This document shows positions 1 through 32,913 of a DNA stretch of 32,913 nt, one piece after another (position 1 is the first letter of the stretch; each line of letters begins with the position of its first letter). Made by a program: the position numbers and the translations under genes. Under the pieces are notes generated by a model. It made no database searches, was not told where the DNA came from, and saw nothing but the letters and a program-made list of their open reading frames with translations. This stretch comes from Actinotalea ferrariae. Its GTDB lineage: Bacteria > Actinomycetota > Actinomycetes > Actinomycetales > Cellulomonadaceae. Where the stretch lies: NCBI RefSeq assembly GCF_019733465.1, contig NZ_JACVQL010000082.1:1-32913 (forward strand). The letters run 5' to 3'.

Positions 1-1382
1 GCGGCACCTCCCGCAGCGGCTCCGCCGCCCGCCGCGGCACCGGCCGGCGCACTGGTCCCAGCAGCGCCCGTGGCGCCGTGAAGCCCCGCCCCGGACGGTC
101 CCGCCGAGCCCGAGCTGCCGGAAGGCCCGGCCATCGGCGCCGGGCTCGACTCACTGCCCCCGCCGGCGAACCGGCCGGCGGCGATCGCCCCGGTCGGCAG
201 CGCGGCCATCGCACCCAGCGCGACCGCTCCCCCAGCCCCGCCGGCGGTCAACGCCCCCACCATCGGGGTCACGAACCGCATCAACGCCGGCATCGCGAAC
301 AGCGCGATCACCATCAGCATCAGACCCGTGAGCACCGCCAGGAGGCCCGACCCGTCGTCGGTGAACACGTTGGTGCCGCTGAGCTGGAACGCTGCGGCGT
401 AGACGATCGCCGCGGCGGGCTTGTAGAGGATGAACGCCACCAGCCAGGCGCAGCACTTCTTGAACCACTGCCGGCCCATCTCGGTGTTCGTCGCCGACGC
501 CGACAGCGGCAAGATCCCCGTGAGGATCACGAGCATCCCCGCCCGGGCGACCATCAGCAGGATCTGCACCACGCTCGCCAGGATTGCGATCAGTCCGAGG
601 ATGATCGCCAGCAGCGGGCCGAGCAGATCAGGGCTGCCAGCGTCGAGCAGCAGCAGCAGCGTGATGTTCTCCCCGAAGCACGCCCCGTCCCCGGTGACGT
701 CACAGTCCAGCGAGTTGTTGATCACCCACACCGAGAACGAGTCCGACGCGCTCACCAGCAGCCCGGTGATCGTCACGCCGGCGCCCGAGACGACGATCAG
801 CGTCATGAGGCTCCGCAGCAGGTCCCGGCCGGGCTCGGCGCGCTGATCCCACGCCATTCGGATGGCGCCGATCACCACCGACAGCACCGCGGCCGCGCCC
901 ATGTACCACCACAGCGACGACTGCAAGAACGCCACCGTCCCCGAGGTCCCCACAGGACCGTCGGGCATCGCCGCCGCGACGATCGAGCTCGCCGCCGCGA
1001 TCAACACCACAGCGCAGAGCACCAGGCCGAGCCGCCCGACGCTCGCCGCGCCCTCGCCGCGGCGCATCCGCACCGCCACGAGCCCGCCGAGGGCGAACAG
1101 GGACAGCACCGCGACCACCAGGCCGATCCAGGTCACATACCCCAGGACCGTCGTCAGGTTGCCCGCATTCGCGGCAGCCGACCCCGCGCCGACCGACGAC
1201 GCACCGCCGGTCGACGCCAGGTCCGGCGTGCCGATGTTCACCCACACCGTGCCCAGCGACGCGACCGTCCGCCCGAAAGCCTCCATCACCGCCTGCGCCA
1301 TGTTCGCGATCGCGTCCCCGATCGCGCTTTTCGCGAGTTCCTCAGCCTTGCAGGCGAAATCGAGCGGTCCGCACTCGGCCAC
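1..1382 (-). CDS. VirB6/TrbL-like conjugation membrane protein (C-terminus cut off)
   Basis: This is an open minus-strand frame of about 460 codons that runs off the left edge without a stop. After a short soluble N-terminus there are at least six strongly hydrophobic segments, for example around the residues LGYVTWIGLVVAVLSL and LLAIILGLIAILASVVQILL. A long Gly/Ala/Ser/Pro-rich cytoplasmic tail follows. That layout (polytopic core, low-complexity tail) is typical of VirB6/TrbL-type inner-membrane channel proteins of actinobacterial type IV secretion systems. The GTG start at 1382 lies 6 bases beyond the upstream stop, with a GGGGAG about 11 bases before it, so it is probably translationally coupled. 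The neighbours are two more small membrane proteins. The family assignment rests on topology and context, not on a catalytic motif. The true length is unknown. Confidence 0.75.
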   Translation of the reverse strand, partial: MAECGPLDFACKAEELAKSAIGDAIANMAQAVMEAFGRTVASLGTVWVNIGTPDLASTGGASSVGAGSAAANAGNLTTVLGYVTWIGLVVAVLSLFALGGLVAVRMRRGEGAASVGRLGLVLCAVVLIAAASSIVAAAMPDGPVGTSGTVAFLQSSLWWYMGAAAVLSVVIGAIRMAWDQRAEPGRDLLRSLMTLIVVSGAGVTITGLLVSASDSFSVWVINNSLDCDVTGDGACFGENITLLLLLDAGSPDLLGPLLAIILGLIAILASVVQILLMVARAGMLVILTGILPLSASATNTEMGRQWFKKCCAWLVAFILYKPAAAIVYAAAFQLSGTNVFTDDGSGLLAVLTGLMLMVIALFAMPALMRFVTPMVGALTAGGAGGAVALGAMAALPTGAIAAGRFAGGGSESSPAPMAGPSGSSGSAGPSGAGLHGATGAAGTSAPAGAAAGGGAAAGGA

Positions 1383-1388
1383 GACCCG

Positions 1389-2126
1389 TCACGCTCCCCA
1401 GGGGACGTAACCCGCAAGGTCCGGGATCGTCGCCACATCAAGCGGCTCTCTCACGTCGGCGCTGATTTTCCAGTCGCCGCCCTCCCACACCAGCTCGTAG
1501 ACGGCGGACACCGTTAGGCCCTGACCGCCAGCGGAACCTTGGACGGCCATGTCGACGGTGGCCGAGTTCCCATCGAAGGCGAGCAGGCGGAAGCCAGCGA
1601 TGTTCAGCCGGGTTCCGCTTGAGTCGCTAGGGGTGCCGAGTTCCTTGAGGAGCTCGGCACGGTGTTCTCCCTCCGCCAGAGCGCTCTCCGCCCACGTCGC
1701 TCCGGTGGCGGCATCGCTCCCCTGCACGAGCGCGTTCGCTGCCATGAAGAGTGCGCCCTCCGGCGAACGCTGAAAGCACGAGCGCACGCCCTGGTCATCT
1801 GTCACACCAGGGCCGTACTCGTTCGATGTCGGGTAGGCGGTCGATCCCTGGAACTGCCAGGTCGCAGTCGGTGCGATGGTCAACGTGCTTTCGGACTTCG
1901 CGCCTTCCAGGCCGCACACGCTCTCGTCGGCAGTGGCGGCTGTCTCGGATGGCGTGGGCGTTCCGGTGGCGGTTTCCACCGGAGGGGGCGGCTCCTCGCT
2001 GTCGGCCTGGCGCAGTGCGTTGACGCCGAGGACGGCGGCGAGCACCAGCACTACGGCCACGACGACGGCGGCTGCCACGAAGCCGGGGCGGGTCCAGGGG
2101 CTCTGCTCGCTCTCGTCTGCTGCCAT
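1389..2126 (-). CDS. single-pass membrane protein of the transfer operon
   Basis: A 245-residue protein. A short charged N-terminus is followed by one transmembrane helix (about residues 14-36, Val/Ala/Leu rich), a Pro/Thr/Glu-rich linker, and an extracytoplasmic domain with two or three cysteines. The C-terminal domain ends with a W-E-G-G-D-W-K-I type strand, reminiscent of the NTF2-like periplasmic domains of VirB8/TcpC-type transfer proteins, but I cannot confirm the family. A longer in-frame reading exists upstream. I chose ATG 2126 because GGAG lies about 10 bases before it and because it starts just after the pilin-like gene ends at 2144. It is sandwiched between the pilin-like gene and the VirB6-like gene, which supports a role in the mating channel. 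Confidence 0.75.
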   Translation of the reverse strand: MAADESEQSPWTRPGFVAAAVVVAVVLVLAAVLGVNALRQADSEEPPPPVETATGTPTPSETAATADESVCGLEGAKSESTLTIAPTATWQFQGSTAYPTSNEYGPGVTDDQGVRSCFQRSPEGALFMAANALVQGSDAATGATWAESALAEGEHRAELLKELGTPSDSSGTRLNIAGFRLLAFDGNSATVDMAVQGSAGGQGLTVSAVYELVWEGGDWKISADVREPLDVATIPDLAGYVPWGA

Positions 2127-2143
2127 CGCTGCGGTGCTCCGGC

Positions 2144-2416
2144 TCAGGCGGCCATGAGGAAGCCGACGAGGCTTCCGGCGGCGCTGATGACGATGACGCC
2201 GCCGAGGGCCATTCCGATCTTGCCGGCGTGCTCCCCGCCCTCGCCGCGACGGGACTGGATGGCCATCATTGCGCCAGCGATGATCAGACCGATGATGCAG
2301 ATCGCCAGAGCGACCCACTTGACCCAGCCCATGATCGAGGTCAGCCCTTCCGTGCCGGGCGGCTGGACCGGGGAGGGGTCGGGGACAGCGGTCAGAATGG
2401 TGACGAGTAGGGACAT
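2144..2416 (-). CDS. pilin-sized two-TM protein (VirB2/TrbC-like by topology)
   Basis: A 90-residue protein with a short N-terminal hydrophobic start, a Pro-rich stretch, and two transmembrane helices (about residues 31-52 and 68-89). They are separated by a charged, Gly-rich loop containing Q-S-R-R-G-E-G-G-E. Two-helix proteins of this size next to a VirB6-like gene are usually the pilin-like VirB2/TrbC component, or an equivalent small membrane subunit in Gram-positive transfer systems. No leader-peptidase site was identified. ATG 2416 has GAGGAAG about 6 bases upstream. The gene lies 17 bp from the next gene, in one minus-strand operon. The name rests on size, topology and position only. 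Confidence 0.75.
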   Translation of the reverse strand: MSLLVTILTAVPDPSPVQPPGTEGLTSIMGWVKWVALAICIIGLIIAGAMMAIQSRRGEGGEHAGKIGMALGGVIVISAAGSLVGFLMAA

Positions 2417-2431
2417 CGGTACTTCCTCTCG

Positions 2432-3064
2432 TTAGCGGTCGGTGCCGGCGGCAGGGCCGAGGTTCGGGGCGAGTGCGGTCAGGTCGGCGATGAGGCGCCG
2501 CACCTCGCGAGGCGCGCTCTCGAGTGCGACGTCATCGCCGAGGCGCCAGCTCTCGATCCAGGGCACCTGCCAGGTCTGCGGGACGCCGCCGGACACGAGG
2601 GCCGCGAGCTCGCGCAGCGGCCTGGGCAGCCGCCCGGGGGCGTCGGCGACGATCACGAGGCCGAGCAGCTGGACGTCGGGCAGCGCGCCGGCGGCCCAGT
2701 GCGTGGCGGCCTTCTGCGCGGCCCGCAGGCCTGAGGCGTGGGGGCGAGCGACCAGGACCACCCGAGTGGGTACGTAGGTCGTTGCCGGCGGCCGGGGCCA
2801 GGCGTGCTCTGCAGGTCGGGTTCCGGGCAGCAAGCGGGCCAGGGTCGTCTCCCCTGCCCCGCCGTGAACTCCGAGCCACCAGAGGGTCGCGACGTTGGGC
2901 TGATCGCGCGTCGGTAGCTGATCGACCCTGTCGGGAACCGGCACACCCGACTGCGGGACGTTCACGCCAGACCGACCGTCCTGGAGTGAGTTGGGCTCGG
3001 GAGGAGCGGGTGGCGCTGACGCCGGCTCGTTTGAGGCGCGCGGCAGCCACGGGTTCGTGGTCAT
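2432..3064 (-). CDS. DUF6668-like P-loop-type protein of transfer operon
   Basis: A 210-residue protein. Residues 1-55 are Pro/Ala rich and probably disordered. The core begins with L-W-W-L-G-V-H-G-G-A-G-E-T-T-L-A (about residues 61-76). This looks like a degenerate Walker A loop in which the usual Gly-Lys-Thr/Ser is replaced by Gly-Glu-Thr. A strand-rich segment (TRVVLVARPHASG, then LLGLVIVADAPG) follows as in P-loop NTPases. From memory this matches the actinobacterial DUF6668 family. If so, the missing Walker lysine means ATP hydrolysis should not be assumed. It is the first gene of the minus-strand transfer operon and starts opposite the plus-strand EspR-like regulator across a palindrome-rich intergenic region. 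Confidence 0.75.
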   Translation of the reverse strand: MTTNPWLPRASNEPASAPPAPPEPNSLQDGRSGVNVPQSGVPVPDRVDQLPTRDQPNVATLWWLGVHGGAGETTLARLLPGTRPAEHAWPRPPATTYVPTRVVLVARPHASGLRAAQKAATHWAAGALPDVQLLGLVIVADAPGRLPRPLRELAALVSGGVPQTWQVPWIESWRLGDDVALESAPREVRRLIADLTALAPNLGPAAGTDR

Positions 3065-3100
3065 TGCTTCCCCCTGCAGTGACGACCTCGCCAGACCCGG

Positions 3101-3153
3101 GCAATCTACCGTAGATTGCTACTGGCAGCGGCGACCATGATGCTCACAGCATC
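3101..3153. promoter_or_regulatory. operator cluster between divergent operons
   Basis: Three palindromic elements lie in the 178-bp divergent intergenic region. First is a perfect inverted repeat GCAATCTAC-C-GTAGATTGC (3101-3119). Next is GCTACTGGCAGC at 3118-3129. Last is GATGCT-CAC-AGCATC (3139-3153). The second and third resemble the outer and inner parts of the 15-bp arms of the operator at 6031-6067. Binding by the adjacent EspR-like regulator is inference. Confidence 0.6.
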
Positions 3154-3242
3154 AACCGAATTGCAAGGGGTCACCCGCCCAGAGTGGGGCGGGCCGCTAC
3201 TCTGCCGGAACACGCGGAGCCGGGCCGGGGGGAAGCGACACG

Positions 3243-3710
3243 TTGGCCGAAGACGACATGGAGCCTGGCGGGGCGCAGGCAATCGCCCGGCGGTTGGAGA
3301 GGCTATTCGCCACAGTCCGAGGACCGGCCGGGCGCCCGTTCACCGACGAAGAGGTGGCTGCGCGTGCAACCGCCGCCGGCTACGACATCTCCCGGGCGTA
3401 CGTGCAACAGCTGCGCCGCGGGAAGCGCACGAACCCGACCGTGCGCGCGCTGCAAGGAGTCGCCGCCGCGTTCGAGGTTCCCCTCAGCTACTTCTTCACC
3501 CCGGAGGAGCCCGCCCGCCGTGGAGGTGAAGAGGAGGCGCTGGCCCTCCTCGCGGGTGACGAGGCCGTGCGGGAGATCGCCTTGCGCTCGTCTCACCTGA
3601 CACCCGAGGGCATGCGCGCGATCGCCAGCGTCCTCGAGAACCTCGAGCAGCTGCCGGGCCTGGTTCGCTACTCCGCAGATCCCGATCAAGAGGACAAGTC
3701 TGAGCGCTAG
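3243..3710 (+). CDS. EspR-like XRE-family transcriptional regulator
   Basis: A 155-residue DNA-binding protein. Residues about 32-85 form a helix-turn-helix with the sequence features F-T-D-E-E-V, Y-V-Q-Q-L-R-R-G-K-R-T-N-P-T and S-Y-F-F. The layout (LF.TV..P.GRP start, Q-L-R-x-G-x-R-T-N-P recognition region, then a helical C-terminal dimerisation part) resembles mycobacterial EspR, though this protein is slightly longer. A TTG start at 3243 is preferred because GGGGGAAG lies about 6 bases upstream. An in-frame ATG at 3258 lacks good spacing. It is the first gene of a tightly packed four-gene cassette and stands beside a cluster of palindromes that it may bind. The partner protease downstream suggests a cleavable repressor arrangement. 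Confidence 0.85.
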   Translation: MAEDDMEPGGAQAIARRLERLFATVRGPAGRPFTDEEVAARATAAGYDISRAYVQQLRRGKRTNPTVRALQGVAAAFEVPLSYFFTPEEPARRGGEEEALALLAGDEAVREIALRSSHLTPEGMRAIASVLENLEQLPGLVRYSADPDQEDKSER

Positions 3711-3724
3711 GGGGTGCTAGACGC

Positions 3725-4282
3725 GTGAGATCACTACGGTCGATGAAGTCCTGGTCAGCTGAGCAGCGCTGCCACGAGCTCCTGGATGCACTGGGCGTCC
3801 ACGGGCCAGGCTTCGATGAGTCCGCCTTCGTCAGCGCGGTTGGCCGCCTTGCGGGCGGGACCGTGACCGTGGCCCGAATTCCCCAAGCGCAGTGGAAGCC
3901 GCTGCAGGTCGCCATGCAAGGGCATGTCTCAGGGCTGACGACCTCCTACCCGGGTGGGTGGGCCATCCTGCTGCCTGAAACGCCCCTCGCGGTGGAGAGC
4001 ACTGTCTTCGGTCACGAGGGCGCCCACATCCTGTTCGGCGATACGCCGCACTGGGACCGGTGCACACGCGAGACGCGCGAGGGCACGATCCGTGACCTCG
4101 ATGGCGACCTGGGCGACCCCGGCCCGTTGCTGATGCGCTCCGCGCTACGCACACGCACGGACTCACGCCGCGAGGCTCGCGCTGAGCGATTCGGAGCCCT
4201 GCTCACCGCGCGACTGGAGGGAGCCGCCGGACCAATCCCCGAGGACCGCCTCGATCGCTTCTTCCAAGTCGGGGACGTCTGA
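3725..4282 (+). CDS. ImmA/IrrE-type zinc metallopeptidase
   Basis: A protein of 185 residues. It carries the zinc-protease motif H-E-G-A-H (residues 97-101, HExxH) followed by I-L-F-G, the usual ImmA/IrrE pattern. Downstream acidic residues could supply the third ligand. In ICEBs1 and related elements ImmA proteases cleave the adjacent XRE repressor (ImmR) to induce transfer. Here the gene directly follows an XRE regulator, which supports the same relationship by analogy. GTG 3725 gives the longest form and an in-frame ATG lies at 3743; the sequence does not decide between them. The stop overlaps the next start by one base (TGATG). The actual substrate is inferred. Confidence 0.8.
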   Translation: MRSLRSMKSWSAEQRCHELLDALGVHGPGFDESAFVSAVGRLAGGTVTVARIPQAQWKPLQVAMQGHVSGLTTSYPGGWAILLPETPLAVESTVFGHEGAHILFGDTPHWDRCTRETREGTIRDLDGDLGDPGPLLMRSALRTRTDSRREARAERFGALLTARLEGAAGPIPEDRLDRFFQVGDV

Positions 4283-5415
4283 TGGGCTCCTGGACGCCCG
4301 TGGAGGTGCTCACTCTTCCCGGAGTCGTCCTCCTGTGGATCCTGGTGCTCGTCCGGACCCGTGGCGCTCTGTACGGCGGATCACGACGCCTGGCAGCCAT
4401 CCTCCTAACCCTGGTCACGGCCATGACGATCCGGCTGTCCTTCGTCGGCCGGCTCATCGACGACACCACCGGCGTCGTCGGGCTGGAGGTCCTGGTCCGC
4501 AACTCCCTGGGCATCGTGATGGCCGTGTGTGCCGCACTGGCCGTCGCCGACGTCGTCCGAGACCGCCCCGTCTCGCGCCGAATGGCTCAGATCTGGTCCG
4601 GCGTCGCCGCGCTGGCAATCGTCAGCATGGGCCTGGCCTTCCTCGCCGCGGGCACCGAACGTGAAGGCCTGGACGAGATGGGCGTCGCCTCAGGGCGGCC
4701 AGCCGCCCTGACCTACTGGACGATCTACATCGTCGCTTACGGCGGGTTCGTCACCGCCGTCGCTGTCATGGCAGCCCGCAACGCGCGCCAGCCGGGGGCG
4801 TGGACCCGCAGCAGGCGAGGACTGCTGTTCTTCGGCCTGGGTGCCGCCGCGACCGACGTCTACCTCGCCGCGAAGGCCGTCGTGCTCGCGGCGGCTGTAG
4901 CCGGTCAGTACGAGCACCCGTTCGTCGCCAACGCCGTGGCTGTCCAAGCCGTGCCGTCCGCTGTGGCCATCATGTTCATCGTCCTGGGCGCGGCCGCGTG
5001 GACCCAGCTCCACCTCCGGGCACGTTGGCTGCACAGGCGACTGGAAGGCCCCTGGGAGGACCTGACACGGCCGGTCCCCGCAGTCGTGCTCGACCCGCCG
5101 CTGCGCCACCCGCCAGCCCGTCTCAACCGGCGCATGCACGAGCTCCGCGAGGCGGCGGCGCTGCTCGCGTCCCACCTGACGCCCGCCGACGCTGAGGCAG
5201 CGCGACGGCTCGACGCCGGCGCGCCATACGAGCTGGTCCTGCTGGAGATCGCACGCAATCGCGCCGTCGCCGAGCAAGACCAGGTGCCCCGCCCGCTCAG
5301 TGTCCATCTCACCCTTCCGGACAACCCACGCAGCCTCGTCAAGTTCTTCGCCTCCCGACGGCGCGCACAGCGCGTCGCACGCACCATCGAGGCCGAGCTG
5401 GTCGGCGTCTCATGA
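4282..5415 (+). CDS. MAB_1171c-like seven-TM protein (putative transporter/sensor)
   Basis: A 377-residue protein with about seven hydrophobic helices in residues 1-245. A soluble C-terminal domain (about 250-377) is rich in Arg and Leu and contains RLNRRMHELREAAALL and a final A-S-R-R-R-A-Q-R-V-A-R segment. This membrane-core-plus-helical-tail plan matches what I recall of the actinobacterial MAB_1171c family (DUF6545-type C-terminus). The family is commonly labelled a putative transporter but has no established substrate. The start is coupled by a 1-base overlap to the protease gene. The stop overlaps the next ATG, so the four genes are one transcript. A membrane sensor feeding the XRE/protease pair is an alternative role; this is inference. 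Confidence 0.75.
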   Translation: MGSWTPVEVLTLPGVVLLWILVLVRTRGALYGGSRRLAAILLTLVTAMTIRLSFVGRLIDDTTGVVGLEVLVRNSLGIVMAVCAALAVADVVRDRPVSRRMAQIWSGVAALAIVSMGLAFLAAGTEREGLDEMGVASGRPAALTYWTIYIVAYGGFVTAVAVMAARNARQPGAWTRSRRGLLFFGLGAAATDVYLAAKAVVLAAAVAGQYEHPFVANAVAVQAVPSAVAIMFIVLGAAAWTQLHLRARWLHRRLEGPWEDLTRPVPAVVLDPPLRHPPARLNRRMHELREAAALLASHLTPADAEAARRLDAGAPYELVLLEIARNRAVAEQDQVPRPLSVHLTLPDNPRSLVKFFASRRRAQRVARTIEAELVGVS

Positions 5416-6032
5416 CCGAGGTTCTGGCGCCGGCCGCTCCCCCGACCCCGCACGGACGCCTGGGTCGGGTCGTCACCGAGGTCCTGGCTCCGCCATGCAT
5501 TGGTGCGGCGACGTTGCTGCTGCTCGGCTGGCGCGGTGCCGGCCTTCCGGGCCTGCTCGAAGGCGCCGTCGCCGCGTTGTTGGTCACCGTGCTGCCCTAC
5601 GCCGTCGTCATCATCGGCGTGCGGTCAGGTCGCTGGAAGGACCGGATGCTCACGACCCGTCGTCAGCGGATCGTGCCGATTCTCAGCAACATCGCCTTTG
5701 CGATCGCCGGGCTGATCATCGCCATCCTTCGCGACGCTCCACTCAGCATCGCGGCCTTCATCATCGCTGCCATCGGCACCCAGGCGATCCTGTTCGTCAT
5801 CAACCTCGCCTGGAAGATCAGCTTCCACGCCGGCGTCTCCACTGGTATCGCCATCATCCTCGCCAGCGAGTTCAGCCCCACCCTGCTCGTAGTGCTGATC
5901 CCGCTCGTCGTGCTCGTCGGCTGGGCCCGCGTCGCTGTCCGCGAGCACACCGTGGCCCAAGTCCTCGTCGGTGCGCCGGTCGGCGGCGCCTCCCTCGCAC
6001 TCATCTACCAGTACTCGCTCACCTGGCTATGA
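5412..6032 (+). CDS. PAP2-like membrane protein with degenerate active-site motifs
   Basis: This 206-residue protein has about six hydrophobic segments. The three phosphatase signature regions of PAP2 enzymes (KX6RP, PSGH, SRX5HX3D) are recognisable but altered. K-D-R-M-L-T-T-R-R lacks the proline, S-F-H-A-G replaces PSGH, and A-R-V-A-V-R-E-H-T-V-A-Q keeps R-X5-H but has Gln for the final Asp. The spacing is family-like, so this is a PAP2 relative whose phosphatase activity is uncertain. It is the last gene of the cassette. Its stop codon lies inside the left arm of the 6031-6067 operator. The association with the 7-TM gene suggests a lipid-linked or signalling function (inference). Confidence 0.7.
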   Translation: MTEVLAPAAPPTPHGRLGRVVTEVLAPPCIGAATLLLLGWRGAGLPGLLEGAVAALLVTVLPYAVVIIGVRSGRWKDRMLTTRRQRIVPILSNIAFAIAGLIIAILRDAPLSIAAFIIAAIGTQAILFVINLAWKISFHAGVSTGIAIILASEFSPTLLVVLIPLVVLVGWARVAVREHTVAQVLVGAPVGGASLALIYQYSLTWL

Positions 6033-6067
6033 TGCTGACAGTAGCCGATAACGCTACTGACAGCATC
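6031..6067. promoter_or_regulatory. large near-perfect palindrome, probable operator
   Basis: Two 15-bp arms, GATGCTGACAGTAGC (6031-6045) and GCTACTGACAGCATC (6053-6067), are inverted with one central mismatch around a 7-bp spacer. It lies 17 bp upstream of the lipoprotein start, where a promoter is expected. The half-sites share GCTACTGnCAGC and GATGCT with the region before the EspR-like gene. That suggests one regulator controls both ends of the cassette. Confidence 0.7.
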
Positions 6068-6084
6068 AAGCGCAGGGGGCTGCT

Positions 6085-6636
6085 ATGCGAGGCATTGCTG
6101 CGGGCACAGCCGTTCTTGTCGCGCTCGTCGCACTGACGGGGTGTGCACCCGAGGAAACCGGGACGACCTCGGCAGCCGCTACCTCACCCCCTCAGCCCAC
6201 CGAGGCGCCCCTAGCCGAACCGACGCCGACCGCCACGCTTGTGGCGCCCGGGAGCCCGGAGTACCACGACGGGCACGAGAACGAGGGGCCGAGCAACCCG
6301 ACTTGGGACGAAGTCGACCGCCAGGCTGCGATCGACGCGGCTGTGACCGCGCTTGAGCTGTTCGCGCGGCTTGACCAGCCCTACGAGCAGTGGTGGGCCG
6401 AGCTCGCCCCGCTGATGAGTGCGCAGGCGCAGATCGACTACCAGTACGTCGATCCCGTCAACGTGCCCATCCGGGCGGTCACCGGCCACGGTGTGCTCGT
6501 CGACGAGACCAGCGCGTCGATCGCCGGCGTGGAGATCCCGACCGATGTCGGGACCTACGTCGTGACGCTCAGCCGAGCCGACGACGGTGCGCCCTGGCTC
6601 GTTGAGCGCTTCACCCCGCCGCAGGGCGAGGGCTGA
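6085..6636 (+). CDS. lipoprotein of the transfer region
   Basis: A protein of 183 residues with a classic lipoprotein signal peptide: a short positive N-terminus, a hydrophobic stretch, and the lipobox L-T-G-C (Cys about residue 20). A Pro/Thr/Ala-rich linker follows to about residue 55. The C-terminal domain (about 70-180) has an NTF2-like feel: an Asp/Ala helix (A-A-I-D-A-A-V-T-A-L), a W-W motif, then paired strands ending in W-L-V-E-R-F. Such domains occur in VirB8/TcpC-like transfer proteins and their lipoprotein partners. ATG 6085 follows AGGGGG. It is the first gene after the 6031-6067 operator, and the next gene starts 2 bp after its stop. The surface-exposed role in mating-pair assembly is inferred from context. 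Confidence 0.75.
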   Translation: MRGIAAGTAVLVALVALTGCAPEETGTTSAAATSPPQPTEAPLAEPTPTATLVAPGSPEYHDGHENEGPSNPTWDEVDRQAAIDAAVTALELFARLDQPYEQWWAELAPLMSAQAQIDYQYVDPVNVPIRAVTGHGVLVDETSASIAGVEIPTDVGTYVVTLSRADDGAPWLVERFTPPQGEG

Positions 6637-6638
6637 GC

Positions 6639-7691
6639 GTGGCGGAGAACCGGTCCCTAGCGGTCGTCGCCGGCGTCGCGGTCGTCCCGCTCGTCCTGGT
6701 CGGCGGCACCCTCGGGTTCATCATGCTCGGCGCGGCGGCGGCGGACGCTTCGTGCAACCCGGCCGGGTCCGGGGTCGTCGTCGACGTCAACGACGTCCCG
6801 CAGGGCGAGGTCGCCGGGTACAGCGGCGAGCAGCTCGTCAACGCGGTTCACGTCCTGCGCGCCGGTTCTGACTTGGGCCTAGGCGTACGGGACCAGACCA
6901 TCGGGGTGATGACCGCGATGGGCGAGTCCGGGCTGCGCGTCCTGGACCACGGCGACGCCGTCGGACCGGACAGCCGCGGGCTGTTCCAGCAGCGCGACAA
7001 CGGGGCGTGGGGCTCCTACGCCGACCGGATGGACCCCAACATCTCGGCCACGAACTTCTTCCGCGCGATGATGCGCGTCGAGGGCCGAGAGGCCATGGCG
7101 CCGACCATCGTCGCGCACCGCACGCAGCGCAACGCGGACCCGTACCACTACGAGCGGTACTGGGACGCCGCGGTGGCCGTCGTCGAGGCGGTCACCGGCA
7201 CCAGCACCGGGCTGGCGCCCGGGACTGGCTCGAGCACCTGCACGGGTATCCCTAGCGTGCCCGGGCAGGTCAACCCCAACGGGTGGGCGGCGCCCGCCGC
7301 CGGGCCGGTCAACAGCGACTACGGCATGCGGTTCCACCCGATCTACCGCGAGTGGCGGTTGCACGCCGGCACCGACCTGGATGGCGGTGGCTGCAACGGC
7401 CCCATCTGGGCGGTCAACGACGGCGTCGTGACCGCGGCCGGCCCCTCGAGCGGGTACGGCCAAATGATCGAGATCGACCACGGTGGCGGCCTGCGGACTC
7501 GGTACGCGCACATGTACGCCAACGGCGTCCTGGTCCGCACCGGCGACCACGTCACCGGCGGCGACAACATCGCGCTGGTCGGCAACACCGGCGCCTCGAC
7601 CGCCTGCCACCTGCACTTCGAGGTCTACCTCAACGGCCAGACCACCGACCCCGTCGCCTACCTGGCCGCGCTGGGGGTCCAGCTGCGATGA
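6639..7691 (+). CDS. bifunctional cell-wall hydrolase (lytic-transglycosylase-like plus M23 endopeptidase)
   Basis: A 350-residue protein with an N-terminal transmembrane anchor (about 8-32) and two enzymatic regions. Residues about 60-190 look lysozyme/transglycosylase-like. A candidate catalytic Glu lies in M-G-E-S-G-L (E96), followed by S-R-G-L-F-Q-Q-R (112-119). Residues about 225-345 are an M23 domain with its zinc ligands visible: H242 and D246 in L-H-A-G-T-D-L, H291 in Y-A-H-M, and H324/H326 in C-H-L-H-F-E. Together they would cut both glycan strands and peptide cross-links, the usual job of VirB1/CwlT-like transfer hydrolases that open the wall for the conjugation channel. GTG 6639 is the start. 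The stop overlaps the FHA gene. Confidence 0.9.
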   Translation: MAENRSLAVVAGVAVVPLVLVGGTLGFIMLGAAAADASCNPAGSGVVVDVNDVPQGEVAGYSGEQLVNAVHVLRAGSDLGLGVRDQTIGVMTAMGESGLRVLDHGDAVGPDSRGLFQQRDNGAWGSYADRMDPNISATNFFRAMMRVEGREAMAPTIVAHRTQRNADPYHYERYWDAAVAVVEAVTGTSTGLAPGTGSSTCTGIPSVPGQVNPNGWAAPAAGPVNSDYGMRFHPIYREWRLHAGTDLDGGGCNGPIWAVNDGVVTAAGPSSGYGQMIEIDHGGGLRTRYAHMYANGVLVRTGDHVTGGDNIALVGNTGASTACHLHFEVYLNGQTTDPVAYLAALGVQLR

Positions 7692-8314
7692 ACCCGGTTC
7701 CCCACTTCCCGCGGATCACCGTGACCATCCACGCCGACACCAGCGGCGAGGTCACCATCCAGGGCATCTCCTACCCCGTACCAGCCACGGGCGACGTCGT
7801 CGCGGCCCGGCAGGCCGCGATCGGCGTCGTCGCCCTACGGGCGGCCTCCGCCCTCGGCCGCGCCGTTCGCGTCACGGCCACCGACCCCGAGGGCAACTGG
7901 CCCCTGATCGTCCACCCCAGCGGCCACGTCGAGGGCGTCGACGCGGTGTCGCCCGTCGCGCTAACCACGGCCCACACGGCGGTACACCTGGTCGTCGACG
8001 ACGAGCTGACGAGCCCGTCCGGTCACTCGTTCCTCATCGGCCGCAACCCCCAACCGCGACCCGGTGAACTCGTCGACGTCGTGTTCGCCGTGGGCGACCC
8101 CCAGCGGCTGATGAGCAAGACCCACGCCCGGATCGACGTCGACACGGATGGTGCCGTCACCGTCACCGACCGGGACTCCACCAACGGCACGACGATCGAG
8201 CTGCACGGCATCCGGCGCGAGGCCATCCCGGGCCGGGCGCTTCACGTCCCGGCCGGGGCTGCCGTCGTCGTGGGTGACCGGCACCTGCGCGTCGTTCCGG
8301 AGGTCCCGCGATGA
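7688..8314 (+). CDS. FHA-domain protein
   Basis: This 208-residue protein starts at the ATG overlapping the hydrolase stop (ATGA). The C-terminal half is a forkhead-associated domain with its phosphothreonine-binding signatures: I-G-R-N (117-120), S-K-T-H (143-146) and D-S-T-N-G (163-167). The N-terminal 100 residues form a separate strand-rich domain with no recognised family. FHA domains bind phosphorylated threonine, usually made by Ser/Thr kinases, and several secretion systems use them for assembly control. No kinase is present in this window, so the partner may be encoded elsewhere. Its place in the operon suggests regulation of transfer-channel assembly (inference). Confidence 0.85.
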   Translation: MNPVPHFPRITVTIHADTSGEVTIQGISYPVPATGDVVAARQAAIGVVALRAASALGRAVRVTATDPEGNWPLIVHPSGHVEGVDAVSPVALTTAHTAVHLVVDDELTSPSGHSFLIGRNPQPRPGELVDVVFAVGDPQRLMSKTHARIDVDTDGAVTVTDRDSTNGTTIELHGIRREAIPGRALHVPAGAAVVVGDRHLRVVPEVPR

Positions 8315-8397
8315 CGCCCGAGAATCTGTATCCGATCTACGGCGACACGCCGCGCGCGGTCGGACGTTTCAGAATCCACGCCTGGTTAGGTGACGCC

Positions 8398-8652
8398 ATG
8401 GCAAAGCGCGGGCAGGGCGGCCGACCGAGCAAGGGCGACCGCGACCAGATCATCACCAGGCCTGCGCGCCCGGTGGGCGATGCCGTGCGCGCCGCAGCAG
8501 ACGCACAGGGCATGACGATCAGCGACTACATCGCACGCGTCCTGGCAGAGCTCCACGGACTGCCCCAGTACGCCCCCGAGCCGCGCCCGGTCGCCGACCA
8601 GGGTGAGCTCCCGATCCTGAGAGGCGGTGAGCGGCTCCAGAAGTCCGCATAA
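8398..8652 (+). CDS. small basic protein, ribbon-helix-helix-like
   Basis: An 84-residue protein with a basic Gly/Lys start (A-K-R-G-Q-G-G-R-P-S-K-G-D-R). A compact central part, R-P-V-G-D-A-V-R-A-A-A-D-A-Q-G-M-T-I-S-D-Y-I, has the spacing of an RHH/CopG-like DNA-binding fold. An in-frame ATG at 8311 overlaps the FHA stop and would add 29 residues. I prefer 8398 because AGGTGA sits 6 bases upstream, and because the extra stretch uses codons rare in this DNA (AAT, TAT, AGA, TTA). It is the last gene before a terminator-like hairpin. A transfer or replication regulator is possible. Confidence 0.6.
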   Translation: MAKRGQGGRPSKGDRDQIITRPARPVGDAVRAAADAQGMTISDYIARVLAELHGLPQYAPEPRPVADQGELPILRGGERLQKSA

Positions 8653-8668
8653 CCGCAAACAAAGCGAT

Positions 8669-8694
8669 GGCCCGCCCCCCGTAGGGGACGGGCC
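8669..8694. terminator. hairpin after the transfer accessory operon
   Basis: GGCCCGCCCCC and GGGGACGGGCC form an 11-bp stem with one mismatch and a very short loop, 17 bp after the stop at 8652. There is no T-run, so factor-independent termination is plausible but not certain. Confidence 0.5.
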
Positions 8695-8750
8695 GAGTCA
8701 AAGTTCTTCACCCGTGTGGTTGGCGCCCGGGAGGTGAAGAGCTCCGATCA

Positions 8751-8768
8751 ACACACCCTTCGGTGTGT
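8751..8768. other. small perfect hairpin before rep
   Basis: ACACACC-CTTC-GGTGTGT, a perfect 7-bp stem with a 4-nt loop, lies 8 bp before the assigned rep start at 8777. It could hinder ribosome access or serve as a regulatory site for Rep production. That role is inference. Confidence 0.4.
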
Positions 8769-8776
8769 CTTAACGC

Positions 8777-10777
8777 TTGGAGCCCAAGGTAACCGAGCAG
8801 GCAGCGCTAACACCAGCGCACACGACCGTGTCGCGGCGTGTCGTCCCACCTCACCCTGATGGACCAACCGGCCCGTCCGGCGTCCTGGCGACCCCTGCGG
8901 CCCCGGCAACGACCCCTGCGGCGCCGTCCGCCGACCGCCGCGCAGCCGAGGAGCAGTGGGCAGCGCTGGCACCGCTGCTGGCCGGCACACCCCGGATGCG
9001 CCTAGGCGTGCGGACCTCCCGCGGGACGCTGGACTACCGCACCCGCGACGAACGCGCCCTGACCAAGGCACTGCCCAGCGCACCGGCCGCCGTGAGGGTC
9101 TACGGGCCCGACGGGTGCTGCACCGCCCTGTGCCTAGACCTGGACGCCTCCCGCGGCGGAGCCGACGCGGTCGCCGCCGACGCCACCCGCCTCACGGTCT
9201 GGCTCGAGCGGCACGGAGCCCGGTACATCACCGACGCCTCCCCCAACGGCGGCGTGCACATCTACGTCCCCTTCGCCGACCGCGTCCCCTACGACGTCGC
9301 CCGCGAGCTCGTCGAGGCCCTCGGCGCCACCCACCCCACCCTTGACGCCGGCCCGCACCGCTCAGTCAAGACCGGCTGCATCCGCGTCCCCGGGTCCGTG
9401 CACAAGCGCGGCGGGCACCAGGCCTTGACGATGCCGCTGGCTGCCGCCTACGACGTCGCCCGCCGCCCGAACCCACCAGCGGTCCTGTCCACCCTGCGGG
9501 AGGCCCTGAGCGCGGAGATCGCCGCCTGGCGCACCTCCCAGACCCCTACCTGGCCCCAGGACGCCACCACGCCCGACACGACGGCACGGGGGCAGCTGTC
9601 GGCCCGGCTGCGGAGCCTGGCCGAGACCGGTGTCTACGACACCGCCCGCTACGCCTCACCCTCAGAGGCCCGCCAAGCCGTCATCGCCGGCGCCGCCGCG
9701 GCCGGGTGGGCCCTGGCCGACGTCGCCGCACGCCTAGGCGACGGGCGCTGGCCCGGCCTGGCCGCCCTGTACGCCCGTTACTCCCCCACCCAGCGCCACA
9801 CCGCCCTGGCCCGCGACTGGCACGCCGCCGCGACCTTCCTCGCCACCACTCGAGAACACCCCGACAACGCCCCCGGCGCGAGTCACGTCCGCAGATCCCA
9901 CACAAGCCCCTCGGAGACACACCGGGGTACCCCAGACCAGCCCGCACAGATGGCGGAGCACGACCACATTCGGACCTGGCGAACCCTCCTGCGAGCCGTA
10001 GAGCAGCACCGCTTCCCGGGACGGGCCGGCTACCTCACCCGCTTCGTCCTGCGGGCGCTCGGCGAGGCAGCGCACAAGACCGAGTCCCGCTACGTCTCCT
10101 TCGGCACCCGCTCCCTCGCCGTCGCGGTCGGCGCGGACCACTCCACCGTCGCGGCCGTCCTGCGACGACTCGCCGGCACCCCCGGCGGATGGATCGACCT
10201 CATCGAGCCCGCCCGCGGTGAGAACGCCGACCTCTACGAACTCACCGTGCCCACCGACCTCGCCAGCATGGCCGCCGACCTGCGATGGGACCGCGGCCGC
10301 GGACACGCCCTGCGACCAGTCTTCCGTGCCCTGGGCCCGGTCGCCGCCCTCGTGTTTGAAGCCCTCGAGGACGACCGCGCCCACTCCATCACCACCCTCG
10401 CCGCCGCCACCGGCATCGCGCGCTCAGCCGTCCACGAGGCCATCGACACGCTCATTGCGCACCACCTCGTCGAGCGGCACGACGGGCGACGCCTGCGCGC
10501 CCGCAGCGGAGCCCTGCTCGCCACGGCCGAGCTCCTCGGGGTGCTCGAGGACGTCATCGCCCAGATGCGCCGCTACGCCCTCGAGCGACAGCGCTGGCAC
10601 GCATGGCTTGCCCGCCACGACCAGGACCACCACTCCCCCGCCGACCCGGACGAGGACTTCTGGTGGCCACCCGACGACAGCGTTGCCGACGATTGGACCC
10701 TGCTCGAGGGTCGCGAGCTGACCCGTGGCGCTCTATCGCGTGTCGCGGATGCTGCGAAGCTCGCGCACATCTGCTGA
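8777..10777 (+). CDS. rep: replication initiator with archaeo-eukaryotic primase (AEP) domain
   Basis: A 666-residue protein. Residues about 70-230 carry AEP/prim-pol-like motifs: the metal-binding L-D-L-D (120-123), N-G-G-V-H-I-Y (157-163, the sxH-type strand) and C-I-R-V-P-G-S-V-H-K (201-210). Residues about 390-600 are helical with two winged-helix-like stretches (S-L-A-V-A-V-G-A-D-H-S-T-V and A-T-G-I-A-R-S-A-V-H-E-A) suited to origin binding. AEP-type Rep proteins prime and initiate replication of actinobacterial plasmids and ICEs. TTG 8777 is the outermost start; an in-frame GTG lies at 8828. Neither has a clear ribosome-binding site, so the N-terminus is uncertain. The iterons and ParA/ParB lie downstream, making this a replication module. 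Confidence 0.75.
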   Translation: MEPKVTEQAALTPAHTTVSRRVVPPHPDGPTGPSGVLATPAAPATTPAAPSADRRAAEEQWAALAPLLAGTPRMRLGVRTSRGTLDYRTRDERALTKALPSAPAAVRVYGPDGCCTALCLDLDASRGGADAVAADATRLTVWLERHGARYITDASPNGGVHIYVPFADRVPYDVARELVEALGATHPTLDAGPHRSVKTGCIRVPGSVHKRGGHQALTMPLAAAYDVARRPNPPAVLSTLREALSAEIAAWRTSQTPTWPQDATTPDTTARGQLSARLRSLAETGVYDTARYASPSEARQAVIAGAAAAGWALADVAARLGDGRWPGLAALYARYSPTQRHTALARDWHAAATFLATTREHPDNAPGASHVRRSHTSPSETHRGTPDQPAQMAEHDHIRTWRTLLRAVEQHRFPGRAGYLTRFVLRALGEAAHKTESRYVSFGTRSLAVAVGADHSTVAAVLRRLAGTPGGWIDLIEPARGENADLYELTVPTDLASMAADLRWDRGRGHALRPVFRALGPVAALVFEALEDDRAHSITTLAAATGIARSAVHEAIDTLIAHHLVERHDGRRLRARSGALLATAELLGVLEDVIAQMRRYALERQRWHAWLARHDQDHHSPADPDEDFWWPPDDSVADDWTLLEGRELTRGALSRVADAAKLAHIC

Positions 10778-10928
10778 CGAGCCAGAGATCGGGTCGACGC
10801 GCTGCCCGGTAGAAGCGTGCAGGGAGGGCGACGTCGTCGAGCACGCCACGATCGCAGAGCGCGCCCGGATGCCCGCGCCGCGTCGGTGGCCGGGCAGGCG
10901 GGATGCCTCGTCAGACCGCCATCTCGCG

Positions 10929-11216
10929 CTAGATGTGACGTCCCAGTGCGATCCGGTCTTCGACCTGCTGCCCCACCGGCACGGTGCTCGCCGACCACAC
11001 GTGGACGTCGACGCACCCCTCCGCGGCGTACGCACCACAAGGTCAGACCCACACCGTGTGCCGGCGCTCGGCCGTGCACGTGCACGCCACCGTCGTCTCC
11101 CGCGGGCGCGCCCTTGGGCCGGTCCACCCAGCGCTGCAGCGCGGGCAGTGCGCCGGCGGGAGCCGCCGGTAGCCCCTGCCAGGGACGTGATGCCACTTGG
11201 ACCAGTCGATATTCAT
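10929..11216 (-). pseudogene. Cys-rich small protein interrupted by an in-frame TGA
   Basis: Starting at ATG 11216 the frame reads 57 residues with W-S-K-W-H-H, then C-P-R-C, then C-T-C, and stops at TGA 11043-11045. Beyond the TGA, the same frame continues for 37 more codons with protein-like sequence (P-C-G-A-Y-A-A-E-G-C and V-D-V-H-V-W-S) to TAG at 10929. If the TGA were a cysteine codon, the protein would read V-W-V-C-P-C-G, a sensible zinc-ribbon knuckle, and would be 95 residues long. The simplest reading is a nonsense mutation in a zinc-ribbon gene. The alternative is that only the 57-residue product is real. There is no good ribosome-binding site. It lies between rep and the par iterons, on the opposite strand. 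Confidence 0.5.
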
Positions 11217-11242
11217 GACGCCAATCTACGAACACAGGTTCG

Positions 11243-11426
11243 TTTAGAAACACTAGTGATACTAGTAACGATAGTTGTCCTAGGAACCCTAGTCGCGCGC
11301 CCCCAATAGCGCGACCGTCGCCTACGGGCATACCTCCTCGCCTATGAATCCTAGGAACGCTAGGTGTGGATGAAGCACGGCGTGTCCTACAAACCCTAGG
11401 AACGCTAGGCGACTAGCGTTCCTAGG
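11243..11426. repeat. 9-bp iteron array, probable par centromere/operator
   Basis: Nine-bp units carrying CTAG or a close variant at the same phase occur in three clusters. The first is 11243-11296 (six units, including ACTAGTGAT, ACTAGTAAC and CCTAGGAAC; some degenerate). The second is 11341-11367 (CCTATGAAT, CCTAGGAAC, GCTAGGTGT). The third is 11386-11412 (CCTACAAAC, CCTAGGAAC, GCTAGGCGA). The last cluster continues into an inverted copy, forming a perfect 14-bp inverted repeat with a 4-bp spacer (11395-11408 and 11413-11426). The array ends 21 bp before parA and covers its promoter region. Short tandem repeats are what ribbon-helix-helix ParB proteins bind, so this is a candidate centromere and autoregulatory operator. 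Part of it may also belong to the origin. Confidence 0.8.
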
Positions 11427-11447
11427 AGTCCGAACCGAGGAGGGCAC

Positions 11448-12362
11448 ATGTCTGTCGACCGCGAAGCGCTCATGCGCGTGATCGCTGTGATCAACGGCAA
11501 GGGGGGAGCCGGGAAGACGTCGATCACCGCGAACGTCGCCGGCATGGTCGCTAACTCAGGCTTCCGCGTACTTGTTGTCGACAGCGACCCGCAGGGCAAC
11601 CTCGCCGAGGACCTCGGCTACACCGGGACCGACGTCGACGACGAGGGTCAGGCCCTTGCAGCTGCTCTTGCCTTCGGCCAGCCCGGCCACCCGGTCACTG
11701 ATGTCCGCCCCAACCTCGACGTCCTCATCGGAGGGCACCACCTCGACGCCGCGGCGGCCGCACTGAGCGCGGCCAAAGATCAGGCCGCGGCGCGGCTGGC
11801 TCTTGCGCGCGTTCTCGAGCCGCTCGCCCCGGCGTACGACCTGATCCTCATCGACTGCCCACCCGGCATCGAGGCCCTGCAGAACGCCGCGGCCGCGGCC
11901 GCCCGGTGGGCGCTCGTGCCCGCCAAGTCCGACGCTAGCTCGCGCAAGGGCATGCTTGACGTCGCTCGACGGCTCGACGCGGTCGTCGACCTCAACCCCG
12001 GCCTGGACCTCCTCGGCGTCGTGCTGTTTGGCACCGGCACCAGCGCTCACCGCATCAAGGAGGAGGCACGTGCGCGCATCGTCGAGGCCCTGGGCGCAGA
12101 AGACGTAGTCCTGCGAACCACCATCCGGCACTCCGAAGCCACCGCTCACGCCGCCCGGGAACGGGGCCTGCTCGTGCACGAGCTGGAGGACGAAGTCCGC
12201 AAGGGCCCGTCGTGGTGGCAGATTCGCCGCGGGGAGGCCGAAGGTGGGGGAGGGCCACGAACTGCCGGCGGCGTTGCCGACGACTACCAGTCGCTCGCCA
12301 CGGAGATCGTCGACCGCATCACCGCCGCAGAGCAGGCCCTCGCCCAGGAGGTCCCGGCATGA
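11448..12362 (+). CDS. parA: ParA-family partition ATPase
   Basis: A 304-residue ATPase with the deviant Walker A motif K-G-G-A-G-K-T (18-24), the A' motif D-S-D-P-Q-G-N (45-51) and Walker B L-I-L-I-D-C-P-P-G (132-140). It lacks an N-terminal DNA-binding HTH domain, so it is a type Ib-like ParA, which normally leaves operon repression to its small ParB partner. It drives plasmid segregation by forming ATP-dependent gradients on the nucleoid. ATG 11448 has GGAGG 5 bases upstream and lies directly after the iteron array. The stop overlaps the parB start (ATGA). Confidence 0.93.
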   Translation: MSVDREALMRVIAVINGKGGAGKTSITANVAGMVANSGFRVLVVDSDPQGNLAEDLGYTGTDVDDEGQALAAALAFGQPGHPVTDVRPNLDVLIGGHHLDAAAAALSAAKDQAAARLALARVLEPLAPAYDLILIDCPPGIEALQNAAAAAARWALVPAKSDASSRKGMLDVARRLDAVVDLNPGLDLLGVVLFGTGTSAHRIKEEARARIVEALGAEDVVLRTTIRHSEATAHAARERGLLVHELEDEVRKGPSWWQIRRGEAEGGGGPRTAGGVADDYQSLATEIVDRITAAEQALAQEVPA

Positions 12363-12796
12363 CCGAACCGACCCCACAGCGCACCATCAGCGGCTTGGGC
12401 GCACGGCCACGACCCGGCGTGCACCCCGACGCAAGCCGACTGATCGCCAGCAACCGACAGGCCCCCACGCCGACCTCGGCCCCTGCGGCACCTCAGCCGC
12501 GAACACAGAGACCTGTGTCCGACGGGCAGCGCCCGACCGCGTCTCCGGCCCCCTCAGCACAGCGCCCAACGACCGCGAAGGAACAGCTCAACGTGCAGAT
12601 CCCGCGCGATACCCGCGCCCGGATCCGCGCCGCTTACCGCGCCACCGCGGCCGCCGAGGGACACCGCTCCTTCGGCGACCTCATCACCCGTCTCGTCGAG
12701 GCCGAAGCACAGCGCCTCGAGCAGACCTACAACCACGGCCGACCGTTCGCCGGTGGAGACCAGCCTCTGCCGACCGGACGCCCCCTGGCGGACTGA
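12359..12796 (+). CDS. parB: ribbon-helix-helix ParB (centromere-binding, pCXC100-like)
   Basis: A protein of 145 residues. The first 75 are Pro/Ala/Arg rich and disordered. The C-terminal part (about 76-125: L-N-V-Q-I-P-R-D-T-R-A-R-I-R-A-A, then R-S-F-G-D-L-I-T-R-L-V) fits a ribbon-helix-helix fold. It ends with the A-Q-R-L-E-Q-T-Y-N-H-G and P-L-P-T-G-R-P-L segments I recall from small actinobacterial ParB proteins such as that of Leifsonia plasmid pCXC100. It is expected to bind the 9-bp repeats upstream of parA, build the partition complex and repress the operon. ATGA coupling to parA supports the pairing. Confidence 0.85.
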   Translation: MTEPTPQRTISGLGARPRPGVHPDASRLIASNRQAPTPTSAPAAPQPRTQRPVSDGQRPTASPAPSAQRPTTAKEQLNVQIPRDTRARIRAAYRATAAAEGHRSFGDLITRLVEAEAQRLEQTYNHGRPFAGGDQPLPTGRPLAD

Positions 12797-13047
12797 TGAG
12801 CTCAAGTACCCAGTGGACAGTCGGGCAACTACGTGCCGAACTGGTCGGCCTCCCCGACGACACCCCGCTCGTCATCGACATCTACCTCGACCCCACCGGG
12901 ATTGCGCGCCGCCGCGTCCCGGTCGTCGGCGCCGGATACGGCCCCGACATCGACCCCACGGACCCGCTCTTCGAGGGCCAGGAGTACCCCCTGACCGCCG
13001 GATACGGCGACGCGCGGGCTGAACCGGGAACCGGTCAAGCTCCATGA
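12796..13047 (+). CDS. DUF6225-like small protein
   Basis: An 83-residue protein beginning with W-T-V-G-Q-L-R-A-E-L-V-G-L-P-D-D-T-P-L-V-type sequence. This resembles actinobacterial DUF6225 proteins (W-T-x2-x-L-R-x-A-L-x-G-L-P-D-D), which are often found on plasmids and have no known function. The rest is strand-rich and acidic, ending in A-G-Y-G. It starts at the ATG sharing one base with the parB stop and overlaps the next gene by ATGA, so it is co-transcribed with parAB. A role in plasmid maintenance is inferred from the operon only. Confidence 0.7.
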   Translation: MSSSTQWTVGQLRAELVGLPDDTPLVIDIYLDPTGIARRRVPVVGAGYGPDIDPTDPLFEGQEYPLTAGYGDARAEPGTGQAP

Positions 13048-13682
13048 CCGTCGACCCGATCGAGAAGTACTCGCAAGAGCCGGCGGACTCAACCCTGCGG
13101 TTCCAGGCGCTCCAGGAGATCGCGCTCGAGCTTGCAGTCGCCGACTACCAGGACCAACCCAGGCCCTCCCTACCTGCCTGGTGCGCTCGATGGCGCTTCA
13201 GCCTCGACAACTCAGCTAGCAACCTGGCGCATCAAGCCGCCGATGAAGCCGACGCCCGGGACGCCATCGCGACCTACCGACGCACGGGCGCGATCCCTCA
13301 CAAGACCTTCGAGCACGAGTTCATCGACGACATCCTTCACCGTATGGATCGCCGCCTGGGGACGGCCAGCCCTGTGATCACGTACCCGCCCGACGACGAA
13401 GAGCGGGATGGCTGGCCCGACGCCGAAGCGACACACCGACTCCTCTGCGCGACTCACCACCAACAGCGCGAGCCCCGCTCGCAGCGTCGACCAGCAAGCA
13501 CGCCTGCCGCCCGGACAACGCCCGAGCAGCCGCAACCCGCACCTGACAAGTTCGGCATGTTCCTCAAAGTCGTCGGTGGACTCGTCCTCCTCTACGCCGC
13601 GCTGTTCGGCCTAAGCCAATGCGGCGGCCAATCAGGCGGCGGCCCCGAGGACTGCATCGTCGAGGTCGGTGGGTGCTACTGA
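13044..13682 (+). CDS. hypothetical protein with C-terminal membrane anchor
   Basis: This 212-residue protein is not recognised. The N-terminal 125 residues are helical and acidic (A-L-Q-E-I-A-L-E-L, then E-F-I-D-D-I-L-H-R-M). Residues 130-175 are a disordered Arg/Pro/Thr linker. One transmembrane helix follows (about 178-194, F-L-K-V-V-G-G-L-V-L-L-Y-A-A-L-F). The tail contains four cysteines within about 20 residues (Q-C-G-G-Q, D-C-I-V-E-V-G-G-C-Y). It is ATGA-coupled to the DUF6225-like gene and is the last gene of the par operon, just before a large hairpin. Confidence 0.65.
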   Translation: MTVDPIEKYSQEPADSTLRFQALQEIALELAVADYQDQPRPSLPAWCARWRFSLDNSASNLAHQAADEADARDAIATYRRTGAIPHKTFEHEFIDDILHRMDRRLGTASPVITYPPDDEERDGWPDAEATHRLLCATHHQQREPRSQRRPASTPAARTTPEQPQPAPDKFGMFLKVVGGLVLLYAALFGLSQCGGQSGGGPEDCIVEVGGCY

Positions 13683-13686
13683 GGCT

Positions 13687-13749
13687 GGCGCGAGGAGGTA
13701 GACGGTCACTGCCAGCTCCCCGTTAGGACCGTCTACGCGACGTCGCGCC
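13687..13749. terminator. large interrupted hairpin after the par operon
   Basis: A perfect 10-bp stem (GTAGACGGTC at 13698-13707, GACCGTCTAC at 13727-13736) is enclosed by a second 7-bp stem (GGCGCGA at 13687, TCGCGCC at 13743). The hairpin begins 4 bp after the last par-operon stop, so termination is likely. The long 19-nt loop also allows an operator role. No gene was found in the 472 bp between 13683 and 14154; the remainder holds the structured repeat. Confidence 0.55.
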
Positions 13750-13911
13750 TACCGCCTGTCGTATCTCTCGCAGCGACTCGGCTCCGCCTTCTAGCTGCTC
13801 GGCTCACCTCGAGCGGTGGGGGAGTGGGGTCACTGCCTGGCCGTCGGCTGCGCCGCCGGCTGGTTGTCGTCGTCCGCTGCGCGGCCGCCGGCAGCTGAGA
13901 GGCGTTTTCTT

Positions 13912-14128
13912 CCCCTCCTGTCGCTCCATCATCGCCGGCGCTCCCTGCGCGCAAGCGGCTGCGCCGCCGGTCGCGGGCACGAGCCCGGCCTGCGGTCGCT
14001 GCGCTCCCTGAGCCCGGCCGAACTCGAGCCCGCGACCGCCCTGCGGGTTGTCGCTCCAGTCGCTCATGCCGGCGGTGATTACGGCGCCAGGAGGGGGCGA
14101 AAAACGGTCGGCACCAGCAGACCACCCA
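13912..14128 (+). repeat. structured non-coding repeat, copy A
   Basis: This copy is a non-coding stretch shared with 17558-17780 and placed just upstream of the ParB-like gene. It opens with CCCCTCCTG (13912-13920) and later has CAGGAGGGG (14088-14096), which are complementary. Inside them, CATCATCGCCGG pairs with CCGGCGGTGAT. A further perfect 10-bp stem, GGTCGCGGGC/GCCCGCGACC, sits at 13969-13978 and 14028-14037. The 3' part GCGAAAAACGGTCGGCACC is identical in both copies. It may be a cis-regulatory leader RNA, a small RNA, or a DNA site for replication or transfer. Position and orientation favour the leader reading, as inference. Confidence 0.65.
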
Positions 14129-14154
14129 GGCTCCTGGCAGGAGGGCGGCTCACC

Positions 14155-15651
14155 ATGACCGTCACCGAGTCCCAGACCACGGCCACCGAGGCCACCACCA
14201 CGACCGGGCAGATCGTCCAGGTCGACCCCCGCACCCTCGTCCTTGAGGTCAACGTCCGCGCCGACGCTGCCCTGACGCCGGAGTTCGTCGGGTCGATCAA
14301 GACCCACGGCGTGCTGACCCCGATCCTGGTCCAGCGCACCGCCGACGCCCTGCACGTGCGGGCCGGGCAGCGCCGCACCCTGGCCAGCATCGAGGCCGGG
14401 CTGACCGCGATCCCCGCCTACGTCGTGGACGGAGACACCGACGAGGCCCGCCGGATCATCGAGCAAATGGCCGAGAACGACCACCGCGCCGCCCTGGCCG
14501 ACCGCGACCGGGTCGCCGCGTTCCAGCAACTCTCCCTGCTGGGACTGTCGGCGGCGCAGATCGCCAAGCGCACCCACACCAAGAAGGACCACGTCACCAC
14601 CGCCCTGACCGTCGCAGGGTCCGAGGTCGCCGCAGCCGTCACGGCAAAGTACGACCTGACCCTCGACCAGGCCGCCGTGGTGGCGGAGTTCGACGAGAAC
14701 GCCGAGGCCGTCAAGGCGCTCACGGTCGCCGCCGTGGACGAGCCCGACCAGTTCGCGCACGTCGCGCAGCGCCTGCGCGACGACCGGGACGAGGCGCGGG
14801 TCGTCGCCGACCTGACCGCGACGCTGACCGAGGCCGGGACCCCGGTGATCGACCGCCCGTCCTACGACGACAAGACGATCAAGCAGGTGCGGGAGTTGGC
14901 CACGCTCGACGGGGACGAGCGGACCCCGCTGACCGAGGAGACGCACGCCGAGTGCCCCGGCCGGGCGGCGTGGATCAGCACGTCCTCGTGGGACGGCGTG
15001 CGGGCCGTCCACGTCTGCACCGACCCCAAGGGCAACGGCCACGTCGACCGGTACGCCTACAGCGGCGGCACCGAGCGGCAGGCCGGTCCGATGACCGAGG
15101 AGCAGAAGGCCGAGCGGCGCGCGCTCATCGCCAACAACAAGGCGTGGAAGTCCGCCGAGACGGTCCGCCGCGAGTGGCTGACCGGGTTCGCGGCCCGCAA
15201 GACCGCCCCGAAGGACGCCCCGACGTTCCTCGCCGCCCGGCTGGTCGCCGGGACGCACCGGCTGGACAAGGCGTCCACGCAGACCCGACACCGCCTCGCG
15301 CGGACCCTGCTGGGCCTGCCCGAGCACGTCGGCTACGGCGCACCGGACCCGCTGGCCGACCTGGTCCAGGCCGCGACCCCGGCCCGCGCACAGCACATCG
15401 CCCTGATCGTGCTGCTGGCCGCGATCGAGGACGGCACCGGCACCCACACCTGGCGCAACGTCAGCGCCGAGGACCGCGCGTACTTCACCGCCCTCGCCGC
15501 GTGGGGCTACAGCCTGTCCGAGGTCGAGGCCCTGGCCACCGTCGCACCCACCTACGCCGTCCCCGTCGAAGACGAGGCCGAGAGCGAGGCCTACGACGCC
15601 GCCGACGACAGCGAGGGCCACGACCCCGAGGGCTACGACGACGGCGAGTGA
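14155..15651 (+). CDS. ParB/Spo0J-family N-terminal domain protein
   Basis: A 498-residue protein. Residues 20-115 are a ParB N-terminal (CTPase-type) domain with G-Q-R-R (71-74) and E-N-D-H-R (107-111). A helix-turn-helix (L-S-A-A-Q-I-A-K-R-T, about 131-152) follows. The C-terminal 350 residues are alpha-helical with W and C features (E-C-P-G-R-A-A-W) and an acidic tail. It is much longer than a chromosomal ParB (about 300) and resembles the ParB-like proteins of actinobacterial ICEs and plasmids, whose role may be in regulation rather than segregation. The frame extends upstream, but ATG 14155 with GGAGG about 10 bases before it is the sensible start. It is independent of the parAB pair. 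It follows copy A of the structured repeat and precedes a double hairpin. Confidence 0.82.
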   Translation: MTVTESQTTATEATTTTGQIVQVDPRTLVLEVNVRADAALTPEFVGSIKTHGVLTPILVQRTADALHVRAGQRRTLASIEAGLTAIPAYVVDGDTDEARRIIEQMAENDHRAALADRDRVAAFQQLSLLGLSAAQIAKRTHTKKDHVTTALTVAGSEVAAAVTAKYDLTLDQAAVVAEFDENAEAVKALTVAAVDEPDQFAHVAQRLRDDRDEARVVADLTATLTEAGTPVIDRPSYDDKTIKQVRELATLDGDERTPLTEETHAECPGRAAWISTSSWDGVRAVHVCTDPKGNGHVDRYAYSGGTERQAGPMTEEQKAERRALIANNKAWKSAETVRREWLTGFAARKTAPKDAPTFLAARLVAGTHRLDKASTQTRHRLARTLLGLPEHVGYGAPDPLADLVQAATPARAQHIALIVLLAAIEDGTGTHTWRNVSAEDRAYFTALAAWGYSLSEVEALATVAPTYAVPVEDEAESEAYDAADDSEGHDPEGYDDGE

Positions 15652-15658
15652 TCACCCG

Positions 15659-15734
15659 CCTGGCCGGACCTACGGGTCCGGCCAGGCCGGTCGCCGGCTG
15701 GCGTGGGGGGCCGGCATCGAGCCGGCCCCCCACG
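15659..15734. terminator. double hairpin with ATCGA loop (first copy)
   Basis: Two perfect hairpins stand in tandem. The first is a 12-bp stem around loop TACG (15659-15670, 15675-15686). The second is a 14-bp stem, CGTGGGGGGCCGGC, around loop ATCGA (15702-15715, 15721-15734). The same two-part design, including the GCCGGC-proximal ATCGA loop, recurs at 17047-17127. It begins 7 bp after the stop, consistent with termination. The 444-bp gap 15652-16095 contains no gene; the rest of it holds the 25-bp inverted repeat. Confidence 0.7.
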
Positions 15735-15886
15735 GCGAGGGCCGCTGCCCCCACACCCCCAACTGACGACGTCCTCGCGTGGTCGCTGCGCGGCCCGGTG
15801 CCCCCTGGGCGCTGCGCGCCTGGCCGCGCCGCCGGGCACGGGGCTGGGGACACGTCGGTCTCACCTGGCCGGTAGCACCCCTGCCC

Positions 15887-15997
15887 CTCCAAGCAAGCCC
15901 ACCCCCACCGCAGCTCGCGTAGGTGGTCGGGGACGGTGCTCCGCACCAAGGAGCTCGAGCCGGGGGAGTGGGGCGGTGGGGGTGGGCTTGCTTGGAG
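15887..15997. repeat. perfect 25-bp inverted repeat with 61-nt folded loop
   Basis: The 25-bp arms at 15887-15911 and 15973-15997 (beginning CTCCAAGCAAGCCC) are exact reverse complements. The 61-nt interior has its own short hairpin, GGTGC-TCC-GCACC. It lies about 100 bp before the gene at 16096. A hairpin this strong could be a protein-recognition site for single-strand replication or transfer, or an RNA leader. The sequence alone does not decide. Confidence 0.7.
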
Positions 15998-16095
15998 CCT
16001 CTGCGACCGGGGTGCTGCCTCGCGCCTGCCGGTGAGGCCCGAAAGACATCGGGCGCTCACCGGCCAGACCACCAGGCACCGAAGGAGCCAAGACC

Positions 16096-17028
16096 ATGAC
16101 CACCAGCACCCGCCGCCCCGCCCGTACCGCTCGCGCCCCGTACCAGGTCGGGGACCACGTCTCGGCGCTCTACCTCGACCCCGCCCGGGGGACGTGCCTG
16201 GCCCGCGCGGCCCGCGTGGTCGCGGTGCGGCGCACCGACGAGCGGGCCGAGTACCCGTGGACGATCACCTACCGCATCAGCGACGACGTCGTGCGCGACG
16301 TGCGCGTGAACGCCGCCGGGGTCGACGCCAACCGCTACGTCGAGCCCTCGACGTCGGTCCTGACCCTCGAGGAGGCGCACACCCCGGCCGGGCAGGTCGC
16401 CACCGCGCTGGCCGAGTCCCTGCGCCGCGCCCGGGTCGCCGGTGCCCTAGCGACCACGACCGGCGGGAGCAACGTCGCGGTGGTCATCACCTGGCCGTCC
16501 GGCAACGACCGGATCGTGATCGGCGTCGACGTCGAGGACGGGTCGCCGGTGTTCTACGTCGCCGCGTACGAGGACCGTGAGCACGAAGCCCCCGGGCACG
16601 AGCACACCGCTCGCAGCATCCCCGCCGTGGTCACCGAGGTCGTGCGGCTGCTCGCGACCTACACCCAGAACGCGGCCGCCGAGCAGGACGGCCCGCCGTG
16701 GACCGCCCCGGACGGACTGACGCTCACCCTGCACCACACCGACGGCACCACCACCACGGCGCCGGTCGTGGCGCTGGTCGACCGGGACGACGTCGCCGGG
16801 ACCGTCCGCGTCCAGACGATGACCGCCGAGCCGGGGGAGGGGCTGGCCATCGTGCGGCGCACCTACCCGTTCTTCTTCGAGACCCGCACCACGGTCTACG
16901 CCGAGCCCGACACCCCCGAGCAGGTCGGGACCGGCCGGTGGAAGTTCAACGGGGCCACCGTCACCGGCCACGAGCCCGTCACCGGCATCGCCGGACCGAT
17001 CCGGCTGCACGACCGTGACGAGCGGTGA
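16096..17028 (+). CDS. hypothetical protein of the element backbone
   Basis: A 310-residue soluble protein not recognised as a family. The N-terminal third has a strand-rich segment (Y-Q-V-G-D-H-V-S-A-L-Y-L, then W-T-I-T-Y-R-I) that reads like a small beta-barrel. The middle (about 95-190) has helices and strands (V-A-V-V-I-T-W-P-S-G-N-D-R-I-V-I-G-V). The C-terminal part is again strand-rich. There are no transmembrane segments or signal peptide. ATG 16096 has GAAGGAG upstream. It sits between the 25-bp inverted repeat and a second double hairpin, so it is transcribed alone. A possible DNA- or transcript-associated function is not supported by any motif I can name. Confidence 0.65.
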   Translation: MTTSTRRPARTARAPYQVGDHVSALYLDPARGTCLARAARVVAVRRTDERAEYPWTITYRISDDVVRDVRVNAAGVDANRYVEPSTSVLTLEEAHTPAGQVATALAESLRRARVAGALATTTGGSNVAVVITWPSGNDRIVIGVDVEDGSPVFYVAAYEDREHEAPGHEHTARSIPAVVTEVVRLLATYTQNAAAEQDGPPWTAPDGLTLTLHHTDGTTTTAPVVALVDRDDVAGTVRVQTMTAEPGEGLAIVRRTYPFFFETRTTVYAEPDTPEQVGTGRWKFNGATVTGHEPVTGIAGPIRLHDRDER

Positions 17029-17046
17029 GGCAGCGACCGGGGTCGC

Positions 17047-17127
17047 GCCGGACCCTGCGGGGTCCGGCCGCCGGGTCCGGGGGGCCGGCGGGGCGCGTCG
17101 CGCCGGCATCGAGCCGGCGCGACGCGC
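17047..17127. terminator. double hairpin with ATCGA loop (second copy)
   Basis: GCCGGACCC-TGCG-GGGTCCGGC (17047-17068) is followed by a 15-bp perfect stem around loop ATCGA (17093-17107, 17113-17127). It lies between the convergent ends of the plus-strand gene ending at 17028 and the minus-strand gene ending at 17132, a good bidirectional terminator position. Confidence 0.7.
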
Positions 17128-17131
17128 GAGC

Positions 17132-17362
17132 TCAGCCGGGGATGTTGCGGGGATCGTTACCCGGCTCGACGGTGTCCTTGGCCCGGACCTTGCCGTCGCG
17201 GCCGTGGATGCTGACCTCACCGCCGCCGGCGTTGCCGACGATCTCCTTCGCCCGAGCGATCGCCTCGGCCTGGGTGTCGGTGTGAGCCGACGCGCGCTTG
17301 CCGGCACCGGTCACGTCCCAGCCGCCGCCGGGGTTGGGCACGACGTTCCTGTCAGCCGCCAT
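17132..17362 (-). CDS. DUF2188-like small protein
   Basis: A 76-residue protein with the DUF2188 pattern: N-V-V-P-N-P-G-G-G-W-D-V near the start, Q-A-E-A-I-A-R-A-K-E-I in the middle, then G-G-E-V-S-I-H-G-R-D-G-K-V-R strands. DUF2188 proteins are small, widespread and of unknown function. A longer in-frame reading upstream is unlikely. ATG 17362 has GAGGAGGG about 7 bases upstream. It is one of the few minus-strand genes in this block and ends 5 bp from the double hairpin. Confidence 0.75.
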   Translation of the reverse strand: MAADRNVVPNPGGGWDVTGAGKRASAHTDTQAEAIARAKEIVGNAGGGEVSIHGRDGKVRAKDTVEPGNDPRNIPG

Positions 17363-17557
17363 CAGTGGGCCCTCCTCGCGTTCGGGCGCGAGATCGGGGC
17401 ATCCCGCGCGCACGTGTCCAGCGTGGCAGAGCACACCGAGCTGGGCTCGGCGGCGGGGGACTGGCCGTCCCCCGCACCCCCGGCTGCGCCACGCGACGGA
17501 GCTCGCGGCGGCGGACGGTCCCTACGGGACCGGCTGCACAAGCACTCGTCTCTCTTT

Positions 17558-17780
17558 CCCCTCCTGGCTTTCCATCATCGCCGGCGCGGCCTACGCGCAA
17601 GCCCGGCCTACGGCCGGGCCGCCTCGGTCGACGAGCCCGACCTGCGTTCGCTGCGCTCACTGAGCCCGGCCGAGCTCGCCTTCCTCGCCGCCCTACGGGT
17701 TGACGCTCCACCCGCTCATGCCGGCGGTGATTCACAGCGCCAGGAGGGGGCGAAAAACGGTCGGCACCGCAGACCACCCA
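17558..17780 (+). repeat. structured non-coding repeat, copy B
   Basis: This is the second copy of the element at 13912-14128, ending 27 bp before the start of the DUF6573-like gene. The outer stem CCCCTCCTG (17558-17566) / CAGGAGGGG (17741-17749) and the ATCATCGCCGG / CCGGCGGTGAT pair are kept. The middle diverges (a CCCGGCC-TAC-GGCCGGG hairpin replaces the copy A stem). The 3' 60 bases are nearly identical to copy A. No gene was seen in the 445 bp from 17363 to 17807 apart from this element. Confidence 0.65.
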
Positions 17781-17807
17781 CCACCCTGCGCAGAAAGGGG
17801 ACCACCC

Positions 17808-18209
17808 GTGGACCTCACCGAGTTCTTCGGACCCGTCATCCACGCCTACACCCGCGCCCAGGCCATCGCCGACGGCGCCCTCATCGACGTCACCCCCACC
17901 GCCCGCGAAGCAGGGTTCGTCCACCCCGTCGCCCTGACCGCGGCCGCGTGGGCCGAGACCGTCGCCTGGACCCGTGAGAACGACGAGTACCAGGACGAGG
18001 CGGGGCGGCTGTGGGACGTCCTAACCATGGCCCGCGTCACCATCCGAGGCGCTGGCACCACCGACACCGACCGCGTCGAGTTCCGCGTGCTGCGCATCCC
18101 CAACACACCCCGGGCCACCCGCCCCCGGCTGACCAGCCTCGTGATCCACATCGGCCCCGGCGACGACGCCGAGCCCGTCCTGACCGTCATGACCTCCACC
18201 GAGGACTGA
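17808..18209 (+). CDS. DUF6573-like protein
   Basis: A protein of 133 residues with the start F-F-G-P-V-I-H-A-Y-T-R-A-Q-A-I-A-D-G, then I-D-V-T-P-T-A-R-E-A-G-F. This is the pattern I recall for DUF6573 proteins common on plasmids, phages and ICEs. Function is unknown. The C-terminal half is strand-rich (V-E-F-R-V-L-R-I, then L-T-S-L-V-I-H-I-G-P-G-D-D). GTG 17808 has AAAGGGGA about 6 bases upstream; an upstream extension would run into the repeat element. It is preceded by copy B of the non-coding repeat and followed by a hairpin. Confidence 0.75.
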   Translation: MDLTEFFGPVIHAYTRAQAIADGALIDVTPTAREAGFVHPVALTAAAWAETVAWTRENDEYQDEAGRLWDVLTMARVTIRGAGTTDTDRVEFRVLRIPNTPRATRPRLTSLVIHIGPGDDAEPVLTVMTSTED

Positions 18210-18223
18210 GCCCCACCCAGACC

Positions 18224-18264
18224 GCGGGGGGCCGGCGTGACCACTGACACCGCCGGCCCCCTGC
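18224..18264. terminator. 14-bp stem hairpin
   Basis: GCGGGGGGCCGGCG (18224-18237) pairs with CGCCGGCCCCCTGC (18251-18264), with one G-T wobble and a 13-nt loop, 14 bp after the stop at 18209. It resembles the second hairpin of the two double-hairpin elements. Confidence 0.55.
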
Positions 18265-18307
18265 GCTCCACCCCGCAGAACCGCACCGACCAGCGAGGAG
18301 CCCGGAG

Positions 18308-18862
18308 ATGACCACCGCCCGCCGCCTGCACCCACTGCCCGCACCGTGGGCCGAGCCGATCCTGACCCTGGTCCACCTCACCCGGACCGCGACCACCCCC
18401 ACCGGGGTCGACCCCGAACCCTGGGCCGCCGCCGAAGCCGGCCAGACGGTCCTGCGCACCGGGTACAAGGCCGCCCGCCGCACCGCCTCCGCCGGCCAGT
18501 ACGCCGCCCACGCCCTACGCCTGCACGCCGCCGCCGCGATCGCCCACGGCGAGGCCGCCAGCTGGGCCCACCAGCTCGTCCAGGAGAAGGCAGCCCTGAC
18601 CACCTGGGCGCCGGCGATCCGCGCTCGAGGTGCGCACCGGATCCTGACCGCCGCCGGACAGGACTTCGTCAGGACCGACGCCGAGCCCGCACTGCTCATC
18701 GCGGACTGGCTGCTCACCACCGCCGGCCCCGCCGTCGTGGAGAGCACCGGCCGGCTCGCCGCGTACGTGCTGGCCCACCCCGGCATCGACGTCGACCACC
18801 TGGTCGGCGCCTGGCACGCTACCCATGGGCATCGCCTGCAGCGGGGGAGGGGAGCGGCATGA
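18308..18862 (+). CDS. hypothetical helical protein
   Basis: A 184-residue protein that is Ala-rich and almost wholly helical, with no recognised family. Repeated features are A-A-R-R-T-A-S-A-G-Q-Y-A-A-H-A and A-P-A-I-R-A-R-G-A-H-R-I. There is no membrane helix, and the basic and acidic residues are balanced. ATG 18308 has GGAGCCCGGAG upstream. The stop overlaps the next ATG, so it leads a four-gene coupled series (18308-19969). Confidence 0.6.
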   Translation: MTTARRLHPLPAPWAEPILTLVHLTRTATTPTGVDPEPWAAAEAGQTVLRTGYKAARRTASAGQYAAHALRLHAAAAIAHGEAASWAHQLVQEKAALTTWAPAIRARGAHRILTAAGQDFVRTDAEPALLIADWLLTTAGPAVVESTGRLAAYVLAHPGIDVDHLVGAWHATHGHRLQRGRGAA

Positions 18863-18960
18863 GCGACTGGACCCGCTACCCGTGCCCGATCCATCGCGGC
18901 ACCGACGATCACTGCACCTACTGCGGCTGGTCGCGCGCAGCACACGGAGACACCCAGTGA
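18859..18960 (+). CDS. 33-residue zinc-knuckle-like micro-protein
   Basis: A tiny frame coupled on both sides (ATGA with the preceding gene, GTGA with the next). It contains C-P-I-H, then D-H-C-T-Y-C-G-W-S-R-A-A-H. Two Cys/His pairs about 9 residues apart could form a single zinc knuckle. The double coupling and the codon use argue it is translated. Function is unknown. Confidence 0.6.
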   Translation: MSDWTRYPCPIHRGTDDHCTYCGWSRAAHGDTQ

Positions 18961-19364
18961 GCGGCGACGAGGAGACCACCACCGACGAGCTGCTGCGCGA
19001 GCTCGTCTGGTCCCGCGCGAAGGCCCGCCGCACCCTGCGCTGGGTCCGACCCGACATGTTCGGCGCCTACGCCGCCGCGGTGGCCGTCGTCGACGACCAC
19101 GACCGCCGCCACCCCGACGCGCCCGCCGAGGGTCCCCGGCGGGTCCTGAGCATCGCCGCCCACGCCCAACGCCTGCGCCAAGACCTGGTCGACCACCCCG
19201 AACGGTTCACCGCAGCCGCCGGCATCAACGCCCGGGCATCCGGTGCACCCGACCCCCAGCTGCTCGCCCTCGCCGGCCAGGTCCTGGGCTGGCTGCCGCT
19301 CATCGTCACCCACGACGCGAATGACCAGGACGAGCACGTCGACGTCGAGCGCGGCCCGCTGTGA
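18957..19364 (+). CDS. hypothetical protein
   Basis: A 135-residue soluble protein of unknown family. It has an acidic N-terminus (E-E-T-T-T-D-E-L-L-R-E-L), two or three helices in the middle (A-Y-A-A-A-V-A-V-V-D-D-H-D) and a hydrophobic segment (V-L-G-W-L-P-L-I-V) near the end that is too short to be a membrane helix. The GTG start overlaps the stop of the micro-protein gene and the stop overlaps the next GTG, so its production is tied to that of its neighbours. Confidence 0.6.
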   Translation: MSGDEETTTDELLRELVWSRAKARRTLRWVRPDMFGAYAAAVAVVDDHDRRHPDAPAEGPRRVLSIAAHAQRLRQDLVDHPERFTAAAGINARASGAPDPQLLALAGQVLGWLPLIVTHDANDQDEHVDVERGPL

Positions 19365-19969
19365 ACCGCCAGCGCTCAGGCTCGCCCCCGGAGCGGCCGC
19401 CTGCGGTGGTCGGCACCATGACGCCGCGGCCGATCGACTGCCTGCGCATCGTGTGGTGGGCCCAGCTCGGCTACCTCCACGGCGCGCGGCGCGGTCGCCT
19501 AGCGGGGCGTCTTGCCTCGGGGTTCCTGGCCCTGATGTGGTGGCCGACACTGCCGCTGCTCGTGATCGCCCAGGCCCTGCTCCTTGCCCGACCGCGGGCC
19601 CGGTACTACATGAGCCCACAGCGCGACGCCGTCATTGCCGTCGTGGCGAGTTCCGACGCGTGGGAGATCGGCGAGCACCTCTCCGCCCACCCAGGCCACG
19701 GGCGCGGCCGCGCGCTGCGTGAGCTCATGACCGCTCCCGTGCTCGCCGCCGCCGACACCACCGGGATCGACGTGCGCGCGAACGCCGCCACCGCCGAGCT
19801 GGCCCGGCGGTACATCACCGACATCCCGGGACTCGTCGACGTCGGGCGCGCGTTCCCCCGCGGACGGCGACTCCTGCGTGGCGCGCGGCCTGATCCTGCC
19901 GCCCCCGGCGACCGGCCGCTGAGCCGGCCTGAGGACGCTGGCGGGGGGATACCGACTGCATCGACCTGA
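19361..19969 (+). CDS. membrane-associated protein with GNAT-like C-terminus
   Basis: A 202-residue protein. A hydrophobic segment (about 48-76, L-A-L-M-W-W-P-T-L-P-L-L-V-I-A) suggests one membrane hairpin or helix. The following domain reads E-I-G-E-H-L-S-A-H-P-G-H-G-R-G-R-A-L-R, resembling the acetyl-CoA-binding G-x-G-x-G loop of GNAT enzymes, then I-D-V-R-A-N-A-A-T-A and D-I-P-G-L-V-D-V-G. An acetyltransferase-like fold is plausible but not secure. It is the last of the coupled series and starts at GTG 19361 overlapping the previous stop. Confidence 0.6.
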   Translation: MNRQRSGSPPERPPAVVGTMTPRPIDCLRIVWWAQLGYLHGARRGRLAGRLASGFLALMWWPTLPLLVIAQALLLARPRARYYMSPQRDAVIAVVASSDAWEIGEHLSAHPGHGRGRALRELMTAPVLAAADTTGIDVRANAATAELARRYITDIPGLVDVGRAFPRGRRLLRGARPDPAAPGDRPLSRPEDAGGGIPTAST

Positions 19970-20059
19970 GCGGAGGTCTGCTTTAGCGCTCGATGCCCGA
20001 TTCACCCGAGTAGCCCAACAGGCTGGGCGGCCCGTCGCGCGCCGAGGGTGGGGGCCCAC

Positions 20060-20191
20060 CTACAGGAAGCGATCGACGCTCAGCGCGACGTACCAGAGCG
20101 CCCGCGCCCACGCGAGGAACGGGGTTGACGGTGCGCTCGAGCGCGAGCAGCCCTCGGCGCGGTGCTTCGGGCGGCGGGAGCGGGTGGTCAT
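20060..20191 (-). CDS. 43-residue basic small protein
   Basis: A short frame starting at ATG 20191 with a perfect AGGAGG sequence 5 bases upstream, ending at TAG 20060. The product is Arg/Ser-rich at its N-terminus (T-T-R-S-R-R-P-K-H-R-A-E-G-C) with a hydrophobic, Trp-containing C-terminus (F-L-A-W-A-R-A-L-W-Y-V-A-L). It could be a membrane-associated or DNA-binding peptide. The strong ribosome-binding site is the main support. No larger gene covers this stretch. Confidence 0.55.
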   Translation of the reverse strand: MTTRSRRPKHRAEGCSRSSAPSTPFLAWARALWYVALSVDRFL

Positions 20192-20453
20192 GGTGTCCTC
20201 CTGGACGTCGGGGCTAACGGGTACGGGTCAGATGTGCGGCAGGTCCCAGGACGTGCACCAGGAGTCATCGACCTTCACGAGGGCGAACGGATCGCGGACG
20301 CCCACGAGGGCTCGATGGGGGACGGGGAGCCCCCTGGGTATCGAAGGAGTGGGCCGCGCCTGGGCGACGTGCTCACGCCGGACGCGACCAGCTGCTCGAG
20401 GGGGCACGCTCGGGGGCCTGGACAGGCTGCATCCCGAGGCGCAGGGCGAGACG

Positions 20454-20776
20454 ATGTCGGGGGAGGCCGTGGACTGGACCCGCAACACGATCCACAGCAC
20501 CGAGCTGCTGCTCGAGCTCCTTGGCATCGCGAAGCGCGAGGGCATGCGGTGCCCACCGCCCGAGTTGGTCAGGACGCCGCTGTGCTGCACCTCGAGACCG
20601 AGGGTGAGGCCCGGCAGCTCGCCGCCGCGGTCACCGCGTCGCGCGGCTACGCCCGTACGACGAGCGAGCCGTACCGGTTCGGCATCCGCCTGGACGACGT
20701 CACGGCGCCGGGCGACGTGCACACGGTGCGGCTCGAGGTGCGCGGGCTCGACCGGACGAAGGCGGCTCAGCCGTGA
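20454..20776 (+). pseudogene. small gene with an apparent -1 frameshift
   Basis: ATG 20454 opens a protein-like frame (D-W-T-R-N-T-I-H-S-T-E-L-L-L-E-L-L-G-I-A-K-R). It loses its protein character near 20550-20580, where the -1 frame takes over with L-H-L-E-T-E-G-E-A-R-Q-L-A-A-A-V and I-R-L-D-D-V-T-A-P-G-D-V and ends at TGA 20774-20776. Joined, it would be about 107 residues. Alternatively the second part is its own gene from a GTG near 20549. One missing base (sequencing or mutation) explains the pattern. The stop overlaps the next GTG. Function is unknown. Confidence 0.5.
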
Positions 20777-21116
20777 CGGTCGACGACGTCGCGCTCGAGG
20801 TCCGCTGCGCGAAGAACTGCGAGCGGTGCAACCGGCAAGCCACCGCCCGCGCCGGCGGCCGCAAGGGCTGGGGCCTGCCCGAAGGCATGACTGACGCCGA
20901 GATCAGCGTCGCGCTGAAGCTCGGGCACGAACGCGGCATCGCCGGCATCACCCAGACCGAGCTCGTGCTGCTCGACCAGCTGCGGACGCTCACCGAGGCC
21001 CGGATGCGCGACGTCGTGGACGAGCTGCGCGCGCAGGACGCTCGTGGGCGGATGTCGGCCGGCTGCTCGGGGTGACGAAGCAGGCCGCGCACCTGCGCTA
21101 CGGCAAGAAGGCTTGA
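20773..21116 (+). pseudogene. HTH-containing small protein with C-terminal frameshift
   Basis: GTG 20773 (GTGA overlap) gives a protein with C-A-K-N-C-E-R-C (about 12-19). It then has D-A-E-I-S-V-A-L-K-L-G-H-E-R-G-I and a helical region ending in D-E-L-R-A-Q-D-A-R, and stops at 21075 in this frame. The -1 frame after about 21047 continues W-A-D-V-G-R-L-L-G-V-T-K-Q-A-A-H-L-R-Y-G-K-K-A to TGA 21114-21116, the classic L-G-V-S-K-Q-A-A-H-x-R-Y-G HTH ending of small actinobacterial DNA-binding proteins. So the intact gene would be about 114 residues and one base is missing near the GGG at 21048-21050. Confidence 0.65.
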
Positions 21117-21238
21117 CGTCCACGGCGCTCACGTTCCCTGCGCCCTCCACTACGCCCTTGGGCGCTCGGCGCGACGTTGCGCGTCGTCAGAGACACGTCG
21201 GTCCAACATCGCGCCGTTCGGCCCGGGAGGCGGGCCTG

Positions 21239-22963
21239 GTGAGCGACACTGCGACGGTGAGCACTGCCGAGCACGTCGACACGGACGCCCTGAGGAAGGC
21301 GAGGGGGGCGTTCTTCACCCCGCCGGAGGTCGCCGCCTACGTGGCCCGCTGGGCTGTGCGGAGCGCAGCAGACCGCGTGCTCGAACCGTCGTGTGGTGAG
21401 GCCGCGTTCCTGCTTGCCGCGCACGAGCGCGTCCAGACACTTCCGGGGTCGGGGCCCGCACGGCTTGATGGCGTCGAGCTGCACGCGGCATCGGCACGCG
21501 CCGCGCGCGCTGTGCTCCGTGCCGCGGGCTCGTCGCCGCGCGTTCGCGTGAGCGACTTCTTCGCCGTGGAGCCGGACCCCTCGTACGACGCTGTGATCGG
21601 AAATCCCCCGTACGTGCGCTACCAGGACTTCGCTGGCGCAGACCGGGCGGCATCACGACGCGCGGCCCTGCGCGCGGGCGTCGCCCTGACGGGCCTGGCC
21701 TCGTCGTGGGCGGCGTTCACCGTGCACTCCGCGCTGTTCCTCAAGCCCGGTGGCCGGCTCGGCCTCGTTCTGCCGGCCGAGCTGCTGTCGGTGAACTACG
21801 CCGCCCAGGTCCGCGAGTTCCTGATGCGACGCTTCGCCCGTGTCCGGCTCGTCCTGTTCACCGAGCGGGTGTTCCCCGGCGTACTTGAGGACGTCGTGCT
21901 CCTGCTCGCAGAGGGCATCGGAGGAACCGATCACTGCGAACTGCTCCAGGTTCAGGACGCTGACGCGCTGGCCGAGCTCGACCCCGAGACCGCCGCCGTC
22001 TGGACGCCTGCCTCGACGAGCGGGAAGTGGACCTCAGCCCTCCTGCCGGCCGCCAGCGCCGCGGCGTACGCGGCCGCCACCACCGGCGCGAGCTTCACGA
22101 CCCTGCACAGCTGGGGTGAGACGACGCTGGGGATGGTGACCGGCGCGAACAAGTTCTTCACCCTGTCGCCCGCCCAGGCTGCGGCACTCGGCCTGGCCGA
22201 CGCCGAACTGCTCCCCTTGAGTCCGCCCGGCAGCCGGCACCTACGCGGCCTGTCGTTCACCGCGCACATGCGCGCCGAACTCGGCCGCGAGGGAGCCGCC
22301 ACCCTGCTGTTCCGACCGGCCGGAGAGCCGAGCGCCGCAGCCCGCGCCTACATCCAGCGAGGCGAGCAGCAGGGCGTCGACACCGCCTACAAGTGCCGTG
22401 TGCGCACCCCGTGGTGGCGCGTGCCGCTGGTCGCACCTGCCGACCTGCTGCTGACGTACATGAACGCCGACACCCCGCGCCTGACGACGAACACCGCCGG
22501 CGCGCGGCACCTGAACAGCGTGCACGGGGTCTACCTGACCGACGAGCACCGCGAGCTCGGGCGTGAGCTGCTGCCGCTCGCGTCCCTGAACTCCGTCACG
22601 CTCGTCGGCGCGGAGATCGTCGGCCGCGCGTATGGCGGCGGGATGCTCAAGCTCGAGCCCCGCGAGGCTGACGACCTGCCCGTGCCGTCTCCGGCGGGTG
22701 TGCTGGCCTGCGCCGATGCGCTGCGGGCTGTGCGCCCCCGCGTCCGCGACCACCTGCGCGCGGGCCGGCTCTTGGACGCTGTGCGGCTTGTGGACCAGGT
22801 GGTCCTCCACGACGGCTCGGCCCTCGACGCAGCCGGAGTCAGCGACCTGGAACAGGCGTACGCCATGCTCGCCGCCCGCCGGCGAGCACGCGGCACGAGC
22901 GCCAAGGACCGCGTCTCACCGCACGCGATGGTGCTGGCCCGCCGCGACCTGGACCAGTCGTGA
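21239..22963 (+). CDS. N6-adenine DNA methyltransferase of a type II restriction-modification pair
   Basis: A 574-residue enzyme with G-A-F-F-T-P-P-E-V-A (23-32) and the SAM-binding motif I V-L-E-P-S-C-G-E-A-A-F-L (47-58). It also has the catalytic motif IV N-P-P-Y (122-125), typical of amino-methyltransferases making N6-methyladenine, and a C-terminal target-recognition region (about 330-540). This order (F-x-x-G-like motif, NPPY, TRD) fits gamma-class MTases of Eco57I/PstI-like systems. GTG 21239 follows GGGAGG by 8 bases. An in-frame upstream extension (to 21044) has no support and overlaps the HTH gene. The stop overlaps the putative endonuclease gene by 4 bases. It protects host DNA from the partner enzyme. 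Confidence 0.9.
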   Translation: MSDTATVSTAEHVDTDALRKARGAFFTPPEVAAYVARWAVRSAADRVLEPSCGEAAFLLAAHERVQTLPGSGPARLDGVELHAASARAARAVLRAAGSSPRVRVSDFFAVEPDPSYDAVIGNPPYVRYQDFAGADRAASRRAALRAGVALTGLASSWAAFTVHSALFLKPGGRLGLVLPAELLSVNYAAQVREFLMRRFARVRLVLFTERVFPGVLEDVVLLLAEGIGGTDHCELLQVQDADALAELDPETAAVWTPASTSGKWTSALLPAASAAAYAAATTGASFTTLHSWGETTLGMVTGANKFFTLSPAQAAALGLADAELLPLSPPGSRHLRGLSFTAHMRAELGREGAATLLFRPAGEPSAAARAYIQRGEQQGVDTAYKCRVRTPWWRVPLVAPADLLLTYMNADTPRLTTNTAGARHLNSVHGVYLTDEHRELGRELLPLASLNSVTLVGAEIVGRAYGGGMLKLEPREADDLPVPSPAGVLACADALRAVRPRVRDHLRAGRLLDAVRLVDQVVLHDGSALDAAGVSDLEQAYAMLAARRRARGTSAKDRVSPHAMVLARRDLDQS

Positions 22964-23889
22964 GCAAAGAGGACGCGTTCAGCGCGTTCGACGCCGAGCT
23001 GGCGGCCACGCCCACCAGCGACCCGTGGCTCCACGCCGAAGGCGAGGTCCCGCGGTACGGGCCCGACTACGACCTACTCGGCCGGCTGCTGACCTACCCG
23101 ACCCGCAGCGGCAGCGTGTCCGAGTCCGGCCGGTTCGCCAAGGGCATCGATGCCTGGCTCGCGCACGAGCTGCGCCGGGCCGGCTTCCTCGTCGACGAGG
23201 TGTGGCCGCGCGCCACCCGGCCTCGTGTGTTGCCGCGGGACGTCGTGCTCTTCGTCGACAAGCTGCCCAAGGGCCTGGGCGAACAGGTCCGACCCCACCT
23301 CGAGCGCATCACGGCCGTCGCGCCGTCCGATGCCCGCGTCCTGGGCCGGGCCTACTACAAGCAGATCGACGTCTGCATCGCGCGGTGGGACCGCGGACCG
23401 GAGCTGCTGCTGAGCACCAAGGCGCAGGTCTCCTCCTTCGGCAAGAACCTGCCTAACCGGTTCGAGGAGGCCTACGGCGACGCCGCCAATCTGCGCGGCC
23501 GCTACCCGCTCGCAGCCACCGGGTTCTTCTTCCTCCAGCGCGACACGATCCTCACCACCGAGAAGGAGGCGTGGGAGCGGACGAAGGACATGATGAGCAA
23601 GCTGCGCGACACCGACGGCCGGGGCGGCTACACGGCCACCGGGCTAGCCCTCGTCCACTGGGACGACGACGTGCCGCCAGAGGAGCGCGTCGTCACCGTG
23701 AACGTCGACGACGTGCCGTCGGCACTGCGGCCCGACCAGTTCCTCGACGCGATGATCCGCCAGGTGCTCGACGTCACCCCCGTCGTGCAGCACCCACGAG
23801 TGCGAGAGCTGCGCGAGCGTCGCGAGCTCCCGGTGCCGGAGCCGCGAGGCACCACGGACGACACCGAGGAGACTGGGACGCTCCTGTAG
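22960..23889 (+). CDS. candidate type II restriction endonuclease
   Basis: A 309-residue protein, GTG-coupled to the methyltransferase. The centre holds Y-Y-K-Q-I-D-V-C-I (132-140) and, twelve residues on, L-L-L-S-T-K-A-Q (149-156). The D-(14)-S-T-K spacing resembles a PD-(D/E)XK nuclease core in which the second acidic residue is Ser. A conserved-looking S-S-F-G-K-N-L-P-N-R-F-E-E-A-Y-G-D-A follows. The pairing with a DNA methyltransferase, the size (PstI is similar) and the coupling support a restriction enzyme. The atypical S-T-K and the lack of a named family make this a prediction. The Asp at 137 and Lys at 154 are the proposed catalytic residues. Confidence 0.65.
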   Translation: MSKEDAFSAFDAELAATPTSDPWLHAEGEVPRYGPDYDLLGRLLTYPTRSGSVSESGRFAKGIDAWLAHELRRAGFLVDEVWPRATRPRVLPRDVVLFVDKLPKGLGEQVRPHLERITAVAPSDARVLGRAYYKQIDVCIARWDRGPELLLSTKAQVSSFGKNLPNRFEEAYGDAANLRGRYPLAATGFFFLQRDTILTTEKEAWERTKDMMSKLRDTDGRGGYTATGLALVHWDDDVPPEERVVTVNVDDVPSALRPDQFLDAMIRQVLDVTPVVQHPRVRELRERRELPVPEPRGTTDDTEETGTLL

Positions 23890-23949
23890 GCCTCGCCGCC
23901 CGACGCGCGCGATTCGAGCGCCGGGGCGGTGAGCGGCCATGCTGGTCCC

Positions 23950-24222
23950 ATGGCGATCACCCGGCGCACGGCGCGGTTCAACGAGCTGGCGACCAGGACA
24001 GAAGCGCTCCTGGCAGAGCAGGGGATCGTGCTAGAGCCGTCGGTCATCGACCGTCTCCTCAACGCCCGCGAGGAGGAGGTGGCTCAGCTGCTGGGGGTCG
24101 CGCCGCGCACGGCTCTCGGCTTTGCACCCGACGACCTACCGCAGACGATCGCGGTGGAGGTCAGCGCCGCGATCGCCGCGCAGGCTGAGGGCGCGCCGAC
24201 GCAGGTGCCGCCGGCGACCTGA
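23950..24222 (+). CDS. small hypothetical protein
   Basis: A 90-residue protein from ATG 23950. An in-frame GTG at 23929 would add seven residues, and no clear ribosome-binding site decides between them. The middle contains L-N-A-R-E-E-E-V-A-Q-L-L-G-V-A-P-R-T-A-L, which could be a helix-turn-helix. The ends are Ala/Thr/Pro rich. It may be an orphan downstream of the restriction pair. No family was recognised. Confidence 0.5.
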   Translation: MAITRRTARFNELATRTEALLAEQGIVLEPSVIDRLLNAREEEVAQLLGVAPRTALGFAPDDLPQTIAVEVSAAIAAQAEGAPTQVPPAT

Positions 24223-24259
24223 CGCTGGCCGAGCGGGTGGTGTAGTCCCGCCTAGCGGC

Positions 24260-24826
24260 TCACCACACGCCGAGGTGTTCCAGCAGGATCCGCACCCCGA
24301 TCGCGATGAGGATCAGCCCACCGGCGATCTCGGCCGGTCCGCGGAACCGGGTGCCAGCGCGGTGCCCGATGAGAACACCTGCCAGGGACACCAGCGCCGT
24401 GACGAAGCCGATCATGAGCGCCGCGGCGGCGATGTTCACCTCGAGGAACGCGAAGCTGATGCCGACGGCCAGTGCGTCGATGCTGGTCGCCACGGAGAGC
24501 ACCAACAGCTCGCGCAGCCCGATGTGGTCCTCGTCGACCTCGCGGTCCTCTTGTGAGGACAGTGCCTCGTGGAGCATCTTGGCGCCGATGAGCGTCAGCA
24601 GGGCGAACGCGACCCAGTGGTCGACCTCGGTGATGTAGTCGCGCAGCCCGCTGCCGAGGAGCCAGCCGAGAACCGGCATCAGCGCCTGGAACAGGCCAAA
24701 CGCGACGGCGATGGCACCTGCGTCGCGCGCACTGAGCCTGCGGATGTGCAGGCCCTTGCCGAGCGCGACGGCGAAGGCGTCGGCGGACACCCCGAGAGCG
24801 ATAAGAAGCAGGGTCCAGGCGGGCAT
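24260..24826 (-). CDS. mntP: MntP-type manganese efflux pump
   Basis: A 188-residue integral membrane protein of six helices, with the twin repeats of the MntP/YebN family: G-V-S-A-D-A-F-A-V-A-L-G-K-G (Asp16) and S-V-A-T-S-I-D-A-L-A-V-G (Asp117). These aspartates are the expected metal-binding sites. The length is the family's usual one. It exports Mn(II), protecting the cell from excess. The roughly 90-nt leader before ATG 24826 contains CGGCAC-CGACCC-GTGCCG. A manganese riboswitch was considered but not demonstrated. It is a single gene, not coupled to its neighbours, so it is cargo in this element. Confidence 0.93.
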   Translation of the reverse strand: MPAWTLLLIALGVSADAFAVALGKGLHIRRLSARDAGAIAVAFGLFQALMPVLGWLLGSGLRDYITEVDHWVAFALLTLIGAKMLHEALSSQEDREVDEDHIGLRELLVLSVATSIDALAVGISFAFLEVNIAAAALMIGFVTALVSLAGVLIGHRAGTRFRGPAEIAGGLILIAIGVRILLEHLGVW

Positions 24827-24994
24827 GGGTAGGTCTCGGGCCTTTCGGTCGTGCGGCTGCCGAGAGCCCGGAAGGGTCGCCTCGGCACGGGTCGGTGCCG
24901 AAGGTCTCGTTCACCCGGACGTGCGCCGGGCGGTGTGCCGGGTGGTCGCCCACCAGCATGTCGACACACCTCTGCGGCGGTCAGGCCGCAGGAA

Positions 24995-25387
24995 CTACTC
25001 GAGGCCGTAGGCCGTGAAACACGCGGCCGCGGCACGGTCGTCCAGCGATACCGCCTCCGAGTCATCGCTGGATGACCGCTCGAGCAGGTCGACCGCAACC
25101 TCGACCTTGGCGTCGTCGGCCTCGCGAGCGGCCGCTCGCAGCGCGTCGAAGTCACCAGCCTCACTCAGCGCGAGATTCTCGGCGCTCTGAAACCAGCCCA
25201 CACAGTTCATGGCCGCCTCGAGTACGGGGTCGTTGGAGACCTCGCCTTCCCCCCGAGGACCGTCCCCACAGCCCGCCACCATCACGAGCACGAGCCCGAG
25301 CCCGAGCCCGAGCACGGCGAGCGACACCCGACCGCTCAGAAGAGCAGGCGCTTCCCGCGGTCGGCGAGTTGAGACCCCAAGAATCAT
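24995..25387 (-). CDS. small lipoprotein
   Basis: This 130-residue protein starts at ATG 25387 with AAGGAGG 7 bases upstream. A basic start, a hydrophobic helix (V-S-L-A-V-L-G-L-G-L-G-L-V-L-V-M-V) and the lipobox V-A-G-C mark it as a lipoprotein anchored outside the membrane. The mature part (about 90 residues) is acidic and helical (A-A-R-E-A-D-D-A-K-V-E-V-A-V-D-L-L-E) with a pair of cysteines (N-C-V-G-W, A-C-F-T-A-Y). Function unknown. It stands alone between mntP and the 419-bp gene-free stretch. Confidence 0.75.
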   Translation of the reverse strand: MILGVSTRRPREAPALLSGRVSLAVLGLGLGLVLVMVAGCGDGPRGEGEVSNDPVLEAAMNCVGWFQSAENLALSEAGDFDALRAAAREADDAKVEVAVDLLERSSSDDSEAVSLDDRAAAACFTAYGLE

Positions 25388-25806
25388 GCGATGCCTCCTT
25401 GCCGAGGCACCAACGTACGCCCCGTCCGCCCCGACCTGGACGGAGAGCCGTCGACCCTCGTGGACACCAGCCCGCAGCAGTCGCCAAGCTGAGGGAGAGC
25501 GCGCTCGTCACTGACCGTCTACGGAATACCGCCATTGACCACGCCAAGCCACAGCGATCGCCGCCCCGGCGCAGCTGTCCCGCCTGGGGATCCTCCACTG
25601 GGACACAGTCGTCGTCCGCCCGTCGGGTAGCTGTGACTTTCGCCGGTAGATGGCGGGCTTCTGCCAAGGCTGAGTGGTCGGTGCAGGCCGGCGGTTCGGC
25701 TCCGGGTGGTGGCTGCGGCCGCACGCGGCCGCGCGCCCTGGTCCAGGAGTTCGGCATTGTGCTCGGACCCCAGTCCACGATCGTCGCCTGACCCGGCAGG
25801 CACGAC
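25388..25806. other. gene-free stretch holding direct repeat copy 1
   Basis: No convincing gene was found in this 419-bp stretch. It contains a 43-bp block (25586-25628, beginning GGGGATCCTCCACTGGGACA) that is 40/43 identical to 27381-27423. In one frame the block encodes L-G-I-L-H-W-D-T-V-V-V-R-P-S-G but stops soon after, suggesting a gene remnant. Confidence 0.5.
25586..25628 (+). repeat. 43-bp direct repeat, copy 1
   Basis: Matches 27381-27423 at 40 of 43 positions in the same orientation. Both copies keep one reading frame with I-L-H-W-D-T-V-V. The copies bracket the His-rich exporter and the gene at 26909-27274. Confidence 0.75.
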
Positions 25807-26844
25807 CTAGTGGGTGTGGCGGTGGTGCAGATCCGGCACGTGCGGGTGCTCGTGCGCGACCCGCTGATGGGCGTGCGGGTGCTGGTGCCGCCCGGTGAAC
25901 CCGTCGTCGTGCTGGTGGTCGTGGTGGCCCTCACCGTGCTCGTGCTCGTGGTCGTGCTCGACCGCCTCGTGCACATGGCCGTGGGTGTGGTCCGAGCGGG
26001 AGACGAGTGCGACACCGATCAACGCCACGACCAGGGCGGCCAGGACCATCGGGACGAGCGGCTCGCCGAAGACGGTCCACGCCATCACCGCACCCAGGAA
26101 CGGAGCACTGGCGAACACGACCTGGGCCCGCGCCGCCCCAAGGTCCCGGGCGCCGGCGACCCACAAGGTGATGGAGATCCCGTATCCCAGCGCGCCGATG
26201 AGCAGTGCGGCGCCCACATCAGCGAGCGGCGGGGTGTCCGCGAGGGTCAGGCCAATGATCGTGTTGGCGCCGCCGGCGACCAGACCCTTCGCAAACGTGA
26301 TGTGGGAAGGAACCAGCTCGTCCAGGTCTGCCGTGACGCTGTTGTCCACCGCCCAGCACAGGCACGCCGCCGCGATCAGCGCGGCGCCGAGCCGCAGATC
26401 GGCCGTCGCGCCCGGACCGCTGATCAGCACGCTAGCCACGGCCACCAACCCCCCGCCCACCGCCACGTGCCGGCCGATGTGCTCGCGGAAGAAGACAGCA
26501 GCGATCACGACCGTGAACACGAGCTCGAGGTTCAGCAGCAACGACGCCGTCGCAGCGGTCGCGTGCTGGAGTCCGAACGCGAGCAGCAGCGGGCCGACAG
26601 CCCCGCCGAGGACCACCGCCGTGAGTAGCCGCCCCGCGCCCCGCCGCACTGAAGCGCCATCGGGCCGGGTCCGCAGACTGCTGGGCAGCACTGCCAGAGC
26701 AGCACCTAGGTAGAGCAGCCCCGCGAGGGTGAAGGCACTCGTGTCCTTGGCAAGCTGCGCGGCGAACGGGGTCGACGCCCCGAACAGCAGCGCCGCGAGC
26801 CCGCAGCGCAGCACTCCTCTCCGCACCACGCCTCCCCGAGCCAT
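25807..26844 (-). CDS. DMT/EamA-type exporter with His-rich tail
   Basis: A 345-residue protein with ten hydrophobic helices in residues 1-280 and the two repeat halves of the EamA/DMT superfamily (each about 140 residues, with internal similarity such as A-A-L-L-F-G-A-S-T-P-F near the start). The last ~64 residues hold more than 20 histidines, in H-D-H-E-H-E-H-G-type runs. A tail like that suggests a metal-binding (Ni, Co, Zn or Cu) role on top of the transporter. ATG 26844 has a weak ribosome-binding site; an internal GTG preceded by GGGGAGG is possible. It sits near mntP, which hints at metal-resistance cargo. The substrate is not shown by the sequence. Confidence 0.8.
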   Translation of the reverse strand: MARGGVVRRGVLRCGLAALLFGASTPFAAQLAKDTSAFTLAGLLYLGAALAVLPSSLRTRPDGASVRRGAGRLLTAVVLGGAVGPLLLAFGLQHATAATASLLLNLELVFTVVIAAVFFREHIGRHVAVGGGLVAVASVLISGPGATADLRLGAALIAAACLCWAVDNSVTADLDELVPSHITFAKGLVAGGANTIIGLTLADTPPLADVGAALLIGALGYGISITLWVAGARDLGAARAQVVFASAPFLGAVMAWTVFGEPLVPMVLAALVVALIGVALVSRSDHTHGHVHEAVEHDHEHEHGEGHHDHQHDDGFTGRHQHPHAHQRVAHEHPHVPDLHHRHTH

Positions 26845-26908
26845 TCACTCAACCGCGGCCCGCCGCCCAGGCCACCACAGCCAGCCGACGGCGTGCGCAC
26901 AAGGCGCT

Positions 26909-27274
26909 CTACAGGTGCTGCCCTCGTGCCTGGTGGTCGATGACGTCTGCCCAGTTCGTCGAAGACAGCCATCGCTTCCCCATGAGGTGCGCTGTCCACT
27001 TGAGCAGCCCGGCATGAGTCCGGACCTTCGCGATCTCGATGGAGTACGTCGAGCCCTCAACCTCACACGCCTCGTGGATCGCTCGCCACGGCACCGGCTC
27101 CGGCATGTCGGCGAGTTCCGCAACCTCGTAGCCCCGGGGATGACTTCGCTTGAAGTCATCCCACGCCCGGTCGACCTCCTGAACGGAGGGCATGTCCACA
27201 GTGAGGAAGCCAGCACCGTCGGACACCGGCTTCGAGCACACCGCGCACGACCACGTCAGGGCTTCAAGCGTCAT
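26909..27274 (-). CDS. hypothetical protein with CxxC knuckle
   Basis: A 121-residue soluble protein starting at ATG 27274. The start contains W-S-C-A-V-C-S-K-P-V (a CxxC knuckle), the middle has A-W-D-D-F-K-R-S-H-P, and the end reads K-W-T-A-H-L-M-G-K-R-W-L. There are no further cysteine pairs except a lone Cys near residue 75. I recall similar uncharacterised proteins in actinobacteria but cannot name a family. A longer in-frame reading upstream lacks support. Confidence 0.65.
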   Translation of the reverse strand: MTLEALTWSCAVCSKPVSDGAGFLTVDMPSVQEVDRAWDDFKRSHPRGYEVAELADMPEPVPWRAIHEACEVEGSTYSIEIAKVRTHAGLLKWTAHLMGKRWLSSTNWADVIDHQARGQHL

Positions 27275-27645
27275 CGCCACAGGGTAATCGCGAAGCCCCG
27301 AACTGCCTGCGGCGGCCGATGCTGCTCGACATCGACCGTGGCCGCCTGACTCACGCACGTACAGCTCTGGCCGCCCGTTTGGGGATCCTCCACTGGGACA
27401 CCGTCGTCGCCCGCCCGCCGGGTCGCCGCCAAGCATGGATGTCGTTTGGCCGGCGTGACGCGAAGTCCCGCAAGACCCGACCGCGAAAATGCCCGGTGAA
27501 GGGGCCTAAGCGGGACACGCTGACGCGGTGAGGCCGGGGGCGGTGCTTCGTGAGTCAAGCTCACCGGCGGCAGCGCCCACGGGGTGGCGCGGGTGCCCGG
27601 CCTCCTGGGCCGAAGCGCGCTCGATGAGCGGGTGACGCCGGGCGC
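27275..27645. other. gene-free stretch holding direct repeat copy 2
   Basis: No convincing gene is seen in these 371 bp. A 70-codon plus-strand frame (27319-27531) contains R-L-G-I-L-H-W-D-T-V-V-A-R-P-P-G but has no ribosome-binding site and ends in Arg/Lys-rich, unlikely sequence. The 43-bp repeat copy at 27381-27423 lies in it. Confidence 0.5.
27381..27423 (+). repeat. 43-bp direct repeat, copy 2
   Basis: Differs from copy 1 (25586-25628) at three positions. The gene cluster between the copies (exporter plus 26909-27274) could be a duplicated-flank insertion, or both copies could be remnants of one gene family. Confidence 0.75.
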
Positions 27646-28251
27646 TCAGGCGGCGTTGCGCATGGCGTACGCCAGGCCGGCGGCGTCGGTGTCGATCCGG
27701 ACGTCGTGGCGGCGGAGGTCCTGGCCTTCGGTCGTGCGCACGCGGGCGTGCGCGAGGTCGACGTAGGCGACCCGGGCCGCGGGGTGCAGCGGCGCGTATG
27801 CCCGCTGCACGACACGCAGGATCATGTCGATGTCGGCTGCGCTGAGCCGTTCCGCGGCGTACCCCATGATGACGATCTCGAGTTCGCCGTTGGTGTCTCG
27901 CTCGACGAAGGACGGCGCGACGGTCACGGTCAGGCCGGCGGTGGTCACCGAGGCGCGGTCGATCGTGGCCGGCGACGTGTTCGCCCACCGCTGGGAGACC
28001 TTCGGCCAGTTGGCCGCGAGCTCAGCGAACTTCCGCGCCTTCTTGGGGGTCGCGCTGGCTACCACGGCGGCGATTGCGGCGCCGTCACGGGGCCCCTGCC
28101 GGTCGATGGTGACAGCCCGTCGGAAGCGCAGGTAGAAGTCCTGCACGACGTTGTAGTCGCCGCCCACGGCCTGGCGGATGGCGCTGGCGCGGGCGGTCGG
28201 CCGGGCGGTCGCGTAGGCGACAAAGCCGCCCAGTCGGGTCTCGGGGGTCAT
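27646..28251 (-). CDS. hypothetical protein
   Basis: A 201-residue soluble protein starting at ATG 28251 with GGAG about 7 bases upstream. The N-terminal half is helical (A-S-A-I-R-Q-A-V-G-G-D-Y-N-V-V-Q-D-F-Y-L) with R-F-R-R-A-V-T-I-D-R. The C-terminal half is strand-rich (T-V-T-V-A-P-S-F-V-E, then L-E-I-V-I-M-G-Y). No family, signal peptide or membrane segment was recognised. It is a single gene flanked by a strong hairpin on its upstream side. Confidence 0.6.
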   Translation of the reverse strand: MTPETRLGGFVAYATARPTARASAIRQAVGGDYNVVQDFYLRFRRAVTIDRQGPRDGAAIAAVVASATPKKARKFAELAANWPKVSQRWANTSPATIDRASVTTAGLTVTVAPSFVERDTNGELEIVIMGYAAERLSAADIDMILRVVQRAYAPLHPAARVAYVDLAHARVRTTEGQDLRRHDVRIDTDAAGLAYAMRNAA

Positions 28252-28290
28252 CTCGGGGCTCCAAAGGCTCGGGTCCCCGACGCGCGAGCC

Positions 28291-28324
28291 GGATCGGCCT
28301 GGGTTGAGAACCCCAGGCCGATCC
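28291..28324. terminator. 13-bp perfect hairpin
   Basis: GGATCGGCCTGGG (28291-28303) and CCCAGGCCGATCC (28312-28324) are perfect complements with an 8-nt loop. Two further base pairs can form with a bulge. It lies upstream of the gene ending at 27646, so it may stop transcription from either side. Confidence 0.5.
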
Positions 28325-28545
28325 GTGCGAAGATGACGAGCGTTCGACCAGAACCTCGGCAACGTCGCGGCCCCGCGTGCGGGATCCAGTTGTCGAACCG
28401 AGGGGTCCGGGTTCCCGCCCGGGCCCTTCGGTGTCTAAGTCGCAGAACTACGACCGTGTAACGCAGTCTACGGGCCGGTACCGTCACCCCCCCATAGACA
28501 TGCACAGTTATCCACAGGGGCCACGTGCAGCTGACCCCGCCCCCG

Positions 28546-28586
28546 CACGCGGCTAGCGGTTGTTGAGGGACTCCCACAGCCGCGTG
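28546..28586 (-). terminator. hairpin after the 53-residue protein gene
   Basis: CACGCGGCT (28546-28554) pairs with AGCCGCGTG (28578-28586) through a long loop, directly downstream of the minus-strand gene stop at 28591. Its stem and position suit termination, though the loop is long (23 nt) and no T-run is present. Confidence 0.45.
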
Positions 28587-28590
28587 TCGC

Positions 28591-28752
28591 TCACTTCTCG
28601 CGGCGGACGCCCTTGAACGGCTGGGAGTCGGCCTTCCGGTCCATCAAGCGGCCGGTGGTGGTGTCGCGCTTGACCCAGCCGCTCGGGGTGCGAACCTGCG
28701 AGCGTCCGGTGACCGCTCCGCGCCGCGAGCCGGCGCCGGTGTTCTTGGCCAT
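28591..28752 (-). CDS. 53-residue basic conserved protein
   Basis: This short gene starts at ATG 28752 with a perfect AGGAGG at 7 bases' spacing and ends at TGA 28591. The product begins A-K-N-T-G-A-G-S-R-R-G-A-V-T-G-R and continues S-Q-V, W-V-K-R-D-T-T-T-G-R and P-F-K-G-V-R-R-E-K, a pattern I recall in small conserved actinobacterial proteins annotated hypothetical. It is strongly basic, suiting nucleic-acid binding (inference). It follows the 49-residue gene in the same minus-strand series. Confidence 0.75.
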   Translation of the reverse strand: MAKNTGAGSRRGAVTGRSQVRTPSGWVKRDTTTGRLMDRKADSQPFKGVRREK

Positions 28753-28830
28753 GGTGGAACCTCCTGGGGACTCGCCGCCCAGTCCCTGTTGGACTGGACT
28801 GACACCTAGGTGTAGGTGCCGCAGAGGCGA

Positions 28831-28980
28831 TTACCCCCCAGATTTAGTTCTGGAGCTCCGGAGCGCGGCCGCTCGAGCGACGACCTTGGCGGCCGTGGGA
28901 GCGGTCACGGTGCGGCGCGCGGCGCGCGCGCTCCTGGTTCCGAGCGACGAACGCTCGACCTGCTTGCGGATATTGGTCAT
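28831..28980 (-). CDS. 49-residue basic peptide coupled to the sigma-like gene
   Basis: A frame starting at ATG 28980, whose ATGA overlaps the stop of the upstream sigma-like gene, and ending at TAA 28831. AGGAGG lies about 12 bases before the start, a little far. The product is rich in Arg, Ala and Ser (S-A-R-A-A-R-R-T-V, A-A-K-V-V-A-R-A-A-A) and could bind nucleic acid or membrane. Coupling is the main evidence; the codon use is consistent. Confidence 0.55.
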   Translation of the reverse strand: MTNIRKQVERSSLGTRSARAARRTVTAPTAAKVVARAAALRSSRTKSGG

Positions 28981-29756
28981 GCGATGTTGCGCCTCCTGAC
29001 CCTGTCTCGTTCGTTGGCGATCATGCGCTCCACGGTCTTCTCCGTCACTCCGAGCTCGACCCCGATCTCGGCGTTCGAGAGCCCGGCTCCGCGGTAGGCC
29101 AGGGCCTTCCTCACCCGGGGGTCCTTGATGCTGCTCAGCGTCCGGTCGACCGTCAGCTGGTCGAGCACGAGCCCTTCCACCGAGGGCAGGTGGCGTCCCA
29201 GCAGGTCGTCGTCGTCGACGTCGTGAGGGATGTCCCGCACGCGTCCCTCGGTCACCCACCATCGGCGGTAGACGTTCGAGAACCGGATCAGGCACTGACC
29301 GATGAAGTATGTCCGCAGGCTGGCGCCCTTCCGGTAGTCCCACCGGCCGGGAATCAGGACGTCGGAGCGGAAGCGGTCGAGTGCCTTGGCGACGGTCTCT
29401 CCCGACAGTCCGTCCACCGTGTCAGGGTTCTCGAAGGCGTCCAGAGGTGGCTCGGGCAGGCCGCCGAACCCCCTCTCGCGGCACTTGGTGAAGATCACGC
29501 GCCGACGGAGCCAGCCGCTGATCACGGCCATGCCGTACTTGGCGAGCTCGGTCTCGAAGTAGGCGTACTCACGACCTTCGAAGCCTTCGAACGCGAGCAT
29601 CTGCACGAGGTTGTAGTCCTCGGCGAGCCGGTCGAGTCGTTCGGCAGCGTCCTCATGCTCCCGCTCGTCCAGCCAGGCGCCGTCGTCGCTGTCCCGTTGT
29701 ACGGGTGCGCCCGAGCTCGTCGGCACGGCCGACGCTCCCTCGGGCTCAACTTCCAC
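28977..29756 (-). CDS. sigma-like regulator with C-terminal HTH
   Basis: A 259-residue protein. The C-terminal 60 residues (V-R-K-A-L-A-Y-R-G-A-G-L-S-N-A-E-I-G-V-E, then L-G-V-T-E-K-T-V-E-R-M) form a sigma-region-4/LuxR-like helix-turn-helix. The centre has W-L-R-R-R-V-I-F-T-K and S-L-R-T-Y-F-I-G-Q-C-L, the size and style of a divergent sigma-70-like factor. A start at GTG 29756 is preferred because AGAGAGG is 6 bases upstream. The outer GTG at 29780 overlaps a perfect hairpin and lacks such a site. Its stop overlaps the 49-residue gene. It may control the nearby small genes. The classification as a true sigma factor is uncertain. Confidence 0.65.
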   Translation of the reverse strand: MEVEPEGASAVPTSSGAPVQRDSDDGAWLDEREHEDAAERLDRLAEDYNLVQMLAFEGFEGREYAYFETELAKYGMAVISGWLRRRVIFTKCRERGFGGLPEPPLDAFENPDTVDGLSGETVAKALDRFRSDVLIPGRWDYRKGASLRTYFIGQCLIRFSNVYRRWWVTEGRVRDIPHDVDDDDLLGRHLPSVEGLVLDQLTVDRTLSSIKDPRVRKALAYRGAGLSNAEIGVELGVTEKTVERMIANERDRVRRRNIA

Positions 29757-29777
29757 GACGACCTCTCTGCGGGGCGA

Positions 29778-29797
29778 CACCGACGGTCACGTCGGTG
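29778..29797. promoter_or_regulatory. perfect 8-bp hairpin before the sigma-like gene
   Basis: CACCGACG-GTCA-CGTCGGTG lies 21 bp upstream of the preferred start (29756) and covers the alternative GTG 29780. It may be an operator or a structure that reduces translation from the outer GTG. Confidence 0.45.
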
Positions 29798-29899
29798 CGC
29801 CCCTTCGTATGTGCGGGTCTCCCCGACACCCCCCAGAATCCGTTCATGATTTTCCGACGGCTCCAGGACACCACGCGCCGCCGACACTGAGGGGTGGCC

Positions 29900-30082
29900 T
29901 CACGGCCTCCGGCGGGCCGCCTGCAGGAGCCGCTTGAGCCGGGTCGTGCGCTCGTCCGAGCACACGACCCACCCGATGAACAGGACCAAGGCCACCACAA
30001 TCACCACGGCTGCGGCCTGGTTCCACGCGGCGGCTCCCACTAGCACCACTCCACTTAGCCACCTACAGACGGCCTCGAGCAC
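29900..30082 (-). CDS. 60-residue single-pass membrane protein
   Basis: GTG 30082 has AAGGAG 5 bases upstream. The product has a short start, a long hydrophobic helix (A-A-V-V-I-V-V-A-L-V-L-F-I-G-W-V-V) and a basic tail (R-T-T-R-L-K-R-L-L-Q-A-A-R-R-R-P), giving an N-out/C-in orientation. Small proteins of this type regulate or scaffold membrane complexes, but no family or partner can be named. The following 351 bp contain no gene. Confidence 0.6.
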   Translation of the reverse strand: MLEAVCRWLSGVVLVGAAAWNQAAAVVIVVALVLFIGWVVCSDERTTRLKRLLQAARRRP

Positions 30083-30433
30083 AGCGGCTCCTTCCTACGA
30101 CGTCACTCAGCCTGGTCACCCCTTGGTGGGAGACCGCCCGCGAACGACAGGACGCCGGCCGCAGGAGCAGTGACTACGGGACCGACTAGGTCAACGTCAT
30201 CTGCTGATCCTCACTATCGACCGCACGGGTTCCGAGATCGGCCAGGAGCGCTCCGTCGACCGAAAGCGGTCGAACGCGGTCCGAGCGGCGCCGCTGCCGT
30301 CGTCCGACAACGAGGCTGGCCGAGGGGTGTCAGGCTGCACCGCGGGAGTGCGCGGTCATGTCGATGACCGTGCACTGCGCCGGCTCGCGGCGTCGACCGA
30401 CACGGCGCGCCTGGCCGCGGGTAGCCTCCGGCC
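30083..30433. other. gene-free stretch
   Basis: No gene or strong repeat is seen in these 351 bp. Only short hairpins occur (ACCG-AAAG-CGGT, and GGTCA-TGTCGA-TGACC at about 30352-30367). It separates two divergent genes, so it should hold their promoters, which I cannot locate. Confidence 0.5.
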
Positions 30434-31015
30434 ATGTTCGAGTGGCTGAGCGGCTACGCGGAGCGGTGGCACGACACCTGGGAGATCGCCGGGGCGCTCG
30501 GCTCCTTCGCCACGGCCGCCGTCGCGGTCTACCTGGCGAGCCGGGAGCGAGCAGATCGCCAGGCGGCCGAGCGTGACCGCGACGAGGCGCGGGCGGCGCA
30601 GCGCCGTGCCGAGCAGCGGGAACTGCGTCGCTCCCGCGAAGCGCAGGCCAGCGGGGTTGTCGTGTGGACCACACAACGGGCGGCCACGGTCGAGGACGAG
30701 CTCAAGCACACCTTCAACCTCCACGTCGCGAACTTCTCAGGCCTGCCGGTGACGCGAGTGGAGTGGTTCGTGCGCGATGAGGTCGCGGTGCTCCACGGGT
30801 CCTTCGTGGGCACCTCGCTTCACGGCACAGGGCGCCCCTCGCTCGCCCCCGGCGAGGAGGGGTGGGGCGTGCTGCCGTTCGCTGAGCGCGCCGAGCTGCG
30901 GGAGGCTGCGGAGGACGAGATCTACGTCCAGTTCCGCGACGTGTCCGGCCACCGCTGGGCTCGATACGCCAACGGAGATCTCGTCGCCGTCCTGCTCAAC
31001 GACTCTGACGCCTGA
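30434..31015 (+). CDS. membrane-anchored protein with coiled coil
   Basis: A 193-residue protein with an N-terminal transmembrane helix (about 19-36, A-G-A-L-G-S-F-A-T-A-A-V-A-V-Y-L). A highly charged coiled coil (about 38-70, R-A-E-Q-R-E-L-R-R-S-R-E-A-Q) follows. The cytoplasmic C-terminal domain (about 75-190) has paired strands (V-V-V-W-T-T-Q, then V-E-W-F-V-R-D, and Y-V-Q-F-R-D-V) plus a final aromatic segment (W-A-R-Y-A-N-G-D). This resembles membrane-tethered sensors or effectors found near other accessory genes, with no named family. It has no clear ribosome-binding site. Confidence 0.65.
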   Translation: MFEWLSGYAERWHDTWEIAGALGSFATAAVAVYLASRERADRQAAERDRDEARAAQRRAEQRELRRSREAQASGVVVWTTQRAATVEDELKHTFNLHVANFSGLPVTRVEWFVRDEVAVLHGSFVGTSLHGTGRPSLAPGEEGWGVLPFAERAELREAAEDEIYVQFRDVSGHRWARYANGDLVAVLLNDSDA

Positions 31016-31276
31016 CCTACTCGGCTGGCTCCGCGGCCGTCGGCGCTCGGGCGCACGAAGTGCCACTGACGTAGCCCCCGACGCCACAGCCCGGCGCTAT
31101 CGCTGGTTGCTCTACAACCACGTCGCAACCCGACTGCGCCAACCGGGCGATCCCCGCGGGTCGTCACCATGCCACGGGGTTGCAAACGGGTAGCACGCAG
31201 GTGACATCTGGGGTTAGATGGAGGGGTCAGCACGACCCAGAGGCCCCGTGAGGCCCATCGGAGGTTCCGCCAAGCC

Positions 31277-31657
31277 ATGCCCACAACCACGATCAACGAC
31301 CAGTACCTTGAGACAACTCGCCTGTCGATCCACGAGGTGGTCCGGCGCCTGAACGGCGTGCTCGGCCCGACCCTGGTCTCTACAGCAGCGGGCACCAGTG
31401 ACCGCAAAGCGGCCATCCGGTGGGCCAAGGCGGACTCTGGACGTATTAGGGCAGAGTTCGAGAACAGACTGCGACTCGCATACAGGGCAATGACCGCCAT
31501 CGCCGAGGTCGAAAACGCGCACGTCGCACGTGCGTGGTTCATCTCGGCGAACCCGCTTCTAGGCGAAGACACGCCCATCTTGGCGATCCGCGAAGATCGG
31601 CATCGGGACGTTGTGCGTGCGTTTACCGCCGTCGCTACGGGAGACTGGGCCGGGTAA
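31277..31657 (+). CDS. DUF2384/Xre-type antitoxin
   Basis: A 126-residue protein directly before a RES toxin. The N-terminal half has an HTH-like region (V-V-R-R-L-N-G-V-L-G-P-T-L-V). The end is the toxin-binding part: A-H-V-A-R-A-W-F-I-S-A-N-P-L-L-G-E-D-T-P-I-L, then V-V-R-A-F-T-A. This Trp..N-P..L-G..P-L pattern is that of the MbcA/ParS/Xre antitoxins (DUF2384). It would neutralise the toxin and repress its own operon. GAGG lies about 10 bases before the ATG. The two genes are 27 bp apart. Confidence 0.75.
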   Translation: MPTTTINDQYLETTRLSIHEVVRRLNGVLGPTLVSTAAGTSDRKAAIRWAKADSGRIRAEFENRLRLAYRAMTAIAEVENAHVARAWFISANPLLGEDTPILAIREDRHRDVVRAFTAVATGDWAG

Positions 31658-31684
31658 GTAGGAGGGACCTAGTCAAGGAGTGCC

Positions 31685-32512
31685 GTGCCGGAGGAGCAGA
31701 CGTGCCCGCAAACAGGATTGAGGCTCGTCCCAGCCCGAGGTGAAGTCACCTTCCGAGTTGTCAGGACCTCGGTGGATCCTCTTCAGGCGCGCGAGCGCTC
31801 GGTGACCCCGGTGGGCTGGGTCGAGACGCTCGACGACCTTGGTGGCGGCACTGTCGCACCCTGGAACGAGAATCCGTCCTGGAGCCGATGGGACACACCC
31901 GGTCGAACGCTGTATGTGGGGGAGACCATTCGGTCGGCCTACGCAGAGGTCCTTCAGCACTTCCGCCGCCCGCGGGCCGGCGACCCGGTGGCGCAGCTAG
32001 CAGAACTGCTCGGCATGACGCCGGAGGAGTACCTCGCAGCCGTGGATCAGGAGCAGGCTCCCCTTGGCTGCATGCCGCGCGGTCAGTTCCCCGCCGGGTG
32101 GCGGCACGACCGCGCCCTGTATCGCGTACGCCTTCCTCGAGGCGGCTGGTGGATCGACGTCGAGCACGGGGACTCACTGACCGCGTTGGATTCCGCGCCG
32201 GGATTGAGCCAGGTCGGCTTCACCGAGCCGCTGACCAGGGCTCATGTCTTGGGTGACGAGCGGCGCATCACTGTGGCGTTGGCCGAACACATGCGGTCTC
32301 TTCGCCTCTTCGACGGCTCTGAGGCTCTCGGCGTGACGTGGAACTCGAAACTGGGATACGGCAAAAACTGGGCGTTCTGGATGCGTCGGCTCGACGATGG
32401 CCTCGAGCCCGCCGCCGACGATCCGGCGCTGGTCGGTCATGGCGCTGAGATCGACGCTCATGACCCTGACCTGACGTATGTAGCGGACAGGTTCGGAATC
32501 CACTTGCACTGA
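31685..32512 (+). CDS. RES-domain toxin
   Basis: A 275-residue toxin with the RES pattern: F-R-V-V-R (23-27), then R-T-L-Y-V-G-E-T (74-81) and S-A-Y-A-E-V-L (84-90). Much later comes A-L-G-V-T-W-N-S-K-L-G-Y-G, the RES-like serine motif with Asn-Ser-Lys in place of the usual Tyr-Pro-Ser-Arg. RES toxins degrade NAD+ and stop growth (known for MbcT of Mycobacterium tuberculosis). GTG 31685 has AAGGAG 5 bases upstream. The pairing with the DUF2384-like gene supports the call. It is longer than MbcT (about 180), with an insertion between motifs. Confidence 0.78.
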   Translation: MPEEQTCPQTGLRLVPARGEVTFRVVRTSVDPLQARERSVTPVGWVETLDDLGGGTVAPWNENPSWSRWDTPGRTLYVGETIRSAYAEVLQHFRRPRAGDPVAQLAELLGMTPEEYLAAVDQEQAPLGCMPRGQFPAGWRHDRALYRVRLPRGGWWIDVEHGDSLTALDSAPGLSQVGFTEPLTRAHVLGDERRITVALAEHMRSLRLFDGSEALGVTWNSKLGYGKNWAFWMRRLDDGLEPAADDPALVGHGAEIDAHDPDLTYVADRFGIHLH

Positions 32513-32591
32513 CCATCCATCGGCACGCCGCAGCAGGCCCGCCCGCAAACGGTCGTTTTCGGCCGGGCTCGGACGCCATGATCGAACCGTC

Positions 32592-32658
32592 GACCGAAAC
32601 CCGTGACCGCCCGAAACAGGGGTTGCGGGCGACGGAGTTTCGGTCACGGGTTTTGGTC
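32592..32658. repeat. 18-bp inverted repeat between the toxin and the IS
   Basis: GACCGAAACCCGTGACCG (32592-32609) and CGGTCACGGGTTTTGGTC (32641-32658) are complementary with one mismatch, around a 31-nt loop. Possible roles are a terminator for the RES toxin gene, a site targeted by the IS, or a remnant end. The 256 bp before the IS have no gene. Confidence 0.6.
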
Positions 32659-32768
32659 GGCGGCGGCGCCGCTGTGCATCCCTACAAGCAGCTCGCCTGA
32701 GCGCTCAGCGCGCGGGCACACCCGTCAGCGGCATGACCTGCACGGTTGGTGGCGCCCGCGAGGCGGTC

Positions 32769-32913
32769 TGAACCGCCCCGGGTTCAGTGGAGGCTCGGTT
32801 CCTTGGTTTCCAGCGTCGGCGACGCGGTGATCTGACGGTAGTAGGCGGTCTCGTGCTCGGCGGGTGGGATGTCGCCGAGCTCGGTGTGCAGGCGCCGGTT
32901 GTTGAACCAGTCG
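32769..32913. mobile_element. IS3-family insertion sequence, right end (truncated by window)
   Basis: The element begins near TGAACCGCCCCGGG (32769), the typical terminal style of actinobacterial IS3-family elements, then carries the 3' end of a transposase gene on the minus strand. The rest lies beyond the window. The exact boundary is inferred. Confidence 0.75.
32784..32913 (-). CDS. IS3-family transposase, C-terminal fragment
   Basis: The last 42 codons of a DDE transposase (OrfB type), which catalyses cut-out and insertion of the element. The visible residues W-F-N-N-R-R-L-H-T-E-L-G and P-P-A-E-H-E-T-A-Y-Y are the conserved IS3-family C-terminal signature W-Y-N-x-x-R-L-H-S-x-L-G..P-x-E-x-E. 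The stop TGA is at 32784-32786. The catalytic DDE residues lie upstream, outside the window. Confidence 0.88.
   Translation of the reverse strand, partial: DWFNNRRLHTELGDIPPAEHETAYYRQITASPTLETKEPSLH

Follow-up and report, generated by a model that had tools for sequence, protein, structure and literature searches.

The window (the whole 32,913-nt stretch of DNA analysed) contains two copies of a non-coding element, at 13903-14115 and 17549-17768, each of which most likely acts as a promoter solely while its DNA is single-stranded, similar to the Frpo/ssi elements. Plasmids of E. coli and related bacteria were already known to carry single-stranded promoters. Support for this reading comes from an extended sequence family, base-pair covariation, hexamer conservation, gene context, a strand in common with relaxase genes, and a mismatch in predicted folds. 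The two copies are 82% identical (BLAST, E 1.8e-56), and each ends 39 nt upstream of a gene. The associated features are as follows:

13903..14115, minus strand: element copy 1 (cmsearch 169.6 bits for 13903-14109 minus, with this copy itself a row of the model; common tail to 14115); the folding strand, minus, is the template of the ParB-like gene
13912..13920, minus strand: copy 1 helix P1, 3' arm, pairing with 14088-14096 (covarying helix 1)
13928..13933, minus strand: copy 1 -10-like hexamer GATGAT
13949..13954, minus strand: copy 1 -35-like hexamer TTGCGC, spacer to the -10 of 15 nt
14069..14079, minus strand: copy 1 helix P2, 5' (template) arm, pairing with 13928-13938 (covarying helix 2)
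14084..14088, plus strand: copy 1 putative transcription start region, placed by promoter geometry on the opposite side of the hairpin, some 7 nt beyond the -10
14088..14111, plus strand: copy 1 P1 template arm and common, putative initial transcribed tract CAGGAGGGGGCGAAAAACGGTCGG
14155..15651, plus strand: ParB_N-domain gene, first after copy 1 (Pfam ParB_N, E 8.7e-8)
17549..17768, minus strand: element copy 2 (cmsearch 158.5 bits for 17549-17762 minus, likewise a row of the model; common tail to 17768)
17558..17566, minus strand: copy 2 helix P1, 3' arm, pairing with 17741-17749
17574..17579, minus strand: copy 2 -10-like GATGAT; the predicted fold leaves its -11 A (minus strand of 17578) without a partner
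17595..17600, minus strand: copy 2 -35-like TTGCGC, spacer 15 nt
17721..17731, minus strand: copy 2 helix P2, 5' (template) arm, pairing with 17574-17584
17741..17764, plus strand: copy 2 P1 template arm and common, putative initial transcribed tract
17808..18209, plus strand: DUF6573 gene, first after copy 2 (Pfam DUF6573, E 3.9e-22)

The original prediction described a duplicated element with paired arms and a near-identical 3' end, and all five shared sequence blocks were located in both copies: CCCCTCCTG (13912-13920 and 17558-17566), CAGGAGGGG (14088-14096 and 17741-17749), ATCATCGCCGG (13928-13938 and 17574-17584), CCGGCGGTGAT (14069-14079 and 17721-17731), and GCGAAAAACGGTCGG (14097-14111 and 17750-17764). 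The covariance model sets the boundaries at 13903-14109 and 17549-17762, starting 9 bases before those first proposed. The ParB-like and DUF6573-like genes expected downstream on the same strand were both recognized by Pfam, and the motif indeed appears undescribed: no Rfam family (release 15) reached its gathering score in the window, and the one microRNA match overlapping copy 1 is sub-threshold (21.7 bits where 100 are required, E 0.28).

Relatives of the element were found on plasmids of several Micrococcales genera, a known range that rests on the samples searched: an order sample (4 of 39 genomes with a match, including the source genome itself), a family sample searched by pattern (8 of 200 genomes), an exact-pattern scan of genome contigs (13 stretches), and plasmid BLAST with four queries (9, 43, 31, and 66 records, many of the matches partial). 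The exact pattern was absent from the viral contigs searched, and BLAST did not find the element in phage records. The covariance model returned 74 hits, reduced to 54 copies by removing repeated sequences and hits overlapping better ones on the other strand, and to 48 full-length copies once 6 short partial hits were set aside; many of these copies are closely related, and counts across them are thus not independent. The alignment used below (A2) has 26 rows, i.e., the 27 listed copies minus a near twin (L054:24237). Two records present solely in the first alignment, a Clostridia MAG and a Phycisphaerales MAG, seem to have matched the 20-base search pattern by chance, while the copies in a Mycobacterium MAG are true ones that were used early and omitted from A2 as possibly mis-binned.

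Within A2, 93.5% of cells are paired in the consensus structure, and this value drops to 38–44% when the structure is slid along the alignment. Counted on the same alignment from which the structure was derived, double changes occur at 31 of the 48 pairs, and double-change cells number 121 against a shuffle mean of 30.5, with 0 of 500 shuffles reaching either value. This family-wide covariation includes both stems, in which a check for compensatory changes had been proposed. The element also behaves as non-coding, in line with the original prediction, since the lengths of the 48 full-length copies cover all three values modulo 3 and the best 3'-anchored reading frame is open in at most 30 of them.

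The 3' arm of the hairpin carries a sigma-A-like promoter pattern (TTGCGC, 15–17 nt, NANNNT) at the expected place in 43 of the 48 full-length copies, with the caveat that the regular expression itself requires the -11 A and the -7 T; this pattern occurred in 3.4% of shuffled tails and in 0 of 48 copies on the gene-directed sense strand. By training status, it was present in 26/26 A2 rows and in 17/22 other copies, one of which is the near twin of a row (27/27 and 16/21 if this twin is counted with the rows). Five copies do not show it; in L073, for example, position -11 is G, and in L062:16325 the spacer measures 19 nt. The -35 begins with TTG in 41 of the 43 pattern-bearing copies, and the invariant 3'-arm residues of A2 include the TT of the -35 along with A-11, A-8, and T-7 of the -10. 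Spacing is right and the -11 A and -7 T are present in 43 of 48 copies, but the hexamers are weak compared with those of E. coli promoters; some divergent copies lie nearer to consensus (TTGAAC-16-TACGCT, TTGCGC-16-TATGCT, and TTGGCC-16-TATCCT).

The -11 A is the base that flips out as a promoter melts. It was unpaired in 37 of 43 predicted folds, followed by a small bubble; of the 6 folds that pair it, 4 belong to the set of 5 copies whose -12 base is T. Across these 43 copies, the mean unpaired probability was 0.88 at -11, compared to 0.13, 0.21, 0.19, 0.33, and 0.20 at -12, -10, -9, -8, and -7, respectively, and 0.63–0.71 at -6 to -4. In copy 1, the -11 A (minus strand of 13932) lies opposite C (minus strand of 14075), forming a mismatch in the folded strand. 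If read toward the gene as duplex DNA, 24 of the 25 copies that could be parsed (23 of 48 could not) have a 19–21-nt spacer and the remaining one a spacer of 25 nt, with a base other than A at -11, so the duplex should be silent in this direction.

One alternative is that the element works on the mRNA strand of its downstream gene, as a structured 5' leader akin to a riboswitch or an attenuator, and here the choice of folding strand matters. The template strand folds better than dinucleotide shuffles (40 per copy) in both copies of the window (z -5.8 and -4.1), and across A2 it beats the sense strand by a mean of 9.0 kcal/mol, compared to 3.9 for shuffles, this advantage exceeding the copy's own shuffle mean in 24 of 26 copies. 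Both strands nonetheless fold better than shuffles (mean z -7.3 for template and -5.6 for sense), P1 and P2 pair on the sense strand as well, and the commonest -11 mismatch, A.C, turns into a G.U wobble on that strand. Composition accounts for part of the strand preference, which also depends on G.T wobbles: consensus energies are -58 for template versus -37 for sense with wobbles allowed, and equal (-34.0 and -34.7) with wobbles forbidden. Since a strand-neutral count, with pairs chosen without wobbles, likewise shows no preference (7 versus 7 wobbles, equal energies), the strand argument rests on the wobble-inclusive energies and the promoter. Flank identity (0.33 upstream, 0.36 downstream) does not separate the two readings. 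A leader RNA would, however, leave the invariant -35 and -10 bases on the other strand unexplained and has no Rfam match, and an E. coli-type sigma-70 scan found no promoter-like site on either strand of the two upstream regions in the window, although such scans overlook many actinobacterial promoters. We therefore consider a leader RNA unlikely: it is probably the template strand, not the mRNA strand, that folds best. Accordingly, the cis-acting, structured, and repeated nature first proposed for the element holds, based on covariation and placement before same-strand genes, while its description as an RNA probably does not: the complementary strand, presumably the one transferred, is both the better folder and the bearer of the conserved hexamers.

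Genes following the relatives encode ArdC anti-restriction, ParB, DUF6573, DUF4192, glutaredoxin, and SSB proteins, on the same strand and, in annotated full-length cases outside Dietzia measured by hand, 12–69 nt from element to start codon. The relaxase or mobC gene lies on the strand of the element in all 11 annotated plasmids listing one and in all 5 draft contigs examined (16/16), sometimes about 30 kb away (pRE117-1 and G092). This orientation suggests that the transferred strand is the template strand of the downstream genes. During conjugation, this strand would enter the recipient first, single-stranded, and the element would fold into a long imperfect hairpin, with the 5' arm as template and the 3' arm in the role of non-template strand, bearing the sigma-A promoter (TTGCGC, 15–17 nt, GATGAT-like). 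The mismatch would free the -11 A in most copies and the small loop behind it would mimic the melted bubble, so that host RNA polymerase could bind and start at the hairpin, reading toward oriT. ParB-like, DUF6573, ArdC, DUF4192, or glutaredoxin/SSB proteins would thus be made before second-strand synthesis, and a plasmid arriving in a new actinobacterial cell could produce protective proteins at once.

The same strand would also suit a single-strand initiation site priming complementary-strand synthesis in the recipient, instead of or besides mRNA, and a dual role for Frpo of F, in transcription and in making primer RNA, was described according to the title of Masai and Arai 1997 (cited in PMC11541004). 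Yet one copy would suffice for priming, and the presence of several per plasmid (5 model hits on L055), each shortly before a same-strand start codon, better fits a promoter and makes a priming site decidedly improbable. Finally, a duplex element, i.e., an antisense promoter directed away from the gene (the antisense-strand hexamers are normally spaced in duplex, making a weak divergent promoter possible) or a cruciform or protein-binding site (a repeated binding site was also originally suggested), is very improbable, as it would leave the covarying partner arm, the -11 mismatch and bubble, and the fixed orientation to relaxase genes unexplained, and a single-stranded DNA promoter is preferred.

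If single-stranded promoters are indeed represented by a covarying family in a distant phylum, this would point to a strategy of general use. The covariance model would then provide a handle for mapping the leading regions of actinobacteria and their uncharacterized establishment genes (DUF6573, DUF4192, ParB-like), and the idea of an open-complex mimic would become testable through single base changes.

Like the actinobacterial elements, Frpo1/Frpo2 of F and ssi of ColIb-P9 are multi-copy; according to PMC9849209 and PMC11541004, they sit in the leading region, upstream of ssb and other establishment genes, and as single strands fold into a long stem-loop whose hairpin houses the -35 and -10. 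For the actinobacterial elements, a long stem-loop with -35 and -10 in its arms is predicted and supported by covariation, and the 16/16 strand agreement with relaxase/mobC genes is as expected for a leading region, the leading side being itself deduced. The F leading region contains anti-restriction, SSB, and ParB-family genes, with leading genes on the traM strand. Sequence comparison with F shows no family-level similarity and no demonstrable homology: the covariance model gave no hit better than E 0.27 at either Frpo and the best BLAST match in the F leading region had E 0.056, while a 21-column gapped match to a Curtobacterium copy at the stem base scored 30, compared to at most 28 in 300 letter-shuffled elements and to 29 for another F window. 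As far as their available text describes, two surveys looked for single-stranded promoters resembling five known sequences and the candidates obtained together with them. In PMC11541004 (2024, Nature), from whose text the string "actinomyc" is absent, the Frpo-like candidates Frpo' and Frpo* were likewise proposed on the basis of intergenic sequence in leading regions and of its secondary structure, through BLAST with five known sequences or, for four islands, through the canonical hexamers plus an UP element; the actinobacterial elements would presumably escape both filters. They differ from Frpo/ssi in belonging to another phylum, in having their own hexamers farther from TTGACA/TATAAT, and in their own defined -11 mismatch. 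Chances seem evenly balanced that they form a separate, probably convergent Actinomycetota class that pre-forms the open complex, in which the mismatch leaves the -11 A unpaired so that a GC-rich, otherwise too weak -10 works solely as a single strand, and several copies run an anti-restriction and establishment programme in the recipient.

The window (32.9 kb of a draft genome) holds two copies of a ~215-nt element, one 5' of a ParB_N gene and one 5' of a DUF6573 gene, among other features:

13903-14115, folding on the minus strand: element copy 1
15887-15911 and 15973-15997: perfect 25-nt inverted repeat, arms 61 nt apart, 3' of the ParB-like gene; an 18-base core of one arm recurs in the same-genus contig described below (L022:10030)
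17549-17768, folding on the minus strand: element copy 2
21044-23889: Eco57I/N6-type methyltransferase (Pfam), then a gene that matches nothing in Pfam; the two may form a restriction-modification pair; such genes are also listed on pTL2A and pRE117-1
25579-25631 and 27374-27426: 53-nt copies, 89% identical
31685-32512: protein with a RES domain (Pfam E 1.5e-5), which may be the toxin in a toxin-antitoxin pair

Three further copies lie on a same-genus contig (G014:C12), the third followed by a DUF4192 gene. A pattern search matched 8 of 200 genomes of the family, the match in G002, with two mismatches, being doubtful. On complete plasmids, the element was found in Cellulosimicrobium, Paraoerskovia, Xylanimonas, Curtobacterium, Cnuibacter and Microbacterium; copies on complete plasmids also came from Herbiconiux, Glutamicibacter, Miniimonas, Arthrobacter and, weakly, Dietzia. 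Searching viral contigs did not turn up the exact pattern, and searching phage records did not turn up the element. A metagenome-assembled genome labelled Mycobacterium (L044) has a copy near-identical to those of Cellulosimicrobium, possibly through mis-binning.

Covariation points to a conserved fold. When 26 copies were aligned as the complement of the gene strand, 31 of the 48 consensus pairs displayed double changes, and sliding the partners lowered pairing from 93.5% to 38–44%. None of the five covariation measures was reached in any of 500 shuffles, although these outcomes are not probabilities, since the shuffles ignore relatedness and the structure was taken from the alignment on which it was counted. 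In the Glutamicibacter row, the outer stem P1 is changed at several positions with pairing kept. A covariance model built from this alignment recovered copies outside its training set, and gave weak scores on the opposite strand of many copies, as a near-palindrome would.

With DNA parameters, 26 of 28 copies folded more stably on the complementary strand (25/28 with RNA parameters). The mean energy difference between strands was -9.0 kcal/mol, versus -3.9 in shuffles, with 24 of 26 copies beyond their own shuffle mean; composition explains part of the preference. The excess comes from G.T wobbles, as the two strands' consensus energies are equal once wobbles are forbidden; the neutral wobble count was 7 vs 7.

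On this strand, the 3' arm carries promoter-like hexamers (TTGCGC, 15–17 nt, GATGAT, and variants), a pattern detected in 44 of 54 unique hits and, among hits exceeding 150 nt, in 43 of 48 (exceptions: L062:16325, L073, L055:26635 and both L075 hits), compared to 3.4% of shuffled tails and 0/48 when these copies are read on the gene-directed strand. TTG starts the -35 in 41/43, and the spacer is 16 nt in 30, 15 in 10 and 17 in 3. Because the pattern demands A at -11 and T at -7, their fixation among matches is by choice; evidence not conditioned on the pattern is that both columns are invariant in all 26 aligned rows. Some divergent plasmid copies have hexamers closer to consensus, e.g., TTGAAC with TACGCT or TTGGCC with TATCCT.

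It is the -11 A that flips out during promoter melting. In predicted folds, this A is left unpaired in 37 of 43 copies; it stands opposite C in 20 of them, G in 9 and A in 4, and lacks a defined partner in the other 4. The remaining -10 bases mostly pair, positions -6 to -4 mostly do not, and duplex resumes at the start region. Four of the six copies with a paired -11 A are among the five with T at -12, i.e., a better -10, as if a stronger -10 could dispense with the mismatch. A gene-directed reading could be parsed in 25 of 48 copies, with a spacer of 19–21 nt in 24 and 25 nt in one and with G, T or C at -11; from this spacer and -11 base, we infer that the element would be silent in duplex form.

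Among full-length hits in annotated plasmids (L-numbered records), the first genes after the element were:

glutaredoxin/NrdH: L055, L056, L057, L058, L060, L062, L070
ParB: L051, L052, L054, L055, L071
DUF6573: L051, L054, L056
DUF4192: L051, L052, L054
ArdC (anti-restriction): L053, L057; L059 by a partial hit
DUF3846: L059
unnamed: L052, L055 (three), L056, L062

Element and relaxase/mobC gene share one strand in 11/11 annotated plasmids where the latter is listed and in all five draft contigs inspected (G014, G127, G049, G092, G021); these counts exclude the Antribacter contig G020 and three records with no relaxase in the stretch or table covered. The transfer genes of one of the 11, MST3P, are of VirB4/PrgI type and differ from those of the other plasmids, so the element is not tied to one backbone. 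In pNBRC108565a (L052), a stretch holding the transfer genes is listed twice, ~36.8 kb apart with identical protein accessions, through duplication or an assembly artefact.

According to a 2024 Nature study, the relaxase typically lies in the lagging region, and the leading anti-defence genes of the study's set are on the transferred strand (PMC11541004); F is laid out alike. Another study reports that early leading-gene expression in recipients needs Frpo1 and Frpo2 of F, whose stem-loops carry the -10 and -35 (PMC9849209). We consider it likely that the element works like Frpo/ssi. Membership by descent was not shown by sequence comparison with F; a stem-base tract, TACC(A)GGAGGGAACAAAA, is common to a Curtobacterium copy (L055:23202-23406) and to both F promoters, Frpo2 and Frpo1 (L076, near 12544 and 17934), with borderline significance. 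Among titles and abstract openings of the matches listed, in a coverage mostly outside subscription papers, no such element appeared for actinobacteria. Overall, the element would extend a kind of promoter known from Frpo and ssi to a phylum for which the literature searched describes no such element.
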